Source of the DNA: Mucilaginibacter gossypiicola
Lineage (GTDB): Bacteria; Bacteroidota; Bacteroidia; Sphingobacteriales; Sphingobacteriaceae
Reading direction: 5' to 3'
Assembly (NCBI RefSeq): GCF_900110105.1
Contig: NZ_FOCL01000015.1
Span: 62,001 to 126,000, forward strand
DNA length: 64,000 nt
A model generated the notes under the pieces. That model had not been told where the DNA came from, did not search any database, and saw nothing but the letters and a program-made list of their open reading frames with translations. Each line of letters starts with the position of its first letter. The first letter of the stretch is position 1. The translations under genes and the position numbers were made by a program. Of the stretch, positions 1 to 64,000 are shown piece by piece.

Positions 1-1
1 G

Positions 2-85
2 GCTATCAAACATTTTCTGGCTAACAGAAAAGGAACACTGCTACAGCGGGTTAGGCGCTTTGTGAGGCAGCAGATGGGGCGTTGA
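2..85 (+). CDS. Possible C-terminal end of a gene cut by the window edge
   Basis: An open frame enters from the left edge and ends at TGA 83-85. It encodes about 27 residues rich in Arg, Lys and Gln, ending RRFVRQQMGR. The basic helical tail looks like a real protein end, and the other two forward frames close sooner or look random. Too little is visible to name a family, so this rests on composition only and could be chance. Confidence 0.35.
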   Translation, partial: AIKHFLANRKGTLLQRVRRFVRQQMGR

Positions 86-132
86 TTGCTTGTTTTAATT
101 CCCGGTAAGTAGTTTAAAAAATGCAAAGTATT

Positions 133-263
133 CATTGCCGTTGGTTTTAACCAACGGTGAAAGAACTGAAAAATCTTGGCTTTAGCCCAATTATGCAAGC
201 GGATTTAGGCTGAAGCCCTCCTGCCGCTAATTCTTATTCCGTTGGTTAAAGCCAACGGCAATG
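133..263. repeat. Intergenic inverted-repeat doublet (REP-like)
   Basis: Two 25-nt arms (133-157 and 239-263) are inverted copies with one mismatch. Each arm is itself a hairpin, CCGTTGG-6 nt-CCAACGG. The 81 nt between them hold smaller stems such as GGCTTTAGCC. Two hairpins in opposite orientation resemble the paired REP arrangement of BIMEs. No gene is seen here. Confidence 0.75.
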
Positions 264-293
264 AAATCTTATCTATCTGTAAATCAGCTCGCG

Positions 294-354
294 CTCGTTT
301 GTAACGAGTGCGTAAGCTGGGTTTGCGTTTATAACGCAAAGGCGATGCAATCGC
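294..354. repeat. Three consecutive short hairpins
   Basis: Three perfect hairpins follow one another: CTCGTT-TGT-AACGAG (294-308), TTTGCGTT-TAT-AACGCAAA (322-340) and GCGAT-GCA-ATCGC (342-354). The first two share the form GTT-TNT-AAC. They lie just beyond the 3' end of anmK. The ORF that could be drawn across this area is low-complexity and overlaps anmK, so it is not treated as a gene. Confidence 0.6.
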
Positions 355-411
355 TAAGCCATATTAAGTGGTCGTTGCAAACGAGAGCAAGATTAATCGT
401 GTTTGAAAGCC

Positions 412-1605
412 TTAAACCGGGAAACAAAATTTCCCCATCAGCACCGCCGGATTGGCTCCAATGCTGATTGGTTCGCCACATAAGGCTTCATTGCCTAACA
501 GGGCAAATAATATGGCTTCCTTGGCATCGGGATTAATCCCCAATGCACTGCTATCTCCAATAGCTGCTTGTGGCAACAACTTCTTTAATTTGCCAATAAC
601 AAACGGGTTCCTTGCTCCGCCGCCGCTGGTGAAAATTTTAATATCACCACCAGCGATATTTTCCTTGATAAAGCCGGCTATGGATGCCGCTGTGAAGGCG
701 CTTAAGGTACAAACGAGATCTGCATTACTAATCGCGCCGGTGCCCGATTGTTGTTGAGCTTCGGTAACCATATTAAGGTTAAACAATTCTGGTCCGGTGG
801 TTTTTGGGGCTTTCTCTTTAAAAAATGGATGGGAGAGGAGCGCTTTCAACAAGTTTTCATTCACCTTCCCACTGTAAGCAATTGCCGAATCCTCATCATA
901 TGGTTTATCAAAATATTTGCGGCAGGCTGCATCAATGAGTGTATTACCGGGGGCGATATCAGTGCAGAGGACGCGGCTAAAATCGCCGTCACCAGGCAGC
1001 CAGGTTAAATTGGCAATGCCACCAATGTTTAACAGTACCCGGTTTTCGCCGGTTTTGCTGCCCAATAACACATCTCCATACAATGCCAACGGGGCACCTT
1101 CACCTCCGGCAGCAATATGTTTCTGTCTGAAATCGCTAATGGTTAATATGCCGGTTTTTATGGCAATATGATCACCATCGCCAATTTGCAGGGTGGCGTT
1201 AGGTGAGCTTTTGTGCTGATGTAAACGCTGCGGCGCATGGTAAATGGTTTGGCCGTGACTGGCGATGAAATCGACGTTGTGTGGCTCGATATGCCATTGG
1301 CTCATTGCCTGCAGTATTAACTCCGCGTGATAGCTACCGATATAAGCATTGAGTAAAGTCACCTTTTCCAGATCGGCATTACGCTTTGCAAATACCTGCT
1401 GAACTTCCTGCTTAAAATCATCCGGATAAGGGATGGTGATAAATTGCACCAGTTCGAAATGAGTACCTAAACCGTGCCCGGTAAATTTACATAAAGCAAT
1501 ATCAAGCCCATCCAGCGATGTGCCCGACATAAGGCCGATACCCAATTTTGATGGTTTTTGAGCGATGCTGAACAGGCGCTGCAGGTTATGGTTTAATGGG
1601 ATCAT
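412..1605 (-). CDS. anmK: Anhydro-N-acetylmuramic acid kinase AnmK
   Basis: Cytoplasmic kinase of murein recycling. It hydrolyses and phosphorylates 1,6-anhydro-MurNAc to MurNAc-6-phosphate using ATP. The family hallmark GLMSGTSLDGLDIAL is at about residues 23-37, a TDIAPGNTLIDAA segment near 215 holds the expected catalytic Asp, and LLNIGGIANLTWL and FTSGGGARNPF match the sugar-kinase fold. At 397 residues it is slightly longer than the E. coli enzyme (about 370) because of an N-terminal extension of about 20 residues; the ATG at 1605 is the only good start before the core. It is divergent from the NagB-like gene, with 116 nt between them, and both act on amino sugars. Confidence 0.95.
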   Translation of the reverse strand: MIPLNHNLQRLFSIAQKPSKLGIGLMSGTSLDGLDIALCKFTGHGLGTHFELVQFITIPYPDDFKQEVQQVFAKRNADLEKVTLLNAYIGSYHAELILQAMSQWHIEPHNVDFIASHGQTIYHAPQRLHQHKSSPNATLQIGDGDHIAIKTGILTISDFRQKHIAAGGEGAPLALYGDVLLGSKTGENRVLLNIGGIANLTWLPGDGDFSRVLCTDIAPGNTLIDAACRKYFDKPYDEDSAIAYSGKVNENLLKALLSHPFFKEKAPKTTGPELFNLNMVTEAQQQSGTGAISNADLVCTLSAFTAASIAGFIKENIAGGDIKIFTSGGGARNPFVIGKLKKLLPQAAIGDSSALGINPDAKEAILFALLGNEALCGEPISIGANPAVLMGKFCFPV

Positions 1606-1674
1606 GGGCTTAAATTACTATTTGTGCGGCAACTGCAAAAGTTAAAATAATAGCTGCACTATGTAAATATCTGA

Positions 1675-1682
1675 TATATTTG
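1675..1682 (+). promoter_or_regulatory. Bacteroidota -7 promoter element for the NagB-like gene
   Basis: TATATTTG matches the TAnnTTTG -7 consensus and lies 39 nt before the ATG at 1722. No clean TTTG -33 element is visible at the usual distance, so this rests on the -7 box and position alone. Confidence 0.5.
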
Positions 1683-1721
1683 TTTTGAACAACTAACCTC
1701 ATTTTACATTTCCTAAAATTC

Positions 1722-3641
1722 ATGGCACGATTAAATTTATTGGAAGAGACGCGTTACGAGAAGTTACCTGTAAGCGTGTACAACAACCAACATGAGGCCT
1801 CGGTGGCTGTAGCTAACCGGATAGCCGATCTGATCCGCGCAAAACAAGCTAAAGGCGAAAAAGCGGTATTAGGCCTTGCTACGGGTGTAACCCCGATTGG
1901 GGTATATGCCGAACTGGTAAGGCTGCACAAAGAAGCAGGCTTAAGCTTTAAAAATGTGATCACTTTCAACCTGGATGAGTACTACCCGATGAAACCCACA
2001 GCGGCCCAAAGCTATGTGACCTTCATGTACGAAAATCTGTTCGGCCATATTGATATAGACAAAGCCAATGTGCACATCCCCGATGGCACGCTGGATAAAG
2101 ATGCGGTAGCAGGTTACTGCCTGGCCTACGAAAAGCAGATTGAAGAATTGGGAGGTTTAGACCTTCAGATCCTGGGTATTGGTCGTACAGGTCACATCGG
2201 CTTCAACGAGCCGGGCTCCGCACCTAACTCTGGTACCAGAATGGTAACCCTGGATGATTTAACCAGGAGTGATGCTTCAAGGGATTTCGGTGGTAAAGCG
2301 AATGTTCCAACCAAAGCGATCACCATGGGTATCGGTACTATTTTCAAAGCAAGGGAAATCATCCTGATGGCCTGGAGCAAGAAAAAAGCACCGATCATCA
2401 AGAAAGCTGTAGAAGGGGAGATTTCGGGCGAAGTACCTGCAACTTACCTGCAATTATCGCAGCATGTGGAATTTGTATTGGACGAGGCAGCGGCATCAGA
2501 ATTAACGAGGTTTGATACCCCATGGTTAGTTAAAGATTGTGTATGGGATAACCAGTTGAAAAAGAAAGCAGTGATCTGGCTTGCTAATGAAATCAATAAA
2601 CCGGTACTGAAACTAACCGAAGAAGATTATAACAATCACGGTATGGCGCAGCTTGCTGTGGAGCAGGGCCCTGTATACAATATCAACATCGATATCTTTA
2701 ACCAGATCCAGCATACCATCACTGGCTGGCCGGGCGGTAAACCGGATGCTGATGATTCACAGAGACCGGAAAGGGCATTGCCTGCTAAGAAACGTTCCAT
2801 CATTTTTTCACCACACCCGGATGATGATGTGATCTCAATGGGCGGTACATTTATCCGTTTGGTAGACCAGGGCCACGATGTACACGTAGCTTACCAAACT
2901 TCAGGCAATACTGCGGTATGGGATGATGATGTGTTGAGGTACATGGAATTTGCCATCGACTTTACGAACAGTATCGGCGAAGACACTACTCATCTTCAGA
3001 AATCATATGAAGATATGCGTGCATTTTTCCCAACCAAGCAGCCAAACGAGATTGATACCCAGGAGATCAGGAATGTAAAAGGCTTCATCAGGAAAACAGA
3101 AGCAATCTCTGGTGCAAGGTATGCAGGTTTGCAAGATGATCATATCCACTTCATGGCCCTACCCTTCTATGAAACAGGTAAAACCAAAAAGAACTCAGTA
3201 GGCGAGGAAGATATCCAGCTGACTATCGATTTGCTGCAGAAAATAAAACCACAACAAATCTTTGCGGCAGGTGATTTTGCCGATCCTAACGGAACCCACC
3301 TCGTGTGCTTCAAGATCATCTTAGCTGCATTGGACAGGCTGAAAGGCAAAGAAGCCTGGGTAGAAGACTGCTGGTTATGGATGTACCGCGGCGCATGGCA
3401 TGAGTTTGAAACCTACGAGATAGAAATGGCCGTACCATTGTCACCACAAGAGGTAATTCGCAAGCGTAACGCGATCTTCAAACACCAGTCGCAAAAAGAC
3501 AGGCCGGTATTCCCGGGCGATGATGCAAGGGAATTCTGGGTACGTGCAGAAGACCGCACCCGCGACACTGCTCAACGCTACGACCGCCTTGGCCTTGCTG
3601 AGTATGAGGCAATGGAAGCGTTTAAACGATATATGTTTTAA
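1722..3641 (+). CDS. nagB: Glucosamine-6-phosphate deaminase-like protein (NagB-LmbE fusion)
   Basis: Two-domain 639-residue protein. Residues about 15-290 are a NagB-type sugar-phosphate isomerase/deaminase domain (GLATGVTPIGVY, FNLDEYYPM, GHIGFNEPGS). Residues about 355-560 are a PIG-L/LmbE-type deacetylase-like domain (FSPHPDDDVISMGG, then DPNGTH). This fusion is typical of Bacteroidota. In the first domain the motif reads GIGRTGHIGFNE, while classical NagB has GVGNDGHIAFNE. The position of the catalytic Asp (Asp141 in E. coli) is Thr here, although the His and Glu remain. The zinc motif of the second domain is HPDDD instead of HPDDE. The gene symbol is therefore by homology only; the true reaction may differ. 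A strong terminator follows. Confidence 0.88.
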   Translation: MARLNLLEETRYEKLPVSVYNNQHEASVAVANRIADLIRAKQAKGEKAVLGLATGVTPIGVYAELVRLHKEAGLSFKNVITFNLDEYYPMKPTAAQSYVTFMYENLFGHIDIDKANVHIPDGTLDKDAVAGYCLAYEKQIEELGGLDLQILGIGRTGHIGFNEPGSAPNSGTRMVTLDDLTRSDASRDFGGKANVPTKAITMGIGTIFKAREIILMAWSKKKAPIIKKAVEGEISGEVPATYLQLSQHVEFVLDEAAASELTRFDTPWLVKDCVWDNQLKKKAVIWLANEINKPVLKLTEEDYNNHGMAQLAVEQGPVYNINIDIFNQIQHTITGWPGGKPDADDSQRPERALPAKKRSIIFSPHPDDDVISMGGTFIRLVDQGHDVHVAYQTSGNTAVWDDDVLRYMEFAIDFTNSIGEDTTHLQKSYEDMRAFFPTKQPNEIDTQEIRNVKGFIRKTEAISGARYAGLQDDHIHFMALPFYETGKTKKNSVGEEDIQLTIDLLQKIKPQQIFAAGDFADPNGTHLVCFKIILAALDRLKGKEAWVEDCWLWMYRGAWHEFETYEIEMAVPLSPQEVIRKRNAIFKHQSQKDRPVFPGDDAREFWVRAEDRTRDTAQRYDRLGLAEYEAMEAFKRYMF

Positions 3642-3648
3642 TGAACCG

Positions 3649-3674
3649 GCGCCCGTGACAACACGGGCGCTTTG
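3649..3674 (+). terminator. Rho-independent terminator after the NagB-like gene
   Basis: Perfect 9-bp GC-rich stem GCGCCCGTG / CACGGGCGC with an ACAA loop, 8 nt after the stop codon, followed by a short T run. Confidence 0.75.
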
Positions 3675-3722
3675 CATAATTTACCGTGAGTACACGATGA
3701 ATAAAGCCCATCTTTAACAAAT

Positions 3723-3881
3723 ATGTCATTTCGATAGCGCAATGGGTGGGTTTAAGCGCAGGGGCGAAAGAGAAATCTTATACGCCATGCATGCGAACTA
3801 TATATAGCGGCTTTGTAGGGCGTATAAGATTTATCCTCACCCGCTCGCGCATTCCCAACGCGAGGCTCGTTGAAATGGCAT
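3723..3881. repeat. Long intergenic palindrome, ATGTCATTTCGA family, copy 1
   Basis: Begins ATGTCATTTCGATAG and ends GAAATGGCAT, its near inverse. An inner stem pairs AGAAATCTTATACGCC with GGCGTATAAGATTT. A second copy with the same outer and inner stems is at 61850-62004. The far end contains an ATG (3870) that extends the next ORF artificially. Confidence 0.8.
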
Positions 3882-3911
3882 ATGATATTGGATAACGATC
3901 AGACAATATTT

Positions 3912-5024
3912 ATGACCTCAACGATAACCGAAAAACCGAAACGGCTCCTTTCCCTCGATGTATTTCGCGGGATAACCATCGCTATGATGATCCTTGTTAA
4001 TGATCCTGGTGACTGGGGGCACATCTACGCCCCGCTTGAACATTCCAAATGGAACGGATGTACACCTACCGACCTGGTTTTTCCTTTCTTTTTGTTTATG
4101 GTTGGCGTATCGGTTATATATGCTATGGAAAGCAAAAAGGATACCGTATCGCATAGCAGACTCATTCTGAAAGCGCTGTACCGTACTGGGGTCCTGTTGT
4201 TGATCCCCTGGATAACTCAATACATCTTTCACCCGGATGGTGGACTGGCCCATTTGCGCCTGCCGGGTGTGCTGCCGCGCATAGCGCTGGTATATTTCAT
4301 CAGCACCATACTTTATCTCAAGACATCGCAAAAAACACGCGACTGGATTTTTGCCATTGCGCTTGTTGGGTATTTCATCATCATGACCTTTGCCCCGGTA
4401 CCGGGTGTGGGCTACGCCAATCTTGAGCCCGAAACCAATATGGGCGCCTGGATAGACAGGCTGGTATTTACGCCCGATCACCTCTGGCGCGAATCGCATA
4501 CCTGGGACCCGGAAGGTTTGCTGGGTACTATACCCGCAGTAGCCACAGCCTTGTTTGGCATACGGGTTGGCAGCTGGCTTAAACGTAAGGACCGCGATGA
4601 CCAGGTAAAAACAAACTGGATGTTTACGTATGGAATAATAGCCGTTATGGCTGGTTTGTTCTGGGATTTGTTTTTCCCTATTAACAAAGCCTTGTGGACA
4701 AGTTCGTTTGTATTGTATACCGGTGGCCTGGCAACCATTGCACTGGCGTTAAGCTACTGGCTTATTGATATACAAGGGTACAAACGGTTTACTTATCCAT
4801 TTGTGGTATTTGGTACAAATGCAATTACGGCTTATGTGTTATCTGGTTTTATCCCGCATTATATGGGGATGATCAAAATAGGCGGTCATTCAATTTATCA
4901 AACATTTTTTGCTCCTTATTTTTCGCCGGTAAATGCTTCGCTGGTAAGTGCTATATTTACGGTACTCATTTTATGGGTGGTGATGTGGATATTCTACATC
5001 AAAAAAATCTTTATTAAAATTTAA
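3912..5024 (+). CDS. NagX-like membrane acyltransferase (HGSNAT/DUF5009, COG4299)
   Basis: Polytopic inner-membrane protein of 370 residues from the preferred start. It carries the family signature LLSLDVFRGITIAMMILVN near the N-terminus, followed by WNGCTPTDLVFPFFLFMVG and about ten hydrophobic segments. The family includes human heparan-alpha-glucosaminide N-acetyltransferase and bacterial NagX, linked to N-acetylglucosamine use. An in-frame ATG at 3870 lies inside a palindromic repeat, so the ATG at 3912 (MTSTITEKPKRLLSLD) is taken as the start. Location beside AnmK and a NagB-like gene supports an amino-sugar role. The substrate is not known from sequence. Confidence 0.85.
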   Translation: MTSTITEKPKRLLSLDVFRGITIAMMILVNDPGDWGHIYAPLEHSKWNGCTPTDLVFPFFLFMVGVSVIYAMESKKDTVSHSRLILKALYRTGVLLLIPWITQYIFHPDGGLAHLRLPGVLPRIALVYFISTILYLKTSQKTRDWIFAIALVGYFIIMTFAPVPGVGYANLEPETNMGAWIDRLVFTPDHLWRESHTWDPEGLLGTIPAVATALFGIRVGSWLKRKDRDDQVKTNWMFTYGIIAVMAGLFWDLFFPINKALWTSSFVLYTGGLATIALALSYWLIDIQGYKRFTYPFVVFGTNAITAYVLSGFIPHYMGMIKIGGHSIYQTFFAPYFSPVNASLVSAIFTVLILWVVMWIFYIKKIFIKI

Positions 5025-5025
5025 A

Positions 5026-5582
5026 ATGAACCTAAAACTTAAACTTATCGTACTTGCGGGTGTAATCCTGTTCTCTTTTTCAAGGGTAGAAGCGCAAACA
5101 ACTAATCTAACTATTACCCCGGCACATTAGGAAAAGCTGTACAAATGCTTCAGTCTATAGGTATCGATAAACAGTTTGATAACATGGTAAACAACCTGAT
5201 AACGGCATCAAGCAGCCAGATGCCTGAAAATAACCGATCGGGTTATATTAAAGTTATGAGAACCTTTATGGGCAAATATTTTACCTGGGATTTGCTTAAG
5301 GATAAAATGGCCGCTATTTATGCCAATGAATTTAGCGAAGAAGAACTTGGCCAGATAACAGCCTTTTATAACTCGCCAATAGGGCAAAAAGTAAGCTCAA
5401 AATTGCCTTCTTTGATGCAAAAAGGGATGATGGTTGGTCAGGAAGTAGTTGGTCAGCATAAAGACGAGTTACAGCAAATGATGGAAACGGAGTTTGCTGA
5501 TAAAAATGATTCGCCTGCGGTAAAAGAACAGGTATCACCTGCCGCTAACAAACCGGCCTCAAAAGCACCTGTAAAACATTAA
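5026..5582 (+). pseudogene. Secreted DUF2059 protein with frameshift after the signal peptide
   Basis: The ATG at 5026 opens a convincing signal peptide (MNLKLKLIVLAGVILFSF, then SRVEAQ), but that frame stops at 5128-5130. The body lies in another frame, open from about 5106 to 5582. It reads NYYPGTLGKAVQMLQSIGI and continues through a helical DUF2059-like region (FSEEELGQITAFYNSPIGQKV) to a Pro/Ala/Lys-rich tail. Only an ATG at 5145 could start the body frame alone, and that would give a protein with no export signal. One missing base near 5095-5112 explains the split. It may be a real mutation, a sequencing error or, less likely, programmed slippage. The start codon is 1 nt after the acyltransferase stop, so the two are probably co-transcribed. 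Confidence 0.75.
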
Positions 5583-5604
5583 ATTTCCCGAATCATACTT
5601 TGTA

Positions 5605-5631
5605 ACTAAGATTTTCGTTTTGCATCTTAGT
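5605..5631. other. Hairpin in the leader before the M16 peptidase
   Basis: Stem ACTAAGAT / ATCTTAGT with an 11-nt T-rich loop, between the DUF2059 stop and the peptidase start. There is no T run after it, so a terminator is unlikely. It could be a leader structure or part of a regulator site. Confidence 0.35.
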
Positions 5632-5654
5632 ACCCTGATTATTCAAACTTTATA

Positions 5655-8516
5655 ATGAACCTGAACAAATACGTTCCGTTGGCCTTATTGGCTTTAACTC
5701 TTTCGGCGGGTAGTGCTTTTGCACAAGTTAAAAAGAAACCTGTTCCATCTCCTAAAAATAAACCCGGAGCCCCGGCAATTGCTCCTAAAAGTGACGTTTT
5801 ACCGGTTGATCAAAGCGTGATCATCGGTAAGTTGCCTAATGGTTTAACTTATTATATCCGTGCCAATGCCGAGCCTAAAAGCAGGGCCGAGCTTTATTTG
5901 GTTAACAAAGCCGGTTCTGTTTTGGAAAATGATGATCAGCAGGGGTTGGCCCATTTTACCGAACACATGGCTTTTAACGGAACACGTGATTTTCCTAAAA
6001 ATCAGATGGTTGATTACCTTCAAAAAGCAGGTGTGAAATTTGGAGCCGATTTAAATGCTTACACTTCATTTAATGAAACCGTTTTCCAGCTGCCTTTGCC
6101 AACTGACACTGCCAGCGTATTTGAAAAAGGATTTAACATATTAGCTAACTGGGCGGGTTATGTAAGTTTTGACCCTTCCGAAATTGATAAAGAGCGTGGT
6201 GTTGTTTTGGAAGAGGAACGCCTGCGTGGTAAAAATGCGCAGGAGCGCATTCAACAACAAACACTGCCGGTATTGCTTAATAACTCAAGATATGCGTTAC
6301 GTTTGCCTATCGGTAAGGAAGACATCCTGAAAAACTTTAAACCCGAAACCATCAAGGCATTTTACCAGGATTGGTACCGTCCCGATTTGCAGGCAGTAAT
6401 TGCTGTGGGCGATTTCGACCCTAAACGCGTTGAGGCGCTTATTAAACAAAATTTTTCGCAGCTTAAAAATCCGGCTGCCGAAAAACCAAGGACAAAATAT
6501 TCAGTGCCTGCTACGCCAGGTACAGCGGTAAAAATTGTTACCGATCCTGAATACCCGTACACCATAGCACAAATCATTGTTAAACATCCCGGCACTGTTA
6601 CCAAAACCACCGGCGATTATATGCAGCAGGTAAGGGTGCAACTATTTAACCAGATGCTTAACGCGCGTTTAAACGAGTTGCTTCAAAGGCCTAATCCACC
6701 GTTTTTATACGGTCGTACCAGCTACGGTAATTTTATAGGCGATCAGGATGCTTATACTTCATTGGTTGTTGCTAAACCGGGCGAACTGGAAAAGGCTGTT
6801 AAAGCCGTAGTGGCCGAATCAGAACGTGCCCGTAAATTTGGGTTTACCCTTACCGAACTGGAGCGCGCCAAGCAGGATGCGCTGGTAGGCATTGGCAATG
6901 CTTACCGTGAAAGGGATAAAACACCATCGGCAAATTTTGTGCGTGAATACCAGGCCAACTTTTTAACCGGTGAGGCTATTCCGGGTATCAACTTTGAATA
7001 CAATTTTTATATCGGCAATATCTATAAAGTTAGCCTGGCGGATATGAATGCCATGGCTGGCAAATTTATCAGCGATCAAAACCGCGTGGTAATAGTACAG
7101 GCCCCGGATAAAGAAAAAGCCAATTTACCTGATGACAAGACGTTGCTGAACTGGATAGCCACAGGTGGCCAAAACGTTACTGCCTATGTTGACAACGTAT
7201 CGAGCGAGCCGCTATTAGCCAAAATACCTGAAGGTAGCAAAGTTGCCAAGCAAGATACAGACGCAGCCATCGGCACAACCACCCTTACGTTAGGTAACGG
7301 TTTAAAGGTGATATTAAAGCCAACAGATTACCGTAACGATCAGATCCTGATAAGCGGGTATGCTTTTGGCGGTACATCGCTGGCAAGTGATGATGAATTT
7401 ACATCGGCAAACCTGGCTTCATCTATTATCAGCGGCAGCGGTATAGCGCAGTTTAACCAGGGCATGCTTGATAAAAAGCTGGCAGGCAAAAACCTAAGCA
7501 TTTCGCCATATATCAGCGAGTTTGCACAAGGCATTTCCGGGAATACCTCACCTGCCGATTTTGAAACCGCACTGCAACTGATTTACCTGTACTTTACCCA
7601 GCCCCGTAAAGACAAAGATATTTGGGATGCCAATATGGAGCAGACCAGGGCCGTACTCGCAAACCGTGGTCTTGACCCGGGAAGTGTTTACCAGGATACG
7701 GTGTCGGCTGTATTAAGTAACTATAATTTCCGCGGTATGGTTACAACTATTCCAAGGCTAAACGCGGCAACGCTTGATAAAGCTTACGATTTTTATAAAA
7801 AACGCTTTGCTGATGCCAGTGCCTTTACCTTTACGCTGGTTGGCAACTTTGACGTAGAAACAGTTAAACCCTACCTTGAGCATTATCTTGGCGGTTTACC
7901 ATCAACCAACAGCAAGGAGACCTATAAAAATATGAATATCCAGCCAGCCGCGGGTGTAATAACAAAAACGGTAAATAAGGGCGTTGGGGATAAAAGTACC
8001 GTGCAATTGGTTTTCAGCGGCCACTATGAATATAACGAAGCTAACAACATACAGGTTGATGCGCTTGAAGAAGTACTGAACATTAAACTGATTGAACGTT
8101 TAAGAGAGCAGGAAAGCGGTGTTTATGCGCCGGGTGTAAGGGCAAGTTACCGCAAAATTCCGGGCGCCCGTTATTCCTTTACTATTTCTTTCGGTTGCGC
8201 TCCCGAAAACGTGGATAAGCTGATCAATGCCACAATGGAAGAGATCGGTAAAATTAAACAGAATGGCGCACTACCGGCCGATATCCAGAAATTTGTTGCT
8301 GAAGAAGCACGTTCAACACAGCAACAGCTTAAGCAAAATGTTTTCTGGACAGGATACCTTGCATCATCGTCACAAAACGGCGAAAATCCAGATCAGATAC
8401 TGGCGCATGTAAACAGTCTTGAACAAATAACCCCTCAAACCACTAAAGACGCCGCCAACAAATACCTGAGCGGTAAAAATTTGATTAAACTGATTTTGAT
8501 GCCTGAAAAGAAGTAG
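5655..8516 (+). CDS. M16 family zinc metalloprotease (insulinase/pitrilysin type), exported
   Basis: A 953-residue envelope peptidase. The signal peptide MNLNKYVPLALLALTLSAGS, cut near AFAQ, predicts export. The first M16 core domain holds the inverted zinc motif HFTEH at about residue 100, with the downstream Glu in the ERGVVLEEERL segment near 180. Two further M16 C-type domains follow (about 235-420 and 740-910), and a second, non-catalytic M16 N-like domain lies near 545-700. The length fits two fused M16 halves. The family degrades peptides and misfolded segments. A strong bidirectional terminator follows immediately. Confidence 0.93.
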   Translation: MNLNKYVPLALLALTLSAGSAFAQVKKKPVPSPKNKPGAPAIAPKSDVLPVDQSVIIGKLPNGLTYYIRANAEPKSRAELYLVNKAGSVLENDDQQGLAHFTEHMAFNGTRDFPKNQMVDYLQKAGVKFGADLNAYTSFNETVFQLPLPTDTASVFEKGFNILANWAGYVSFDPSEIDKERGVVLEEERLRGKNAQERIQQQTLPVLLNNSRYALRLPIGKEDILKNFKPETIKAFYQDWYRPDLQAVIAVGDFDPKRVEALIKQNFSQLKNPAAEKPRTKYSVPATPGTAVKIVTDPEYPYTIAQIIVKHPGTVTKTTGDYMQQVRVQLFNQMLNARLNELLQRPNPPFLYGRTSYGNFIGDQDAYTSLVVAKPGELEKAVKAVVAESERARKFGFTLTELERAKQDALVGIGNAYRERDKTPSANFVREYQANFLTGEAIPGINFEYNFYIGNIYKVSLADMNAMAGKFISDQNRVVIVQAPDKEKANLPDDKTLLNWIATGGQNVTAYVDNVSSEPLLAKIPEGSKVAKQDTDAAIGTTTLTLGNGLKVILKPTDYRNDQILISGYAFGGTSLASDDEFTSANLASSIISGSGIAQFNQGMLDKKLAGKNLSISPYISEFAQGISGNTSPADFETALQLIYLYFTQPRKDKDIWDANMEQTRAVLANRGLDPGSVYQDTVSAVLSNYNFRGMVTTIPRLNAATLDKAYDFYKKRFADASAFTFTLVGNFDVETVKPYLEHYLGGLPSTNSKETYKNMNIQPAAGVITKTVNKGVGDKSTVQLVFSGHYEYNEANNIQVDALEEVLNIKLIERLREQESGVYAPGVRASYRKIPGARYSFTISFGCAPENVDKLINATMEEIGKIKQNGALPADIQKFVAEEARSTQQQLKQNVFWTGYLASSSQNGENPDQILAHVNSLEQITPQTTKDAANKYLSGKNLIKLILMPEKK

Positions 8517-8527
8517 GATGTTAACGA

Positions 8528-8570
8528 AAAAAAAGAAGGCCTTTCCCACTGTGGAAGGCCTTCTTTTTTT
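8528..8570. terminator. Strong bidirectional terminator
   Basis: A 16-bp perfect stem (8528-8543 with 8555-8570) around GAAGGCCTT, flanked by an A run on one side and a T run on the other. It ends the peptidase gene and could also stop transcription of the minus-strand lipoprotein gene. Confidence 0.9.
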
Positions 8571-8595
8571 ATCAATGACGTGTTTGAAAGCGGCT

Positions 8596-8665
8596 GTCAT
8601 GCTGAACTTGTCGAAGCATGGTGGGTGGGCCTCTCCGCACGAGTCTTCGACAGGCTCAGACTGAC
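8596..8665. repeat. Intergenic palindrome, GTCATGCTGAACTTG family, copy 1
   Basis: GTCATGCTGAACTTGTCGAA at the left pairs imperfectly with CTTCGACAGGCTCAGACTGAC at the right. It sits between two convergent genes. A relative begins at 12094. Confidence 0.65.
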
Positions 8666-8734
8666 CAGCCCTCTTTTGTAATTTCATCTTCAGTGTTAGC
8701 TGGATTTAAACACTCATGACAAACGGTAACAACC

Positions 8735-9403
8735 TCAATGCATATTCAAATAAGCGACGGCCGTATCATTGGCTTTATGCACTACCACGCCAACGCATTT
8801 ACCACTGCCATCTATTTCAAAAGAAATCCCTTTAGCCAGATCGGTGTAAACCTGCACCTTGCCGCTTTTGCTACTATAAGTTGACATTGGCTTTAACGTA
8901 TAGTTTTTTTGTATTTCCTGTTTAGATGAACCAACACCAATTCCGTCACCGGTTTTAAACTGTGGCGATGTTACCAGGATCTTTTGCACATAACTTACCT
9001 GTTCATCCTTGCCGCCCATATTGTGATGAGCGAAAACCGATGTACGGTTACCCGCAGGATTGTGATTGGCAAACCATGCCATTAATGAACTACCCATAGC
9101 AGCATCCGAACTATCTGGTTTTCCTAACCGCTTGATCGCATTTTTAACATCATCGTTTAAAACAATGTACCCGATGCTTTTGCCGGGAGTGATAAGCCAA
9201 TCGGATTGTGAAGTGTTGGCCGTGCCGGTATCCGAGGCCATAGTATGGTGGGTAGTAGTGTCGTTTTTATCGCTGATATGTTGCCCTGTAGTATCTTTAG
9301 GCACTTTATTGGTATCGGCCAGAGTTGTTTCTTTTTTGGAGTTATTTCCACAGGCCAAAAGGCAGATGGCTATTGAAACGATTATTAAGCTATTTCTGAT
9401 CAT
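8735..9403 (-). CDS. Hypothetical lipoprotein
   Basis: A 222-residue protein with a lipoprotein signal (hydrophobic IIVSIAICLLAC, Cys at residue 18) followed by a long Thr/Asp/Lys-rich linker (about 19-65). A compact domain of about 150 residues follows, reading DWLITPGKSIGYIVLNDDVKN at its start. The Gly-Ile-Gly-Val-Gly-Ser-Ser-Lys segment near 155 recalls small beta-rich secreted domains, but no family is recognised. It is probably anchored in the outer membrane or periplasm. It is convergent with the M16 peptidase and divergent from the helicase. Confidence 0.75.
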   Translation of the reverse strand: MIRNSLIIVSIAICLLACGNNSKKETTLADTNKVPKDTTGQHISDKNDTTTHHTMASDTGTANTSQSDWLITPGKSIGYIVLNDDVKNAIKRLGKPDSSDAAMGSSLMAWFANHNPAGNRTSVFAHHNMGGKDEQVSYVQKILVTSPQFKTGDGIGVGSSKQEIQKNYTLKPMSTYSSKSGKVQVYTDLAKGISFEIDGSGKCVGVVVHKANDTAVAYLNMH

Positions 9404-9410
9404 ATAACTA

Positions 9411-9477
9411 TAACCAATTAAATGGTTATTTTGTTGGCTCGGTTATCCAGCCATAACCAAACAATAAAAAAATTGTT
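9411..9477. promoter_or_regulatory. Three small palindromes in a divergent promoter region
   Basis: Between the lipoprotein (minus) and helicase (plus) starts lie TAACCA-ATTAAA-TGGTTA (9411-9428), GGTTAT-CCAGCC-ATAACC (9441-9458) and AACAAT-6 nt-ATTGTT (9460-9477). The first two share the half-site GGTTA and have 6-nt spacers, as expected for a dimeric regulator. This is inference from symmetry. Confidence 0.4.
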
Positions 9478-9486
9478 AAAGGGATA

Positions 9487-12072
9487 ATGACAAGCATCGG
9501 CCAACAGGTTATACAGCAATGGTACAAGGAGAAAAACTGGGAGCAGTTTCCGTTCCAGTCCGAAATGATGGACGCTTACCTTGGCGGATATTCGGGTTTG
9601 TTGAATGCCCCAACCGGCAGCGGTAAAACTTTTGCCTTATTCCTGCCTTTTTTGGCAGGCTTTATCAATGCCAATCCGGATACTTATAAAATAAAACAGA
9701 ATAATGGTTTGCTGATGCTTTGGATAACCCCGTTGCGGGCGCTTACCAATGATATCCGCAAGGCTATGCAGGAGGCCTGTGATGAGATAGGCCTGCCATG
9801 GCGTATAGCCACCCGCACAGGCGATACGCCAGCTGCAGAAAAACAGGCCCTCAAAAAAAAGTTGCCGGAAGTGCTGCTTACTACCCCCGAAAGCCTGCAC
9901 CTGATGCTCGCCCAAAAAGAGTATCCAAAGTTATTTAATCAGCTGCAGGTAGTGGTAATTGATGAATGGCATGAGCTGTTGGGAACGAAACGTGGGGTGC
10001 AGGTGGAGTTGGGGGTTTCTAAGTTAAAAGTCTTAAGTCTTAAGTCGGAAGAGGCGAATGAAAATGTAGCTAAAGACTTAGGACTTTCAACTTCAGACTT
10101 AAGACTGAAAATTTGGGGCATAAGCGCTACCATAGGTAACCTCGAACAAGCTGCCGAGGTTTTATTGGGCAATGATTTTCCGCCGGAACAGGTAAAAATG
10201 GTGCGGGCCAACCTGGAGAAAAAGTTGGACATCCGTTCCATCATTCCGCAAAATATCGAGAGTTACTCGTGGGCAGGGCACATTGGTTTAAAGCTTTTGC
10301 CCGAGGTAATGGAGATCGTAGCCAAAAGTAAAACCACCTTGATATTTACCAATACCCGTTCCCAGTCGGAAATCTGGTACCATGCCATTTTAGATAATTA
10401 CCCGGAATATGCCGGTATCATGGCCATGCATCACGGATCGCTGGATAATGAGCTGCGCAACTGGGTGGAGGCTGCCCTGCACGCCGAGGCTTTAAAGTTG
10501 GTGGTATGTACATCAAGTTTGGATTTGGGGGTGGATTTTCGCCCCGTAGACACTGTTGTGCAGGTTGGCAGTCCGAAAGGTGTTGCAAGGTTTATGCAGC
10601 GTGCGGGGCGAAGTGGTCACCATCCCGGGGCCACATCACTGGCATATTTTGTACCAACACATTCGCTCGAATTATTGGAGGGGGCGGCGTTAAAAGAAGC
10701 TATCAAGGATAAGATCTTTGAAAGTCGCGACCCCATGCTGCTTACTATGGACGTATTGATCCAATACATGGTCACGCTGGCAGTGTCAGATGGTTTCCGG
10801 GCCGATGAGCTTTTTAAAGAAGTTAAAACTACTTATGCTTTTGCCGATCTGAGCCGGAACGAATTTGGTCAGTTACTTGATTTCATTACCAGTGGTGGCA
10901 AAACACTTGCGCAGTATGATGAATTTTTAAAGGTTGAGGTTGAAAACGGATTGTATAAAGTAAACAGCCGCAGGGTAGCCATGCGGCATAGGTTAAGCAT
11001 TGGCACAATCACCAGCGAACTGAGCATCCGGGTGAAATGGCTTAGTGGAGGGAGTTTGGGCACTATTGAAGAATCATTTGTGTCCAAGCTAAAACCGGGT
11101 AATACCTTTTGGTTTGCTGGCCGGAGTTTGGAGTTTGTACGGGTAAAAGAAATGACGGCCTATGTCAAAAAATCAAATTCAACAAAAGGTATCATCCCGA
11201 GTTGGAACGGCGGACGGATGCCTCTTTCATCGCAGCTGGCAGCTGTGTTCAGGCTCAAGCTTGATGAAGTGGCGCATGGTATCGAAAAGGATATAGAGGT
11301 TAAGGCTCTGAAGCCCCTTTTTGATTTGCAGCAACAGTTATCGCACCTGCCTCAAAGTCATGAGTTTTTAATAGAGTCATTTAAATCGAAAGAGGGGCAC
11401 CACCTGTTGTTTTATCCTTTTGAAGGACGGTTGGTTCACGAGGGTATGGCTTCATTGCTGGCTTTCCGTATCAGTAAAATTAAACCGGCCAGTTTCTCCA
11501 TCGCCATGAATGACTATGGCTTTGAGCTGCTTACTGATGAGGATATCCCGATTGAACAAGCACTGGAAGATACCGGCTTTTTTTCGATAGATAACCTGAT
11601 AGATGATATTCAGCATAGTTTAAATGCCAATGAAATGGCCCGCCGGCGATTTAGGGATATAGCCCATATCGGCGGCCTTGTATTTACCGGTTATCCCGGT
11701 CAGCAGGTTAAGAACAAACATTTGCAGGCATCAACCTCATTGCTGTTTGAAGTTTTTAGCGAGTACGAGCCGGATAACTTACTGGTGCGCCAGGCCTATA
11801 ATGAAGCGCTTGCTTTTCAGCTGGAGGAGTTTCGGTTAAGGGCTGCTTTGCAACGGATCCAAACACAGAACATCATTTTAAAAGTGATAGAGCGCCCAAC
11901 ACCTTTTGCCTTCCCGATCATGGTTGATAGCCTCGGCCGTGAAAAGCTAACTACCGAAACCATGGAAGAACGCATAGCTAAAATGGCCCGCAGCTACGGC
12001 GCGGAAGGTGTTCCCGAACCTGCCGAACGGAAAACAAGGAAGCAGGGGATCACGAGGAGGAAAGGGTTGTAA
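9487..12072 (+). CDS. Ligase-associated DNA damage response DEXH-box helicase (Lhr-like)
   Basis: An 861-residue superfamily 2 helicase. Motif I is APTGSGKT (about residue 41), motif II is VIDEWHELL (about 158), motif III is GISATIGN (about 211), and motif VI is QRAGRSGHHPG (about 373). The winged-helix and Lhr-type C-terminal regions follow. This family usually sits beside an ATP-dependent DNA ligase, an exonuclease and the endonuclease PdeM; none of these are next to it here. Residues about 180-207, between motifs II and III, are encoded by an inverted-repeat element that keeps the frame. AAAGGGATA just before the ATG could act as a weak ribosome binding site. Confidence 0.92.
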   Translation: MTSIGQQVIQQWYKEKNWEQFPFQSEMMDAYLGGYSGLLNAPTGSGKTFALFLPFLAGFINANPDTYKIKQNNGLLMLWITPLRALTNDIRKAMQEACDEIGLPWRIATRTGDTPAAEKQALKKKLPEVLLTTPESLHLMLAQKEYPKLFNQLQVVVIDEWHELLGTKRGVQVELGVSKLKVLSLKSEEANENVAKDLGLSTSDLRLKIWGISATIGNLEQAAEVLLGNDFPPEQVKMVRANLEKKLDIRSIIPQNIESYSWAGHIGLKLLPEVMEIVAKSKTTLIFTNTRSQSEIWYHAILDNYPEYAGIMAMHHGSLDNELRNWVEAALHAEALKLVVCTSSLDLGVDFRPVDTVVQVGSPKGVARFMQRAGRSGHHPGATSLAYFVPTHSLELLEGAALKEAIKDKIFESRDPMLLTMDVLIQYMVTLAVSDGFRADELFKEVKTTYAFADLSRNEFGQLLDFITSGGKTLAQYDEFLKVEVENGLYKVNSRRVAMRHRLSIGTITSELSIRVKWLSGGSLGTIEESFVSKLKPGNTFWFAGRSLEFVRVKEMTAYVKKSNSTKGIIPSWNGGRMPLSSQLAAVFRLKLDEVAHGIEKDIEVKALKPLFDLQQQLSHLPQSHEFLIESFKSKEGHHLLFYPFEGRLVHEGMASLLAFRISKIKPASFSIAMNDYGFELLTDEDIPIEQALEDTGFFSIDNLIDDIQHSLNANEMARRRFRDIAHIGGLVFTGYPGQQVKNKHLQASTSLLFEVFSEYEPDNLLVRQAYNEALAFQLEEFRLRAALQRIQTQNIILKVIERPTPFAFPIMVDSLGREKLTTETMEERIAKMARSYGAEGVPEPAERKTRKQGITRRKGL
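10027..10110. repeat. Palindromic repeat inserted in frame inside the helicase gene
   Basis: Arms 10036-10051 and 10091-10106 (AGTCTTAAGTCGGAAG against the inverse of CTTCAGACTTAAGACT) are inverted copies with one mismatch. Extra copies of the word AGTCTTA lie just outside. The encoded stretch, VLSLKSEEANENVAKDLGLS, is a charged low-complexity loop between helicase motifs II and III, where related proteins have only a short connector. The construction from a repeated short word matches the intergenic elements at 30582, 31750 and 32694. Confidence 0.65.
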
Positions 12073-12093
12073 ACCGTTGAAAAGATAAAAAAT

Positions 12094-12206
12094 GTCGTGC
12101 TGAACTTGTTTCAGTACCCTACGCGCTTAGTATGCGTTGAGCAAAGCCACGGTTAAGTATGCCGCAGAACCTATCCTGTGGGATCCCGAAATAAATTCGG
12201 GATGAC
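12094..12206. repeat. Intergenic palindrome, GTCATGCTGAACTTG family, copy 2
   Basis: Starts GTCGTGCTGAACTTGTTTCA and ends with GATCCCGAAATAAATTCGGG then ATGAC. The outer ends are inverted relatives, and the right part holds its own CCCGAA/TTCGGG stem. It fills most of the gap between the helicase and the next lipoprotein gene. Confidence 0.6.
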
Positions 12207-12288
12207 GGAGTTGGCTAACAAACTTGTTACCCCTTATCCATTAAACCCGCACTCCTTTTTTGGCTCATAAGAATAAACACTTATCCTT

Positions 12289-12612
12289 ATGAAAACCTTA
12301 AAACTCCGTTACTTAATCATTGCATTTACTCTTTTTCTTACGTCATGTGCCGTACCTGCAGCGGTTTATTTAGGCGATACCTATCCTGTAACTGATAACA
12401 TTGATGTGTACTATGATGCCAAAGATGTTAAGCAGGATTACAAAGTAATAGGTCATTTGGCTATTGCTTATACTGAAGACTCGGCGGTGGCAAAAAAACT
12501 ACTTTCTGATAAGGCAAAAACACAAGGTGCCAACGGTATCATTATTTTTCAGGTGGAAGGCAATAATGCCAATGCTACCATCAGGGCTGATGCGATTAAA
12601 TATAGTAAATGA
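12289..12612 (+). CDS. Small hypothetical lipoprotein
   Basis: A 107-residue protein with a lipoprotein signal ending FLTSC (Cys at about 20). The mature part, about 85 residues, reads as an alternating alpha/beta unit: DVYYDAKDVKQDYKVIGHL, then a helix DSAVAKKLLSDKAKTQGANG, then a strand GIIIFQVEG. The helix plus AKTQGANGIII pattern resembles small YbjQ-like or YdgH-like envelope domains, but this is not certain. No close operon partner. Confidence 0.7.
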   Translation: MKTLKLRYLIIAFTLFLTSCAVPAAVYLGDTYPVTDNIDVYYDAKDVKQDYKVIGHLAIAYTEDSAVAKKLLSDKAKTQGANGIIIFQVEGNNANATIRADAIKYSK

Positions 12613-12630
12613 TTTTAAATCATGTGCATT

Positions 12631-12706
12631 GCAAGCGTAGCAGCCGCTTGCTATACAGGATGTCCTTGCATAGTTCGCGACTGCCACGTCGCCCTGATGC
12701 ATTGCC
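12631..12706. repeat. Degraded copy of the TCATTGCGAGG repeat family
   Basis: Contains the stem GCAAGCG / CGCTTGC (12631-12651). Read on the minus strand, it also contains AGGGCGACGTGGCAGTCGC, close to GGGGCGACGCGGCAATCGC in the copy at 14526-14635. It looks like an old, eroded copy. Confidence 0.45.
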
Positions 12707-12811
12707 CCGCCCGCTCCTCGCGATAACATAAATGCTATACGCGCTATCCGTAGACGGAGTCTACGGATTTTTTATGCATGTAGTTTGTAACTACAGTAAT
12801 AGGCATTTTTT

Positions 12812-12819
12812 TACCTTTG
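12812..12819 (+). promoter_or_regulatory. -7 promoter element directly before csaA
   Basis: TACCTTTG fits TAnnTTTG exactly and ends 5 nt before the csaA ATG at 12825, so the mRNA would start at or very near the start codon. A TTTG lies at 12784-12787, 24 nt upstream, a little far for a -33 box. Confidence 0.55.
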
Positions 12820-12824
12820 CCCCT

Positions 12825-13160
12825 ATGGAAACCATCACCTGGCATGATTTTGAAAAAGTAGAACTGCGTGTAGGCACTGTACTGGAAGCTATAGATTTTC
12901 CTGAAGCCCGTAAACCTGCGTTTAAAGTAAGGGTTGATTTTGGTGAGTTTGGCATTAGGTGGTCAAGTGCACAGATCACCAAACACTACACCAAAGAGCA
13001 GCTGATAGGCAGGCAAATAGTAGGTGTAACAAACTTTCCAAAAAAACAAATCGCCAATTTTATGTCGGAATTTCTGGTAACAGGATTTGCCGACGAAAAC
13101 GGAGATATCGTGCTAACTGCAGTTGAAAAACCTGTGCCAAACGGCAGCAAACTTATTTAA
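12825..13160 (+). CDS. csaA: CsaA-type tRNA-binding domain protein
   Basis: A single OB-fold tRNA-binding domain of 111 residues, the usual CsaA length. The core reads VELRVGTVLEAIDFPEARKP, followed by SSAQITKHYTKEQLIGRQI and GVTNFPKKQIANFMSEFLVTG. CsaA acts as a dimeric chaperone or tRNA-binding factor in the cytoplasm. An upstream in-frame start at 12732 would add 31 unrelated residues and cross the promoter element, so METITWHDFEK at 12825 is chosen. The stop codon touches the next ATG, so the deaminase is co-transcribed. Confidence 0.9.
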   Translation: METITWHDFEKVELRVGTVLEAIDFPEARKPAFKVRVDFGEFGIRWSSAQITKHYTKEQLIGRQIVGVTNFPKKQIANFMSEFLVTGFADENGDIVLTAVEKPVPNGSKLI

Positions 13161-13634
13161 ATGAGATACATCAGTTTTGAGGATGAAACTTCGATATCGC
13201 CCGATGAGTATTTTATGGGTGAAGCTTTAAAGGAAGCCCGCTACGCGCTTGAAGAAGATGAGATCCCGATTGGGGCCGTAGTAGTTTACAACGGACGAAT
13301 CATAGGAAAGGGGCATAACCTTACAGAAAGGCTTAACGACGTATCCGCGCATGCAGAAATGCAGGCACTTACTGCGGCGGCAAACCTAATTGGCGGTAAA
13401 TACCTGCAGGGCTGTACGCTATATGTTACTATGGAACCCTGTGTTATGTGCGCAGGGGCGTCATACTGGTTCCAGGTAAGTAAGATTGTATTCGGTGCTT
13501 ATGACAACAAGTTAGGCTTTGGCCGTATCAATCAAAAAATAACCCATCCCAAAACAGTGATTACCGGTGGCATTCGCGAAGCCGAATGCAGCCAGCTGGT
13601 AAAAGATTTCTTTAAGGGGAAGAGGAAGAAGTAG
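13161..13634 (+). CDS. tadA: Nucleoside deaminase, TadA-like
   Basis: A 157-residue zinc-dependent deaminase of the CDA superfamily. The zinc and proton-shuttle motif HAEMQAL is at about residue 67, and the PCVMCAGA motif at about 94. The N-terminal helix MGEALKEARYALEEDEIPIGAVV is typical of TadA, which converts adenosine 34 to inosine in tRNA-Arg. Guanine or other nucleobase deaminases share this architecture, so the substrate is probable, not proved. It starts at the base after the csaA stop. Confidence 0.85.
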   Translation: MRYISFEDETSISPDEYFMGEALKEARYALEEDEIPIGAVVVYNGRIIGKGHNLTERLNDVSAHAEMQALTAAANLIGGKYLQGCTLYVTMEPCVMCAGASYWFQVSKIVFGAYDNKLGFGRINQKITHPKTVITGGIREAECSQLVKDFFKGKRKK

Positions 13635-13639
13635 GTTAG

Positions 13640-13733
13640 TTGTCTGAACCGGAATTTATTGAATTAAGGAATTGACAGAATGCAAGGCAAATCCAATAAA
13701 TTCTAAAAATTAGTTTAATTCGAGTTCAGACAA
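13640..13733. repeat. Intergenic palindrome, TTGTCTGAAC family
   Basis: The outer arms TTGTCTGAAC / GTTCAGACAA are perfect, and an inner pair GAATTTATTG / CAATAAATTC is also perfect. The middle carries AAGGAATTGACAGAATG. It lies between the deaminase and sodA. From memory, similar elements are common in Sphingobacteriia genomes. Confidence 0.7.
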
Positions 13734-13780
13734 ACTCAAAAACATGACAATTATTTAGAACAAATAGTTCTGTCAACCCT

Positions 13781-13788
13781 TATATTTG
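13781..13788 (+). promoter_or_regulatory. -7 promoter element for sodA
   Basis: TATATTTG fits the TAnnTTTG consensus, 46 nt before the sodA ATG. No clear TTTG -33 box is visible. Confidence 0.5.
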
Positions 13789-13834
13789 TTACGTCACAAC
13801 AAACATTAAACTTTAAAATTAACAACTTAAAATT

Positions 13835-14446
13835 ATGGCATTTACACTACCGGCGTTATCCTACGCTACCGATGCTCTGGAACCGCACATTGATAAACTG
13901 ACCATGGAAATTCACCATGGCAAACACCACCAGGCTTATGTTACCAACTTAAACAAAGCTTTGGAGGGCAAGCCGGAAGCCGATAGCAATATCGACGATA
14001 TCATCAAAAACATTTCTAAATTCCCTGCTGCTGTACGTAACAACGGCGGTGGTCACTACAACCATACTTTATTCTGGACTTTGTTATCACCAAACGGTGG
14101 CGGTGAGCCTACAGGTGCTTTAGCTGATGCTATTAAAAGCACTTTCGGTTCATTTGCCGATTTCAAAACTAAAGTATCTGAAGCTGGTGCAACCCGTTTC
14201 GGTTCGGGCTGGGCTTGGTTAATTGTTACTGCTGATAAAAAATTAGCTGTAACTTCAACTCCTAACCAGGATAATCCATTAATGGATATCGCTGAAGTAA
14301 AAGGCACTCCAATTTTAGGTATCGATGTTTGGGAACACGCTTACTACCTGAAATATCAAAACCGTCGCCCGGATTACTTAGCGGCTATCTGGAATGTTAT
14401 TAACTGGAACCACGTTGCTGAGCTTTACGCAAAAGCAACTGCTTAA
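13835..14446 (+). CDS. sodA: Superoxide dismutase, Mn/Fe family
   Basis: A 203-residue cytoplasmic enzyme that converts superoxide to oxygen and hydrogen peroxide. Metal ligands are visible in [19 protein letters not shown] and [13 protein letters not shown]. The NNGGGHYNH segment and the Gln in [11 protein letters not shown] are features of Mn-type or cambialistic enzymes; Fe-type enzymes place the Gln near the second His instead. No signal peptide. It stands alone with its own promoter and terminator. The peroxide made could be removed by the katA product at 24.7 kb. Confidence 0.95.
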
Positions 14447-14469
14447 TTTTATTTAAGCTTATAAATTTG

Positions 14470-14503
14470 AAGCGGCAGGGTCTGATGGTCCTGTCGCTTT
14501 TTT
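14470..14503 (+). terminator. Terminator after sodA
   Basis: Stem AAGCGGCAGG / CCTGTCGCTT (one G-T pair) with a 10-nt loop, followed by TTTT. Confidence 0.75.
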
Positions 14504-14525
14504 GTTGGGTAAGAGGCTTAAAAAT

Positions 14526-14635
14526 ATGTCATTGCGAGGAGCAAAACGGGAATGAGCCTTGGGGCGACGCGGCAATCGCATGCTATACAGAGAGGCAATG
14601 CTTCTGTGCGGTTACTTCGTGCCTCGCAATGACAT
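14526..14635. repeat. Intergenic palindrome, TCATTGCGAGG family, copy 1
   Basis: Outer arms ATGTCATTGCGAGG / CCTCGCAATGACAT are perfect inverses. The middle contains GGGGCGACGCGGCAATCGC. Further copies are at 17221 and 40271. Confidence 0.8.
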
Positions 14636-14699
14636 ATTTATTTATTACTTATTTTACCTCCCAATTATATCACCATACCCTACCTCTCCAATAATCTAC

Positions 14700-14707
14700 T
14701 AACTTTG
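14700..14707 (+). promoter_or_regulatory. -7 promoter element for the permease
   Basis: TAACTTTG fits TAnnTTTG and ends 16 nt before the ATG at 14724, giving a leader of about 10 nt. Confidence 0.5.
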
Positions 14708-14723
14708 TGGACTTTTTTATATC

Positions 14724-16184
14724 ATGATCAAAAAGCCCATAGAAACCTTGCTCCGCGAATCGAAGGAAGAAGGAGAACATTCACTTAAACGCTCGCTTGG
14801 GCCGGTTAACCTAATTTTAATCGGGATAGGCATTATCATAGGGGCCGGTTTATTTTCATTAACAGGCATAGCAGCAGGCCAGCATTCGGGTCCTGCGGTA
14901 ACTATATCTTTCTTAATAGCTGCTTTAGGTTGTGCTTTTGCTGCACTTTGTTACGCCGAGTTTTCGGCAATGATACCTGTTGCCGGGAGTGCCTACACTT
15001 ACTCATACGCCACCATGGGCGAACTTTTTGCCTGGATCATAGGCTGGGACCTGGCGCTTGAATATGCCGTTGGTGCAGCAACAGTGGCCATCAGCTGGTC
15101 GCAATACCTTACCAAATTTTTATCCTGGTTTGATTTGTACCTGCCGCCGCAGCTAACGCTTTCGCCTTTTGAAACTGCCAAAGCAGCTAATGGCGAGGTT
15201 ATTAATGGTATAATCAATTTGCCCGCTGCACTGATTGTGATCTTGGTTACGAGTATCATTATCCGCGGGACAAAAGGTTCGGCATTGGTTAATGCCATTA
15301 TTGTAACATTGAAAGTAGGTGTAGTGCTGGTATTTATAGCGGTGGGCTGGTCGTTCATTAATCCGCAGAACTATCATCCATACATCCCGCAAAATACAGG
15401 CGTTTGGGGCGATTATGGCTGGTCGGGTATATTGAGAGGCGCAGGACTTGTGTTTTTTGTATTTATCGGTTTTGATGCTGTATCAACCGCGGCACAGGAA
15501 GCCAAGAACCCACAGCGTAATATGCCTATCGGGATCATTGGTTCATTGCTGATATGTACAGTATTATTTATTGTGTTTGCGCATGTAATGACCGGCATGG
15601 CTAATTATAAAGAATTTATCGGCTCTGGCGCTCCGGTAGCTATCGCCATTGAAAAAACACATTATCAGTGGTTAAGCAAGGCAATTGTATTGGCGATATT
15701 AATAGGTTACACCTCGGTTATTTTGGTCGATTTATTGGGCCAATCAAGGGTTTTCTTTTCTATGTCGAAAGATGGTTTGCTGCCAAAAGTATTTTCTGAG
15801 ATTCATCCCAGGTTCCGCACGCCGTGGAAATCTAATATTGTGCTTTGCACTTTCATCGCCCTATTTGCTGCTTTTGTGCCGATACGCGTGGTTGGTGAAA
15901 TGACCAGCATTGGCACCTTGCTTGCATTTGTTATGGTTTGTGCCGGTGTACTTATTTTACGTAAGCAGCAGCCTGATATTCACCGCCCGTTTAAAACGCC
16001 GCTTGTTCCACTGGTACCTATATTGGGTATCCTTACCTGTTTTGCCATGATGACATTTTTACCTGGCGATACCTGGTTGCGTTTGATCATATGGCTTGCA
16101 ATTGGTTTGGTTATCTATTATACTTACGGCAAAAAGAACAGCGTTATCCGCAGAATGCTTGCCGATAAGCACCAGCGCTATTAA
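14724..16184 (+). CDS. Amino acid permease, APC superfamily (cationic amino acid transporter-like)
   Basis: A 486-residue inner-membrane transporter with about 12-13 hydrophobic segments. The helix 1 substrate motif GIGIIIGAGLFSLTGIAAG and the helix 3 AEFSAMIPVAGSAYTYSY segment are characteristic of the YfnA/CAT branch of APC transporters. It should import amino acids by proton symport or exchange; the exact substrate cannot be read from sequence. The reductase gene begins 3 nt after its stop, so the two share a transcript, though no functional link is obvious. Confidence 0.9.
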   Translation: MIKKPIETLLRESKEEGEHSLKRSLGPVNLILIGIGIIIGAGLFSLTGIAAGQHSGPAVTISFLIAALGCAFAALCYAEFSAMIPVAGSAYTYSYATMGELFAWIIGWDLALEYAVGAATVAISWSQYLTKFLSWFDLYLPPQLTLSPFETAKAANGEVINGIINLPAALIVILVTSIIIRGTKGSALVNAIIVTLKVGVVLVFIAVGWSFINPQNYHPYIPQNTGVWGDYGWSGILRGAGLVFFVFIGFDAVSTAAQEAKNPQRNMPIGIIGSLLICTVLFIVFAHVMTGMANYKEFIGSGAPVAIAIEKTHYQWLSKAIVLAILIGYTSVILVDLLGQSRVFFSMSKDGLLPKVFSEIHPRFRTPWKSNIVLCTFIALFAAFVPIRVVGEMTSIGTLLAFVMVCAGVLILRKQQPDIHRPFKTPLVPLVPILGILTCFAMMTFLPGDTWLRLIIWLAIGLVIYYTYGKKNSVIRRMLADKHQRY

Positions 16185-16187
16185 TTG

Positions 16188-17210
16188 ATGACTGAAGATA
16201 TTTTAAAACTAAAAGTTGATCGTATAAAATGGGAAACTCCTGATACCGCTACATTTTATTTAATTAGTGTTAAAGGTAATCCCATTCCGTATACAGCTGG
16301 CCAATTTATTACCCTGATATTTAATCACCGTCAGGAAGAGATCAGGCGCTCGTATTCGTTAAGCTCGTCGCCCGATGAACCTTATTTGGCTATAACCGTT
16401 AAGCGGATTACCAATGGTGAGATCTCCCGGTTTATGCTCACCAAAATAAAAGAGGGCGATGTGCTGAATGCTTTGGCTCCGGCAGGGCGTTTTATCATTA
16501 GTGATGATCAGCAACAAAAAGATATTTTTTTATTTGCCGCCGGCAGCGGGATTACTCCCATATTTTCACAACTGAAATATATTTTGAACCGGGAAGGCGA
16601 GAGCAGACTGGTGCTTATTTACAGCAGTCAAAATGCGGCTTCTATTTTATTTAAGGATGAGCTGGATAAATTAGCTGCTGAGCATCCTGAAAGGTTAACT
16701 ATCATTCACCTGCTGAGCAGCGAAGCAAACCGCCTCAATACCGATAAGGTAGAAAAGCTGGTGAAACAACACTCCCGTTTTAATTTGGCAGATGCGGAGT
16801 TTTACCTCTGCGGGCCGTTTGCTTATATGCGTATGATCCGGTTCGATCTGGTATACATGGGAATTGATCGGGCAAGGATCCGCCGTGAAAATTTCGTACT
16901 CGAAACGGTTGCCGTTACAAGCAGCTATACCAGCTTTCCTCCTAAAAATATCAAAATAAAATACCGGGGAGAGCCGCATGACATAGTAGTGGGCGAAAAC
17001 CAATCCATACTACAGGCGGCTTTGCAGAATAATATCCCGCTGCCTTACAGTTGCCGCGGTGGCGTATGCTCAACGTGTATGATGAAATGTGCCGGCGGCA
17101 AAGTTGAAATGGTGAAGAATGATGTGCTTACCGATGCAGATCTTGCGCAGGGATGGATTTTGACCTGCACAGGGCATCCGCTGGATGATGGGGTAGTAGT
17201 TGAACTATGA
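16188..17210 (+). CDS. Ferredoxin-NAD(P)H reductase fusion, PaaE-like
   Basis: A 340-residue three-domain electron-transfer protein. The FAD-binding barrel (residues about 5-100) carries RRSYSLSSSP. The NAD(P)-binding domain (about 105-230) carries AAGSGITPIFSQL and CGPFAYM. A C-terminal plant-type 2Fe-2S domain (about 255-340) has Cys in CRGGVCSTCMMKC plus a later LTCTGHP. PaaE-type proteins feed electrons to oxygenases or hydroxylases; the partner is not in this window. A TTG at 16185 precedes the ATG; the ATG at 16188 is preferred. Confidence 0.9.
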   Translation: MTEDILKLKVDRIKWETPDTATFYLISVKGNPIPYTAGQFITLIFNHRQEEIRRSYSLSSSPDEPYLAITVKRITNGEISRFMLTKIKEGDVLNALAPAGRFIISDDQQQKDIFLFAAGSGITPIFSQLKYILNREGESRLVLIYSSQNAASILFKDELDKLAAEHPERLTIIHLLSSEANRLNTDKVEKLVKQHSRFNLADAEFYLCGPFAYMRMIRFDLVYMGIDRARIRRENFVLETVAVTSSYTSFPPKNIKIKYRGEPHDIVVGENQSILQAALQNNIPLPYSCRGGVCSTCMMKCAGGKVEMVKNDVLTDADLAQGWILTCTGHPLDDGVVVEL

Positions 17211-17220
17211 TTAAAGAAAA

Positions 17221-17315
17221 CGTCATTGCGAGGTACGAAGCAATCCCCAATAAGCAGAGTAGTTATGCAGATTCGCCCTGTAAAGTAGGGGATTGCTTCG
17301 TGCCTCGCAATGACG
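17221..17315. repeat. Intergenic palindrome, TCATTGCGAGG family, copy 2
   Basis: Outer arms CGTCATTGCGAGG / CCTCGCAATGACG, with inner pairing ACGAAGCAATCCCC / GGGGATTGCTTCGT. The loop shares ATAAGCAG and CGCCCTGTA with the copy at 40271. It lies exactly between two convergent genes and may also act as a bidirectional terminator. Confidence 0.85.
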
Positions 17316-17334
17316 GGGGGTAAGTGAGAGTCGG

Positions 17335-18501
17335 TTACTTAGCAGGTAAATGTTGCCTTACAGTTCTCCGGTGTACCACTGTTTTTACCTTTTTTGATTT
17401 GGACTTTTTACGTTTACCCAGCCAGATGATAAAACCGGTGATTGGCAAACTGGCACAAATGAGACTCACCAAAAAAGCAATGATCTTGCCCGGAAGGCCC
17501 AGGATCTGGCCAACATGAATATCATAATTCATTTCATTCATCTTCATGCCGGCACTTTTTTGCTCATGAGCTGTACGGTTCAATAACTTCCCGGTGTATT
17601 TATCAAATGTATAACTATCGCTTTCATAGTAGTGCAGGGCCTGCGCGTAAGCGGTTATACCTATTGCTCCTGCTTTTGCGGCGTCATCATAAATCAGAAA
17701 CATTTCGGCTTTTGGCGAAGCTGCTTTTGCTGCCAGAAACGTTTTGTTGATAACCTGGGTGGTATCCATTTTTCCATGCAATAACGAGTCGGATTTTAAA
17801 ACTACCTTTTCTTCGGGGTGTGCTTTGCCGAGGTTGGCGGTTGCATAAATGCCTTCGCGCATCCAGTCGAAAGCAATGGAAAGGCCGGTTATGGCCAGAA
17901 TGATGGCCACACTGGTGGCATAAAACCCCAGTACATTATGCAAATCGTAATTCACTCTGCGCCAGCGGCCATTCCACTTAATGGTGAAGCTGCGCTTACG
18001 GTCGCTTTTGCGTTTAGGCCACCAGAGTACGATACCGGTTATCATCAGCACCACAAAAACAATTACCGATATGCCAACTACCATGCCGCCTATATTGGCC
18101 GGGAGTAATAGGTACAGGTGTATGTATTCAACAATAATAAAAAAATTGGTGGTAGGGCTTTCCGTATGGGTGATTTTGCCGGTGTAGGGGTTCATGTAAA
18201 CATACAGCAGGCCTTTTTTAGGGTCACTTACCAATACTCCCGCCGGGCGATCTACGCCATAGTAGTAAATATAACTGGAAGTTGCGCCTTTATAGTCTTT
18301 TAGTGCCTCAGCCTTAAGGATGGAGGGGGCAAGGTATGGCTTACTTTGTACCTCAACCTTGCGGTAACTGTATATGGCATCCTGGATCTCGTCCTGGAAG
18401 CAAAAAATACAACCGGTGATACTCACTATAAACACCACGAGCCCGGATATAAATCCGAGCCAGCGATGTATGAATAGTAGTGTTTTTTTAAATGGCGTCA
18501 T
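17335..18501 (-). CDS. PepSY-associated transmembrane protein (iron uptake)
   Basis: A 388-residue inner-membrane protein. The first helix begins LLFIHRWLGFISGLVVFIVS, with the His-Arg-Trp typical of PepSY_TM proteins. Further helices are at about residues 135-160, 195-220 and 345-370, and periplasmic PepSY-like regions lie between them. Family members often sit beside siderophore receptors and are thought to act in ferric reduction or iron release. Here the gene starts 3 nt after the stop of the frameshifted siderophore receptor, which supports co-transcription and an iron role. A Lys/Arg-rich tail ends the protein. Confidence 0.88.
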   Translation of the reverse strand: MTPFKKTLLFIHRWLGFISGLVVFIVSITGCIFCFQDEIQDAIYSYRKVEVQSKPYLAPSILKAEALKDYKGATSSYIYYYGVDRPAGVLVSDPKKGLLYVYMNPYTGKITHTESPTTNFFIIVEYIHLYLLLPANIGGMVVGISVIVFVVLMITGIVLWWPKRKSDRKRSFTIKWNGRWRRVNYDLHNVLGFYATSVAIILAITGLSIAFDWMREGIYATANLGKAHPEEKVVLKSDSLLHGKMDTTQVINKTFLAAKAASPKAEMFLIYDDAAKAGAIGITAYAQALHYYESDSYTFDKYTGKLLNRTAHEQKSAGMKMNEMNYDIHVGQILGLPGKIIAFLVSLICASLPITGFIIWLGKRKKSKSKKVKTVVHRRTVRQHLPAK

Positions 18502-18504
18502 TCA

Positions 18505-20914
18505 TTAAAATTTATAGCCGATGCTTAAACGTACGTTTGTTGGTGCTTCGGCCTGCCAACTGTAAATGGTTTTTCCATCAGTACTTACACCCTCGTGGCC
18601 ACCTGAATAAAGATATGCGTTAAGTACGTTGTTTACATTTAACGCAAAACTCACCTTTTTGATCTGGTACGATGCACCTGCATCTAAACGGAAATAGTTT
18701 GGCAGATCGGAAGTGCCTGTACCAAGGCTCCATGGTAAACGGTCAAGCTGCCACTGGTAGCCGGTTGAAAATCCTAAACCTTTCAGGCTGCCTTGCTGTA
18801 AACGGTAAGTTAACCAGGCATTGGTAACATGTTTTGCAAAGCCGGGAACAGGGTTGCCAACATTTGTAGGATCGGTATCCTTAGATATCTTCGAATCAGT
18901 ATAAGCATAGTTAACCATCAGGCTCAGGCCGGTTATGATCTCGCCGCGGGCGTCAAACTCGATACCTTTAGTTTTAGTTTGACCTAACTGCAGTACATAA
19001 TTTGCCGCCGATTCTCCATGTTTATCGGGATCAGTTACCAGCTGGTTATTTTTCAAGATCTGGTAAGCAGATAATGTTGTGTTCCATTTGCCGCCAAACC
19101 AATCGCGTTTTAAACCAAGCTCCATGTTATTGCCGGTGATAGGCTTAACTTTTTCTCCGCCGAATATTCTGCCTGTTTGTGGTACAAACGATTGGTCATA
19201 TACAGCATAAGCACTTGTGTTAGGGTCGATGCTATAACTTAGGCCAACACGGGGCGTAAATTTTCTGTCGTTGGTATTGCCGGCATAAGGATCGGTAGTG
19301 GTGGCATGAGTATAGCGGGCGGCGATGGTTAGGCGTAGTTTCTGATCAAAGAAACCTAACTCATCCTGTGCATAAAATGATTGGTATTTTTCGGTAGATA
19401 CAGAGCCTGCGCCACGCACGCTAAGCGGGGTCGACCTGTCAAACGTAGGTAAAGTAACAGGGCCGTTGTTTGGATGATGAATATTGAAAAGTTTTGTTGA
19501 ATCGGGATCAAGCGAACCTGATTGAAGATAGTCGGGAATATAATATTTATCACCAATATCAACACCGCCTAACAAACGGTGAACAACTTTACCGGTATTA
19601 AACTCTCCATTTAAAAAGGCCTGGGCAAATTTGTTTTTGTTAACAGCATCCCATAGACCAAGGTTACGGTCAATATCACCGTTGGAGTTGATGCTGTTTA
19701 TCCAATAGCTGTATGCGGTTTGTTTGTAGTAAAAGTAAGCCCCCTGCGCGGTAACTTTCCACTTGCTGTTAAAAGCGTGTTCATAGGTTAAGAATGCGCT
19801 TTGGTCCTGTATGCCTGATGATGGCGAATTTGAAGGTGCATTGGTAAAATTACGCGGTAATGTCGCATAGCCATCGGTAGAGAACAGGTAGGCCGTACCA
19901 AATGCGTTCATGCGCTGGTACTGATAAGTATACTCAGCAGTCAGGGTATTTTTGCTGTCGAATTTGTAGCGCAGTACAGGGGCAATAGCCGTTCTGTTAG
20001 TGAAATCATAAGGCCTCCATGATTTTGACATTTGTCCCATTAAGTTAAGACGGTATTGTAGTTTGCCATCTTTGGTAAGTACACCGTCAAAATCGGCAGT
20101 GGCGCGGTAGCTGTTAAAGCTGCCTGCCGTGAAATTGAATGCCTGACTGGTAGTACCGGTAGGCTTTTTAGTAACAACGTTATAAAAACCTGATGGGTTG
20201 CCATTAGCCAGCATGAAAGCGGCAGGACCTTTCACAAATTCAATACGGTCAACAAACGACATATCCTCGGTAAGCGGGCCCCAGGTGGCTTCGATATTCA
20301 TACCGTTGCGGAATGGTGCTAACCTGTCGCCGCGGGCGTTTACACGGGCATAGTTGCCCCAGTGCTCCTGCATAGTTAAACCGCTCACGTTGCGTGATAC
20401 ACCTTCAAGCATGTTAAAGATCTGCTGATCTTTGATCTGATCAGAAGATACTACCTGGATATTCTGTGCTACCTCAAGTAAGGGCTCGTTTAACCTCAGG
20501 CTGGGTGAAGGGTCGTCGATCTTATATTTTTGTTTGCGGCCCGAAATCAAAACCTCACCAATTTGATTGGCGTTTTCGCGCAGCATAAAGTTTACGGTAG
20601 TACGCTGTCCATCGGCCAGTTCAACTGTTTTTTCTTCAGGGGCTAAACCAACGAATGTTGCTTTGATGGTATAGGTGCCCGGCTTTACTTTGTTGAATGT
20701 AAATCGTCCGCTTTCATTGGTAACAGTTAGCAATGCCACCACCTTTAAGGTTTACGGTAACACCGGGAACGGTTTGGCCGTCGGCAGTGGTAATGGTTCC
20801 GGTAATGGTGCCCGGTTTAATGTCGGCCAGGGCGGGGCTGATATTAACAATCAGCAAAACCATCCATAATAAAAGGGATGATAGTTTGTCAAATATGCGT
20901 AAAGGTTTTGACAT
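18505..20914 (-). pseudogene. TonB-dependent siderophore receptor, split by a one-base frameshift
   Basis: The signal peptide and first part of the carboxypeptidase-like domain (MSKPLRIFDKLSSLLLWMVL ... TVNLKGGGIA) start at 20914 in one frame and run into a stop at about 20714. The rest (LTVTNESGRFTFNKVKPGTYTI, plug and 22-strand barrel, 740 residues ending LSIGYKF) continues in the next frame. Removing one A from the minus-strand string GCTAACTGTT at about 20733 restores GGGIATVTNESG, the normal domain sequence. The plug (SFVDRIEFVKGPAAFMLANG) and barrel look otherwise intact. As read, only a GTG-initiated form without an export signal could be made. Either a recent inactivation or a base-call error. 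Confidence 0.88.
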
Positions 20915-20995
20915 TGTGTTTGGGGTTAATGTGATTGATATGGGGTGTTTAAGCTTGAAGCCGGCACGCTGTTGCACCGGCTTCAGGCAATGTTG

Positions 20996-23446
20996 TTAAA
21001 ATTTAAAGGCTACGCTGCCGATGATCTGACGTAACATTTGCGGACTAACTGTAGTGTAACCGATCCAGTACTCTTTATTGGTGAGGTTATTTACATTCAG
21101 CGCAAAGCGATATTTTTCTTTATTGTAAAAAACTCCGGTGTTTAACACGGTGAATGATGGAAGGGTAAACACGCCGTTGTATGAGTTGTTGATAACCTGG
21201 TTATCGCCAGAGTAGTTACCGCCAAAACCAATGCCCAGCCCTTTAACCTGACCGGCGGTAAGGGTATAGCTTAACCAAAGGTTGGCCGAATTTGCCGGGC
21301 CGGCAGTTTGTGGTCTGCGGCCATTGTCATAATCTCCTGATTTTTCCATCAGGCTGTTATTATGTGCATAACCGGCAATGATGTTAAAGCCTTTAAAAGG
21401 ATTGGCTATTACTTCGGCTTCGATGCCTTTGCTTTTTTGGGTGCCATCCTGTACGTAAGCGTTGGCGTGAGCTGCATCGGCCCTTACTTTGTTTTTAACG
21501 CTGATATCATAGTAGCTGATGGTACTGCTCAGTTTGCCATCGAAAATGTCGATCTTAACGCCACCTTCCCATTGGTTTGCCTGCTCAGATTTAAACAGTT
21601 TAGATGCATTTGAGTTAGATGCGGCATCATAAGCCAGGTAATAGCCCGGATTGCTAAAGCCATTCATGTAGTTACCAAATAGAGATACTTTATCTTTTAC
21701 AACCTGGTAAACCAGACCGAATTTGGGCGATAAAGTAGTTTGGTTATAACCTTGAGTTGATGTGCCGCTTACCGGGTCATTGATGGATTTGGTAACAAAG
21801 TGGTCAACCCTCAAACTTGCCATAGCCAACAGGTTGTCAGTTATGTTCAGCACATCAGATGCATATGCACTGTAAGTGTAATTGTTATAACGGCTGTAAG
21901 AGCTTGTTACGGGAACATTTTGAAACAACGAGTCGACTTTGGCTTTGTTAAAGTGGTTATAAGCCGGGATAGGGCCGGTTATGTTGATAACATCAAATGC
22001 GTCGCTTCCGTTATTTGGGTCGGTGTATTTAATGTTTGATTTTTCGTTAAGGAAATCAAGGCCGGCCACGATGCGGTTTCTTAACTTGCCAAGTTTGAAG
22101 TCGCCGGTAAAGTTTTGCTGAATTTGCAAGGTGTTGGTGTTACCGGTAACGTCCCATACATTGCGTGAAATGCTGTTATTACCGGCAAGCAGGTAAAAAT
22201 AAGGCTCGGGCCCGTCACCACTGCTATGAGTTGTGCTGATGCTGGTTTGCGAGTGCCATTGATCAGAAATTTTATAATCAGCCTGCGCAAAAAAGTTGGC
22301 ATTATCTGAAGTTTGTACCAGATCGTTTGACTGGTAAGCTCTTTTATAATCAATATTCAGCTGATCTGCACGTGTTACCCCCAGATCGGCAATGGTTGAG
22401 CCAAAGTAGAATATAGGAGGGGTAGTACTCCTGGTGTGGCTTATTTCGGCCTCGAATGATAAATTCAGGCGGTCATTAACTTTGTAAGAAAAGCTTGGGT
22501 CAAATACAAAGCTTTTGTTGATGCCTACGTCCTGGAAACTCCCTGCGTTGGTATATGCTGAATTAATGCGTAACAGTGCTTTCTTTTCCTGGTCAATAGG
22601 CGTATTATAATCAATGCTTGCCCGGTTAAATGAATAACTGCCAAAAGAGTAGCTTATTTCGCCGGCTTCGGCATCGAATGGTTTTTTGGTTACTCTGTTC
22701 AGTAAGCCGCCATAAGATACAAGGCTGCTACCGTACAGGGTGCCCGATGGGCCCTTGATCACTTCAAGTTTTTCAAGATTAGCGGCATCGGCAGCATTTG
22801 ATATGTTGCCGCTTAAGCCATTTCTTAATTTTGCCTGCACAGGGAAACCACGTAGTGTAAAGTACGAACCTCCGTCACCTGTACGATTAGTTGGAGTCCA
22901 TAATTTGGTAATTCCAGGTGAGTTTTTTATAGCGTCGTCTGCAGAAAATACTGCTTGTTCCAGTATCAGCTCTTTACTTACAGTAGTATAAACTTGTGGG
23001 TTTTCTAAGTTATTTAACGGCATTTTAGCCACATCCTGGCTTTTAGTGCGTTTAAACTTATTTACCTTATTGCCGCTTACGCTTACCTCCTGCAGGTTAT
23101 TGGTAGCATTGTTTACAGTGAATTTTGGTAACACAACAGTTTGCCCGGCTGCAAGCTCAACAGGGGTTTCCTGGCTTTTGCTACCCACCTGGGATATCAC
23201 AATAATATATGTGCCTTGAGGTACTCTTAATGTAAAGTCTCCGTTTTCATTAGTGATGGTTCCGTATTTGGTTCCTTTTAATGAAACGGAAACGTTTTCG
23301 GCCGGACCGTCGCCCTGAATGCCTACATGACCTTTGATTGTTCCTTTAGTTTGCTGCGCAAGTGCGGGAATTGTATTGATAAGCAGCAGAATTGAAAAAA
23401 ATGAGAGAAGAAATATCTTTTGGAAAGATAGTTGGGATTGATCCAT
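20996..23446 (-). CDS. TonB-dependent siderophore receptor
   Basis: An outer-membrane receptor of 816 residues from the chosen start. Signal peptide MDQSQLSFQKIFLLSFFSIL ... ALAQ, carboxypeptidase-like regulatory domain (GTIKGHVGIQGDGPAENVSV), plug (KLEVIKGPSGTLYGSSLVSY) and a barrel ending LRQIIGSVAFKF with the terminal Phe needed for outer-membrane insertion. A longer frame back to 23590 would add a poor N-terminus, so the ATG at 23446 is used; a promoter lies 30 nt upstream. It heads a minus-strand block with a second receptor and a PepSY protein, which fits ferric-siderophore uptake. The ligand is unknown. Confidence 0.92.
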   Translation of the reverse strand: MDQSQLSFQKIFLLSFFSILLLINTIPALAQQTKGTIKGHVGIQGDGPAENVSVSLKGTKYGTITNENGDFTLRVPQGTYIIVISQVGSKSQETPVELAAGQTVVLPKFTVNNATNNLQEVSVSGNKVNKFKRTKSQDVAKMPLNNLENPQVYTTVSKELILEQAVFSADDAIKNSPGITKLWTPTNRTGDGGSYFTLRGFPVQAKLRNGLSGNISNAADAANLEKLEVIKGPSGTLYGSSLVSYGGLLNRVTKKPFDAEAGEISYSFGSYSFNRASIDYNTPIDQEKKALLRINSAYTNAGSFQDVGINKSFVFDPSFSYKVNDRLNLSFEAEISHTRSTTPPIFYFGSTIADLGVTRADQLNIDYKRAYQSNDLVQTSDNANFFAQADYKISDQWHSQTSISTTHSSGDGPEPYFYLLAGNNSISRNVWDVTGNTNTLQIQQNFTGDFKLGKLRNRIVAGLDFLNEKSNIKYTDPNNGSDAFDVINITGPIPAYNHFNKAKVDSLFQNVPVTSSYSRYNNYTYSAYASDVLNITDNLLAMASLRVDHFVTKSINDPVSGTSTQGYNQTTLSPKFGLVYQVVKDKVSLFGNYMNGFSNPGYYLAYDAASNSNASKLFKSEQANQWEGGVKIDIFDGKLSSTISYYDISVKNKVRADAAHANAYVQDGTQKSKGIEAEVIANPFKGFNIIAGYAHNNSLMEKSGDYDNGRRPQTAGPANSANLWLSYTLTAGQVKGLGIGFGGNYSGDNQVINNSYNGVFTLPSFTVLNTGVFYNKEKYRFALNVNNLTNKEYWIGYTTVSPQMLRQIIGSVAFKF

Positions 23447-23475
23447 TTTATTTAGACTAAATATAAATAATTGCG

Positions 23476-23507
23476 CAAAAGTAATCAGGCAGGCGTTACG
23501 ATGCAAA
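23476..23507 (-). promoter_or_regulatory. Promoter of the TonB receptor/PepSY block
   Basis: On the minus strand, TTTG (23507-23504), 20 nt, then TACTTTTG (23483-23476), 30 nt before the ATG at 23446. Both boxes fit the Bacteroidota consensus TTTG / TAnnTTTG. No clear Fur-type palindrome was recognised next to it. Confidence 0.65.
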
Positions 23508-23624
23508 TTATTTATAATAAATCTAAATAGATGTGGTTTAAGCTCTGTTATACAGTGGATTATGTAGGATAGTTTGTATTGCAAAGGCAACTGTTTCCAA
23601 TATGGAAATAGCTCAAAAGAGAAG

Positions 23625-23662
23625 AAAGAAAAAACTTACGAAGTTTTTAAAACTTCGTAAGT
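23625..23662 (-). terminator. Terminator after oxyR
   Basis: Stem ACTTACGAAGTT / AACTTCGTAAGT with a TTTAAA loop. On the minus strand it is followed by a T run (the A run at 23629-23634 on the plus strand) and lies 25 nt beyond the oxyR stop. Confidence 0.8.
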
Positions 23663-23686
23663 CTGGCGGACTGAACTGGTAAACAC

Positions 23687-24622
23687 CTAAATATCCATCA
23701 CTTCTTTTTTCTTTTTACTTTTCATGCGTTTAGGTACAAACTCAAGGATCTCGGCTTTTAATGCCTCGATCATGCGGCGTTTTAAAAAGTTGCGTTGTAT
23801 AACAATGCTTACCTCGCGGGCTGGCTCTGGCGATTTAAAATAGCGTACTTTATCCAGCTGCTTGTCGCTCAATTCAGACAGGGCGAGTTCAGGTAATATG
23901 GTAGCTCCGTTATTTTGGTCAACCATGCGTTTAAGGGTTTCAACGCTGCCGGTATTGTATTCAAAATGCTGAAAGCCTTTGGTTGATTTACGTCGCTGGC
24001 AAATGTTCAATACCTGCTCGCGCATGCAATGGCCTTCGTTCAATATCCAGATCTCCTCCATGTCTATATCATCCGGAACAATGTTTTTCTTTTTTGAGAG
24101 CCTGCTGTTTTTGGATACATAGGCTACAAAGTTTTCATAAAATACAGGGATCTCGGTCAGGTTGCTTTCATGCAGCGGGGTAGAGAGGATACCGCAATCA
24201 AGCATGCCCAGTTTTAGTTGTTGAATGATCTCTTCAGTGGTTTGTTCCCATACAATGAGTTTTACCTGCGGATATTTTTCAATAAAACCGTGAATGATCT
24301 TTGGTAATATATAAGGCGAAACGGTAGGGATAATGCCAACTTTTAATTCGCCCGAAAGTTCCTTTTGCCTGTCGGAAATGATCTCTTTAATCTTTTCACT
24401 TTCGGATAACATGACACGTGCCTGGCTAATTATTTCAACTCCTATTTCGGTAGGTACTACAGGTTGTTTGCTCCGGTCAAAGATCTTAACGCCAAGCGTG
24501 TCTTCCAGCTTTTGTACCTGCATACTCAAAGTTGGCTGGGTAACAAAACACTTTTCGGCCGCCAAAACAAAGCTGCGATAAGTATCAACAGCCACAATAT
24601 ACTCCAGTTGTGTAATAGTCAT
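23687..24622 (-). CDS. oxyR: Hydrogen peroxide-sensing LysR regulator OxyR
   Basis: A 311-residue LysR-type regulator. The N-terminal winged helix (TQLEYIVAVDTYRSFVLAAEK, FVTQPTLSMQVQKLEDTLG) is followed by a substrate domain. The redox loop reads NEGHCMREQVLNIC, placing the two cysteines at residues 199 and 208, the same numbers as in E. coli OxyR, so peroxide sensing through a disulfide is very likely. It is divergent from katA with 93 nt between the starts. A Lys-rich tail closes the protein. Confidence 0.93.
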   Translation of the reverse strand: MTITQLEYIVAVDTYRSFVLAAEKCFVTQPTLSMQVQKLEDTLGVKIFDRSKQPVVPTEIGVEIISQARVMLSESEKIKEIISDRQKELSGELKVGIIPTVSPYILPKIIHGFIEKYPQVKLIVWEQTTEEIIQQLKLGMLDCGILSTPLHESNLTEIPVFYENFVAYVSKNSRLSKKKNIVPDDIDMEEIWILNEGHCMREQVLNICQRRKSTKGFQHFEYNTGSVETLKRMVDQNNGATILPELALSELSDKQLDKVRYFKSPEPAREVSIVIQRNFLKRRMIEALKAEILEFVPKRMKSKKKKEVMDI

Positions 24623-24627
24623 GTAAT

Positions 24628-24642
24628 ATAGATAAATACTAT
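24628..24642. promoter_or_regulatory. OxyR-like half-site between oxyR and katA
   Basis: ATAGATAAATACTAT fits the ATAG-N7-CTAT core of OxyR sites exactly. It starts 6 nt upstream of the oxyR start codon. An A+T-rich, weakly symmetric TAATAATTATT begins about 8 nt after it, where a second half-site would be expected. Binding is inferred. Confidence 0.55.
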
Positions 24643-24715
24643 GTAAAGATAATAATTATTGATTTTTTCTATTGAAATATTTTCGTGAGGTTTGAATTAT
24701 CAAACGCAACTAAAT

Positions 24716-26215
24716 ATGGAAACAAATAAAAAGAAACTGACCACTGCATCGGGTAAACCTTATGTAGAAAATGAAAACTCCATGACTGCCGGTCCGCGCG
24801 GGCCGATATTGTTACAGGACTTTATTCTGCATGAAAAAATGGCGCATTTTAACCGCGAAAGGATTCCTGAACGCGTGGTTCACGCTAAAGGGTCTGGTGC
24901 TTATGGTACGTTTACTGTTACCCACGATATTTCAAAATATACCCGCGCCAAAATATTTAACACAATAGGTAAGCAAACCAAATTATTCCTGCGTTTTTCT
25001 ACCGTAGGCGGCGAAAAAGGTTCGGCAGATACAGAACGCGACCCACGTGGTTTTGCCATTAAATTTTATACCGAAGACGGCAACTGGGATTTGGTTGGTA
25101 ACAATACGCCTGTGTTTTTTATAAAAGATCCCAAGAAATTCGGTGACTTTATTCATACCCAAAAACGCGATCCATATACCAATTGTAAAAGCGCAACCAT
25201 GGTGTGGGATTTTTGGTCATTGAACCCCGAAAGTTTACACCAGGTAACTATTTTAATGAGCGACCGCGGTACTCCTTACGGCTATCGCCACATGGATGGC
25301 TTCGGCAGCCATACGTTCTCGTTTATTAATGCCGGCAATGAAAGGTTTTGGGTTAAATTCCACTTTAAAACCCAGCAGGGCATTAAAAACTTTACCGATG
25401 CCGAAGCCGGCGAAATGCGCGGTAAAAATCCCGATTTTGCACAACATGACTTGCTAACAGCCATTGATAACGGCGACTTCCCTAAATGGACACTTAAGAT
25501 ACAGGTGATGCCGGAAGCGGATGCTAAAACATACCACATCAATCCGTTCGATTTAACTAAAGTGTGGCCGCATGCCGATTATCCGTTGATTGACGTAGGG
25601 GTATTGGAATTAAATGAGAACCCTGATAACTATTTTGCCCATGTTGAACAAGCGGCATTTGCACCGGCACATGTTATTGATGGTGTAGGCTATTCGCCCG
25701 ATAAAATGCTGCAGGGGCGCATTCTTTCCTACCCGGATGCACATCGTTACCGCTTAGGGGGCAACTATGAACAAATCCCGGTAAACAAATGCCCTTACCT
25801 GGTAAGTAATTATCAGCGCGACGGCCAGATGACTGTTAACGGCAACGGAGGTTCAAGCCCTAACTATTTCCCTAATAGTTTTGATGATATTGAAGTTGAT
25901 CAAAGCTATAAAGAACCAGCCTGGGATTTTGGCAGCCCGGTAGGTGATTGGTATGATCGCAACGCTGAAGGCGAAAATGATCATTATACCCAACCTGGCG
26001 ACCTTTACCGCCTGATGGATGCCCAGCAAAAGAAAGACCTGATCGCCAATATCGTAAATTCAATGAGCGGTATTGATGGGCCTAAAAAGGATATGATCGT
26101 TAACCGGCAGCTTTGTCACTGGTTTAGGGCCGATATCAATTTAGGTATGGCTGTTGCCAAAGGCCTCGAACTTGATTTGGCCGAAACCATGAAGCAAATG
26201 CCTCAAACTGTTTAA
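24716..26215 (+). CDS. katA: Monofunctional haem catalase
   Basis: A 499-residue clade 3, small-subunit catalase converting peroxide to water and oxygen. The distal haem His lies in [13 protein letters not shown] and the key Asn in the [11 protein letters not shown] segment. The proximal Tyr lies in [14 protein letters not shown]. The length is normal for the group, and no signal peptide is present. A TTG frame extends to 24692, but the ATG at 24716 ([13 protein letters not shown]) is preferred because it matches the family N-terminus. Control by the divergent OxyR is strongly suggested by the half-site in the shared promoter region. Confidence 0.95.
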
Positions 26216-26238
26216 CCCCTACTGTTCTAATAATTAAG

Positions 26239-26263
26239 GGCGGCCGGTATCGGCCGCCTTTTT
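26239..26263 (+). terminator. Terminator after katA
   Basis: Perfect 8-bp GC-rich stem GGCGGCCG / CGGCCGCC with a GTAT loop, followed by TTTTTG. Confidence 0.9.
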
Positions 26264-26407
26264 GTTTTGTGAATCAGCTTGTTTTTCCTTTTGTTGGGAT
26301 AATTTTGATTGATGGATTTTTAGATATAATTAAGTTGCTTTAAAGGTTGCCCGGTCTTCCGATATTTTCTCCTCAAACAAATTCTATAAATCCTTACTTT
26401 AGGATAT

Positions 26408-27913
26408 ATGCTTCCTTTATTAATTGCCGAACAAATTCGAGAGGGCGATGCCTATACCATTGCCAATGAACCGATATCCTCCGTCGACCTGATGGAACGT
26501 GCCTCACGGGCTTTTGTTGGTTGGTTTGCTAACCATTTCCCCGATAGAAATCAGGGCATAACGTTTTATTGCGGAACCGGTAATAACGGCGGCGACGGGT
26601 TGGCTATTGCCCGCTTGCTTTGCGAGCATCATTACAACAAACTGAATGTTGTTGTTGCAAGGTTTTCGGGCAAAGTATCGGATGATTTTAATACCAACCT
26701 GCAAAGGATCAAAAAAACATGTGTAAAGTTATCTGAACTTGCCAAAGGCGAAGAAATTCTGGCTGATGACAGTCAGGTAATCATCGATGCCTTGCTTGGC
26801 AGCGGCTTAAACAAACCGCTTTCCGGCGACTACGAAAGGCTGGTTAAATATATCAATGGTCTTGAACGCACGGTTGTTGCCGTTGATGTGCCTACTGGTT
26901 TCTTTTCGGAAGGAGAGGTTGCTAAAGATGCAATCGCAATAAAAGCCGACCTGGTAATTACCTTTCAACAACCCAAGATCAATTTTCTGTTACCGGAATC
27001 TGCCCCTTACATCAATTGCTGGGAAGCAGTAAATATTGGCATCAGCGAAAAATTTGTACAAGGGCTGCATTCACCGTATCAGTTTGTTGAAGAAAAAGAT
27101 ATCCGGCAAATGCTGAAACCCCGGCGCCGTTTCAGTAATAAAGGAACTTATGGGCATGCGCTGATTGTTGCGGGGCAAGCTAAAACTATGGGAGCAGCGT
27201 TGCTAAGCTCATCAGCAGCTGCACATGCCGGGGCTGGCCTTACAACAGCCTGCATTCCCGAAGGCGGTTTAACAGCACTTAATAGTTATCTCCCTGAAAT
27301 TATGGCCATAGTAAGGAGTGGTAATCAACTGCCCGATATTGAATGGGATAAATTTAGTTCGATAGCCGTTGGGCCCGGCTTAGGCAAAGATGATGACTCG
27401 TTATCACTCTTAAAAGCTATCGTCAAAAGCTATAAAAAGCCAATGGTCATCGATGCTGATGCGTTGAACCTGCTTGCCGAAAATAAGGAATTGTTAAAAG
27501 AATTACCTGCCGGAAGTATACTAACCCCGCACATGAAAGAGTTTGATAGGCTTTTTGGTGAACATACCAACTGGTGGCAACGACTGCAAACTGCGTTAAA
27601 GAAAGCGAAGGAACTAAATCTGTGTATCCTGCTCAAAAATGATTACACCATTGTTGCCACACCTGATGGTACGGCTTATTTTAATTCATCCGGAAATGCT
27701 GCCATGGCAAGTGGGGGAATGGGCGATGTGCTTACAGGAATTATAGCTGCATTACTCGGACAGAAATACTCACCTCAGCAGGCATGTATCATTGGTGCTT
27801 ATATTCATGGTAAAGCGGGAGACGAGTTGGCGCTGCCAAACCGGATGCACGTAGTTTTGCCGGGTAAGCTTATTATGCAATTGCCGGTTACCATGGCAAA
27901 ATTAAGGGCATAA
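26408..27913 (+). CDS. nnr: Bifunctional NAD(P)H-hydrate repair enzyme Nnr
   Basis: A 501-residue fusion of two metabolite-repair enzymes. The N-terminal epimerase (about 1-210; YjeF_N, with GTGNNGGDGLAIARLL and DALLGSGLNKPLSG) interconverts R and S hydrates of NAD(P)H. The C-terminal ADP-dependent dehydratase (about 225-495; AVGPGLGKDDDSL, VIDADALNLL, ASGGMGDVLTGIIAALLGQ) restores NAD(P)H. Both domains look complete. Stand-alone gene with a terminator. Confidence 0.95.
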   Translation: MLPLLIAEQIREGDAYTIANEPISSVDLMERASRAFVGWFANHFPDRNQGITFYCGTGNNGGDGLAIARLLCEHHYNKLNVVVARFSGKVSDDFNTNLQRIKKTCVKLSELAKGEEILADDSQVIIDALLGSGLNKPLSGDYERLVKYINGLERTVVAVDVPTGFFSEGEVAKDAIAIKADLVITFQQPKINFLLPESAPYINCWEAVNIGISEKFVQGLHSPYQFVEEKDIRQMLKPRRRFSNKGTYGHALIVAGQAKTMGAALLSSSAAAHAGAGLTTACIPEGGLTALNSYLPEIMAIVRSGNQLPDIEWDKFSSIAVGPGLGKDDDSLSLLKAIVKSYKKPMVIDADALNLLAENKELLKELPAGSILTPHMKEFDRLFGEHTNWWQRLQTALKKAKELNLCILLKNDYTIVATPDGTAYFNSSGNAAMASGGMGDVLTGIIAALLGQKYSPQQACIIGAYIHGKAGDELALPNRMHVVLPGKLIMQLPVTMAKLRA

Positions 27914-27914
27914 A

Positions 27915-27945
27915 AAAACGGCTGCAAGTATCATACAGCCGTTTT
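27915..27945 (+). terminator. Terminator after nnr
   Basis: A 10-bp stem AAAACGGCTG / CAGCCGTTTT with an 11-nt loop, starting 2 nt after the stop codon. Confidence 0.85.
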
Positions 27946-28176
27946 AATTAACTATTAACTGATCTTATAAAGAACTAAATACTCAAATCTGGGGGTTAGG
28001 ATTTTTAGGTTTTCTTTCTCGTTTTATTTCCTAACTATTCATAAGACGCTTACACGTACTTATTAGTTACAAAAAAACTAATAATTGGTTTTGGTTTTCG
28101 TTAAAGATATGTTAAATTATTTATTCAGTGCACATTAGGTTTACACGAAATATAAGTACCTAACGGATAAAAAACA
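27946..28176. other. Non-coding A+T-rich stretch
   Basis: About 230 nt between nnr and the terminator of the anti-sigma gene. It is A+T rich and has no open frame, tRNA-like fold or repeat that could be supported. Confidence 0.5.
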
Positions 28177-28227
28177 AAAAGCTTACATCGTTTTCGGAAT
28201 AAATCTGAAAAAAATGTAAGCTTTTTT
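28177..28227. terminator. Bidirectional terminator for the sigma/anti-sigma operon
   Basis: A 13-bp perfect stem (AAAAAGCTTACAT 28177-28189 with ATGTAAGCTTTTT 28215-28227). The loop can pair further through TTTTCGGA / TCTGAAAA. A runs on the left and T runs on the right allow termination in both directions. It lies 36 nt past the anti-sigma stop. Confidence 0.85.
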
Positions 28228-28262
28228 ATTTTTAGGCACTTTTCGGCGCCTTTTTAATCGCT

Positions 28263-29090
28263 TTAGTATTTGCCGAGCACCATCATTTCTGATAATGTTG
28301 GGCTCGCACTGCCGCCTCTTGGTTCCAGTGTTACTGCAAAGGCGTCGGCAGAGGCTATTGCTTTCATGTTCTTAAATCCACTTGAATCTACTGTCGAATC
28401 AAATACACCCAGGTCAACCGGTTTGCCGCCTACCAATGCCCAAAGCTGGTATTGATGGGTTTTATCATTTGCAGGGAGTTTAAGGCTTCCCATGTCAATA
28501 ACCACTTTTTGTTTAGATGGGCTAAAGGCCACAGTCATTATTGATTCAGGCGATTTAGCAGTACCTTTCAGGTGGATCAGTTTGTATGAAGTATCCCTTA
28601 ACAGGTTCAGCTCATTATCCTTTGCGCTAACTGTAGTGCTGAAATGCTGGTTTTGAACCTGCATGGCATTTAGCTGCGTGTTTGTATCGTTAAGACGGTT
28701 ATAAAGATTATACAACGCCACGGCGCTTGCTATTAATAAAGCAAGACAGGCTGCAAATGCATATTTATAAAAATTGGTTTCTTTTCCCGGCTGCATAACA
28801 ACAACGTTTTCACGTTCTACGTGCGTTTGTGTAGGAAAGTTATTGTCGTCGCCAAAGTTGGTAAGTAAGCTGCCTAATATACGGTTACGTAATTGTTCAG
28901 ATGGTTCAATGGCATTTTCTTCAGCATACAGTTCTATTGAGCGCTCAATTTCATCCAGCTCAGCCTTAATAGCCGGATGCTTTGAAGCCATCTCTTCAAC
29001 CTGTAACTTTTCGGCTGAGGTTACATCCCCCAAAACGTAAAGTTCCAGTATCCCTGATTCTATATATGCTTTTAAATCTTCCACTTTCAA
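28263..29090 (-). CDS. Anti-sigma factor, RskA-like
   Basis: A 275-residue single-pass membrane protein. Residues 1-100 form a cytoplasmic anti-sigma domain (LKAYIESGILELYVLGDVTS, typical of the group), one membrane helix is at about 107-128 (YAFAACLALLIASAVALYNL), a short coiled-coil stretch follows, and the C-terminal RskA domain (about 170-275; HQYQLWALVGGKPVDLGVF) is periplasmic. The start is TTG at 29090, overlapping the sigma stop as TTGA, which suggests translational coupling at a 1:1 ratio. It should bind and inhibit the ECF sigma factor encoded just upstream. Confidence 0.88.
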   Translation of the reverse strand: MKVEDLKAYIESGILELYVLGDVTSAEKLQVEEMASKHPAIKAELDEIERSIELYAEENAIEPSEQLRNRILGSLLTNFGDDNNFPTQTHVERENVVVMQPGKETNFYKYAFAACLALLIASAVALYNLYNRLNDTNTQLNAMQVQNQHFSTTVSAKDNELNLLRDTSYKLIHLKGTAKSPESIMTVAFSPSKQKVVIDMGSLKLPANDKTHQYQLWALVGGKPVDLGVFDSTVDSSGFKNMKAIASADAFAVTLEPRGGSASPTLSEMMVLGKY

Positions 29091-29638
29091 TTAAAATGTT
29101 TTCTGAGTTCCTGGATAGCCATCCGTAACCTGGTTTTAATGGTGCCCAACGGAATGCCCAATTCTTCGGCAGCTTCCACGTGGGTATAACCTTTAAAATA
29201 TACCAGATCAATAATCAGCTTTTGTTCAGGTTTTAGTGTTTGCACTAAATCCTTAACTCCCGTTAATTCAGGCTTGTAAACTGTATTTCTTTGCTCGTCA
29301 ATGAAAGTTACGTTATTTTCAATCTCCTGGTTTTTGTTTTGATTTTTAAAATCTTTTGATCTGATCTTATCTATCGCAAGGTTGCGTGCGATATTAACCA
29401 TCCAGGTAAATAAACGGCCTTTTTCAGTACTGTAGCTTGAAAAGGAATGCCAGATTTTTACAAAAGTTTCCTGTAAAACATCTTCGGCAATAGCGGTGTC
29501 ATTTATAATGCGTGATATTACCCCGAATAACGAGGCAGAATACATATCATATAAAGCTTCAACGGCAATTTTTTCCCGGTGCTGCAGGGATAGCACCAGT
29601 TCTTCTTCCGACAGCGATATTTTTCGTTTTTTACTCAA
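29087..29638 (-). CDS. ECF RNA polymerase sigma factor
   Basis: A 183-residue sigma-70 family protein with region 2 (ALYDMYSASLFGVISRI, AEDVLQETFVKIWHSFSSY, LFTWMVNIARNLAIDKIR) and region 4 (QKLIIDLVYFKGYTHVEAA, EELGIPLGTIKTRLRMAIQELR). The length and order are those of SigK-like ECF factors. The first codon appears to be TTG at 29638; no ATG lies in frame before region 2. Paired with a membrane anti-sigma factor, so it should respond to an envelope signal. Its target promoter was not identified. Confidence 0.9.
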   Translation of the reverse strand: MSKKRKISLSEEELVLSLQHREKIAVEALYDMYSASLFGVISRIINDTAIAEDVLQETFVKIWHSFSSYSTEKGRLFTWMVNIARNLAIDKIRSKDFKNQNKNQEIENNVTFIDEQRNTVYKPELTGVKDLVQTLKPEQKLIIDLVYFKGYTHVEAAEELGIPLGTIKTRLRMAIQELRKHFN

Positions 29639-29662
29639 CGTAGTGAAGATATAAAGGAATTA

Positions 29663-30544
29663 TCACATTTCAAACAGATGTTTTTCTGCATGATAGGATG
29701 AGCGAACCAACGGGCCGCTTTCCACATATCTAAAACCTTTATCAAGTCCAAATTGTTTGTAACGGGCAAACTGATCGGGGTGGATCCAGTCTATCACCGG
29801 GTGGTGGTTGCGTGTAGGTTGTAAGTATTGCCCTAACGTAAGGATATGTACGCCGGCCGCAAGCAAATCATCCATCGCTTCCAGTACGTCGTCTTCAGTT
29901 TCACCCAAACCCAGCATGATGCCCGATTTTGTACGTAAGCCCGCTTCTGAAATGTGCTTCAGGGCTTCAAGGCTGCGGTCGTATTTTGCCTGTATCCGCA
30001 CCTCTTTGGTAAGGCGCCTTACAGTTTCCAGGTTGTGTGATACTACCTCGGGCCTGGTTTCCAAAACACGGGCAAGGTTGTCCCAATTGCCTTTGAAATC
30101 AGGCAGCAGGGTTTCTAAAGTAGTATCAGGGCTTTGACGGCGGATAGCATTGATGGTCTCGGCCCAAATGATAGAACCTCCATCTTTTAAATCGTCGCGG
30201 TCGACCGAGGTAATAACACAATGTTTTACCTGCATTAATTGTACCGAGGTTGCTACGCGGTTTGGCTCATCAACATCAACAGCTAAAGGCCTGCCCGTTG
30301 CAACAGCACAAAACGAACACGAACGGGTACAAATGTTACCAAGGATCATGAAAGTAGCTGTACCGGCTCCCCAGCACTCGCCCATATTGGGGCAATTACC
30401 ACTTTCGCATATAGTGTGCAGCTTATGGGTATCAACCAGGCTGCGAACATGAGCATATTCTTTTCCTGTAGGAAGTTTAACCCTAAGCCAATCGGGCTTG
30501 CGTACGGGCTGACTAACAGCAGGAACTACCGGCAATTCTATCAT
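29663..30544 (-). CDS. lipA: Lipoyl synthase LipA
   Basis: A 293-residue radical SAM enzyme that inserts two sulfurs into protein-bound octanoyl groups. The auxiliary cluster motif [12 protein letters not shown] (about residue 49) and the radical SAM motif CTRSCSFC (about 72) are both intact. The conserved C-terminal SSYHAE segment is present ([17 protein letters not shown]). The ATG at 30544 gives the usual length. The sigma gene follows 25 nt downstream on the same strand and may share a transcript. Confidence 0.96.
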
Positions 30545-30581
30545 AATGCAAATGTAGTTAAATATTTAGTTGATGGGGAAT

Positions 30582-30687
30582 GGTTCATAGTTCATAGTAG
30601 CAGCAAATGACTGCAAAATGATCATTTGCTGTAACGTGCTAACACTAATACTTTATGAACCCATGAACCATGAATTATGATCCATGA
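30582..30687. repeat. Short-word palindromic element, GTTCAT word
   Basis: The left side GGTTCATAGTTCATAG (30582-30597) meets the right side TATGAACCCATGAACCATG (30654-30672) and further GAAC-containing words to 30687, in inverted orientation. An inner hairpin AGCAAATGA / TCATTTGCT stands between. It fills the gap between ytxJ and lipA. Confidence 0.65.
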
Positions 30688-30693
30688 ACAAAA

Positions 30694-31023
30694 TTAATTT
30701 AATACTTCTAACGTTTCATCAACAGAGATGCCACTGTGCGATTGGTCAAGGATGCATTCGCCATCTTTTATCAGTAGCAGCTGAGGCGATTCATGGTGTA
30801 CCTGGAATAGTTGTGCCACCTGGTTTGACAGGTCGCGATATTTGATCAGGTCTAAAAAGTAAAGAGGCATATTTTCGGGAAGATTATCCCAGTCAAGCTC
30901 AAAACGCCTTTTGGCCATCATGCTGATGGAGCAGCGCGTACTATGTTTAAATATAAGGCTATAGCCTTCTTGTTGTTTGATCGCCATTAGCTGATCGGCC
31001 GTCTCCAACGAAATCCAGTTCAT
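30694..31023 (-). CDS. ytxJ: Bacillithiol system redox protein YtxJ
   Basis: A 109-residue thioredoxin-fold protein. The active segment reads FKHSTRCSISMMAKRRF, with a single Cys at about residue 31, as in the YtxJ monothiol family linked to bacillithiol. LIKYRDLSNQVAQLFQVHHESPQLLLIKDGE gives the rest of the fold, with the cis-Pro expected in ESPQ. It presumably removes bacillithiol from mixed disulfides in the cytoplasm. No bacillithiol synthesis gene is in the window. Confidence 0.9.
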   Translation of the reverse strand: MNWISLETADQLMAIKQQEGYSLIFKHSTRCSISMMAKRRFELDWDNLPENMPLYFLDLIKYRDLSNQVAQLFQVHHESPQLLLIKDGECILDQSHSGISVDETLEVLN

Positions 31024-31110
31024 ATTATTAATAGTTAAAATGCTATAACGTAATTATAACACAAAAACTGTGTAGTGTGTTTAAGCAGGTTTAAAAATGA
31101 CAATTATCTG

Positions 31111-31221
31111 TTAACGACCTGTTTTAGGATATGAACCGTAAGCCGGGCATAATTTATTTGAGCAGGATGATACTGTTGCAACTGCTGCGGCTATAAGTGC
31201 TATATAAACTAATTTTTTCAT
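31111..31221 (-). CDS. Very small lipoprotein (36 residues)
   Basis: The minus-strand frame ATG 31221 to TAA 31111 encodes a clean lipoprotein: MKKLVYIALIAAAVATVSSC with the lipid-carrying Cys at residue 20, then SNKLCPAYGSYPKTGR. The mature peptide would be only 17 residues, with one further Cys in LCPAYG. Small lipoproteins with a CPAY or CPTY segment occur in Bacteroidota, from memory; the function is unknown. It sits 87 nt upstream of ytxJ on the same strand and may share its transcript. Confidence 0.75.
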   Translation of the reverse strand: MKKLVYIALIAAAVATVSSCSNKLCPAYGSYPKTGR

Positions 31222-31251
31222 ATTGAGCTAAATTAACTGCTTTAACGGGTT

Positions 31252-31746
31252 TTAACTGTTTAATGTTTCAGCAAGGGCGGCCATTTTGATTGCGGTGATA
31301 GCTGCCTCATCGCCTTTGTTGCCATGTTTGCCGCCGGCCCTGTCAATAGCCTGTTGCTGATTATCAGTAGTTAATACGCCAAATATAACAGGTTTTGAAT
31401 ACTTTATAGCAACATTGCTTACGCCGTTTGCCACTGCATCACAAATAAAATCAAAATGCCTTGTTTCGCCCTGAATTACACAGCCCAGACAAATAACCGC
31501 ATCAAGACCACCTTTTTTAAACAATAGTTCGGCACCAGATGTAAGTTCAAAGCTGCCGGGCACCTGGTATGAAAAAATGTTTTCGGCCAGTGCACCATTA
31601 CTTACCAGGCTTTGATATGCGCCCTGGTAAAGAGCATTGGTAATTTCGGCATTCCATTCGGCTACAACTATGCCAAAACGGTATGGTGCTGCTGATGGTA
31701 TTTCGGTATTCGAAAAGTCGGAAAGGTTTTTAAGATGGGTAGCCAT
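31252..31746 (-). CDS. ribH: 6,7-dimethyl-8-ribityllumazine synthase
   Basis: A 164-residue enzyme of riboflavin synthesis, joining a ribityl-pyrimidine and a four-carbon phosphate. Recognisable segments are FGIVVAEWNAEITNALYQGA, VPGSFELTSGAELL, and CLGCVIQGETRHFDFICDAV, which contains the catalytic His, then KPVIFGVLTTDNQQQA. The length fits the icosahedral lumazine synthase family. Transcription probably comes from the TPR gene upstream or from within the repeat-filled gap. Confidence 0.96.
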   Translation of the reverse strand: MATHLKNLSDFSNTEIPSAAPYRFGIVVAEWNAEITNALYQGAYQSLVSNGALAENIFSYQVPGSFELTSGAELLFKKGGLDAVICLGCVIQGETRHFDFICDAVANGVSNVAIKYSKPVIFGVLTTDNQQQAIDRAGGKHGNKGDEAAITAIKMAALAETLNS

Positions 31747-31749
31747 TTT

Positions 31750-31924
31750 GATTTCGGATTTGGGAATTTCGATTTCGGATATTTTTTATTTCGAATTTCG
31801 GATTTAGCTTATGGCACATATGTAAATAAAAGGCCATAAATAAAAAATGTTCGATCTCTGAATTATGTAAGTTGTAATATCACTACTTCATAAATCCGAA
31901 ATCGAACATCCGAAATCCGATATT
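31750..31924. repeat. Short-word palindromic element, ATTTCGGA word
   Basis: Several copies of ATTTCGGAT/ATTTCGAATT lie at the left (31750-31806) and their inverses, ATCCGAAAT, at the right (31891-31924). ATTTCGGATTTA at 31795-31806 pairs perfectly with 31891-31902. It fills almost the whole 182-nt gap between the TPR gene and ribH, ending 4 nt from the ribH start codon. Confidence 0.75.
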
Positions 31925-31928
31925 AAAA

Positions 31929-32606
31929 TTATTGTTTTGCTTCGGCGCGGGCTATATATTCGTCGATATTTTGAGCCTCTGCGCTTTCAGGATATTCAGT
32001 TTTTATTCTCTTGTATGCTTCAGCCGCATCTTTGTTGTTTTTCTGAGCTTCGTAAGTTAAACCCAACTTTTTAAGGTAAAGCGGAGATAAAAATTTATTT
32101 TTTGCTTTATCAGCAGCTTTGCTGAAATAAGTTTCTGCTTTTTCGTAATCTTTCAGTTCAACATAAGCGTCGCCGGTGCTGCCAAAGGCTTCGGCTGCTA
32201 ACATGTTGTCGTCACCGCGGTAGTTGGTAAGGTTATCAATAGCTTTACGGTAATCACCTTTGTTTAAATAAGCTGTACCTAAATAAAAATAAGCAAGGTT
32301 AGCAGCTTTGGTATTGCTGTAGTCGCTGATGATCTTTTCAAAACCAGGGAAACCGGCATCACCTTTAATAGCTTTATCCCAGTTTTTTTGTTGCCAAAAA
32401 TCCTGCGCTTTATACATTTGGTTAGCAGCAGTTACTTCACGCGGACCTAAGTATAATTTAATGTAAATGAAATAAATAGCAATAAGGGCAATAATAGCCC
32501 CTACAATAAACAGTAAGCTTTTTTGGTTCTCGCGTACAAATTTGCCACTCTGACCAAAATTGTTTTCTGGTGCTGCAATTTTGGTGTTCGCCTGGGTTTT
32601 TGACAT
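31929..32606 (-). CDS. Membrane-anchored tetratricopeptide repeat protein
   Basis: A 225-residue protein with one membrane helix at about residues 31-51 (LLFIVGAIIALIAIYFIYIK) and at least three TPR units (AANLAYFYLGTAYLNKGDY, AAEAFGSTGDAYVELKDYEKAETY, PLYLKKLGLTYEAQKNNKDA). The N-terminus is cytoplasmic by charge and the TPR part is probably periplasmic, resembling YfgM-type adaptors. It may assist envelope protein complexes; no partner is indicated. A minus-strand TATTTTTG at 32636-32629, 22 nt before the start, could be its -7 box. Confidence 0.82.
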   Translation of the reverse strand: MSKTQANTKIAAPENNFGQSGKFVRENQKSLLFIVGAIIALIAIYFIYIKLYLGPREVTAANQMYKAQDFWQQKNWDKAIKGDAGFPGFEKIISDYSNTKAANLAYFYLGTAYLNKGDYRKAIDNLTNYRGDDNMLAAEAFGSTGDAYVELKDYEKAETYFSKAADKAKNKFLSPLYLKKLGLTYEAQKNNKDAAEAYKRIKTEYPESAEAQNIDEYIARAEAKQ

Positions 32607-32693
32607 TGTTGTTCTAAAATTAAGTTTGCAAAAATACGGTTTTCAAATTTACTGGCAATACCTTTTGTATTAAATCTTTAAAGAGGTTCATCG

Positions 32694-32819
32694 GTTCACT
32701 GGTTCATTAGTTCATTAGTGCTTTTATGTCGGATATCAAGCCTTCTTAAAGTCAAAAATACGGCAATGGGTTTGATAAAGTTGCCGCTAACCTACTAATG
32801 AACTAATGAACCAGTGAAC
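32694..32819. repeat. Short-word palindromic element, GTTCATTA word, 26-bp perfect arms
   Basis: Arms 32694-32719 and 32794-32819 are perfect inverted copies of 26 nt, built from the words GTTCACTG, GTTCATTA and GTTCATTA. The 74-nt centre is unrelated. The right arm ends 18 nt before the recF -7 element, so it lies in the recF/TPR divergent promoter region. Confidence 0.85.
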
Positions 32820-32837
32820 AAATGAACGGAAAAACCG

Positions 32838-32845
32838 TAAATTTG
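32838..32845 (+). promoter_or_regulatory. -7 promoter element directly before recF
   Basis: TAAATTTG matches TAnnTTTG and ends 7 nt before the recF ATG, predicting an mRNA with almost no leader. No TTTG -33 box is seen; the repeat arm occupies that area. Confidence 0.55.
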
Positions 32846-32852
32846 CCATCCC

Positions 32853-33953
32853 ATGCACCTTCAGCAACTGTCAATTATTAACTTTAAAAATTACGATGAG
32901 GCCGAACTGGTTTTCAGCGAGGGGGTTAATGCTTTTACGGGTAATAACGGTGCAGGTAAAACTAATTTACTCGATGCCATTCATTACCTGTCGTTATGCA
33001 AAAGCTATTTTAACCCGATAGATAGCCAGCAGATTAAGCAGGATGCAGATTTTTTTATCATTACCGGGGTTTTTAACAAAAATGACCAGTCTGAGGCAGT
33101 TGCCTGTTCGGTAAAACGTAATCAGAAAAAACAGTTTAAACGCAATAAAAAGGATTATCCGCGCCTGGCCGATCATATCGGGCTGTTGCCGCTGGTTATG
33201 ATATCACCGAACGATACCAGCATCATAACGGAGGGGAGTGAAGAGCGACGCAAGTTTATTGATAATGTGATATCGCAAACAGATAACCATTACTTAGATG
33301 AGCTGATTGTTTATAATAAGATACTGACTAACCGTAATGCGCTTTTAAAGCAGGTTGCTGACTCGGGCCGTTATGATGTGGGCCTGTTTGAAGTGATTAA
33401 TGAGCAACTGATAGATTCAGGTATGCGTATTTTTGAAAGGCGACGTGCTTTTATGGAGACTTTTGTGCCCGTATTTAACAGGCATTATGATTTTTTAAGT
33501 GATAACGCCGAACGTGTTGAACTGGTATACGAATCGCAATTGCTTAATGATGATTTTGATCACTTATTAAAGAAAAGCATTGACAGGGATAAGGCCTTGC
33601 AACGTACTACTGCCGGTATTCATAAAGACGATCTGCAATTCAACATACACGGCATGGCTATGAAGAAATTTGGATCGCAGGGACAGCAAAAATCGTTTTT
33701 GATTGCACTCAAGCTTGCCCAGTATACTTTCCTGTATCAGCAAAAAGGGTTTAAGCCCTTACTTTTACTTGATGATATTTTTGATAAGCTTGATGACGGG
33801 CGGGTTACCAAGTTAATGCAAATGGTATCTAACAATGATTTTGGACAGGTTTTTATAACCGATACCGGGGTTGAGCGTGTTGAAAATGTTTTTAATAAAA
33901 TAGGAGTACCGGTTAAACTATTTAAAGTAAAGGGAGGAACGATTGATGCGTAA
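32853..33953 (+). CDS. recF: DNA replication and repair protein RecF
   Basis: A 366-residue SMC-like ATPase acting in RecFOR loading of RecA at gaps. Walker A is GNNGAGKTNLLDAI (about residue 30), the signature region is FGSQGQQKSFLIALKLAQ, and Walker B is PLLLLDDIFDKLDDGR (about 304). The N-terminus LQQLSIINFKNYDEAEL is typical. The 3' end overlaps the dciA start by 8 nt, so the two are coupled. Confidence 0.96.
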   Translation: MHLQQLSIINFKNYDEAELVFSEGVNAFTGNNGAGKTNLLDAIHYLSLCKSYFNPIDSQQIKQDADFFIITGVFNKNDQSEAVACSVKRNQKKQFKRNKKDYPRLADHIGLLPLVMISPNDTSIITEGSEERRKFIDNVISQTDNHYLDELIVYNKILTNRNALLKQVADSGRYDVGLFEVINEQLIDSGMRIFERRRAFMETFVPVFNRHYDFLSDNAERVELVYESQLLNDDFDHLLKKSIDRDKALQRTTAGIHKDDLQFNIHGMAMKKFGSQGQQKSFLIALKLAQYTFLYQQKGFKPLLLLDDIFDKLDDGRVTKLMQMVSNNDFGQVFITDTGVERVENVFNKIGVPVKLFKVKGGTIDA

Positions 33954-34236
33954 AACCAACGACAAAACACTTAAGGAAGCTATTGAGCAAATGCTTAATG
34001 TATATAAGATCAAACGGCGTTTTGACGAAACCGGTGTGGTTACAGCATGGCCAGGCCTGGTTGGTAAATCGGTAGCTAACCGTACTAAAGAGTTATTTGT
34101 ACGCGATAAGAAATTATTTCTGCGGATAGAATCATCAGTAATAAAAAATGAACTGATGCTGATGCGTAACCAGATAATTGAAAAGATAAATAACGAAGCT
34201 AAAAGTATTATTGTCGAAGAGATTATCTTCCTCTAA
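33946..34236 (+). CDS. dciA: DciA-like DUF721 protein
   Basis: A 96-residue protein of the DUF721/DciA family, proposed loader of replicative helicase DnaB in bacteria without DnaC. The core TGVVTAWPGLVGKSVANRTK and the LFLRIESSVIKNELMLMRNQI segment are characteristic. The start ATG at 33946 overlaps the recF stop and is preceded by GGGAGGA (33931-33937), a strong Shine-Dalgarno sequence that is unusual in Bacteroidota and may secure reinitiation within the operon. Confidence 0.85.
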   Translation: MRKTNDKTLKEAIEQMLNVYKIKRRFDETGVVTAWPGLVGKSVANRTKELFVRDKKLFLRIESSVIKNELMLMRNQIIEKINNEAKSIIVEEIIFL

Positions 34237-34420
34237 GCATGCGCAAGCCGTGCTGTTTCAATTTAAGATCGTCGGTAAGCTTTGAATAGGCAAGAATGAA
34301 CAAGCCGGGAATAGTGAAGGCAAGCTGGGCTTCAGGGTGTGTTCTGTAAAGCATTATAGAGCCAATAACCAATAATACCAGTATTAGTACGTAAAATATG
34401 TATTTGAATAGTGGTTTCAT
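34223..34420 (-). CDS. Small membrane protein
   Basis: 65 residues from the ATG at 34420. Two hydrophobic segments (IFYVLILVLLVIGSIMLY and LAFTIPGLFILAYSKL) form a likely hairpin in the inner membrane, and a basic tail (KLKQHGLRMLRGR) follows. A frame back to 34498 exists but lacks a good start. The 3' end overlaps the dciA end by 14 nt tail to tail. No family recognised. Confidence 0.6.
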   Translation of the reverse strand: MKPLFKYIFYVLILVLLVIGSIMLYRTHPEAQLAFTIPGLFILAYSKLTDDLKLKQHGLRMLRGR

Positions 34421-34569
34421 GGTGTTCTGGGTTATCGGTTTTTCTAAATATGCAATACAGTTCAGGTGCGGATGTAAAGTTAAAAAAAATGTAACCATAC
34501 TTGCAAGAAAAACGTAAACATTTCGGGTGCAACCCGCTGATTGCCTGATTGCGCCCGAAATAAGGCTAA

Positions 34570-34989
34570 TTAAAACCTTTCAAAAGCCGAGAAAAAGAAG
34601 TTTCCTTCGATGTCTGCATTTTCGTCAGAATCTGAACCATGAACAGCATTTTCGCCAATTGACCTTGCATAAAGGTTACGGATAGTACCTTCAGCAGCAT
34701 CAGCCGGGTTAGTAGCGCCAATCAAAGTACGGAACTCGGTAATAGCATTGTCTTTTTCAAGGATAGCTGCTACGATAGGACCTGATGACATAAACTCAAC
34801 AAGACCGGCATAAAAAGGACGCTCTTTGTGTACTTCGTAAAACTGTCCGGCTTTTTCTGCAGATAGTTTAGTGTATTTAAGAGCTACGATTTTGAAGCCG
34901 TTTTTGGTTATAATGTCTAAAATAGCACCGATATGGCCGTCAGCAACAGCATCAGGCTTGATCATAGTAAATGTTCTGTTAGTTTTCAT
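34570..34989 (-). CDS. ndk: Nucleoside diphosphate kinase
   Basis: A 139-residue enzyme that balances nucleoside triphosphates by a phosphohistidine ping-pong mechanism. The active-site His lies in [15 protein letters not shown] (about residue 116). The N-terminus [20 protein letters not shown] is the standard NDK start. Length normal. Single gene with its own upstream region. Confidence 0.97.
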
Positions 34990-35084
34990 TGAAATAATTG
35001 TTTCTTTTTTGGGTTATTAATAAACTAATTGCCTTTGTTGGGTTAGTTTTAATCCGCACTTGTGCAGATATTTAAAATTTGCGG

Positions 35085-35092
35085 CAAAAATA
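35085..35092 (-). promoter_or_regulatory. -7 promoter element for ndk
   Basis: Minus-strand TATTTTTG matches TAnnTTTG, about 95 nt before the ndk start. No clear -33 TTTG. Confidence 0.35.
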
Positions 35093-35138
35093 GGCTTTTG
35101 TAACTGTATCATAAAGCTTTTTGAATTAAATTAGATGG

Positions 35139-35167
35139 TTTGTATTTCATTTATTTATTTAGCTTTG
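35139..35167 (+). promoter_or_regulatory. Two-box Bacteroidota promoter for nrnA
   Basis: TTTG (35139-35142), 17 nt, TAGCTTTG (35160-35167), then 21 nt to the ATG at 35189. Both boxes and a near-normal spacing make this one of the best promoter matches in the window. Confidence 0.65.
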
Positions 35168-35188
35168 CAACTCTTTTTTTAAGAATTG

Positions 35189-36199
35189 ATGTTAGATTTA
35201 GCTTCGCTTACTGACCTTTTAACGAAACCTCAAAAAATAGTGATCACTACCCATCATAAACCTGATGGTGATGCTATGGGTTCGTCATTGGGCTTATATA
35301 ATTATTTAATACAGCAGGGCCATCATGCCAGGGTTATTGCCCCTACAGATTATCCTGACTTTTTAAGCTGGCTGCCCGGTAATGAGAATGTTATTATTTA
35401 TACTGAGCACCGCGAAGAAGCTGCCGCGCTGATAGCCGACGCCAATCTTATATTTTGCCTTGACTTTAATGCCTTGAGCCGTATCAATGATATGGGCGAG
35501 CTGGTAGGCGAAAGCAGTGCCTACAAAATCATGATCGATCATCACCTGGAGCCTGCCGATTTTGACGATTACAGGCACTGGGATATCAACGCCTGCGCAA
35601 CAGCGCAACTGGTATATGATTTTATTGTTAATGAACTTCACCATAAAGAGCTTGTAAACAAGGATGTGGCAACCTGTCTATATACAGGTATCATGACCGA
35701 CTCCGCTTCATTCAGACTTCCTAATACAACTTCTGGAGTACATCGCATAGTAGCTGATCTGATTGATGCAGGTGCGGTGAACTGGCGTATCCATGAATTA
35801 GTATATAATAGTGCGTCTGAAAACAGGCTTCGCTTTTTGGGCCATTGCCTGGCTAATTGCCTGGAAGTACTGCCCGAATTTAATACTGCTATTATTGCGG
35901 TTAGCAAACAAGATCTGGAACGGTTTGACGTTGAAACCGGCGATACAGAAGGTGTAGTGAATTATGCTTTATCAATGGCAAGCATTCGTTTGGCCGCCTT
36001 TATAGTTGAACGCAGCGATAGGGTAAAACTTTCGTTACGGTCAAAAGGAGAGTTTCCGGCCAATGAGATTTGCAAAAGATACTTTAATGGAGGAGGTCAC
36101 CGTAATGCTGCCGGGGGCCATTCTGAACATAGCCTCGAAGAGGTTATAACTCAATTTAAACAAATTTTACCCGAATATAAAAAGCTATTAATACAGTAA
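35189..36199 (+). CDS. nrnA: DHH/DHHA1 phosphoesterase NrnA (oligoribonuclease / pAp phosphatase)
   Basis: A 336-residue bifunctional enzyme degrading short RNA oligonucleotides and pAp. Metal-binding motifs are THHKPDGDAMGSS (about residue 22), FCLDFNALSR (about 90), MIDHHLEP (about 117) and TGIMTDSASFR (about 167). The DHHA1 nucleic-acid motif FNGGGHRNAAGG is near the C-terminus. An upstream TTG at 35186 is in frame, but the ATG is preferred. The FKBP genes follow closely. Confidence 0.93.
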   Translation: MLDLASLTDLLTKPQKIVITTHHKPDGDAMGSSLGLYNYLIQQGHHARVIAPTDYPDFLSWLPGNENVIIYTEHREEAAALIADANLIFCLDFNALSRINDMGELVGESSAYKIMIDHHLEPADFDDYRHWDINACATAQLVYDFIVNELHHKELVNKDVATCLYTGIMTDSASFRLPNTTSGVHRIVADLIDAGAVNWRIHELVYNSASENRLRFLGHCLANCLEVLPEFNTAIIAVSKQDLERFDVETGDTEGVVNYALSMASIRLAAFIVERSDRVKLSLRSKGEFPANEICKRYFNGGGHRNAAGGHSEHSLEEVITQFKQILPEYKKLLIQ

Positions 36200-36206
36200 A
36201 AAAGTA

Positions 36207-37196
36207 ATGATGAAAAAAAAACTGATGTTTCTGTCACTTGCGGCTATAGGATTTGCAAGTTGCAACGGTGGGTTTAAGCAGGGCGAAGGCGGCTTGCTTT
36301 ACAATATCCACACTTCAAAAGGCAATCCTAAAGTTAAGGAAGGTGATTTTATAACACTGAACATGATCCTTAAAACGGATAAGGATTCTATTATCAATAA
36401 CTCATATGATAATGGCCAGCCTATACCAACACTGATGCCTAAGCCTCAAACTAAAGGTGATATTGTTTCTGGTTTAAGCTTACTGGGCGAAGGCGATAGT
36501 GCTACATTCAAAATAGCTGCCGACTCAGTATTTAAAGGTGGCCAGCAACGCCCGCCGGGCTTTAAAGGCAAATACCTGGTTTATACAATTAAAATTGAAA
36601 AGGTTATTCAAAAAGGCGCTCTTAATGAGCAAGCTTTCCGCGATCGTGTTACTCAATACATGAAAGGTCAAACCGATGCGCTTAAAGGTAAGGAGCCTGC
36701 TAAAATCCAGGGTTATTTAGATGGTCATAAAGATCTGAAATTTGTAAAAACAGCTTCAGGCTTAAACTATGCTGTTACTACTCCGGGCAGTGGTGCAAAT
36801 GTAGCGGTTGGTGATACTGCAGTAATCAACTATACTTTAAGGCTTGTTAGCGGCAAAGTTTTGGAAACAAGTGTTAAAGAAGTTGCTGTAAAAGAAAAAA
36901 TGCAGATCAACCCAATGAACCCTTATCAGCCAATCCGTATCCCGGTAGGTGAAGGTAAAGTGATTAAAGGTTGGGATGAAGCTTTCCAATTGTTTAACAA
37001 AGGTACCAAAGCAGTATTGGTTGTTCCGTCATCATTAGGTTATGGCGATCAGGGCAGCCCGCAAATGCAGCCATATACCCCGCTTGTATTTGAGGTTGAG
37101 CTGGTAAATATCGTTCATCCAAATCCAAACGCACCAAAACCGGTTGTTCCGCAAATGCAAATGCCAACTCCAACGGCAGCACCGGCCACGAAATAA
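36207..37196 (+). CDS. FKBP-type peptidyl-prolyl isomerase, lipoprotein
   Basis: A 329-residue protein. The lipoprotein signal ends FASC (Cys at about 18). A first FKBP-like region (about 35-135; VKEGDFITLNMILKTDKD, GLSLLGEGDSATFKI) lacks the usual catalytic-fold signatures and looks degenerate. A complete FKBP domain follows at about 195-308 (VGDTAVINYTLRLVSGKVLE, IPVGEGKVIKGWDEAFQLF, PSSLGYGDQG). It probably assists proline-limited folding in the periplasm. It starts 8 nt after nrnA and has its own terminator. The next gene is a paralogue with the same two-region plan. Confidence 0.88.
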   Translation: MMKKKLMFLSLAAIGFASCNGGFKQGEGGLLYNIHTSKGNPKVKEGDFITLNMILKTDKDSIINNSYDNGQPIPTLMPKPQTKGDIVSGLSLLGEGDSATFKIAADSVFKGGQQRPPGFKGKYLVYTIKIEKVIQKGALNEQAFRDRVTQYMKGQTDALKGKEPAKIQGYLDGHKDLKFVKTASGLNYAVTTPGSGANVAVGDTAVINYTLRLVSGKVLETSVKEVAVKEKMQINPMNPYQPIRIPVGEGKVIKGWDEAFQLFNKGTKAVLVVPSSLGYGDQGSPQMQPYTPLVFEVELVNIVHPNPNAPKPVVPQMQMPTPTAAPATK

Positions 37197-37210
37197 TAAT
37201 ACTATTTTAC

Positions 37211-37246
37211 AAAGCCTTTCCTGCTCAAAACAGGAAAGGCTTTTTT
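37211..37246 (+). terminator. Terminator between the two FKBP genes
   Basis: A 13-bp perfect stem AAAGCCTTTCCTG / CAGGAAAGGCTTT with a 7-nt loop and a T run. Confidence 0.9.
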
Positions 37247-37257
37247 ATTTATAGCTT

Positions 37258-38262
37258 ATGAAAAAATACATCTTTTATTTTATAGCCCCTCTGCTAACCG
37301 TTTCGGCTTTAACTGTCAATGCGCAAACAGGTGCTGTGAAAAAACGTCCTGCTACCGCTAAAAGCGGAGCTGTAAAAAAGCCCGCTGTTGTGAAAAAAAG
37401 CATTACTCCTGCCGAGGTGGCCGGAATGCTTAAAACAAGTAAAGGTTCATTTTATAAAATCTACACGGCAAACCCTGGTCCAAAGGCTAAGATCAGCGAT
37501 GTGATCACTTTTAATTTTATTCAAAAAACAGGTAAGGATTCTGTGCTGTTTAGCAGTTATACTGCCGGACACCCGGCACAGGCGCAAATTCAGCCTTCGC
37601 GTGGCTTAGGCGATATGATGGATGTTTTTCCATTGCTTGCCGTTAAAGACAGCGCATTGGTGAAGATCCCTGCCGATTCGATATTTAAAGGCCATGAAGA
37701 AGCCCGTCCGCCATTTTTCCCCAAAGGCAGTTTCCTGACCTTTATTTTGAAAATGGAAAAAATCCAGTCAATAAATGAGGCTATGGCCGAAAGAAATGCT
37801 GCGATGGAAAAACAAAAGCAAGCTGAAGTTGCTGCGGCTAATGAATACGTAACCTCACACGGACTTAAAACTACCAGCACAAGCTCTGGCCTTCAATATG
37901 TTATTACAGCGCCTACCGATAAATACAAACCGGTAAATGGCGATACCGTACTGGTAAATTACACAGGTAAATTACTTAACGGGAAGGTATTTGACAGCAG
38001 TATCGAAGCTAACGCTAAAGCTGCAGGTTTAGATCAGCCTGGCCGCCCTTATGAGCCTATCAGTGTTGTTGTTGGCGAAGGCCGGGTAATACCTGGATGG
38101 GAAGAAGCCTTACTGTTGATGAACGAAGGCTCAAAAGCTACCTTCATCATTCCGTCGGGGCTTGCTTATGGCGAAAGAGGTTCGGGAGCTATCCCGCCAA
38201 ACAGTACGCTGGCGTTTGACATGGAACTGGTAAAGGTGAAACCTGCCAAAAAGACCAATTAA
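37258..38262 (+). CDS. FKBP-type peptidyl-prolyl isomerase, exported
   Basis: 334 residues. The signal peptide MKKYIFYFIAPLLTVSALTV, cut near NAQ, is followed by a Lys/Ala-rich linker. A degenerate FKBP-like region spans about 65-165 and shares DSIFKG and a RPP/RPPF tract with the upstream paralogue. A short helix rich in Glu and Lys leads into a full FKBP domain at about 220-332 (NGDTVLVNYTGKLLNGKVFD, VVVGEGRVIPGWEEAL, SGLAYGERGSGAIPPN). The tandem pair looks like an old duplication, one copy lipid-anchored and one with an ordinary signal peptide. Confidence 0.9.
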   Translation: MKKYIFYFIAPLLTVSALTVNAQTGAVKKRPATAKSGAVKKPAVVKKSITPAEVAGMLKTSKGSFYKIYTANPGPKAKISDVITFNFIQKTGKDSVLFSSYTAGHPAQAQIQPSRGLGDMMDVFPLLAVKDSALVKIPADSIFKGHEEARPPFFPKGSFLTFILKMEKIQSINEAMAERNAAMEKQKQAEVAAANEYVTSHGLKTTSTSSGLQYVITAPTDKYKPVNGDTVLVNYTGKLLNGKVFDSSIEANAKAAGLDQPGRPYEPISVVVGEGRVIPGWEEALLLMNEGSKATFIIPSGLAYGERGSGAIPPNSTLAFDMELVKVKPAKKTN

Positions 38263-38285
38263 TAGATTGAAAATGCATCATAATC

Positions 38286-38316
38286 AACCTTCTGCCCAAA
38301 AAGCAGGAGGTTTTTT
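38286..38316 (+). terminator. Terminator after the second FKBP gene
   Basis: Stem AACCTTCTGC / GCAGGAGGTT (one T-G pair), CCAAAAA loop, then a T run. Confidence 0.85.
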
Positions 38317-38391
38317 GTTTACAGGAGGCAATTTTTAATTAAGCGGGTTTATACTTTGCAGCTATAAATTCGTTATTAAGTATTCAAGGTT

Positions 38392-38399
38392 TATTTTTG
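38392..38399 (+). promoter_or_regulatory. -7 promoter element directly before tatD
   Basis: TATTTTTG matches TAnnTTTG and ends 4 nt before the ATG at 38404, again predicting a leaderless or near-leaderless mRNA. No -33 TTTG is seen. Confidence 0.5.
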
Positions 38400-38403
38400 C
38401 AGC

Positions 38404-39171
38404 ATGGTTTTAACCGACACGCACACCCATCTATATTACGAAGCCATTCCTGAAAAGCGCGCAGCTTTAATGCAGCGTTGTATCGATAATAACATCACCC
38501 GTTTATTTTTGCCCAATGTTGATGCTGCTTCTGTGCCATTAGTATATGGCCTGGTAAACGATTATCCTCAATATTGCTACCCCATGCTTGGTTTACACCC
38601 CTGCGATGTAAAGGAGAATTGGGAGGCCGAGCTTGCTGTGATTATGGATGCCCATCAGCAAAATAAAATTTATGCCATAGGCGAGATCGGTATCGACCTT
38701 TATTGGGATAAAACACATTTAAAGGAACAGGTAGATGCCTTTGTAAAGCAGATCAATTGGGCTAAAAGTCTTGACCTGTCAATAGTGATCCACTGCCGTG
38801 ATGCTTTTGACGAGGTATACGAAGTGCTGAAACAGGAGGCTGATGAAAAACTGCGCGGTATTTTTCATTGCTTTGGCGGTACGGTTGAGCAGGCGCAACA
38901 GGTGATCGACCTTAACTTTTATCTTGGGATAGGTGGAGTTGTGACTTATAAGAACTCGGGACTTGATAAAGTAATACCGGAAATTGACTTAAAGCATATA
39001 GTTTTAGAAACAGATTCTCCGTACCTTACGCCCGTTCCGTTCAGGGGTAAACCTAATGAAAGCTCGTACCTGGTGTATATTGCCGAAAAAGTAGCCGAGC
39101 TTCACCACACAAGCATTGAAAAAGTGGCCGAGGTCACTACTGAAAATTCCAGGCTTGTGTTCGGAATTTAA
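38404..39171 (+). CDS. tatD: TatD family metal-dependent hydrolase
   Basis: A 255-residue TIM-barrel nuclease. Metal ligands are seen in LTDTHTHLYYEA (residue 3 onward), AIGEIGIDLYWD (Glu at about 96), IVIHCRDAF (His at about 131), GIFHCFGG (His at about 158) and LETDSPYLTP (Asp at about 206). Family members act as 3'-5' DNA exonucleases or in related nucleic-acid processing. It is followed 36 nt later by ansA on the same strand. Confidence 0.92.
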   Translation: MVLTDTHTHLYYEAIPEKRAALMQRCIDNNITRLFLPNVDAASVPLVYGLVNDYPQYCYPMLGLHPCDVKENWEAELAVIMDAHQQNKIYAIGEIGIDLYWDKTHLKEQVDAFVKQINWAKSLDLSIVIHCRDAFDEVYEVLKQEADEKLRGIFHCFGGTVEQAQQVIDLNFYLGIGGVVTYKNSGLDKVIPEIDLKHIVLETDSPYLTPVPFRGKPNESSYLVYIAEKVAELHHTSIEKVAEVTTENSRLVFGI

Positions 39172-39207
39172 ATTGTTTAATATTTTACCACAGCATAAAC
39201 TTAATTA

Positions 39208-40230
39208 ATGAGCCAAATTTTAATCATCTATACCGGAGGGACAATAGGTATGATGAGTGATCCGGTTACAAAGGTGCTCAAGCCTATCAACTTTGAGCAA
39301 ATAATGGATAATGTGCCCGAGCTTGAAAAGCTTAACTGCCGTATCAAAGTGCATTCATTTGATGAGATCATCGATTCATCAAACATGAACCCTGAGATAT
39401 GGAGCGAACTGGCAGGACTTATCCAGTCCAACTACCATGATAACGATGGCTTTGTAATTTTGCATGGATCAGATACCATGGCTTATACTGCATCGGCATT
39501 AAGTTTTATGTTAGAGAACTTAGGCAAGCCAATCATTTTCACAGGCTCACAATTGCCTATCAGCGCTATCCGTACGGATGCGAAGGAGAACCTGATGACG
39601 GCTATTGAGATAGCCAAAGCAAAAAAGAACGACCGTGCCCGTGTGCCTGAAGTTTGTATCTATTTTGATTATAAACTTTTCCGCGGTAACAGGGCTTTTA
39701 AATATAATTCATCAAAATTCGAGGCTTTCCGTTCCCCAAACTATCCAATATTGGCGGAATCGGGTGTGCATTTACGTTTTAGTGTAAACGACATCAGGCA
39801 CCCTGAAGATGAAAGCGCTCTTATTATCCACAATAACCTGGTTAGCGATGTTGGCGTGTTGAAACTGTACCCGGGCATAAGCCCTAAAGTGGTTGAAAAT
39901 ATATTAAGCGCCGATGTGCGTGGTATAGTAATGGAAACCTTTGGTGCGGGTAATACCACTACCGATGCCTGGTTTATTGATTTGTTGAAAAACGCCATCG
40001 ATAGCGGCAAGGTGATCCTTGATATTTCGCAATGTAAGGTGGGCACAGTAGAACTTGGCCGTTACGAGACCAGTAAGCATCTGAAAGATATTGGTGTAGC
40101 CAACGGTTACGACATGACCTTTGAAGCCGCAGTTACTAAAATGATGTACCTGCTTGGTCAGAGTGATAACCCTGCCCAGGTTAGGGAGTGGCTGGAGACC
40201 GATTTGCGCGGCGAGTTGACAGTATCGTAA
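39208..40230 (+). CDS. ansA: Type I L-asparaginase
   Basis: A 340-residue cytoplasmic asparaginase. The first catalytic Thr lies in IYTGGTIGMM at the N-terminus and the second in the ILHGSDTMAYTASAL motif (about residue 90). There is no signal peptide, so this is the cytosolic AnsA type and not the periplasmic type II. It converts asparagine to aspartate and ammonia. Confidence 0.93.
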   Translation: MSQILIIYTGGTIGMMSDPVTKVLKPINFEQIMDNVPELEKLNCRIKVHSFDEIIDSSNMNPEIWSELAGLIQSNYHDNDGFVILHGSDTMAYTASALSFMLENLGKPIIFTGSQLPISAIRTDAKENLMTAIEIAKAKKNDRARVPEVCIYFDYKLFRGNRAFKYNSSKFEAFRSPNYPILAESGVHLRFSVNDIRHPEDESALIIHNNLVSDVGVLKLYPGISPKVVENILSADVRGIVMETFGAGNTTTDAWFIDLLKNAIDSGKVILDISQCKVGTVELGRYETSKHLKDIGVANGYDMTFEAAVTKMMYLLGQSDNPAQVREWLETDLRGELTVS

Positions 40231-40270
40231 ATTTTTTCGATATCACTACAGAAAGATAATATATTAAGAA

Positions 40271-40354
40271 ACGTCATTGCGAGGTACGAAGCAATCCCCT
40301 ATAAGCAGGTCCGCCCTGTATAGTTTGGGATTGCTTCGTACCTCGCAATGACGT
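40271..40354. repeat. Intergenic palindrome, TCATTGCGAGG family, copy 3 with 28-bp perfect arms
   Basis: Arms 40271-40298 and 40327-40354 are perfect inverted copies of 28 nt, beginning ACGTCATTGCGAGGTACGAA. The loop shares ATAAGCAG and CGCCCTGTA with the copy at 17221. It lies between convergent ansA and the monooxygenase and looks the youngest copy in the window. Confidence 0.9.
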
Positions 40355-40380
40355 TTTTGGCGGTCTCTCGGTAAACTCTG

Positions 40381-41535
40381 CTAATTGTCTTCCGGATTAA
40401 ACATCGCCACCAAATTCTTTAGCCCATCAGCCGAATGCAGTGAATCTGTTTGTTCTAATGTCATAGCGGCGGTTTCGGATGCTCTTGCGCGCATTTCTTT
40501 TTCGTAGTCGGCTATAGCATCCCGGGTATTTTCAAACTTGTCACTTAATAAGTGTTGGGCCAGTTCCAATGCATCAAGCATGGCCATGTTAACGCCTTCA
40601 CCTGCGTAAGGTGGCATCAGGTGAGCAGCATCGCCAAGCATAGTCAGGTTGGGGAAGGCTTCCCAGGTTTGGTCTAAAGGCATGCAATATTGCGGGCGGG
40701 GAATAAATACGGGTTCGGCGTTTTCAAACAATTCATCCCAGATATTGTCCCAGCCGGCAAACTCCTGCTTAAACCAGGTAAATACCGACGCCCTATCTTT
40801 AAAATCAATTCCGCTATCCTGCAGCCATGTTTCCGCTGATTTAATACCCGCATAAAATACCAGGCTGCCATCTCCTTTAGAGCTTACTATCAGTGTTTTC
40901 TCATCGCCCATCGCAAATATTTTACCACCATTCAGTAGCTCGTGAATCCGGGAACTTGCTTTTTCTGAGTTATAAACAGCACCTTCAATTACACTTACTC
41001 CGGCATAAAATGGTTTGATAGGTGTAATGTATGGTCGGATCTTTGAATTGGCACCATCGGCGGCTATCACCAGATCAGCCCAGGCCGTTGAGCCGTTTTT
41101 AAACTCCAAGTTAATTCTGCCTTCCTGTTCATGAAGTGTGGCAAACTGGCTATCCCAAACAACAGTATCCGGTTGCAGGGAGTCAAGCAGGATTTTCCTT
41201 AATGGTCCGCGGTCAATTTCGGGGCGATTATAGGAACCTCCGTCGGCTCCATGCTCATCAAGCACAATGTTACCGTGTTTATCCACAACCCTTAGTTTGT
41301 CGGCACCGGGACGATAGTTGGCGTTAAAGGAGTCCATCAGCCCGGCCACTTCCAAAGCTTTTAGGCCCGATTCTTCATGCAAGTCAAGCGTAGCGCCCTG
41401 AACCCGCACTTCACGGTTTAAGTCGCGCTCGTAAACTTTTACGTTGGCGCCGTTCATTTGTAAAATGCGTGCGAGTGTAAGTCCACCCGGGCCGCCGCCC
41501 ATTATAGCTATATTTTTGTTTTTAATTGCTTTCAT
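40381..41535 (-). CDS. TetX-like FAD-dependent monooxygenase
   Basis: A 384-residue flavoprotein monooxygenase. The FAD-binding GGGPGGLTLARILQ is at about residues 13-26, followed by YERDLNREVRVQGATLDLHE, which matches the TetX family closely. LVIAADGANSKIR and MLGDAAHLMPPYAGEGVNMA give the second and third FAD motifs. TetX proteins hydroxylate and inactivate tetracyclines, but most relatives have other or unknown substrates, so resistance is not claimed. It lies 9 nt downstream of a TetR regulator on the same strand, which suggests an inducible response to a small molecule. Confidence 0.88.
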   Translation of the reverse strand: MKAIKNKNIAIMGGGPGGLTLARILQMNGANVKVYERDLNREVRVQGATLDLHEESGLKALEVAGLMDSFNANYRPGADKLRVVDKHGNIVLDEHGADGGSYNRPEIDRGPLRKILLDSLQPDTVVWDSQFATLHEQEGRINLEFKNGSTAWADLVIAADGANSKIRPYITPIKPFYAGVSVIEGAVYNSEKASSRIHELLNGGKIFAMGDEKTLIVSSKGDGSLVFYAGIKSAETWLQDSGIDFKDRASVFTWFKQEFAGWDNIWDELFENAEPVFIPRPQYCMPLDQTWEAFPNLTMLGDAAHLMPPYAGEGVNMAMLDALELAQHLLSDKFENTRDAIADYEKEMRARASETAAMTLEQTDSLHSADGLKNLVAMFNPEDN

Positions 41536-41544
41536 GTTGTTTAA

Positions 41545-42141
41545 TTATTTCATCATACCTTTTATTACCGCATCACAGCAGTTCGCTATCACTTCGTCTG
41601 TGATGATTTGTACAGGTCTGTTGAGATGGTCAAAATACTCGTTCACCAGGTCAAGCAGCGGCGAAAACATCAGCGCCCGTTGTGCATCGAACGGAAGATC
41701 TTGGATTATGCCTGCCTCAACATTTACCTGAATGAAACGATGAATAGGGGCAAAGAACTGTCCCTGCTGAATATTTTCCCGTTGATAGGCTTTATTAAGC
41801 ATCGGAGATGATTTGCCATACAAGATTAAGGCGAAGTGTGTACGGTTGTTTTTTAGGTACTGAAAACCGTTATCCCAGAGTTTCTTAATGCCGGTCTTAA
41901 AATCCATTCTTTCATCAAACCCCTTCAGAGTTGCTGCTTCATAAGCTCCTAAAACTTCGGTAATGAAAAGCTTGATCAGCAGGTCATCCTTATCCTCGTA
42001 TTTGATGTAGATGGTACGGGGCGATACATTGGCCGCCTTAGCCAGCTTTTGCATACTCAGGTTTTCCAGTCCTTCTTTGGCAATAATATCAAGGGCAATG
42101 GTGCGAATGGCTTGCTCTTTCTCTAAATTCTTTGGCCTCAT
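41545..42141 (-). CDS. TetR/AcrR family transcriptional regulator
   Basis: 198 residues. The N-terminal helix-turn-helix (AIRTIALDIIAKEGLENLSM, QKLAKAANVSPRTIYIKYED) is followed by an all-helical ligand domain (about 70-198). It is encoded first in an operon with the TetX-like monooxygenase, and a 12-bp perfect palindrome lies 28 nt upstream of its start. It should repress both genes until a ligand binds. Confidence 0.9.
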   Translation of the reverse strand: MRPKNLEKEQAIRTIALDIIAKEGLENLSMQKLAKAANVSPRTIYIKYEDKDDLLIKLFITEVLGAYEAATLKGFDERMDFKTGIKKLWDNGFQYLKNNRTHFALILYGKSSPMLNKAYQRENIQQGQFFAPIHRFIQVNVEAGIIQDLPFDAQRALMFSPLLDLVNEYFDHLNRPVQIITDEVIANCCDAVIKGMMK

Positions 42142-42168
42142 AACACAAGTAAGTTGAATTATGATACA

Positions 42169-42198
42169 ATAATAAGTAAATGTTTATTTACTTATTAT
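42169..42198. promoter_or_regulatory. Operator-like perfect palindrome upstream of the TetR gene
   Basis: ATAATAAGTAAA, TGTTTA spacer, TTTACTTATTAT: 12-bp perfect arms, 6-nt spacer. Size, symmetry and position (28 nt before the TetR start) are as expected for a TetR-family operator controlling its own operon. Confidence 0.75.
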
Positions 42199-42253
42199 AT
42201 TTTTATTTCAAATGACTTTGAGATGATGGGAAGAAAGTAGAGTGCTGACGGAT

Positions 42254-42964
42254 TTAAAATATCCTTTTATTAATTATCGCCATAAAACCTTCTTTAAATT
42301 TTTCGCTTACAGGGATATGTTTATCGGCGATATAAATATGATTGTCCTGGATTTTTGCCAGCTGTTTAGTATTTACAATATAGGAGTTATGTACCCGGAC
42401 AAATGGAGCGGATAATTGTTCTTCAATATCTTTAAGCCGACGGTAAATAAGTAACTGCTCCTGCCCTGTAACAAGACGCACGTATTCTTTTTCGCCTTCA
42501 AAATACAGGATCTCATCCAATAAGATTCGGCGTAATACCTTGCCCGATTTTACGAAGAAATAACCCTCATCTGCGGTTTGGCTTTTAGGCATCACTTGGT
42601 CGGTCTTACCAAAATAGGCTTCAATTTTTTGCATGGCTGCCAGGAAGCGCTTCAGCGTGATGGGTTTAAGCAGGTAATCAATAGTTTGATAGGTATAGCT
42701 TTCGGCGGCATATTCCGAATAGGCAGTTGTGAACACGATTTTGGTTTGGGGCGGCAGCAGACCGGCCAATTCCATACCGGTTAGCTGTGGCATGTTGATA
42801 TCCAGGAAAATGAAATCGACCTTCTGGTTTTTCAGGAAAGCCAATGCCTCAAGCGCGTTGTAGCATTTGGCTTTCAGCTGCCACTGGGTACTTTGCTGCA
42901 CCAGGATTTCGAGCAGGTTTACCGCGTTGGGTTCGTCGTCAATTATGATACAACTTAAGTTCAT
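42254..42964 (-). CDS. LytTR-family response regulator
   Basis: A 236-residue protein. The receiver domain (1-120) has the acidic pocket IIIDDEPNA, the phosphorylatable Asp in FIFLDINMPQ, and Lys in YLLKPI. The LytTR DNA-binding domain is at about 135-236 (FFVKSGKVLRRILLDEILYF, VRVHNSYIVNTKQLAKI). The gene overlaps the upstream kinase gene by 4 nt, so the pair is a two-component system. Likely DNA sites are the 9-nt direct repeats in the divergent promoter region. Confidence 0.92.
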   Translation of the reverse strand: MNLSCIIIDDEPNAVNLLEILVQQSTQWQLKAKCYNALEALAFLKNQKVDFIFLDINMPQLTGMELAGLLPPQTKIVFTTAYSEYAAESYTYQTIDYLLKPITLKRFLAAMQKIEAYFGKTDQVMPKSQTADEGYFFVKSGKVLRRILLDEILYFEGEKEYVRLVTGQEQLLIYRRLKDIEEQLSAPFVRVHNSYIVNTKQLAKIQDNHIYIADKHIPVSEKFKEGFMAIINKRIF

Positions 42965-43980
42965 GCTACCGGGATCTTTAAAAATGCAGAAAAGGTGTTA
43001 TTGCTGTTGTCAATTTTCAGGTCGAAGTCCGCGCCATATAACATGGTTAGCCTTTTGGTTAAATTGGCAATACCAAAGCCTGTTACACGTTTGCTTGTTG
43101 TCTGAACATGGATGGTGTTATTGGTTTTAAAAAACAGGTAACCATCCTGCTGAATCAAAGATATGCCAATAAGGTTTTGTTCGCTCGATTTATCGATGCC
43201 ATGTTTAAAAATATTCTCTACAAAGGTCATCAGCAACATAGGCGGAATGCGGAGATCTGAATTGAAATTTTTTTCAAAAAACACTACCACCTCGTGCCTT
43301 ATCCTGATTTTTTCTAACGCTATATAATTTTCAATGAATTGTACCTCGGTACCGATGGTTACATCATCCTTCGGACTTTCATCAACAAAATAGCGCATGA
43401 TATCCGAAAGTCTTTCGATCAATGCCGCCGTCCGGGGTGCTTCGCGATAGGCTTCATAATAAATATTGTTGAGGGTATTGAACAAAAAATGCGGCTGAAC
43501 CTGAGATTTTAAGAGGTTCAGTTCGGCCTGGCTTTTTTGTATGATAATCTCTTCGGTTTGTTGTTTCAGCTTAAAATATTCCAGCGCTATCCGGAATATC
43601 AGGCTCAGCATATAAATAAGTACGCCGCCCGAAATATAGTTGGTAATAGCTTTTAAGTTGACCGGTTCCGGCGTTTTTGCAAAGTAGCTATTGTAGAGTA
43701 ATAAAGTAATATATCCGCGCAGCGCACCGGTTGCCACTATGAATATGATCACCAGGAGTACGTACCAAACATATTTGCCTGTTTGATAAAAAAGGGGATA
43801 TAAAACCAATATGTTGCCATATATAATGATGGCGTAAAAAGCGGTAGTTACACTGGCGTACATAGCCGACTGGGCTACGCCATCCATGGGCAAATAAGAA
43901 AAAAACAGGAGCAGACATACTGATATCCATACCAAAAGCTGGAGTTTTTTAATGGATGGTCTGGCTTTAAATAGTTGCAT
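42961..43980 (-). CDS. LytS-like sensor histidine kinase
   Basis: A 339-residue membrane kinase. Four membrane helices occupy residues about 10-140, with no sizeable periplasmic domain. The His_kinase domain carries the phospho-acceptor in LKSQVQPHFLFNTLNNIYYE. The ATPase part has MLLMTFVENIFKHGID, then GFGIANLTKRL. It pairs with the overlapping LytTR regulator. The intramembrane architecture suggests sensing of a membrane or hydrophobic signal. Confidence 0.92.
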   Translation of the reverse strand: MQLFKARPSIKKLQLLVWISVCLLLFFSYLPMDGVAQSAMYASVTTAFYAIIIYGNILVLYPLFYQTGKYVWYVLLVIIFIVATGALRGYITLLLYNSYFAKTPEPVNLKAITNYISGGVLIYMLSLIFRIALEYFKLKQQTEEIIIQKSQAELNLLKSQVQPHFLFNTLNNIYYEAYREAPRTAALIERLSDIMRYFVDESPKDDVTIGTEVQFIENYIALEKIRIRHEVVVFFEKNFNSDLRIPPMLLMTFVENIFKHGIDKSSEQNLIGISLIQQDGYLFFKTNNTIHVQTTSKRVTGFGIANLTKRLTMLYGADFDLKIDNSNNTFSAFLKIPVA

Positions 43981-44040
43981 TTTTAAAATTACTAAGCTTT
44001 TTGTTTGCTGGTGCCGGCTTTAAACCATTGCCTGCATTTA

Positions 44041-44098
44041 TTCAATAAATGGCGTTATTGGTTCAATAAACATTGCTACAGGCACATTGTTGAATAAA
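44041..44098. promoter_or_regulatory. Three 9-nt direct repeats, candidate LytTR sites
   Basis: TTCAATAAA at 44041 and 44062 (21 nt apart, two helical turns) and TTGAATAAA at 44090. They lie between the divergent kinase gene and the secreted-protein gene. LytTR regulators usually bind repeated half-sites of about 9 nt. The spacing is not the classic one, so assignment is tentative. Confidence 0.4.
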
Positions 44099-44214
44099 TA
44101 CCGTATCGGGTTAAAAAGAAAGCGGCAGTGGTTTAACTGATTTTATCTGCCGGTTGATAAAGGACAGTTTTGAACTATTAACAGAAAATTATCCTTATCA
44201 AACAATCAGTTATC

Positions 44215-45027
44215 ATGAAACCCGAACACTTAGCCGAAAAGATCATAGCTGTCAGTCTCAGCCTTTTGCTATTGCTTTCGCACACGCCTAAAGTACTGGC
44301 CCAAACCGATACCATCCGCGTAAAAGATAAGCGTTTGCTTACCTCAACGCTTAAACCGGGCTTAAGACAATACCTTGTATATTTTCAAAATACCAAAGAT
44401 AGTCATAGCCTAAAATTCTGGCTTTGGCTGCGTGATATAAACCTCGAAACCCGTAACGGCGAAAAAGTATTTACTGTAACCCAGCATTGGTATGGTAACG
44501 ATAGTTCATCGTACCGCTCTGTTTACTCTATTAACAGGGCCGCCGATTTTGCACCTCTTTATCATTCAGAAACTATCGGCAAAAAAACAAAAGCATTTAA
44601 CTGGGCTTCTGACAAAATTACAAGTGCCGATACCGTTGCCAACAACGAGGCGAAGAGTTTTGAGCTTGATTTTACTTTCCCTAACCTTAACTGGAATTTA
44701 GACATTGAAACCTTTGAGATGTTACCGCTGGCCGAAGGCAAAAGTTTCGCCATCCCTTTTTACGAGGCTGGAATCCCTGCACCGCTTTATGTGCTTTATA
44801 AAGTAACCGGCAGCGAAGTAATATCAACTTTAAATGGTAGCAAAGTTGATTGCTGGAAGCTGTACAATGAAAGTGATTACAATGGCCGTCACTTTACCGA
44901 AACATACTGGATCAGTAAAAAGAACCACGAGTTTTTAAAAGAAGAAGATGCTTTTGGCGGAGGTTATCGATATAAAATAAAAATGATGGGGGCCGCGATT
45001 AATCTGCTGCCGAGGTTTGTGAAGTAA
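44215..45027 (+). CDS. Secreted DUF3108-like protein
   Basis: A 270-residue protein with a signal peptide (IIAVSLSLLLLLSHT, cut near VLAQ). The mature part alternates short beta strands, with ETRNGEKVFTVTQHWYG and ETYWISKKNHEFLKEED recalling lipid-carrying or DUF3108-type beta sandwiches that hold a conserved WxSxxx segment. No catalytic motif is seen. It is divergent from the LytS/LytTR system and shares its control region, so it is a likely target of that system. Confidence 0.65.
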   Translation: MKPEHLAEKIIAVSLSLLLLLSHTPKVLAQTDTIRVKDKRLLTSTLKPGLRQYLVYFQNTKDSHSLKFWLWLRDINLETRNGEKVFTVTQHWYGNDSSSYRSVYSINRAADFAPLYHSETIGKKTKAFNWASDKITSADTVANNEAKSFELDFTFPNLNWNLDIETFEMLPLAEGKSFAIPFYEAGIPAPLYVLYKVTGSEVISTLNGSKVDCWKLYNESDYNGRHFTETYWISKKNHEFLKEEDAFGGGYRYKIKMMGAAINLLPRFVK

Positions 45028-45036
45028 GAGCACGTC

Positions 45037-45120
45037 GTAGAGACGCATAATTGCGTCTCCCGCAGGATAAGAAGGCATCACAAGACCTGCATATTCGGAG
45101 ACGCAATTATGCGTCTCTAC
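45037..45120. repeat. Intergenic palindrome with 24-bp perfect arms (GAGACGCA family)
   Basis: Arms 45037-45060 and 45097-45120 are perfect inverted copies of 24 nt that start GTAGAGACGCATAATTGCG. Each arm also holds GACGCA / TGCGTC inner symmetry. It sits between two convergent genes. Confidence 0.88.
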
Positions 45121-45139
45121 ATTAAAGAAAATAAAAGCA

Positions 45140-45173
45140 GCCGGGGCTATGATTTCAGTATCATAGCCCCGGC
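45140..45173. terminator. Bidirectional terminator with a 14-bp perfect stem
   Basis: GCCGGGGCTATGAT / ATCATAGCCCCGGC with a TTCAGT loop, followed by ATTTTA on the right and preceded by AAAA on the left. It serves the two convergent genes on either side. Confidence 0.85.
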
Positions 45174-45197
45174 ATTTTATATAAGCAGTTAGTAGTT

Positions 45198-46610
45198 TTA
45201 TTGGTTTAACCCAAAAGCTTCCCAGCCCGATGCTGTCGCCCGGTTACAAGTCATGGCCTGGGTGCCGTTTTCGCTGGAAATGAATTTACCGTTGTTGCCA
45301 CGGAGGGTAATTTTGCCATCGGTAGTAACTATCCAGTCAAATTTTTCCCAGTCGCTGGGAGTTGTGCGGTTACAGGTGATGGCTTGTGTGCCGTTTTCTG
45401 AGGATACGTATTTACCCATGCTGCGCAGATAAATTTTACCGCTGCCTGCATCAAGCACCGTGAAGTGTTCCCAGTCGCCCGCTGTAGTTCGGGTACAGGT
45501 CATGGCCTGGGTGCCATTTTCGCCGCTTACATATTTGCCGTTAAAGCCTTTCAGCGAAATTACAGTGCCAATTGGCGGCGTATTGGGAGGGGTAGTAGTA
45601 CCACCTGTAATAACGGAGTTAATGGCCGAAAGCAATGAATTAGCCCCGGTGGCGTCGCCGCCCAAGTCCCAGATCATCATACCACCGGCCTGGTTAAGCG
45701 CCAGTGTGGTTTTGCTTTTAATGGTTGGGATGCCGTTATAGCCAAAAGTTTGGAAGGTATCGGAATTGGGACTGCCTCCCGCAGCCAATACATCAACATA
45801 GTTCATGGTCGAATAATCGTACCGGTTATCCCTTGCATAGAATGGAACGCCCAGTATGGTTTTGGCAACAGGTAAACCGCGGCCAGCCCAGTAACTCAAG
45901 CAATCAACTGCCGATTGATAGGTAGAGTGCTGAAAGTTGTTATCATCATAATCCATGATGTTGATCCAGTCAAGGATGCTGAACATGTTGTTGGTAACAT
46001 AGCTTGCGCCAACCGAAATGGAAGCAATAGTACATACCCTGCCGCTGTTGTGCATGGCGGTTGATAATTCCTGTAATAGCAGATAAAAATTATTGGTTTC
46101 GGTACCTGCAGACGGAAATTCCCAGTCGATGTCTACACCGTCAACATTATATTGGTTACAAAAATTAACCATGTTATTAACAAATGCGGTACGGTACCCT
46201 GCATTAGCTACAATGGGGTGAAAGGCATCACCGCCACCGCCGCCGCCAACAGATATAATTACTTTAACATTGTTATTGTGCGCGTTTGATACCAGGGTAG
46301 TAAATTTTGAAAGGTTATCAAGCGGGTTTAGTCCCCCGGTGTTTGTTGGGGTAAGGAAGGCGTAGTTAACATGGGTTAATTTGCTGTACTGTACCGTATT
46401 TACATCGCCCTGCCAGCTGGGGAGGTAGCCAACTACTTTAAATGAAGCAATCGGAACCGCGTTGTTAACAGCTACTGTTTTATTGCTGTTATCGGTGTTA
46501 GCGTCGCCCCCGGTTTTAAACTGGTTCATGTTATCCTTTTTACAGGATGAGAGTGCCGCCATCGCGACCAGGAATAGCCCAAGGAGGTAAGAGTTAGATT
46601 TTGATCTCAT
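45198..46610 (-). CDS. GH18 chitinase-like lipoprotein with C-terminal beta-trefoil
   Basis: 470 residues. The lipoprotein signal ends ALSSC (Cys at about 23). A Gly/Asn/Thr linker leads to a glycoside hydrolase family 18 barrel (about 55-335) with the catalytic [10 protein letters not shown] motif (about 157-166; the Glu is the acid) and the supporting [10 protein letters not shown] strand. Three repeats of about 40 residues follow ([45 protein letters not shown]), each ending with a Trp-Glu pair; three such repeats make one beta-trefoil, probably fascin-like and sugar-binding. It should act on chitin or on related N-acetylglucosamine glycans at the cell surface. Confidence 0.93.
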
Positions 46611-46977
46611 AAGTTAAGTTTGTTAAGTGGTTTTTGATGTATTATTTGGTTTATAAATAAGCCGGGCAATAAAACACAAACCTGTTAACCAAATTCATGA
46701 TACTTATGAATATCATATACTAATATCAGGAAAGGCGCGTTAATAGGTGTAATAGATGTTTTGGTACGAGTAAAATTATATAAACATCTAATTATAAATA
46801 CCTAATAATAACCTCAATACGATTCAATCACAAGCGTAGTAGTGCTTTTGTAGTGCAACCTTAACAGGGAAAATCCACCTTTTTTGCAAAGAAATATTTT
46901 TGTGATACGCTTAACTCACAGTTATATATTATTATAGCTGGAGAAAATGAGCTATTGGGATAAATCGCCTATCTGGT
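46611..46977. other. Non-coding gap upstream of the chitinase gene
   Basis: 367 nt, A+T rich. The part next to the chitinase start should hold its promoter, but no exact TAnnTTTG box was found. A small inverted repeat ATTCAT-7 nt-ATGAAT lies near 46690. The part next to the lyase gene has no clear terminator. No gene seen. Confidence 0.5.
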
Positions 46978-48159
46978 TTAAAACCAGATAAGCGGGTGCC
47001 TGATGGGTAAATTGCGGATAACTTCTTCAACCTGAGGGTTGTGATCCAGTTTTCTCCAGGTTGTTAACCATGTGTTTTCACTGTAAGCGTTAGCCCCAAA
47101 TAGCAGGAAGGGCTGCGCCACCGGCCAGTTATTCCAATACATTACATCTGGTTTTAAAGTCCATTTGGTTTTATCTGCCACAAAAGGGTACAGGTAGTTT
47201 ATCCCTTTTTTAATGGATTTCCCGTCTGCTGTTTCAAAATCCCATAGATTATCCTGTTGGCTTGAAAGAATCTGGCAAAGCATGGTCATGGCATCAAGGT
47301 TAAAAATAGAATAGCCATAGGGCTTGGTTCGTTCCAGTTCTAAAGGGAAGCTGCCGTCAGTACCCATTTGGCGCGGAAGTAATATGGTTTTATAACGTAC
47401 CCGTATTGAATCAAGCACTGCATTATTTTGGCAAAGTTTGGCAAAAGAGGCTACCTGCATGGCCCAGCAGGTGGCATGATTGTTTTTGACATCTCTTTCC
47501 TGGATGCCCGGTTTGCTCGTCATGAGCCATTGGGTATAGTCGGCAAACCATTTTTTAACGCCTGCGGTGGTTTCAGCATCCATGGCCTTTTCCATCACAA
47601 TGATGCCCTGTGCAACTTCCATCAGGTGAATGGTATCGATAATGCCATAATTGCGACCGGTAAATTGCCCTTTAACTGCCTGTGCAAACCAAAGGCTCGG
47701 GTTCATCAAGGTTTCGGGATCAAGAAACCAGGCTTTGAGGTGAATGACGGCCTGGTTAACATATTTTACATCCCCGGTTAGTTTATAAGCCGAAGCCAGT
47801 GCGCCAATGATCTTGCTGAATCGGATCATGGCTTTACGGTGTTCAACAAAGTTGTCCGGGTTAGTCATTCCATCGCGGTTAATGTAAGGACCGTCGGGAT
47901 TTTTAGGATCTGGCCAGAAATAATCAGCCTCCGAAAAAAAATCGTGTTTGCCGCCCGCGCTTCTTGGCGATGATGACGCGGTTACTGTAACCGGCTGCTG
48001 TTGCATAGCCCAGGCAGCTTCTGTTATTATTTGTTTTTTGAGGGTTTGTCCGGCTACTTTTTCCGCAGGAGATTTATCTGGCTTGGCTTGGTCAGGCGTA
48101 AACGCAAATTGCGTAAGGGTTGTAACTGCAATTAAAATTGCAGCAAATATTTTTTTCAT
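46978..48159 (-). CDS. Alginate-lyase-like secreted protein (PF05426)
   Basis: A 393-residue exported protein (signal peptide MKKIFAAILIAVTTLTQFAF). The mature part is an alpha/alpha toroid with ADYFWPDPKNPDGPYINRDG near residue 80, KNNHATCWAMQVA at about 223-235, which is the position of the catalytic Asn-His in this family, and LERTKPYGYSIFNLDAMTM near 280. Members degrade alginate or other uronic-acid polymers by beta-elimination. It lies in the same region as a chitinase, sulfatase and glutaminase-like gene, but not in a classical SusCD locus. Confidence 0.88.
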   Translation of the reverse strand: MKKIFAAILIAVTTLTQFAFTPDQAKPDKSPAEKVAGQTLKKQIITEAAWAMQQQPVTVTASSSPRSAGGKHDFFSEADYFWPDPKNPDGPYINRDGMTNPDNFVEHRKAMIRFSKIIGALASAYKLTGDVKYVNQAVIHLKAWFLDPETLMNPSLWFAQAVKGQFTGRNYGIIDTIHLMEVAQGIIVMEKAMDAETTAGVKKWFADYTQWLMTSKPGIQERDVKNNHATCWAMQVASFAKLCQNNAVLDSIRVRYKTILLPRQMGTDGSFPLELERTKPYGYSIFNLDAMTMLCQILSSQQDNLWDFETADGKSIKKGINYLYPFVADKTKWTLKPDVMYWNNWPVAQPFLLFGANAYSENTWLTTWRKLDHNPQVEEVIRNLPIRHPLIWF

Positions 48160-48376
48160 GGCGATGGTTTATAATGGTGTCGGCAAGATAAGAATAGCCA
48201 AGGGAATTGGGTTGGTGTTTTTAGTGTGTAGGGGATTTGCAGAGGCTTTTTTTAACGAAAACGTTGAAGTAAGAGGACCCTTAAAGGCGATTCTTCATCA
48301 GGATTTGTAAGTCCCCCAAGGCAAATGGCATAACTATTGATTAAATAAACTACATCTGTACGTAAAAAGCATTATT

Positions 48377-48396
48377 TAACCATAAAATTATGGTTA
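48377..48396. promoter_or_regulatory. Palindrome upstream of the OmpA lipoprotein gene
   Basis: TAACCATAA-AA-TTATGGTTA, perfect 9-bp arms, 52 nt before the start. It is followed by GGCA-12 nt-TGCC. It may be an operator or an RNA leader hairpin. The rest of the gap back to 48160 shows nothing else clear. Confidence 0.45.
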
Positions 48397-48448
48397 GGCA
48401 CTATAAACATTATGCCAACGTTTTTTATGTTTACGCAAATCATTAGAT

Positions 48449-48979
48449 ATGAAAACTCTAAAAACACCTTTATTAGCTCTTGCAATAGCTGTTTTAGCTA
48501 TCACTACCCAAGCCTGCAAAACCAAAAAAGCCGTAGTGCAAACACCGCCTCCGGCTCAGCCTGCACAACCGGCAACACCGCCGCCTGCTCCAAAACCAGC
48601 GCCAACTCCGCCACCACCACCAGCTCCGGCTCCTGAAAAACCAGACTATAACTTTACAAATATTCAGTTTGAATTTAACTCGGCAGTGTTAAAAACTGCC
48701 TCTTACCAAACGTTAGACCACATTGTTAAAGAACTGAAATTAGATCCATCGGCTAAATTCATTTTGAATGGTAATGCGTCTGCCGAAGGCTCTGCCGAGC
48801 ACAATCAGTCATTATCTGTTGACAGGGCAAACTCTGTAAAATTGTATTTAGTTAACAGTGGTGTTAATGGCGATAACCTGACTGTAAAAGGTTGGGGCGA
48901 AAGCAAACCAATTGCTGATAACTCTACCGAAGAAGGCCGTGTACTTAACCGTCGTGTTGAAGTAAAGTTAGCACAGTAA
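48449..48979 (+). CDS. OmpA-family lipoprotein (Pal-like)
   Basis: 176 residues. The lipoprotein signal ends ITTQAC (Cys at about 23). A long Pro/Ala-rich linker (about 30-67) crosses toward the cell wall. The OmpA C-terminal peptidoglycan-binding domain (about 72-176) shows NIQFEFNSAVLKTASYQTLD, NGNASAEGS and the closing EGRVLNRRVEVKL with the Arg used to bind diaminopimelate. It links the outer membrane to peptidoglycan. Confidence 0.92.
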   Translation: MKTLKTPLLALAIAVLAITTQACKTKKAVVQTPPPAQPAQPATPPPAPKPAPTPPPPPAPAPEKPDYNFTNIQFEFNSAVLKTASYQTLDHIVKELKLDPSAKFILNGNASAEGSAEHNQSLSVDRANSVKLYLVNSGVNGDNLTVKGWGESKPIADNSTEEGRVLNRRVEVKLAQ

Positions 48980-49000
48980 ATAAAAACTTTTAATAAAAGT

Positions 49001-49029
49001 AAAAGGCAGTCCATCGGGCTGCCTTTTTT
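49001..49029 (+). terminator. Terminator after the OmpA lipoprotein gene
   Basis: Stem AAAAGGCAG / CTGCCTTTT with a 9-nt loop and a T run. Confidence 0.85.
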
Positions 49030-49040
49030 GTTGGGTAAAA

Positions 49041-49508
49041 TTATTCGGTACTGTTTACCAGTTGAAAAATGGTGAATAGGTGATGGGCTTCGTGCAGTAC
49101 AAAAAACTCGGCCCATTTTGAAATGGTAAGCCTGCCGTATTTAGGGTGTACGCCAATGCGCGGTAGCTCCGTATCAGTGAGCCCAGAGACCAGATCGATA
49201 ATTGTTACTCTGTCTGCCTTTATAATATCCAGCAGGTCAGGTAGCTCCATCGATCTGAAAGGCGTAAATTCAGGATCAAGGTCACCATTATAACGATCAA
49301 ATACCGGTACATCTTCGTTAAGTATTTGGTGCATCCTGTCTATAAATATTTTTTGGTAACGGGTGAGGTGAGCTACATTATCCAATGCACTCCATTTTCC
49401 GGGCATTGAAGGTAAAGTCAGTTTATCGTTGCTTGTACCTGCAACCAATTCTGCTATAGCAAGGTGTTGGTTTCTTAATCTTTCGGTGAGTGAATTATAC
49501 ATTTTCAT
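49041..49508 (-). CDS. DinB family protein
   Basis: A 155-residue four-helix protein of the DinB_2 group. The metal-binding histidines are in WSALDNVAHL (about 49) and VLHEAHHLFTIF (about 139). Some members are thiol-dependent S-transferases, including bacillithiol-linked enzymes, which would agree with ytxJ in this genome, but no specific activity can be read here. Convergent with the OmpA lipoprotein gene. Confidence 0.85.
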   Translation of the reverse strand: MKMYNSLTERLRNQHLAIAELVAGTSNDKLTLPSMPGKWSALDNVAHLTRYQKIFIDRMHQILNEDVPVFDRYNGDLDPEFTPFRSMELPDLLDIIKADRVTIIDLVSGLTDTELPRIGVHPKYGRLTISKWAEFFVLHEAHHLFTIFQLVNSTE

Positions 49509-49649
49509 GTTCGCGATAAAACTGAAAGTTAGTATAAAATGCTGTATTGGTTTTAGTAATGATATTTAATAACTTTATCATTACCCAAAGCCTCCTAAAG
49601 GTAACGGCGCCAGCTGTTTACTTTGTTATATACCTAAATCGTTTGCATT

Positions 49650-52600
49650 ATGTTAAAGAAATTGTTTCTGTTTTATTTGCTGGTTACACCTTTTTGGTGC
49701 CTGGCTCAAACCAGGATAACAGGCAGGGTTGTCAATGCAACAGATAAAACAGCTATCGCGAATGCAAGTGTATTTTTAAGTAATGCTACTGTAGGGACAA
49801 AAACAACACCGGAAGGAACTTTTACCCTCGCTGATGCCAAAAATGGCAAATATGAACTGGTAGTTTCCATTGTTGGGTTTGAAACCTATAAGCAAAACAT
49901 AACGATAATGGGTAGTGATATGGTTTTACCTGATATTATCGTGTCGCCGAAAACCTATGCTTTAAAGGAGGTAACCATAAAGCAACGCACCGATCCCAAT
50001 CGGGCACAGTATTTAGCAGCTTTTAAAGAGCAGTTTTTAGGCAAATCTGAACTGGCCGATCAATGTAAACTTCTGAATCCGGAAATGCTTGATTTTGCCT
50101 ACGATGATGACACGAAAACACTCACCGCATCCTCCATTGATTTTTTGAATGTTGAAAATCGCGGACTTGGTTACCGGGTAAAGTATCTCATTACAAGTTT
50201 TACTTATAATGATAAAGACATTTCAAACAGGAAATTGCACTATGAAGGTTTTGTACTGTTTGAAGAGTTAAAAGGCACGCCATCACAACAGAAAGATTGG
50301 CAAAGGGCAAGATTGCAGGTTTACAAAGGATCTGCTATGCATTTTTTACGTGCGCTGCAGGCTAAACATTTGGATGAGGAGGGCTTTCGTGTATTGCAGT
50401 ATGCTAACCCCGAACGAAGGGATGTGCCTGAATCGCAGTTAAGCAAAAAGATGCGCCCAATACTTATGACCTATCCTTTAAATGAGGATGAAATGATGGC
50501 TAAAACCGATCTGCCTGGTGTGCATGCCCTCGGTTGCGATTTTGATTCGTTCCATATCACTTATAATGAAGATCATCGTTTTCCGAAACGTGGGCAAATG
50601 AATAATATAAATGGCACCGATAACCATGATGTAACGGTTTTGAGTTTTAACGTGCCTTACGCCCTGTTTGATGGTAACGGGACCCTGCTTGATCCTAATA
50701 GTGTAACATATAGCGGCGCATGGGGCAATAACCGGGTAGCCGAACTTTTGCCAATTGATTACGAGCCTTTAAACACTCGGGCTGTAAGTGAAAAACCAGG
50801 ATTGACCGATGTAATAAATAAGCTTAGAAATTACAACTCTTCATATACTGCCGAAAAAGTTTATTTGCATTTTGATAAACCCTACTATGCAGCCGGCGAT
50901 ACTGTTTATTTTAAAGCATACATAACCGCGGGCGATCGTCACGAACTGTCGGATATAAGCAGCGTGTTGCATGCCGAGTTGATCAATACAGCAAACAGCA
51001 TCGATCAGGCTGTTAAATTACAGATAACTGATGGTGTGGCCTGGGGGGATTTCGCTCTGCCGGATACTTTGCCTAAAGGGAATTACCATATTCGGGCGTA
51101 TACTAAATGGATGCAAAATCAGGGTAATAACAATTATTTCGACCGGGAAATTAAAATTGGATCAACAAATAATAAAATAGCTGAAAGCGCTGCTAAAGCG
51201 CCGCTGCCGGTTGCCACTAATAAAATTGATGTGCAGTTCTTTGCCGAAGGTGGCAATATGATTACCGGCATTCAGTCTAAAATAGCCTTCAAGGCTATTG
51301 GTGCCGACGGAGCGGGGGTAAATGTTAGCGGGATTATTACTGATAATGAAAACAATCACGTAGCCACATTTGCTTCATCGCATTTGGGGATGGGATCTTT
51401 TTACCTGAAAGCCCAACCGGGTAAAAGCTATAAAGCCGAACTCAATTACGCCGACGGAACAAAAAATACTATCAATCTTCCGATGCCTATAGAGAACGGA
51501 ATTAGCTTATCTGTTGATAATAGTGAAATTCCCCGTGCCATTGTTAAAATAAATGCTGCTGATGCTTTTTACAAGCAAAACAATGGAAGGGAGTTTACAT
51601 TACTCATTTATTCCGGCGGCACGGCTTCAACCATTGCCTGCAGGTTAGATAGTCAGACAATAACACGTGATATTTTAAAGCGGCGTTTAAAAACCGGGAT
51701 AGCTACCATAACATTGTTTTCTGCCGCTAATGAGCCCCTTTGCGAACGCCTGATTTTTGTGCAAAACTACGATCAAATGAGCCTGGCCATTAACAGCCCC
51801 AAAGCAGATTACAAAAAAAGGGAACGGGTTGACATCAGCCTGAATGTAAAGAACAGGGCGGGTGATCCGTCAGTTGGCCATTTTTCGGTATCTGTTATAG
51901 ATGAAAATAAAGTCCCGGTAGTTGAAAATTCAGAACATACTATACTAACTGATCTGTTGTTAACTTCAGATCTGAAGGGAAATGTAGAGCAACCAAACTA
52001 TTATTTTGCTAATGTGAATGGCGAAACAACGAAAAACCTGGACTTGGTAATGCTTACTAATGGTTATCGTGGTTTTGAATGGAAGCCTTTATTAAGCGGC
52101 TCTTATCCGGCCATAGCCTACCAGCCCGAAAAAGGTTTGGAAATAAGTGGTAGTGTAAAGCGTTCGGGAGGGAGCGCCATGCATGAAGGCACTGTTTCTC
52201 TAATCTCTTCGCAACCAACAACGGTGTTAAGTCAACCGGTAGACGATAGGGGCGATTTTGCGTTTAGTAACTTGTTTTTTACCGATACCGGCAGGTTCAT
52301 TTTACAGGCTGTTACAGCTAAAGGCGATAACTCAACAAGATTGACTTATAACAAAAATAATCAAAAACTGCCAGTGTCGTCATTGGGTTTAAATACTGTG
52401 CCAAATGATATTAATTTATCAATGACGAACTATCTTGAAAATAACAAGTTACGGCAAGACGATTATTTGAAGTATAGCAAAATAAAAATGCTGAAAGAGG
52501 TGAAGATCAAGGCCGTTAAAAAGAATGAATACCGCTCTTCGGTATTAGGAGGGCCGGGTAGTGCCGATCAGGTGATACAACTGGGGCAGCTTCCTGTTTC

Positions 52601-53162
52601 GGGTTCGTTAACTCAAATGTTAGAAAGCAGAGTACACGGCGGACGAGCGTACGCAATGTTAAAGGGCGATTTTGATGGTTTAGTAATTTTGGATGGGGTG
52701 GCAATGGATAGTCATATTACAGCGAGCGGAATACCGGGCGGAGGTTCGCTTGATTTCATAAGCGCCTCGGATGTTGAAACGGTAGAGTTTTTTTACAATG
52801 CAAATGCCGCATTGTATGGAGTGCGGGGTGGCCATGGAGTAATTGTGGTAACCACAAAAGCAAAAGGAGGGCTTACCGAAAAAGAAATCACATCAACCGG
52901 GATATTGCCAATTTCGGTCCCCGGATTTTATAAGGCGCGTGTATTTTACTCTCCTAAATATGAAAATCTTGAACAAGCCGGTAACCGCCCCGACTTGCGG
53001 AGTACTATTTATTGGCAACCGGAGTTGATGACAGATAAAAATGGCCAGGCGCTGTTTAATTATTTCAATGCCGACGGAACGGGCTCATATCGCATAGCTA
53101 TTGAGGGGATTGATGAAGATGGCAATTTAGGGCGATTGGTGTATCGGTATAATGTTCAATAA
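49650..53162 (+). CDS. Large carboxypeptidase-like / MG2 / TonB-plug surface protein
   Basis: 1170 residues, exported (signal peptide MLKKLFLFYLLVTPFWCLAQ). Order of parts: CarboxypepD_reg-like domain (about 22-105; RITGRVVNATDKTAIANASV); a region of unknown type (about 115-390); an alpha-2-macroglobulin MG2-like domain (about 400-500; VYLHFDKPYYAAGDTVYFKA); long beta-rich stretches; a TonB-receptor plug-like domain (about 960-1075; LVILDGVAMDSHI, VETVEFFYNANAALYGVRGG). There is no barrel after the plug. Bacteroidota encode such proteins, but their role is unsettled; adhesion, envelope support or signalling are all possible. Confidence 0.8.
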   Translation: MLKKLFLFYLLVTPFWCLAQTRITGRVVNATDKTAIANASVFLSNATVGTKTTPEGTFTLADAKNGKYELVVSIVGFETYKQNITIMGSDMVLPDIIVSPKTYALKEVTIKQRTDPNRAQYLAAFKEQFLGKSELADQCKLLNPEMLDFAYDDDTKTLTASSIDFLNVENRGLGYRVKYLITSFTYNDKDISNRKLHYEGFVLFEELKGTPSQQKDWQRARLQVYKGSAMHFLRALQAKHLDEEGFRVLQYANPERRDVPESQLSKKMRPILMTYPLNEDEMMAKTDLPGVHALGCDFDSFHITYNEDHRFPKRGQMNNINGTDNHDVTVLSFNVPYALFDGNGTLLDPNSVTYSGAWGNNRVAELLPIDYEPLNTRAVSEKPGLTDVINKLRNYNSSYTAEKVYLHFDKPYYAAGDTVYFKAYITAGDRHELSDISSVLHAELINTANSIDQAVKLQITDGVAWGDFALPDTLPKGNYHIRAYTKWMQNQGNNNYFDREIKIGSTNNKIAESAAKAPLPVATNKIDVQFFAEGGNMITGIQSKIAFKAIGADGAGVNVSGIITDNENNHVATFASSHLGMGSFYLKAQPGKSYKAELNYADGTKNTINLPMPIENGISLSVDNSEIPRAIVKINAADAFYKQNNGREFTLLIYSGGTASTIACRLDSQTITRDILKRRLKTGIATITLFSAANEPLCERLIFVQNYDQMSLAINSPKADYKKRERVDISLNVKNRAGDPSVGHFSVSVIDENKVPVVENSEHTILTDLLLTSDLKGNVEQPNYYFANVNGETTKNLDLVMLTNGYRGFEWKPLLSGSYPAIAYQPEKGLEISGSVKRSGGSAMHEGTVSLISSQPTTVLSQPVDDRGDFAFSNLFFTDTGRFILQAVTAKGDNSTRLTYNKNNQKLPVSSLGLNTVPNDINLSMTNYLENNKLRQDDYLKYSKIKMLKEVKIKAVKKNEYRSSVLGGPGSADQVIQLGQLPVSGSLTQMLESRVHGGRAYAMLKGDFDGLVILDGVAMDSHITASGIPGGGSLDFISASDVETVEFFYNANAALYGVRGGHGVIVVTTKAKGGLTEKEITSTGILPISVPGFYKARVFYSPKYENLEQAGNRPDLRSTIYWQPELMTDKNGQALFNYFNADGTGSYRIAIEGIDEDGNLGRLVYRYNVQ

Positions 53163-53441
53163 TAAATTTAACTACGCCATAGCTTAATTAATGATATCGA
53201 TTATATGGTGGTGCTATAATTACCGTTTTCTTTAGTCTAAGCGCCCTTTTGCCCCAAAAATGATACGATTTTACCAAGTATTGAGCCGTTTTGTTTAAAC
53301 AGATTGTTTTAATTTGGAACGTGCAAAACTGTTCGTTGTGCTGTATGCTCCGGCATAATAGCACCCGCCATTTTTAACTTTTCTGCTTTTTTGTTGCAAA
53401 CATAAGTTTAACCAGCTTTTGCGCAGGTAATTTGATCGCCT
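53163..53441. other. Non-coding gap before the sulfatase gene
   Basis: About 280 nt of A+T-rich sequence with no open frame and no clear terminator for the upstream gene. TAATTTG near 53430 resembles a -7 box but is one base short of the consensus. Confidence 0.45.
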
Positions 53442-55154
53442 ATGAATAAATATAAACTATATGCCGGTTTGTTTTTTACCGGTACAGTAGCGCTTGTTTC
53501 GGCTGCGTGGCAAACGAAGGCTGCAAAACAACCTGAGCCACCAAAGAGACGCCCTAACATTATCGTTATCATGGCCGATGATATGGGTTTTTCTGACCTG
53601 GGCTGCTATGGCGGCGAGGTTAATACCCCAAACATCAATTACCTTGCTCAAAACGGTATCAGGTACAGGCAATTCTATAACACATCGCGCTGCTGCCCAA
53701 CAAGGGCTTCGTTACTTACCGGGTTGTATAATCAACAGGCAGGCATAGGCAAAATGACCGACGCTGAAGACGAGCCCGGCTATCTTGGTCATATCACAGA
53801 TAACGCTGTAACCCTTGCCGAAGTCTTGAAATCTGCCGGTTATCATACGGCCATGTCGGGCAAATGGCATGTGTCAAATACCAACGGTCAGCCTAATGCG
53901 CAGGATCAGTTAGCCTGGTTAAACCATCACAAAGATTATCCCGAGTTTTCGCCGATCAGCCAGTATCCAACCAGCCGTGGGTTCGAGAAATTTTTCGGAA
54001 CCATTTGGGGTGTGGTTGATTTTTATGATCCCTTTAGTTTGGTTAGCGGCACCACGCCTATTAAAACAGTCCCCAAAAACTACTATCATACAGATGCTAT
54101 TAACGATACGGCAGTGGCTTACATCAAAGGCTACGCTAAATCGTTAAAGCCATTCTTTTTGTACGTTGCCGAAAACGCACCGCACTGGCCGTTAATGGCA
54201 AAGCCCGAGGATATTGCCAAATACAAGAACACATACAAAGGTGGCTGGCAGGCTATCCGCGAAGCGAGATACAAAAAAATGGTGAAGCTTGGCTTGATCG
54301 ATCCGACCAAAACTAAACTGTCCGAAAGGTGGAAGAGTGACCTGCAATGGAAAAACAATTCCGATAAAGATTGGGACGCCATGGCGATGGCTGTTCATGC
54401 CGCCATGATCGATAGGATGGATCAGGGCATTGGCCGCATCATCAAAATACTGAAGGAAACCGGTCAGTTGGATAATACGCTGATTGTTTTCCTGTCGGAT
54501 AATGGCGCCAGTGCCGAAAACTGCGCTGCGTATGGTCCCGGATTTGACCGCCCAAATGAAACCCGTGATGGCCGTAAAATAGTTTATGCTACAAAAAAAG
54601 AAGCATTGCCGGGCCCGGAAACTACTTATTCATCCATAGGGCCCCGCTGGGCAAATGTGGCTAATACCCCGTATGAGTATTGGAAAGCCGAATCATACGA
54701 GGGCGGCATCCACACCCCGATGATTGCCTTTTGGCCAAAGGGAATTAATGCCAACAAAGGAGGTTTTGATGACCATGTGGGCCATGTGATGGATTTCATG
54801 AGCACTTTTGTTGAGTTGGCCGGGGCTCAATACCCTAAAACTTATAAAGGGCATAACATCCTGCCAACTACAGGGATTAGTCTTGTACCAAGCTTTAAAG
54901 GCAAACAAACTCGCGGTCATGAGGATTTGTTTAACGAACATTTCGGCGCGCGGTACGCCCGTTCAGGAAACTGGAAGCTGGTATCGCTAAGTAATGATAC
55001 AACCTGGCATTTATATGATCTGTCGCAGGATAAAACTGAAACTACCGATCTGAAATCAAAACATCCCGAAAAAGTGCACCAATTGGATAGCCTTTGGCAT
55101 AACTGGGCAAACACACACCAGGTTTTTCCAAAGCCGGGTAATAAGAGTAAATAG
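53442..55154 (+). CDS. Arylsulfatase, type I sulfatase family
   Basis: A 570-residue exported enzyme (N-terminal hydrophobic LYAGLFFTGTVALVSAAW). The metal site NIIVIMADDMGFSDLGCYGG lies near residue 40. The formylglycine motif C-C-P-T-R within TSRCCPTRASLLTG places the modified Cys at residue 84. SGKWHVS and FLSDNGASAENC give further active-site residues. The enzyme needs a formylglycine-generating enzyme, which is not in the window. It probably removes sulfate from host or algal glycans or small aryl sulfates. The glutaminase-like gene follows 46 nt downstream. Confidence 0.93.
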   Translation: MNKYKLYAGLFFTGTVALVSAAWQTKAAKQPEPPKRRPNIIVIMADDMGFSDLGCYGGEVNTPNINYLAQNGIRYRQFYNTSRCCPTRASLLTGLYNQQAGIGKMTDAEDEPGYLGHITDNAVTLAEVLKSAGYHTAMSGKWHVSNTNGQPNAQDQLAWLNHHKDYPEFSPISQYPTSRGFEKFFGTIWGVVDFYDPFSLVSGTTPIKTVPKNYYHTDAINDTAVAYIKGYAKSLKPFFLYVAENAPHWPLMAKPEDIAKYKNTYKGGWQAIREARYKKMVKLGLIDPTKTKLSERWKSDLQWKNNSDKDWDAMAMAVHAAMIDRMDQGIGRIIKILKETGQLDNTLIVFLSDNGASAENCAAYGPGFDRPNETRDGRKIVYATKKEALPGPETTYSSIGPRWANVANTPYEYWKAESYEGGIHTPMIAFWPKGINANKGGFDDHVGHVMDFMSTFVELAGAQYPKTYKGHNILPTTGISLVPSFKGKQTRGHEDLFNEHFGARYARSGNWKLVSLSNDTTWHLYDLSQDKTETTDLKSKHPEKVHQLDSLWHNWANTHQVFPKPGNKSK

Positions 55155-55200
55155 TAAAACCCAACAATAAACATTAAAACCAAAAAGTAAAACGTAGTTT

Positions 55201-57678
55201 ATGAATCGCATTTTCAAAAAAACGTACCTGCTCGTTTCCGGATTAGCAGCATCGTTTGCTGCACAAACAGCGTCGGCTCAGGATAAGATGCCTTCTTATC
55301 CATTGATCACGCACAATACTTATTTCTGTGTTTGGTCAAACACAGATAAGTTAAATGAGTCAACCACCAAACACTGGACAGGAAAAGACCAATCATTATT
55401 GGGTTTAATTAAGGTTGATGGCAATTATTACCGTTTCATGGGAGCATCAGCCGTTAATTATAAAACCATTTTGGCGGCTACCGACGAAAAATCATACAGC
55501 AGCCAATACCAGGCCGAAACAGCGCCTGCAGAAGGCTGGGAAAAACCAGGTTTTAATGATCAAAGCTGGAAAAGCGGAGCTGCTCCATTTGGTGATGAAC
55601 GCGCAAGCAAAGGCACCCATTGGAGAGGTAAAGATATTTGGGTTCGTCGTAAATTTAATGTTGCCGAATTACCAAAAGGACGTTTGATGTTGAAGATCTA
55701 TCATGATGATGAAGCCGAAGTATACCTGAACGGGCAGCAGATTGCTACCGAAGGGGGCGCTAATGGCGATTTTGAAACCGTTGCTTTACCGGCCAGCGCA
55801 AAATCAAATTTAAAAGTAGGCGAAAATGTTTTGGCTATCCATTGTAAAAATACCGGTGGCGGCTCATTTATTGATGCCGGTCTTGCCGAAGAAGTGTTGA
55901 GCAAGGATGACGAAGCCGTTAAACTGGCCGAGCAAACCAGCGTTAAAGTTACTGCTACCCAAACTGTGTATAACTTTAAAGCGGGTGAAGTTAACCTGAA
56001 ACTTACTTTCACTTCGCCATTAGTTATAAACGATTTGAAATTGCTTACTACCCCTGTATCATACATCACTTATCAATTAAAATCAACTGATGGTAAGATG
56101 CATGATGTTCAGATTTATCAGGGTGTATCAAGTAATCTGGCTGTAAATACACCATCGCAAGAGGTTGCTGCATCAAAGTACAGCCAGAATGGACTTAAAT
56201 TGTTAAAAGCCGGTACTGTTGAACAACCTGTATTACAGAAAAAAGGTGATAACCTGCGTATTGACTGGGGCTATGTTTATGTTGCTTCATCAACCGCGGG
56301 AGCTAAACAATACATCACTCCTGAAGGTGATGCAGTATCATCATTCCTGGGCGCACAAAAAGGTGAAGCTACAGCTACAGGCAAACAATTAATGTTAAGC
56401 ACTGTATTGCCATTTGGTAAAGTGACTGCTACTCCGGTATCTAAATTTATTTCGGTTGGATATGACGACATCTATGCTATTCAATATTTTAAAACCAACT
56501 TAAGGCCATGGTGGAGAAATACTCCGGGAGCTACCATTGAAGGTGTACTGAGCGATGCTACCAAAACTTACGCTAAAGTAATAGGAACATGCGCAAAAAC
56601 AGATGCGAAGATCTGGGCCGACGCAGTTAAAGCCGGTGGGGAGAAATATGCTAAGTTATGTGTTATGGCTTATCGCCAAAGCATTGCTGCGCATCAATTG
56701 GTTAAAAGTCCTGAGGGCGAATTGTTGTTCTTATCTAAAGAGAATTTCAGCAATGGTTCTATCAATACGGTCGACATTACTTACCCTTCGGCTCCGATGT
56801 ACCTGCTTTATAATCCGGATTTGTTGAAAGGCATGATGAACGGTATCTTCTATTTCAGTGAAAGCGGTAAATGGAATAAACCTTATTCATCGCATGATTT
56901 GGGCACCTATCCATTGGCTAACGGCCAAACTTATGGTGAGGATATGCCGGTAGAAGAAAGCGGTAACATGATTATCCTTAACGCTGCTTTAGCGAAAGTT
57001 GAAGGAAACGCTAATTATGCAAAAAAACACTGGAAAACATTAACTATCTGGACGGAATATCTTGCTAAATCAGGCTTTGATCCGGGTAGCCAATTGTGTA
57101 CTGATGACTTTGCCGGTCACCTGGCGCATAACGCCAATCTATCGGTAAAAGCTATTGTAGCTATTGATGCTTATGGCGAACTGGCAGGTATGATGGGCGA
57201 TGCCGCTACAGCTAAAAAATACAGAGCAATGGCTAAGGACATGGCTAAAAAATGGCAGGAAAAAGCTAATGCCGGCGATCACTACGGTTTGGTGTTTGAC
57301 AGCAAAGATACCTGGAGCCAAAAATATAATATGGTTTGGGACAAAGTTTTGGGCTTGAATTTGTTCCCTCAAAAGGTGTACGATACCGAGCTTAAATACT
57401 ATCTGGCGCACCAAAATGAATTTGGGTTGCCATTGGATAGCCGTAAAACCTATACCAAAAGCGACTGGATACTGTGGACAGCTGCAATGGCCGACAACAG
57501 AGCTGATTTTAGCGCTTTAGTTGCCCCGGTTTATAAATTTGCCACGGAAACTTCATCGCGCGTACCGTTAAGCGACTGGCATGAAACTACCAATGGTAAA
57601 ATGGTGGGCTTCCAGGCCAGAAGTGTGGTTGGTGGTTATTATATGAAAACTTTAAGGGATAAATTGGCGGCGAAGTAA
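55201..57678 (+). CDS. Glutaminase A-like protein (DUF4964/DUF5127/DUF4965/DUF1793) with inserted jelly-roll
   Basis: An 825-residue exported protein (signal peptide through AAQTASAQ). The start SYPLITHNTYFCVWSNTDKL is the DUF4964 signature. A galactose-binding-like jelly-roll is inserted at about 100-225 (GWEKPGFNDQSWKSGAAPFG, DIWVRRKFNV, VYLNGQQIATEGG). DUF5127 (about 235-440), DUF4965 (about 460-620; IYAIQYFKTNLRPWW just before) and a helical DUF1793 toroid (about 630-820; EYLAKSGFDPGSQLCTDDFA) follow. Fungal GtaA of this family is called glutaminase, but the fold is that of a glycosidase-like toroid, so a glycan role is also possible. Confidence 0.82.
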   Translation: MNRIFKKTYLLVSGLAASFAAQTASAQDKMPSYPLITHNTYFCVWSNTDKLNESTTKHWTGKDQSLLGLIKVDGNYYRFMGASAVNYKTILAATDEKSYSSQYQAETAPAEGWEKPGFNDQSWKSGAAPFGDERASKGTHWRGKDIWVRRKFNVAELPKGRLMLKIYHDDEAEVYLNGQQIATEGGANGDFETVALPASAKSNLKVGENVLAIHCKNTGGGSFIDAGLAEEVLSKDDEAVKLAEQTSVKVTATQTVYNFKAGEVNLKLTFTSPLVINDLKLLTTPVSYITYQLKSTDGKMHDVQIYQGVSSNLAVNTPSQEVAASKYSQNGLKLLKAGTVEQPVLQKKGDNLRIDWGYVYVASSTAGAKQYITPEGDAVSSFLGAQKGEATATGKQLMLSTVLPFGKVTATPVSKFISVGYDDIYAIQYFKTNLRPWWRNTPGATIEGVLSDATKTYAKVIGTCAKTDAKIWADAVKAGGEKYAKLCVMAYRQSIAAHQLVKSPEGELLFLSKENFSNGSINTVDITYPSAPMYLLYNPDLLKGMMNGIFYFSESGKWNKPYSSHDLGTYPLANGQTYGEDMPVEESGNMIILNAALAKVEGNANYAKKHWKTLTIWTEYLAKSGFDPGSQLCTDDFAGHLAHNANLSVKAIVAIDAYGELAGMMGDAATAKKYRAMAKDMAKKWQEKANAGDHYGLVFDSKDTWSQKYNMVWDKVLGLNLFPQKVYDTELKYYLAHQNEFGLPLDSRKTYTKSDWILWTAAMADNRADFSALVAPVYKFATETSSRVPLSDWHETTNGKMVGFQARSVVGGYYMKTLRDKLAAK

Positions 57679-57697
57679 ATATCCGTTAGCTCTTCCC

Positions 57698-57725
57698 GTG
57701 GTGCGGTGAAACACCGACCACAGGC
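57698..57725 (+). repeat. REP hairpin copy 1
   Basis: GTGGTGCGGTG-AAA-CACCGACCAC followed by AGGC. A 10-bp stem with one bulged G. Forward orientation; loop one base shorter than in the other copies. Confidence 0.85.
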
Positions 57726-57770
57726 AAAAAACAGAAACGGGTTTGCAACGCAAACCCGTTTCTGTTTTTT
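57726..57770. terminator. Perfect long hairpin terminator between REP copies 1 and 2
   Basis: About 20-bp perfect stem (AAAACAGAAACGGGTTTGC and its inverse) with an AAC loop, A run on the left and T run on the right. It should stop transcripts from the glutaminase-like gene. Confidence 0.9.
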
Positions 57771-57785
57771 GTTAATTTTATCACA

Positions 57786-57814
57786 GCCTGTGGTCGGTGT
57801 TTTCACCGCACCAC
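57786..57814 (-). repeat. REP hairpin copy 2
   Basis: Inverse orientation: GCCT, GTGGTCGGTG-TTTT-CACCGCACCAC. It lies 9 nt before the 3' end of the transposase gene. Confidence 0.9.
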
Positions 57815-57823
57815 TTTTTTCTT

Positions 57824-58330
57824 CTACATGTGTTCCATGTAGTGTGTTATCAGTTCATTTTCTTCATTGCTTATATAATATGACGCCGATGAATGCAAAT
57901 AATTTTCAGGTAATTGGCATAGCCCGGCTTTAACCGGGTTGTTGTGTATATAATCTAACTTTTGTTCGAGCACGGTGCGATTATACATTGTTGCTTTATA
58001 TGGTCGTCGTTCCCAAAACTGATACTCGCGGTCGTTCTGAGTACTTTTGTAATTGTCCAAACTTTGCGAAGTGTTTATCAAGCTGAATTTAAGTTGTTGT
58101 GCGGGGAATTTGCTGAAATGCTGTTGTACATTTTTGTTAAGCCAATCGGGTTGTTTGCACCACAAAATATGTACATGATTTGGCATTATCACATAACCGT
58201 AAAGCCATATCCTATTATTCTTTACTAAAAAGCTTAAACTATCGATTACGATTTCTTTGTGGTTATCCTGATCAAGTAAGGGTTGCCAGTTAAGACAGGT
58301 TGCAGTAAAAAATTCTATGCCTTGATGCAT
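57824..58330 (-). CDS. REP-associated tyrosine transposase (RAYT), Y1/IS200-like
   Basis: A 168-residue single-strand DNA transposase. The metal-binding HxH is in YVIMPNHVHILWCKQ (His 52 and His 54) and the catalytic Tyr is in the RAYT signature LDYIHNNPVKAGL (Tyr at about 127). WERRPYKATMYNRTVLEQKL is also typical. It has no IS200-type terminal repeats of its own; instead, REP hairpins flank it: copy 2 at its 3' side and copies 3-5 at its 5' side. This is the layout of a domesticated RAYT that spreads or processes REP elements. The reading frame looks intact. Confidence 0.9.
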   Translation of the reverse strand: MHQGIEFFTATCLNWQPLLDQDNHKEIVIDSLSFLVKNNRIWLYGYVIMPNHVHILWCKQPDWLNKNVQQHFSKFPAQQLKFSLINTSQSLDNYKSTQNDREYQFWERRPYKATMYNRTVLEQKLDYIHNNPVKAGLCQLPENYLHSSASYYISNEENELITHYMEHM

Positions 58331-58364
58331 TGTTGATATTTGTAATACGAATATAACAAATCAT

Positions 58365-58393
58365 GTGGTGCGGTGAAAACACCGACCACAGGC
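58365..58393 (+). repeat. REP hairpin copy 3
   Basis: GTGGTGCGGTG-AAAA-CACCGACCAC followed by AGGC. Forward orientation, 35 nt upstream of the transposase start. Confidence 0.9.
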
Positions 58394-58449
58394 TTTTGGG
58401 ATTTCAATCGTAACACAGTTTATAGTGAGCATAGGTTGTAAGGAATTAT

Positions 58450-58478
58450 ATGGTACGGTGATAACACCGACCATAGGC
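58450..58478 (+). repeat. REP hairpin copy 4 (diverged, base pairing kept)
   Basis: ATGGTACGGTG-ATAA-CACCGACCAT followed by AGGC. The first G has become A and its partner C has become T, so the closing pair is kept. The bulged G is A here. Confidence 0.85.
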
Positions 58479-58513
58479 TTTAAGGACTTTTCAATTTGTG
58501 GCTTAGTCCGGCA

Positions 58514-58543
58514 GCTTGTGGTCGGTGTTTTCACCGCACCACT
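58514..58543 (-). repeat. REP hairpin copy 5
   Basis: Inverse orientation: GCTT, GTGGTCGGTG-TTTT-CACCGCACCAC. With copies 3 and 4 it fills the 311-nt gap between the transposase and AsmA-like genes. Confidence 0.88.
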
Positions 58544-58641
58544 CTTCCTCACTTTCTCCTAACATTACAATCATCATAATTTGATATCCAATAATTAGGT
58601 TTTATGATTACTTTCATGCTTCGTTAGCTATAATAATTTCT

Positions 58642-61600
58642 ATGCCGTTCCCTTTGAAAAAAATATTGGTTAAGACGCTTAAAATAAGCGCCATTACTGT
58701 TGTGAGTTTATTGCTGTTAATGTTCCTGCTGCCGTACCTGTTTCCCGAAACAGTAACTCAAAAAATAAAGCAGTGGGCAGCAGGCAGTGTAAACAGCAAG
58801 CTTTCGTTTTCGAGCACGCGCTTATCGTTCTTTAAAAAATTCCCTTCGCTGACCCTTACACTTAATGATTTTGTGTTGGACGGCAGTGCGCCCTTTCAGA
58901 ATGACACACTGATTTCGGCTAAAGAAATTTCACTGGCAATTGATCTTTCGTCGGTGTTTAAGAGCAAGATCAATGTAAACAAGATCTATCTTGACCATGC
59001 GTTGATCAACATCCAGGTTGATAGTGCCGGTAAAGCCAATTATAACGTTTATAAATCATCGCCTCCAAAGCAAGACGACAAAGCCGATACCGCAAGTGCA
59101 TCATTAGGGATCGAGCAAATTCTGATAGACAAAAGTCATTTGGTTTATGACGACCGTTCGTTGCCGATGCAGATCAATGCACGGGAACTTAACTACAAAG
59201 GCAGTGGCGATTTAAGCAAGGATATTTTTGACCTTTATAGCCACGTGGATGCCGCTTCGGTAGATTTTTATTACGGTAACAAAGCTTACGTACTTAAGAA
59301 AAAAGTAAATGCTGATCTGGTTACCAGTATCAATACCAAATCATTGGCCTTTGCATTTCAAAAAAACGACCTGCTTATTAATAAGCTCCCGGTTAAATTT
59401 AAAGGCCGGTTTGAGTTCCTGAAGGATGGTTATGACATGGATTTCAAGATCAGGAGTGATCAGAATGATCTTGGCGATATTTTTACCGCCATCCCGGATG
59501 AATACGCCAAATATGTTGATAACATGGATATCAGCGGTAACGGCATCATCCAGCTTGATCTTAGCGGAAAGTACATCGCCTCAAAAAACATGATGCCTAA
59601 CTTGAGCATCAGCATGAAAGTGCGCGACGGTTCCATCGTTAACAAAAGTACCCCCGCACCGGTTAAAAACCTGTACCTGAACATGGATGCCAGTTTACCA
59701 GGGCTTAATCCAGATAGCTTAAACGTCAATATTGATTCGGTTTATTTTAATATTGGCAAGGATTACTTTGGTTCGGTATTGAAACTAAAGGGGATCAAAT
59801 CGCCTTATATTTATGCCAAGGTGAATACCGAAATTGACCTGGAGCAATGGTATAAAGTTTTTGGCATTAAGCCATTCCAGGTAAAAGGGAGGTACGGTTT
59901 ACATTTACTGGCCGAAGGCAAATACACCACTGGCATCAGGAAAACGGGCTTAAGAAAAAAGGTTGATACCGTGATAACCAGTATCCCGCAATTTAAACTT
60001 AAGTCAACATTCAGGAACGGGTATTTTAAATACACCAAGCTGCCCCAGGCTATCAACAACATCAGTTTTGACCTGGATGCCGCCTGTCCTGATCATAACA
60101 TTGCTAACGCTACGATGGATGTGCGTAACCTGAATATTAATGCACTTAATAATTACATAAAAGGCTATTTGAAACTAAGCAACAAGGCTGGCGCATTGAT
60201 TGATGCTGGTTTAAATGCCAAATTTCATCTGGATGATATCAAGCAGTTTTACCCAATTGATAGTATTGATTTCCGTGGCGATTTTGATGCTAATCTGCAA
60301 AGCAAGGGAAGGTATATCCCTGCCCGCCGCATTTTTCCGGTTACCAATGCCGAGATCAACCTGAAAAACGGTTACATCCAAACCAAATACTACCCTCACC
60401 CCATGCAAAATGTGCAGGTTAGCGTGAATATCTTTAACAATACCGGCTCGTTAAAAGGATTGAAGGTGAATATTAAACCGGTTTCGTTCAACTTTGAAGG
60501 TCAGCCATTTTTGCTGAGGGCCAATCTCCGCAATTTTGACGACCTTGATTATAACGTGGCCTCACGCGGCAGTCTCGACCTGGGTAAAATTTATAAAGTA
60601 TTTGCCGTTAAAGGGTATGATGTAAATGGCTTTGTAAGCACCAACTTTATGCTGAAAGGCAAGCAAAGCGATGCCACCACGGGGCACTATGATAAACTGG
60701 ACAACTCGGGCAGCATGAAGGTGAAAAACATCAAACTTACCACCGAGCTGTTTCCGAAGCCGTTTTTTATCACCAACGGCGTATTCAGCTTTAACCAGGA
60801 TAAAATGAAGTTCGACCAGTTTAAGGCCAACTACGGTAAATCGATAGTGGTGCTTGACGGTGCTTTATCCAATGTGATAGGTTATGCTATGCAGCCAAAT
60901 TCACCGCTAAAAGGTGAGTTTAATTTGAAGAGTGACCTGATTATTGCCGATGATTTTATGGCCTTCGCAGGTGTGCCGCCATCTGTCAAGCCAACCAAAT
61001 CATCAGGGGTAATATTGGTGCCTTCCAATCTCGATCTTAATTTTGCTGCCGATGTTAAAAAAGTAAAATATAACGGTTTGGATATCAGCGATGCCAAAGG
61101 TGCAATGAATATCACCAATGGGCAGATCGTGCTTAAGCAAGCCGGATTTAGCCTGATAGGGGCTCCTGTTGTTATGGATGCCACTTACGGCAGTATTAAT
61201 CCGCAGAAAGCATTTTTTGATTATCACATCAATGCAAAAGAGTTTGACATTCAACGTGCCTACCGCGAGATCAAATTGTTTCATGATATGGCTACTTCGG
61301 CAGAGCATGTGCAGGGCATTGTATCGTTAGATTATAAACTGGCCGGCAAGCTTAACAGCGACATGAAGCCTGTTTATCCGTCGTTAAAAGGCGGTGGCGT
61401 ACTCTCCGTAAAACAGGTTAAGGTATATGGGTTGAAGCTACTGAGTGCTGTAGGCAAACAAACCGGACATGACAGTGTTGGCCACGGCGATGTGAAAAAA
61501 GTGGATATCAAATCAACCATAGCCAACAACATCATGACCATCGAGCGTACTAAAATGCGCATTGCCGGTTTCAGGCCAAGGTTTGAAGGCCAGGTAGGTT

Positions 61601-61758
61601 TGGACGGTAAGCTAAACCTGAAGTTCAGGCTGGGACTGCCGCCTTTCGGGATTTTTGGTATCCCGATGACAATTACAGGTACCCAGGATAAACCTGTTAT
61701 CCATTTGGGTAAGGGTAAAAAGGAAGATGAGCTAAAAGAGACGCAAGACGACGAATAA
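58642..61758 (+). CDS. AsmA-like envelope protein
   Basis: A 1038-residue inner-membrane-anchored protein: one N-terminal helix (about 13-34; ISAITVVSLLLLMFLLPYLF), then a very long beta-rich periplasmic part. FSSTRLSFFKKFPSLTLTLND at the start and the C-terminal GQVGLDGKLNLKFRLGLPPFG region are typical of the AsmA family, whose large members form hydrophobic grooves for lipid transport between membranes. The C-terminus is charged (KGKKEDELKETQDDE). Confidence 0.88.
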   Translation: MPFPLKKILVKTLKISAITVVSLLLLMFLLPYLFPETVTQKIKQWAAGSVNSKLSFSSTRLSFFKKFPSLTLTLNDFVLDGSAPFQNDTLISAKEISLAIDLSSVFKSKINVNKIYLDHALINIQVDSAGKANYNVYKSSPPKQDDKADTASASLGIEQILIDKSHLVYDDRSLPMQINARELNYKGSGDLSKDIFDLYSHVDAASVDFYYGNKAYVLKKKVNADLVTSINTKSLAFAFQKNDLLINKLPVKFKGRFEFLKDGYDMDFKIRSDQNDLGDIFTAIPDEYAKYVDNMDISGNGIIQLDLSGKYIASKNMMPNLSISMKVRDGSIVNKSTPAPVKNLYLNMDASLPGLNPDSLNVNIDSVYFNIGKDYFGSVLKLKGIKSPYIYAKVNTEIDLEQWYKVFGIKPFQVKGRYGLHLLAEGKYTTGIRKTGLRKKVDTVITSIPQFKLKSTFRNGYFKYTKLPQAINNISFDLDAACPDHNIANATMDVRNLNINALNNYIKGYLKLSNKAGALIDAGLNAKFHLDDIKQFYPIDSIDFRGDFDANLQSKGRYIPARRIFPVTNAEINLKNGYIQTKYYPHPMQNVQVSVNIFNNTGSLKGLKVNIKPVSFNFEGQPFLLRANLRNFDDLDYNVASRGSLDLGKIYKVFAVKGYDVNGFVSTNFMLKGKQSDATTGHYDKLDNSGSMKVKNIKLTTELFPKPFFITNGVFSFNQDKMKFDQFKANYGKSIVVLDGALSNVIGYAMQPNSPLKGEFNLKSDLIIADDFMAFAGVPPSVKPTKSSGVILVPSNLDLNFAADVKKVKYNGLDISDAKGAMNITNGQIVLKQAGFSLIGAPVVMDATYGSINPQKAFFDYHINAKEFDIQRAYREIKLFHDMATSAEHVQGIVSLDYKLAGKLNSDMKPVYPSLKGGGVLSVKQVKVYGLKLLSAVGKQTGHDSVGHGDVKKVDIKSTIANNIMTIERTKMRIAGFRPRFEGQVGLDGKLNLKFRLGLPPFGIFGIPMTITGTQDKPVIHLGKGKKEDELKETQDDE

Positions 61759-61849
61759 AAGTGTCTGGTGGTTTGTCGAGTTAATTTGTGGAAGAATAAA
61801 AGCGGGGATTGTGCGATTCCCTCCCCTGGGAGCTACTATTCTTAAAAAA

Positions 61850-62004
61850 ATGTCATTTCGATAGAGTAGGGGGCGATTGAGCGGTGGAGCGAAAGAGAAA
61901 TCTTCTACATTGGGCTCTATAACTACACTTTTAAAAGCAGGGCGTAGAAGATTTCTCCTCACCGGCAGCACACAAACCCTACTCTTAGCTCGTCGAAATG
62001 ACAT
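61850..62004. repeat. Long intergenic palindrome, ATGTCATTTCGA family, copy 2
   Basis: Perfect outer arms ATGTCATTTCGA / TCGAAATGACAT, inner stem AGAAATCTTCTAC / GTAGAAGATTTCT, and the shared GGAGCGAAAG block. The same architecture as 3723-3881. It fills much of the 401-nt gap between the AsmA-like gene and the next regulator. Confidence 0.88.
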
Positions 62005-62159
62005 CTTTTAGATTAAACGTATTGGTTAGTGTAAAATAGTTAACACGCGTCAGTTAGTTAACATTAAGTTCATATTGAAATGCTTTTTTTGTCTGCCATT
62101 TTATGCCCGGGTAGCAAATGGCGACTTCTTTTGCATGGCCACCTGCTCAATTTTCAAAT

Positions 62160-63803
62160 ATGACTAAGATTTATGCCTGGTTTATTCAATTAGCATTGTA
62201 CTTGTTTTTGTTGATACCAGGTACATCAGTCTGGGCTCAGTCAAATAAAACAGATCGGTTTGAGAAATTACAGTCACTTGCACAGCAACATCCCGATTCG
62301 GTGCTCCTCGTTCTGAAAAAGATTCATGCCGATGCAATTCAGGATAACGATAACCTTACTGCTGGCCTGAGCCTGCAGCAAATGGGGCAAATTTGTTTTA
62401 ACCAGGGGCATTATGCTCAGGCACTTGACTTTTATTTACACGCAGATAAAGTATTCGGGCAGATAGGTAACAAAGATCTGATGGCCGAAAACTGGGGCAA
62501 GATGGGCATCCTGTACTATTACAACCGGCAGTCGGACAAATCATTTCAATTATACAACAAGGCACTCAATCTTTACAAAGCAACCAATAACAAAAAGGGG
62601 CAGGCTGAAATATTTGGAGCGATAGGGCATCTGTATGAGAAGCATCATAAATACGATAGCTCTTTTTACTACCAGCGCCTGGCCCTGAATAGCTATCAGC
62701 GCATAGGTGATGATTACGGACAGGCAAAAATTTACGAGAACCTGGGCAGTATCCATGAAGACCTGGCCAATTACGATTCATCATATTCCTGTTTTAAAAA
62801 GTCGTTAGAAATCTATAATAAGTACAATAACGAAGTTGCCAGCATTGAGGTGATCAATAACATCGGCGATATTTTACGAAAAACCGGCAAATATGAAGCA
62901 GGGATCCTGCAATCGCGCAAGGCATATGCATTATCATTAAAAACAGGAAACCTGTACCAGTTAGCTGCCTCCTGTCGTGATCTCGGAAAGTCGTACCAAT
63001 TGCTTAACCGGATGGATAGCGCCTATCATTACCTTGAATTGAGCCGTAAGTATTCGCTTGATGTATACTCAAGGGAAAGCCTGAAGCAAACCTCATTTTT
63101 GCAGGTGTTGTATGACATGGATAAAAAGAGCGATGAGATTGTTCGCCTCAACAACATCCGCAAAACTAACCAGATTGTCACCATTGCTGGCATCACTATT
63201 TCCTTGCTGCTCGTTATACTCGGCTTTGTAACCTTCAGCAGGCAGCGCCTTAAAATGCGCGATCAGCGTGCACTGGCCGAGCAAAACAGATCGATATTTG
63301 AAGCCCAGCGCGATTTAATGGAGCTGGAACTCAAGAATAAACAGTTACAGGAAGAAAGTCTTAAGCAGCAATTAGAACTTAAAGGACAGGAACTATCATC
63401 CCACACCTTAAACCTTATTAAGAACAATCAGTTGCTGGAGAGCATGCGCAATACCCTGCAGGATATGGTTAAGGAAGATAAGCGCGATCAAAAACGGCAG
63501 ATGCAGCAAATTATCCAGCAAATAAACCAAAGCTTTAACCACGAGCAGCACTGGAAGGAGTTTACTGTTGCCTTTGAACAGGTTCACCAAAGCTTTTTTG
63601 AGAAGCTGAAGCAGCAGAGCAATGATCTTACCTCAACAGATCTGCGTTTGATTGCCCTGCTGAAAGTTAACATGGATTCAAAGGATATTGCAGGTTTGTT
63701 GGGCATCTCTATTGACAGTTTGCGCGTTGCCCGCTACCGTTTACGCAAGAAGCTCAACATTGACCAGGGTGAAAACCTCAGTACTTTTATACAGGCCCTG
63801 TAA
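62160..63803 (+). CDS. TPR / coiled-coil / LuxR-like HTH membrane regulator
   Basis: 547 residues from the ATG at 62160 (a longer frame to 62118 gives a poor N-terminus before the signal peptide). Parts: signal peptide (about 1-27), TPR repeats in the periplasm (about 55-300; AENWGKMGILYYYNRQSDKS, GQAEIFGAIGHLYEKHHKYD, GQAKIYENLGSIHEDLANYD), one membrane helix (about 340-360; IVTIAGITISLLLVILGFV), a Gln/Glu-rich coiled coil (about 370-470) and a LuxR-like helix-turn-helix (about 490-540; LTSTDLRLIALLKVNMDSKD, then IAGLLGISIDSLRVARYRLR). Such one-protein sensors are common in Bacteroidota and often control an adjacent TonB/SusD locus, here probably beyond 64000. Confidence 0.88.
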   Translation: MTKIYAWFIQLALYLFLLIPGTSVWAQSNKTDRFEKLQSLAQQHPDSVLLVLKKIHADAIQDNDNLTAGLSLQQMGQICFNQGHYAQALDFYLHADKVFGQIGNKDLMAENWGKMGILYYYNRQSDKSFQLYNKALNLYKATNNKKGQAEIFGAIGHLYEKHHKYDSSFYYQRLALNSYQRIGDDYGQAKIYENLGSIHEDLANYDSSYSCFKKSLEIYNKYNNEVASIEVINNIGDILRKTGKYEAGILQSRKAYALSLKTGNLYQLAASCRDLGKSYQLLNRMDSAYHYLELSRKYSLDVYSRESLKQTSFLQVLYDMDKKSDEIVRLNNIRKTNQIVTIAGITISLLLVILGFVTFSRQRLKMRDQRALAEQNRSIFEAQRDLMELELKNKQLQEESLKQQLELKGQELSSHTLNLIKNNQLLESMRNTLQDMVKEDKRDQKRQMQQIIQQINQSFNHEQHWKEFTVAFEQVHQSFFEKLKQQSNDLTSTDLRLIALLKVNMDSKDIAGLLGISIDSLRVARYRLRKKLNIDQGENLSTFIQAL

Positions 63804-63854
63804 TCCAAACATGCGCTTTTTTTCCATCTTTTTCAAGCTTAACATTGGCTTAAT

Positions 63855-63990
63855 GTAACGGTAACTGAATGATAATGGAGGGTTTTGTTTTTATTATAAT
63901 ATTGAAAATCAATTGATTGTAATTTTGTGCTGCTGTTGCGTATACGCCTCATGTAACGCTGTTTCCTTTTTGTAACGGCAGTTTGTAACG
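63855..63990. promoter_or_regulatory. Four GTAACG direct repeats in the region after the regulator
   Basis: GTAACG occurs at 63855, 63953, 63972 and 63985, three of the four preceded by T and the last three within 38 nt. They lie in the non-coding region before the next, unseen gene and may be sites for the TPR/LuxR-like regulator just upstream. Confidence 0.45.
63920..63927 (+). promoter_or_regulatory. -7 promoter element for a gene beyond the window
   Basis: TAATTTTG matches TAnnTTTG. At least 73 nt of further leader follow before the window ends, so any start codon lies outside. No -33 TTTG at normal spacing. Confidence 0.4.
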
Positions 63991-64000
63991 GATGTATTGT

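Follow-up and report, generated by a model that had tools for sequence, protein, structure and literature searches.

A tyrosine transposase and its probable cognate family of bulged hairpins in Mucilaginibacter

RAYTs (REP-associated tyrosine transposases) with atypical hairpins have already been published for the Bacteroidetes, as TnpAREP subclass 2.6, equivalent to group 5 (Quentin et al. 2018, PMC6006769); the available sections of that paper call these hairpins atypical and weaker in structure, and state that they were found by manual inspection. Recognition of the hairpin has so far been worked out, in the portions of the literature available to us, for groups 2 and 3 of the proteobacteria, and for Escherichia coli the roles of the foot, the bulge and cleavage at CT are given in PMC8266576. 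RAYTs have been described as unable to mobilise themselves, or as genes that are inherited vertically and present in a single copy (PMC3116915, PMC8049555), and some are reported at novel chromosomal sites, which has been ascribed to duplication or horizontal acquisition (PMC3686654). A survey of REP sequences from 2025 includes some Bacteroidota, and a term search of its text found no mention of RAYT (PMC12306157). Our literature search returned no study of RAYT in Mucilaginibacter, as judged by titles, or of a REP-associated tyrosine transposase in Bacteroidota.

The locus described here lies in a window, by which we mean the whole 64,000-nucleotide stretch of DNA that was analysed (G000:C13:62001-126000), from a genome of 8.23 Mb in 28 contigs. 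We read it, with a probability of roughly 0.87, as a REPtron, that is, a RAYT (an HUH/Y1 single-strand transposase) together with its own cognate hairpin family, whose specific recognition and movement by the enzyme we infer. The gene had originally been predicted to encode a 168-residue Y1 transposase with an HVH motif and a YIHNNPVKAGL signature, and inspection of the open reading frame bears this out (Table 1). The protein scores 87.3 bits against the NCBIfam model NF047646 (REP_Tyr_transpos), above the cut-off of 80, and gives a sub-threshold match to Pfam Y1_Tnp (14.2 bits against 23). An AlphaFold model based on 23 aligned sequences has a mean pLDDT of 93, and the solved structure closest to it is 4er8, a complex of a RAYT with a REP hairpin (E 7e-9); the ISDra2 and IS608 transposases come next. 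A single-sequence search of the PDB with the protein gave no match; a profile search found 4er8 at E 0.0018. Residues N51, H52, H54 and Y127 are invariant among 17 aligned RAYT members. On the basis of sequence and model the product is a RAYT with a predicted HUH/Y1 fold, in which Tyr 127 would have the catalytic role that it has in the RAYT family. A search of phages gave no match, and a search of plasmids found seven records, at no more than 34% identity.

Five hairpins (w1 to w5) surround the gene. Each folds as 5 bp, one bulged purine and 5 bp closed by a loop of 3-4 nt, with folding z scores of -2.9 to -4.9 relative to shuffled sequences. The 3' foot is AGGC in four of them and AAGC in w5, which read GCCT and GCTT on the other strand, and the predicted set of five bulged 10-bp hairpins, with this foot and with copies on both sides of the gene in both orientations, could be mapped in full. 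A compensated closing pair had also been claimed for the fourth copy, and in w4 the outermost G-C is indeed replaced by A-T on both sides, with the bulged G changed to A as well. The bare arm GTGGTGCGGTG was rejected as evidence, as it occurs in the window at chance level (13 found with up to two mismatches, 10.4 expected), so that only the complete hairpin counts. The perfect 22-bp inverted repeat between w1 and w2 is probably the terminator of the neighbouring gene and lies outside the unit; terminator-like hairpins 3' of this gene were also seen by eye in four relatives that lack the RAYT. Long inverted repeats between hairpins are found in addition at some loci of a third RAYT clade (clade 3; L010, L160, L162).

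Table 1. Positions of the RAYT gene, its hairpins and adjoining features, numbered from the first letter of the window.
Feature	Position	Strand	Remarks
Hairpin w1	57698..57726	+	3-nt loop; outside minimal unit; faces inward with w2
Perfect 22-bp inverted repeat	57725..57771	.	terminator-like; between w1 and w2
Hairpin w2	57785..57814	-	unit end downstream of gene: A-rich inner side, hairpin, outward AGGCT
Minimal hairpin-RAYT-hairpin unit	57785..58394	.	610 bp; outward feet; same layout in 8/8 clade-1 loci
RAYT gene	57824..58330	-	168 aa; NHVH at residues 51-54, Tyr 127 in YIHNNPVKAGL; NCBIfam and fold match
ATGATT adjoining hairpin w3	58359..58364	-	
Hairpin w3	58365..58394	+	unit end upstream of gene; on gene strand: outward AGCCT, hairpin, inward ATGATT
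Hairpin w4	58450..58479	+	outermost pair compensated (A-T); bulged A; faces inward with w5
Hairpin w5	58513..58542	-	AAGC foot

The hairpin is not confined to this locus. A pattern describing the full hairpin has eight exact matches in the 8.2-Mb genome, four of them at the locus, and the reversed control pattern has none. A covariance model, R1, made from ten hairpin copies gives 17 matches at E<1e-4 in the same genome, ten of which are the copies used to build it; five lie at the locus and 12 on seven other contigs, so that the gene is flanked, as a RAYT/TnpAREP gene should be, by REP hairpins that recur in its genome. Away from the locus there are five close pairs (on C7, C10, C14, C16 and C17), all with their feet facing outward and with 40-80 nt between the hairpins, the second member of the C7 pair being weak (E 0.26). 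As inverted REP doublets repeated in the genome, these pairs are what is understood by REPINs. At the locus itself the pairs w1/w2 and w4/w5 face inward, which we counted against the REPtron reading, and inspection by eye of close pairs away from RAYT loci, among the matches listed, found at least 13 outward, at least two inward and at least four in the same direction.

The minimal hairpin-RAYT-hairpin unit has the same layout as these dispersed pairs. At all eight clade-1 RAYT loci of the genus, clade 1 being that of the window RAYT, the nearest hairpin on each side faces outward; upstream it starts 52-191 nt from the gene, and downstream the distance is 9-49 nt. In the genome of the window, ATGAT stands beside the hairpin at one end of four of the five dispersed pairs, as it does at the upstream end of the RAYT unit. 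Similarity of the interior to the RAYT leader extends beyond ATGAT in the C17 pair (p=0.01-0.02), does not reach significance in the C14 pair (p=0.07-0.16) and was not detected in the remaining three. From the shared outward layout and the shared ATGAT, the dispersed pairs have the appearance of RAYT units from which the interior has been deleted. Three of them are absent from the matching sites of relatives with a spanning match (three, two and one genomes), where the borders of the empty sites are not placeable to the base because these relatives are divergent. Another repeat, of the type ATGTCATTGC ... GCAATGACAT, adjoins several REPINs (flanks of L017 and L025; also L135 and L137) and occurs at the window site in relatives.

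Comparison among 149 Mucilaginibacter genomes, eight of which carry a clade-1 RAYT (69-100% identity) and 141 do not, ties the hairpin to this type of transposase. At E<=1e-4, R1 was found in all eight clade-1 genomes (median 15 copies, or 14 when the genome of the window is left out) compared with 58 of the 141 others (median 0), a difference with a Mann-Whitney p of 3e-7, or 2.5e-6 if only off-locus copies are considered, those at the RAYT locus having been counted by hand. The hairpin is therefore not equally abundant in genomes without the transposase, although its numbers are low even in those with it (6-31 copies per genome). A second model, R2, was built from hairpin copies of clade 2, whose RAYTs are 43-50% identical to that of the window; the clade-2 set comprised 36 genomes with such a match of about 130 bits or more, and G024 and G112, in which R2 copies are numerous and the RAYTs are incomplete or disrupted but probably of clade 2, were scored as lacking clade 2, contrary to our own reading of them. 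R1 exceeds R2 in 8/8 clade-1 genomes and R2 exceeds R1 in 36/36 clade-2 genomes, in counts taken among the matches listed (the best 50 or so per genome) and with models built from copies in some of the genomes tested. Each clade is associated with its own model, clade 1 as above and clade 2 at p=2e-13, and no cross-association of a RAYT clade with the hairpin of the other was found in the 149 genomes (p=0.84 and 0.89). This double dissociation of two clades shows each RAYT type with its own hairpin family. Where the original prediction spoke of a self-contained REP-spreading unit, the link of RAYT and hairpin thus stands, and the spreading is the part that we infer.

The same comparison shows that presence of the hairpin needs no resident RAYT, given that R1 occurs in 58 of 141 genomes without one of clade 1. 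Eleven of these 141 have at least six R1 copies, with 26 in G124, and R2 is present in 72 of the 113 genomes outside clade 2; in Pseudomonas, orphan hairpins have been attributed to loss of the RAYT (PMC3686654, in the parts available). Such orphans, together with the low copy numbers, are what would be expected if the hairpins were fossils, left by a RAYT that has been recruited for another task and moves them no longer. The RAYT of G049 (G049:C9:30451-30959) also fits this idea, since it matches in two pieces in different frames and is probably inactive, in a genome that has 14 hairpin matches. We nevertheless consider a fossil origin quite unlikely for the family as a whole, because near-identical copies exist within the genome of the window, pairs present here are absent in relatives, and the HUH and tyrosine residues are kept in 17/17 aligned members.

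It has also to be considered that the hairpins are ordinary intergenic elements acting at the RNA level, as terminators or stabilisers of mRNA, with the transposase merely lying among them. Ten of the 12 off-locus copies do lie between predicted ORFs, the C17 pair overlapping a 120-aa reading frame, and none of the 27 REP-bearing gaps is divergent, as if promoter regions were avoided (control gaps 4/13; a gap could be defined at 27 of the 33 sites). In addition, the core of the w2 stem scored as terminator-like, and two of 17 copies (w2 and C11) are preceded by an A-rich stretch (at least six A within 8 nt), which on the opposite strand reads as a T-run following the hairpin; w2 may thus double as a terminator, as a T-run follows it on the + strand. 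The other 15 copies lack such a run, however, and the clade-specific double dissociation with RAYT type, the outward layout of the pairs that matches the RAYT unit and a conserved foot outside the stem speak against a function in RNA. Separate terminators were found in 1/27 REP gaps against 2/13 control gaps, in a test that is small and insensitive, and which also counts against this explanation. Overall we regard it as very improbable.

Returning to the REPtron, the substitutions among hairpin copies are consistent with maintenance of the fold. In 115 hairpin matches from this and other genomes, 61 of them distinct, 95.8% of cells pair, as against 91.9 in shuffled data. When the 61 distinct copies are aligned, in an alignment fitted to the structure, double changes appear at four pairs, mainly the outermost and an inner one, so that the compensation seen in w4 recurs elsewhere. 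The outermost pair is GC in 38 copies, AU in 10, CG in three, GU in three and unpaired in five; the inner pair is CG in 44, UA in seven and unpaired in seven. In a sister hairpin family the closing pair takes all four Watson-Crick types among 11 distinct, hand-picked copies. These paired changes support a constraint on the hairpin, although templated repair or correction of imperfect palindromes could produce them as well.

Phylogenetic analysis of 49 RAYT cores resolved clade 1 (support 100/99), clade 2 (94/89) and the union of the two (98/100); the tree program warns of long branches, including the one that joins clade 3 to the others, and seven of 56 loci were left out because a motif search found no frame in them (L013 and L015 have SHVH in place of NHVH). 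As judged from the hairpin sequences at these loci, hairpin types follow the RAYT tree. Clade 1a has GTGGT-purine-CGGTG/CACCGACCAC with the foot AGGCT, clade 1b (G141 and G012) has GTGGTTGGTG/CACCAACCAC, mostly unbulged, clade 2 has NTTGTTGGTG/CACCAACAAN, mostly with GGC, and clade 3 has hairpins of the GTTGYCTGTG or GTTGCCGTG types. Clade-1 hairpins have GCCT/GCTT (AGCYT) as their foot and those of clade 2 mostly GCC; neither clade has the canonical GT[AG]G, which counts against the REPtron reading. As subclass 2.6 is described without GT[AG]G (PMC6006769, in its available sections), the AGCYT foot is non-canonical and does not place these genes outside the RAYT family.

Similar arrangements extend beyond the genus. 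A REP-like hairpin lies within 250 nt of 40 of 60 RAYT loci from other genera, compared with one of 288 largely coding control windows; the filter that defines "REP-like" was chosen after the hairpin families had been seen, and the 60 loci remain from 80 listed after 20 were dropped as belonging to the same genus or having short flanks. A score-based test for inverted flanks outside the genus was set aside in favour of this hairpin count, as its shuffled control contains the same hairpins and is uninformative. In Pedobacter, Daejeonella and the Chitinophagaceae, orthologues are found with both kinds of stem, C and T, and with bulged as well as unbulged hairpins. In an alignment of orthologues, the sole position that separates inner-stem C from T (position 20; eight versus six orthologues) is variable and was rejected as unconvincing, and no residue separating bulged from unbulged hairpins was found in the same alignment.

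The genome of the window encodes seven RAYT-like genes, five of the six paralogues scoring above the NCBIfam cut-off and L010 below it (72 bits). Inverted repeats flank at least L010, L012, L013, L014 and L015, and these differ from one another. With up to two mismatches allowed, 20 matches to the L013 hairpin were found in the genome (reversed control 0), among them five close pairs oriented as around the L013 gene, and the L010 hairpin occurs at five genomic places, two of them at its own gene. The gene directly upstream of paralogue L012 (G000:C17:136581-138289) is one that we take to be recA.

If the REPtron reading is right, the RAYT would bind its own hairpin in folded, single-stranded form, with the AGCYT foot guiding cleavage in the role played by GTAG in gamma-proteobacteria. 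Via Tyr 127 it would excise and re-insert the stretch between two outward hairpins, so that small pairs, as MITE-like versions of the unit, would be moved in trans, and hairpin copies would decay after the RAYT is lost.

The positions of the RAYT genes suggest that more than the small pairs may be displaced. We compared the sites of 30 clade-1 and clade-2 loci from 30 species (435 pairs) with those of recA in 26 of these species (325 pairs), after removal of three RAYT flanks no longer than 150 nt. A flank is shared by only four of the 435 RAYT pairs, compared with 213 of the 325 recA pairs, and both flanks are shared by 2/435 and 12/325, respectively. RAYT units thus stand at different places in most species, which suggests relocation of the whole unit, unlike RAYTs that have been called domesticated. 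For example, the unit of G077 is missing at the matching site of three relatives. At the window site the RAYT is present in G090, while G031, G015 and G116 have different repeats there and G025 a different sequence, so that the RAYT of the window is absent at the matching site of four relatives. By eye, decayed w5-like remnants are visible at this site in G116 and G031, which lack the RAYT, and the G015 site matching 57698-58542 (L136) carries about six head-to-tail repeats that resemble the L013-family hairpin; from such inspection the window site appears to receive REP sequences whose family varies with the species. Genome G078 has two copies, 95% identical, of a 783-bp unit that belongs to another RAYT clade (L291, 569-1351 and 2602-3384); their borders fall in the terminal inverted repeats, and the 1.25 kb that separates them is not duplicated, an arrangement that looks like movement of an entire RAYT unit.

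It is possible, if rather doubtful, that the whole hairpin-RAYT-hairpin unit is still mobile in the style of IS200/IS605, with REPINs as its MITEs and a RAYT that is not domesticated. The rarity of shared flanks, the empty sites and the doubled unit of G078 are all in keeping with this. However, each of the eight clade-1 genomes has a single match at E<=1e-45, and thus no multiplied, near-identical copies of the unit as would be usual for an IS200/IS605 element. By the measure of both flanks, moreover, recA fares little better than the RAYT, and rearrangement, deletion or recombination between hairpins could relocate the unit without catalysis by the RAYT. Divergence of the RAYT also partly follows that of the host (Mantel r=0.43, p=0.002, in 19 clade-2 genomes; clade-1 identities broadly follow recA), which makes descent combined with relocation and loss likelier than free horizontal traffic. 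The wider proposition, that Bacteroidota RAYT-REP units in general are undomesticated, that the gene relocates within and between genomes, that REPINs are its internally deleted MITEs, and that divergence of the hairpin goes hand in hand with that of enzyme specificity, extending to the bulge, which may be lost or gained, seems to us to fall somewhat short of an even chance. Were it true, it would provide dozens of natural RAYT-hairpin pairs from which rules of recognition could be read.

What distinguishes the present material is a matched set of RAYT clades and hairpins, together with the sign of relocation of the unit. The RAYTs of one genus fall into three or more related clades, and from clade to clade the hairpins are distinguished by a few compensated pairs, by the bulge and by the foot; the two clades tested match their hairpins cleanly, so that recognition of the hairpin and self-movement of the RAYT unit become directly testable. 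The system is of a known kind, within which we regard it as a well-resolved new member, and is to be compared with subclass 2.6 of the Bacteroidetes. Like subclass 2.6, as set out in the available sections of PMC6006769, it has a Bacteroidota host, a protein of about 170-180 aa with NH[LIV]H and YIH[QN]NP motifs, hairpins on both flanks that lack GT[AG]G and further hairpin copies elsewhere in the genome, whereas the W motif is WE in the clades of the window RAYT and WQ in that paper. With E. coli TnpAREP and its REP/BIME sequences (4er8; PMC8266576, in part) it shares the HUH/Y1 fold, a bulged hairpin, a conserved tetranucleotide at one foot and inverted pairs, but the foot here is AGCYT and not GTAG, the bulge is a single base and copies are few. 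The inverted doublets, a separate hairpin for each RAYT and an abundance that depends on the cognate enzyme recall the REPINs and RAYTs of Pseudomonas, so far as the accessible parts of PMC3116915 and PMC3686654 describe them; in contrast to the RAYTs of PMC3116915, single-copy and incapable of self-mobilisation, the unit described here stands at different sites in most of the 30 species. TIRtrons and their TIRYT genes (PMC3733652, in part) are Y1 genes flanked by recurring inverted repeats, which resembles the situation of paralogues L012 and L013, while the window RAYT is flanked by short REP-like hairpins. With IS200/IS605 elements such as IS608 and ISDra2, the window unit has in common the Y1 fold and hairpins at both ends, and it differs from them in existing without multiplied copies.
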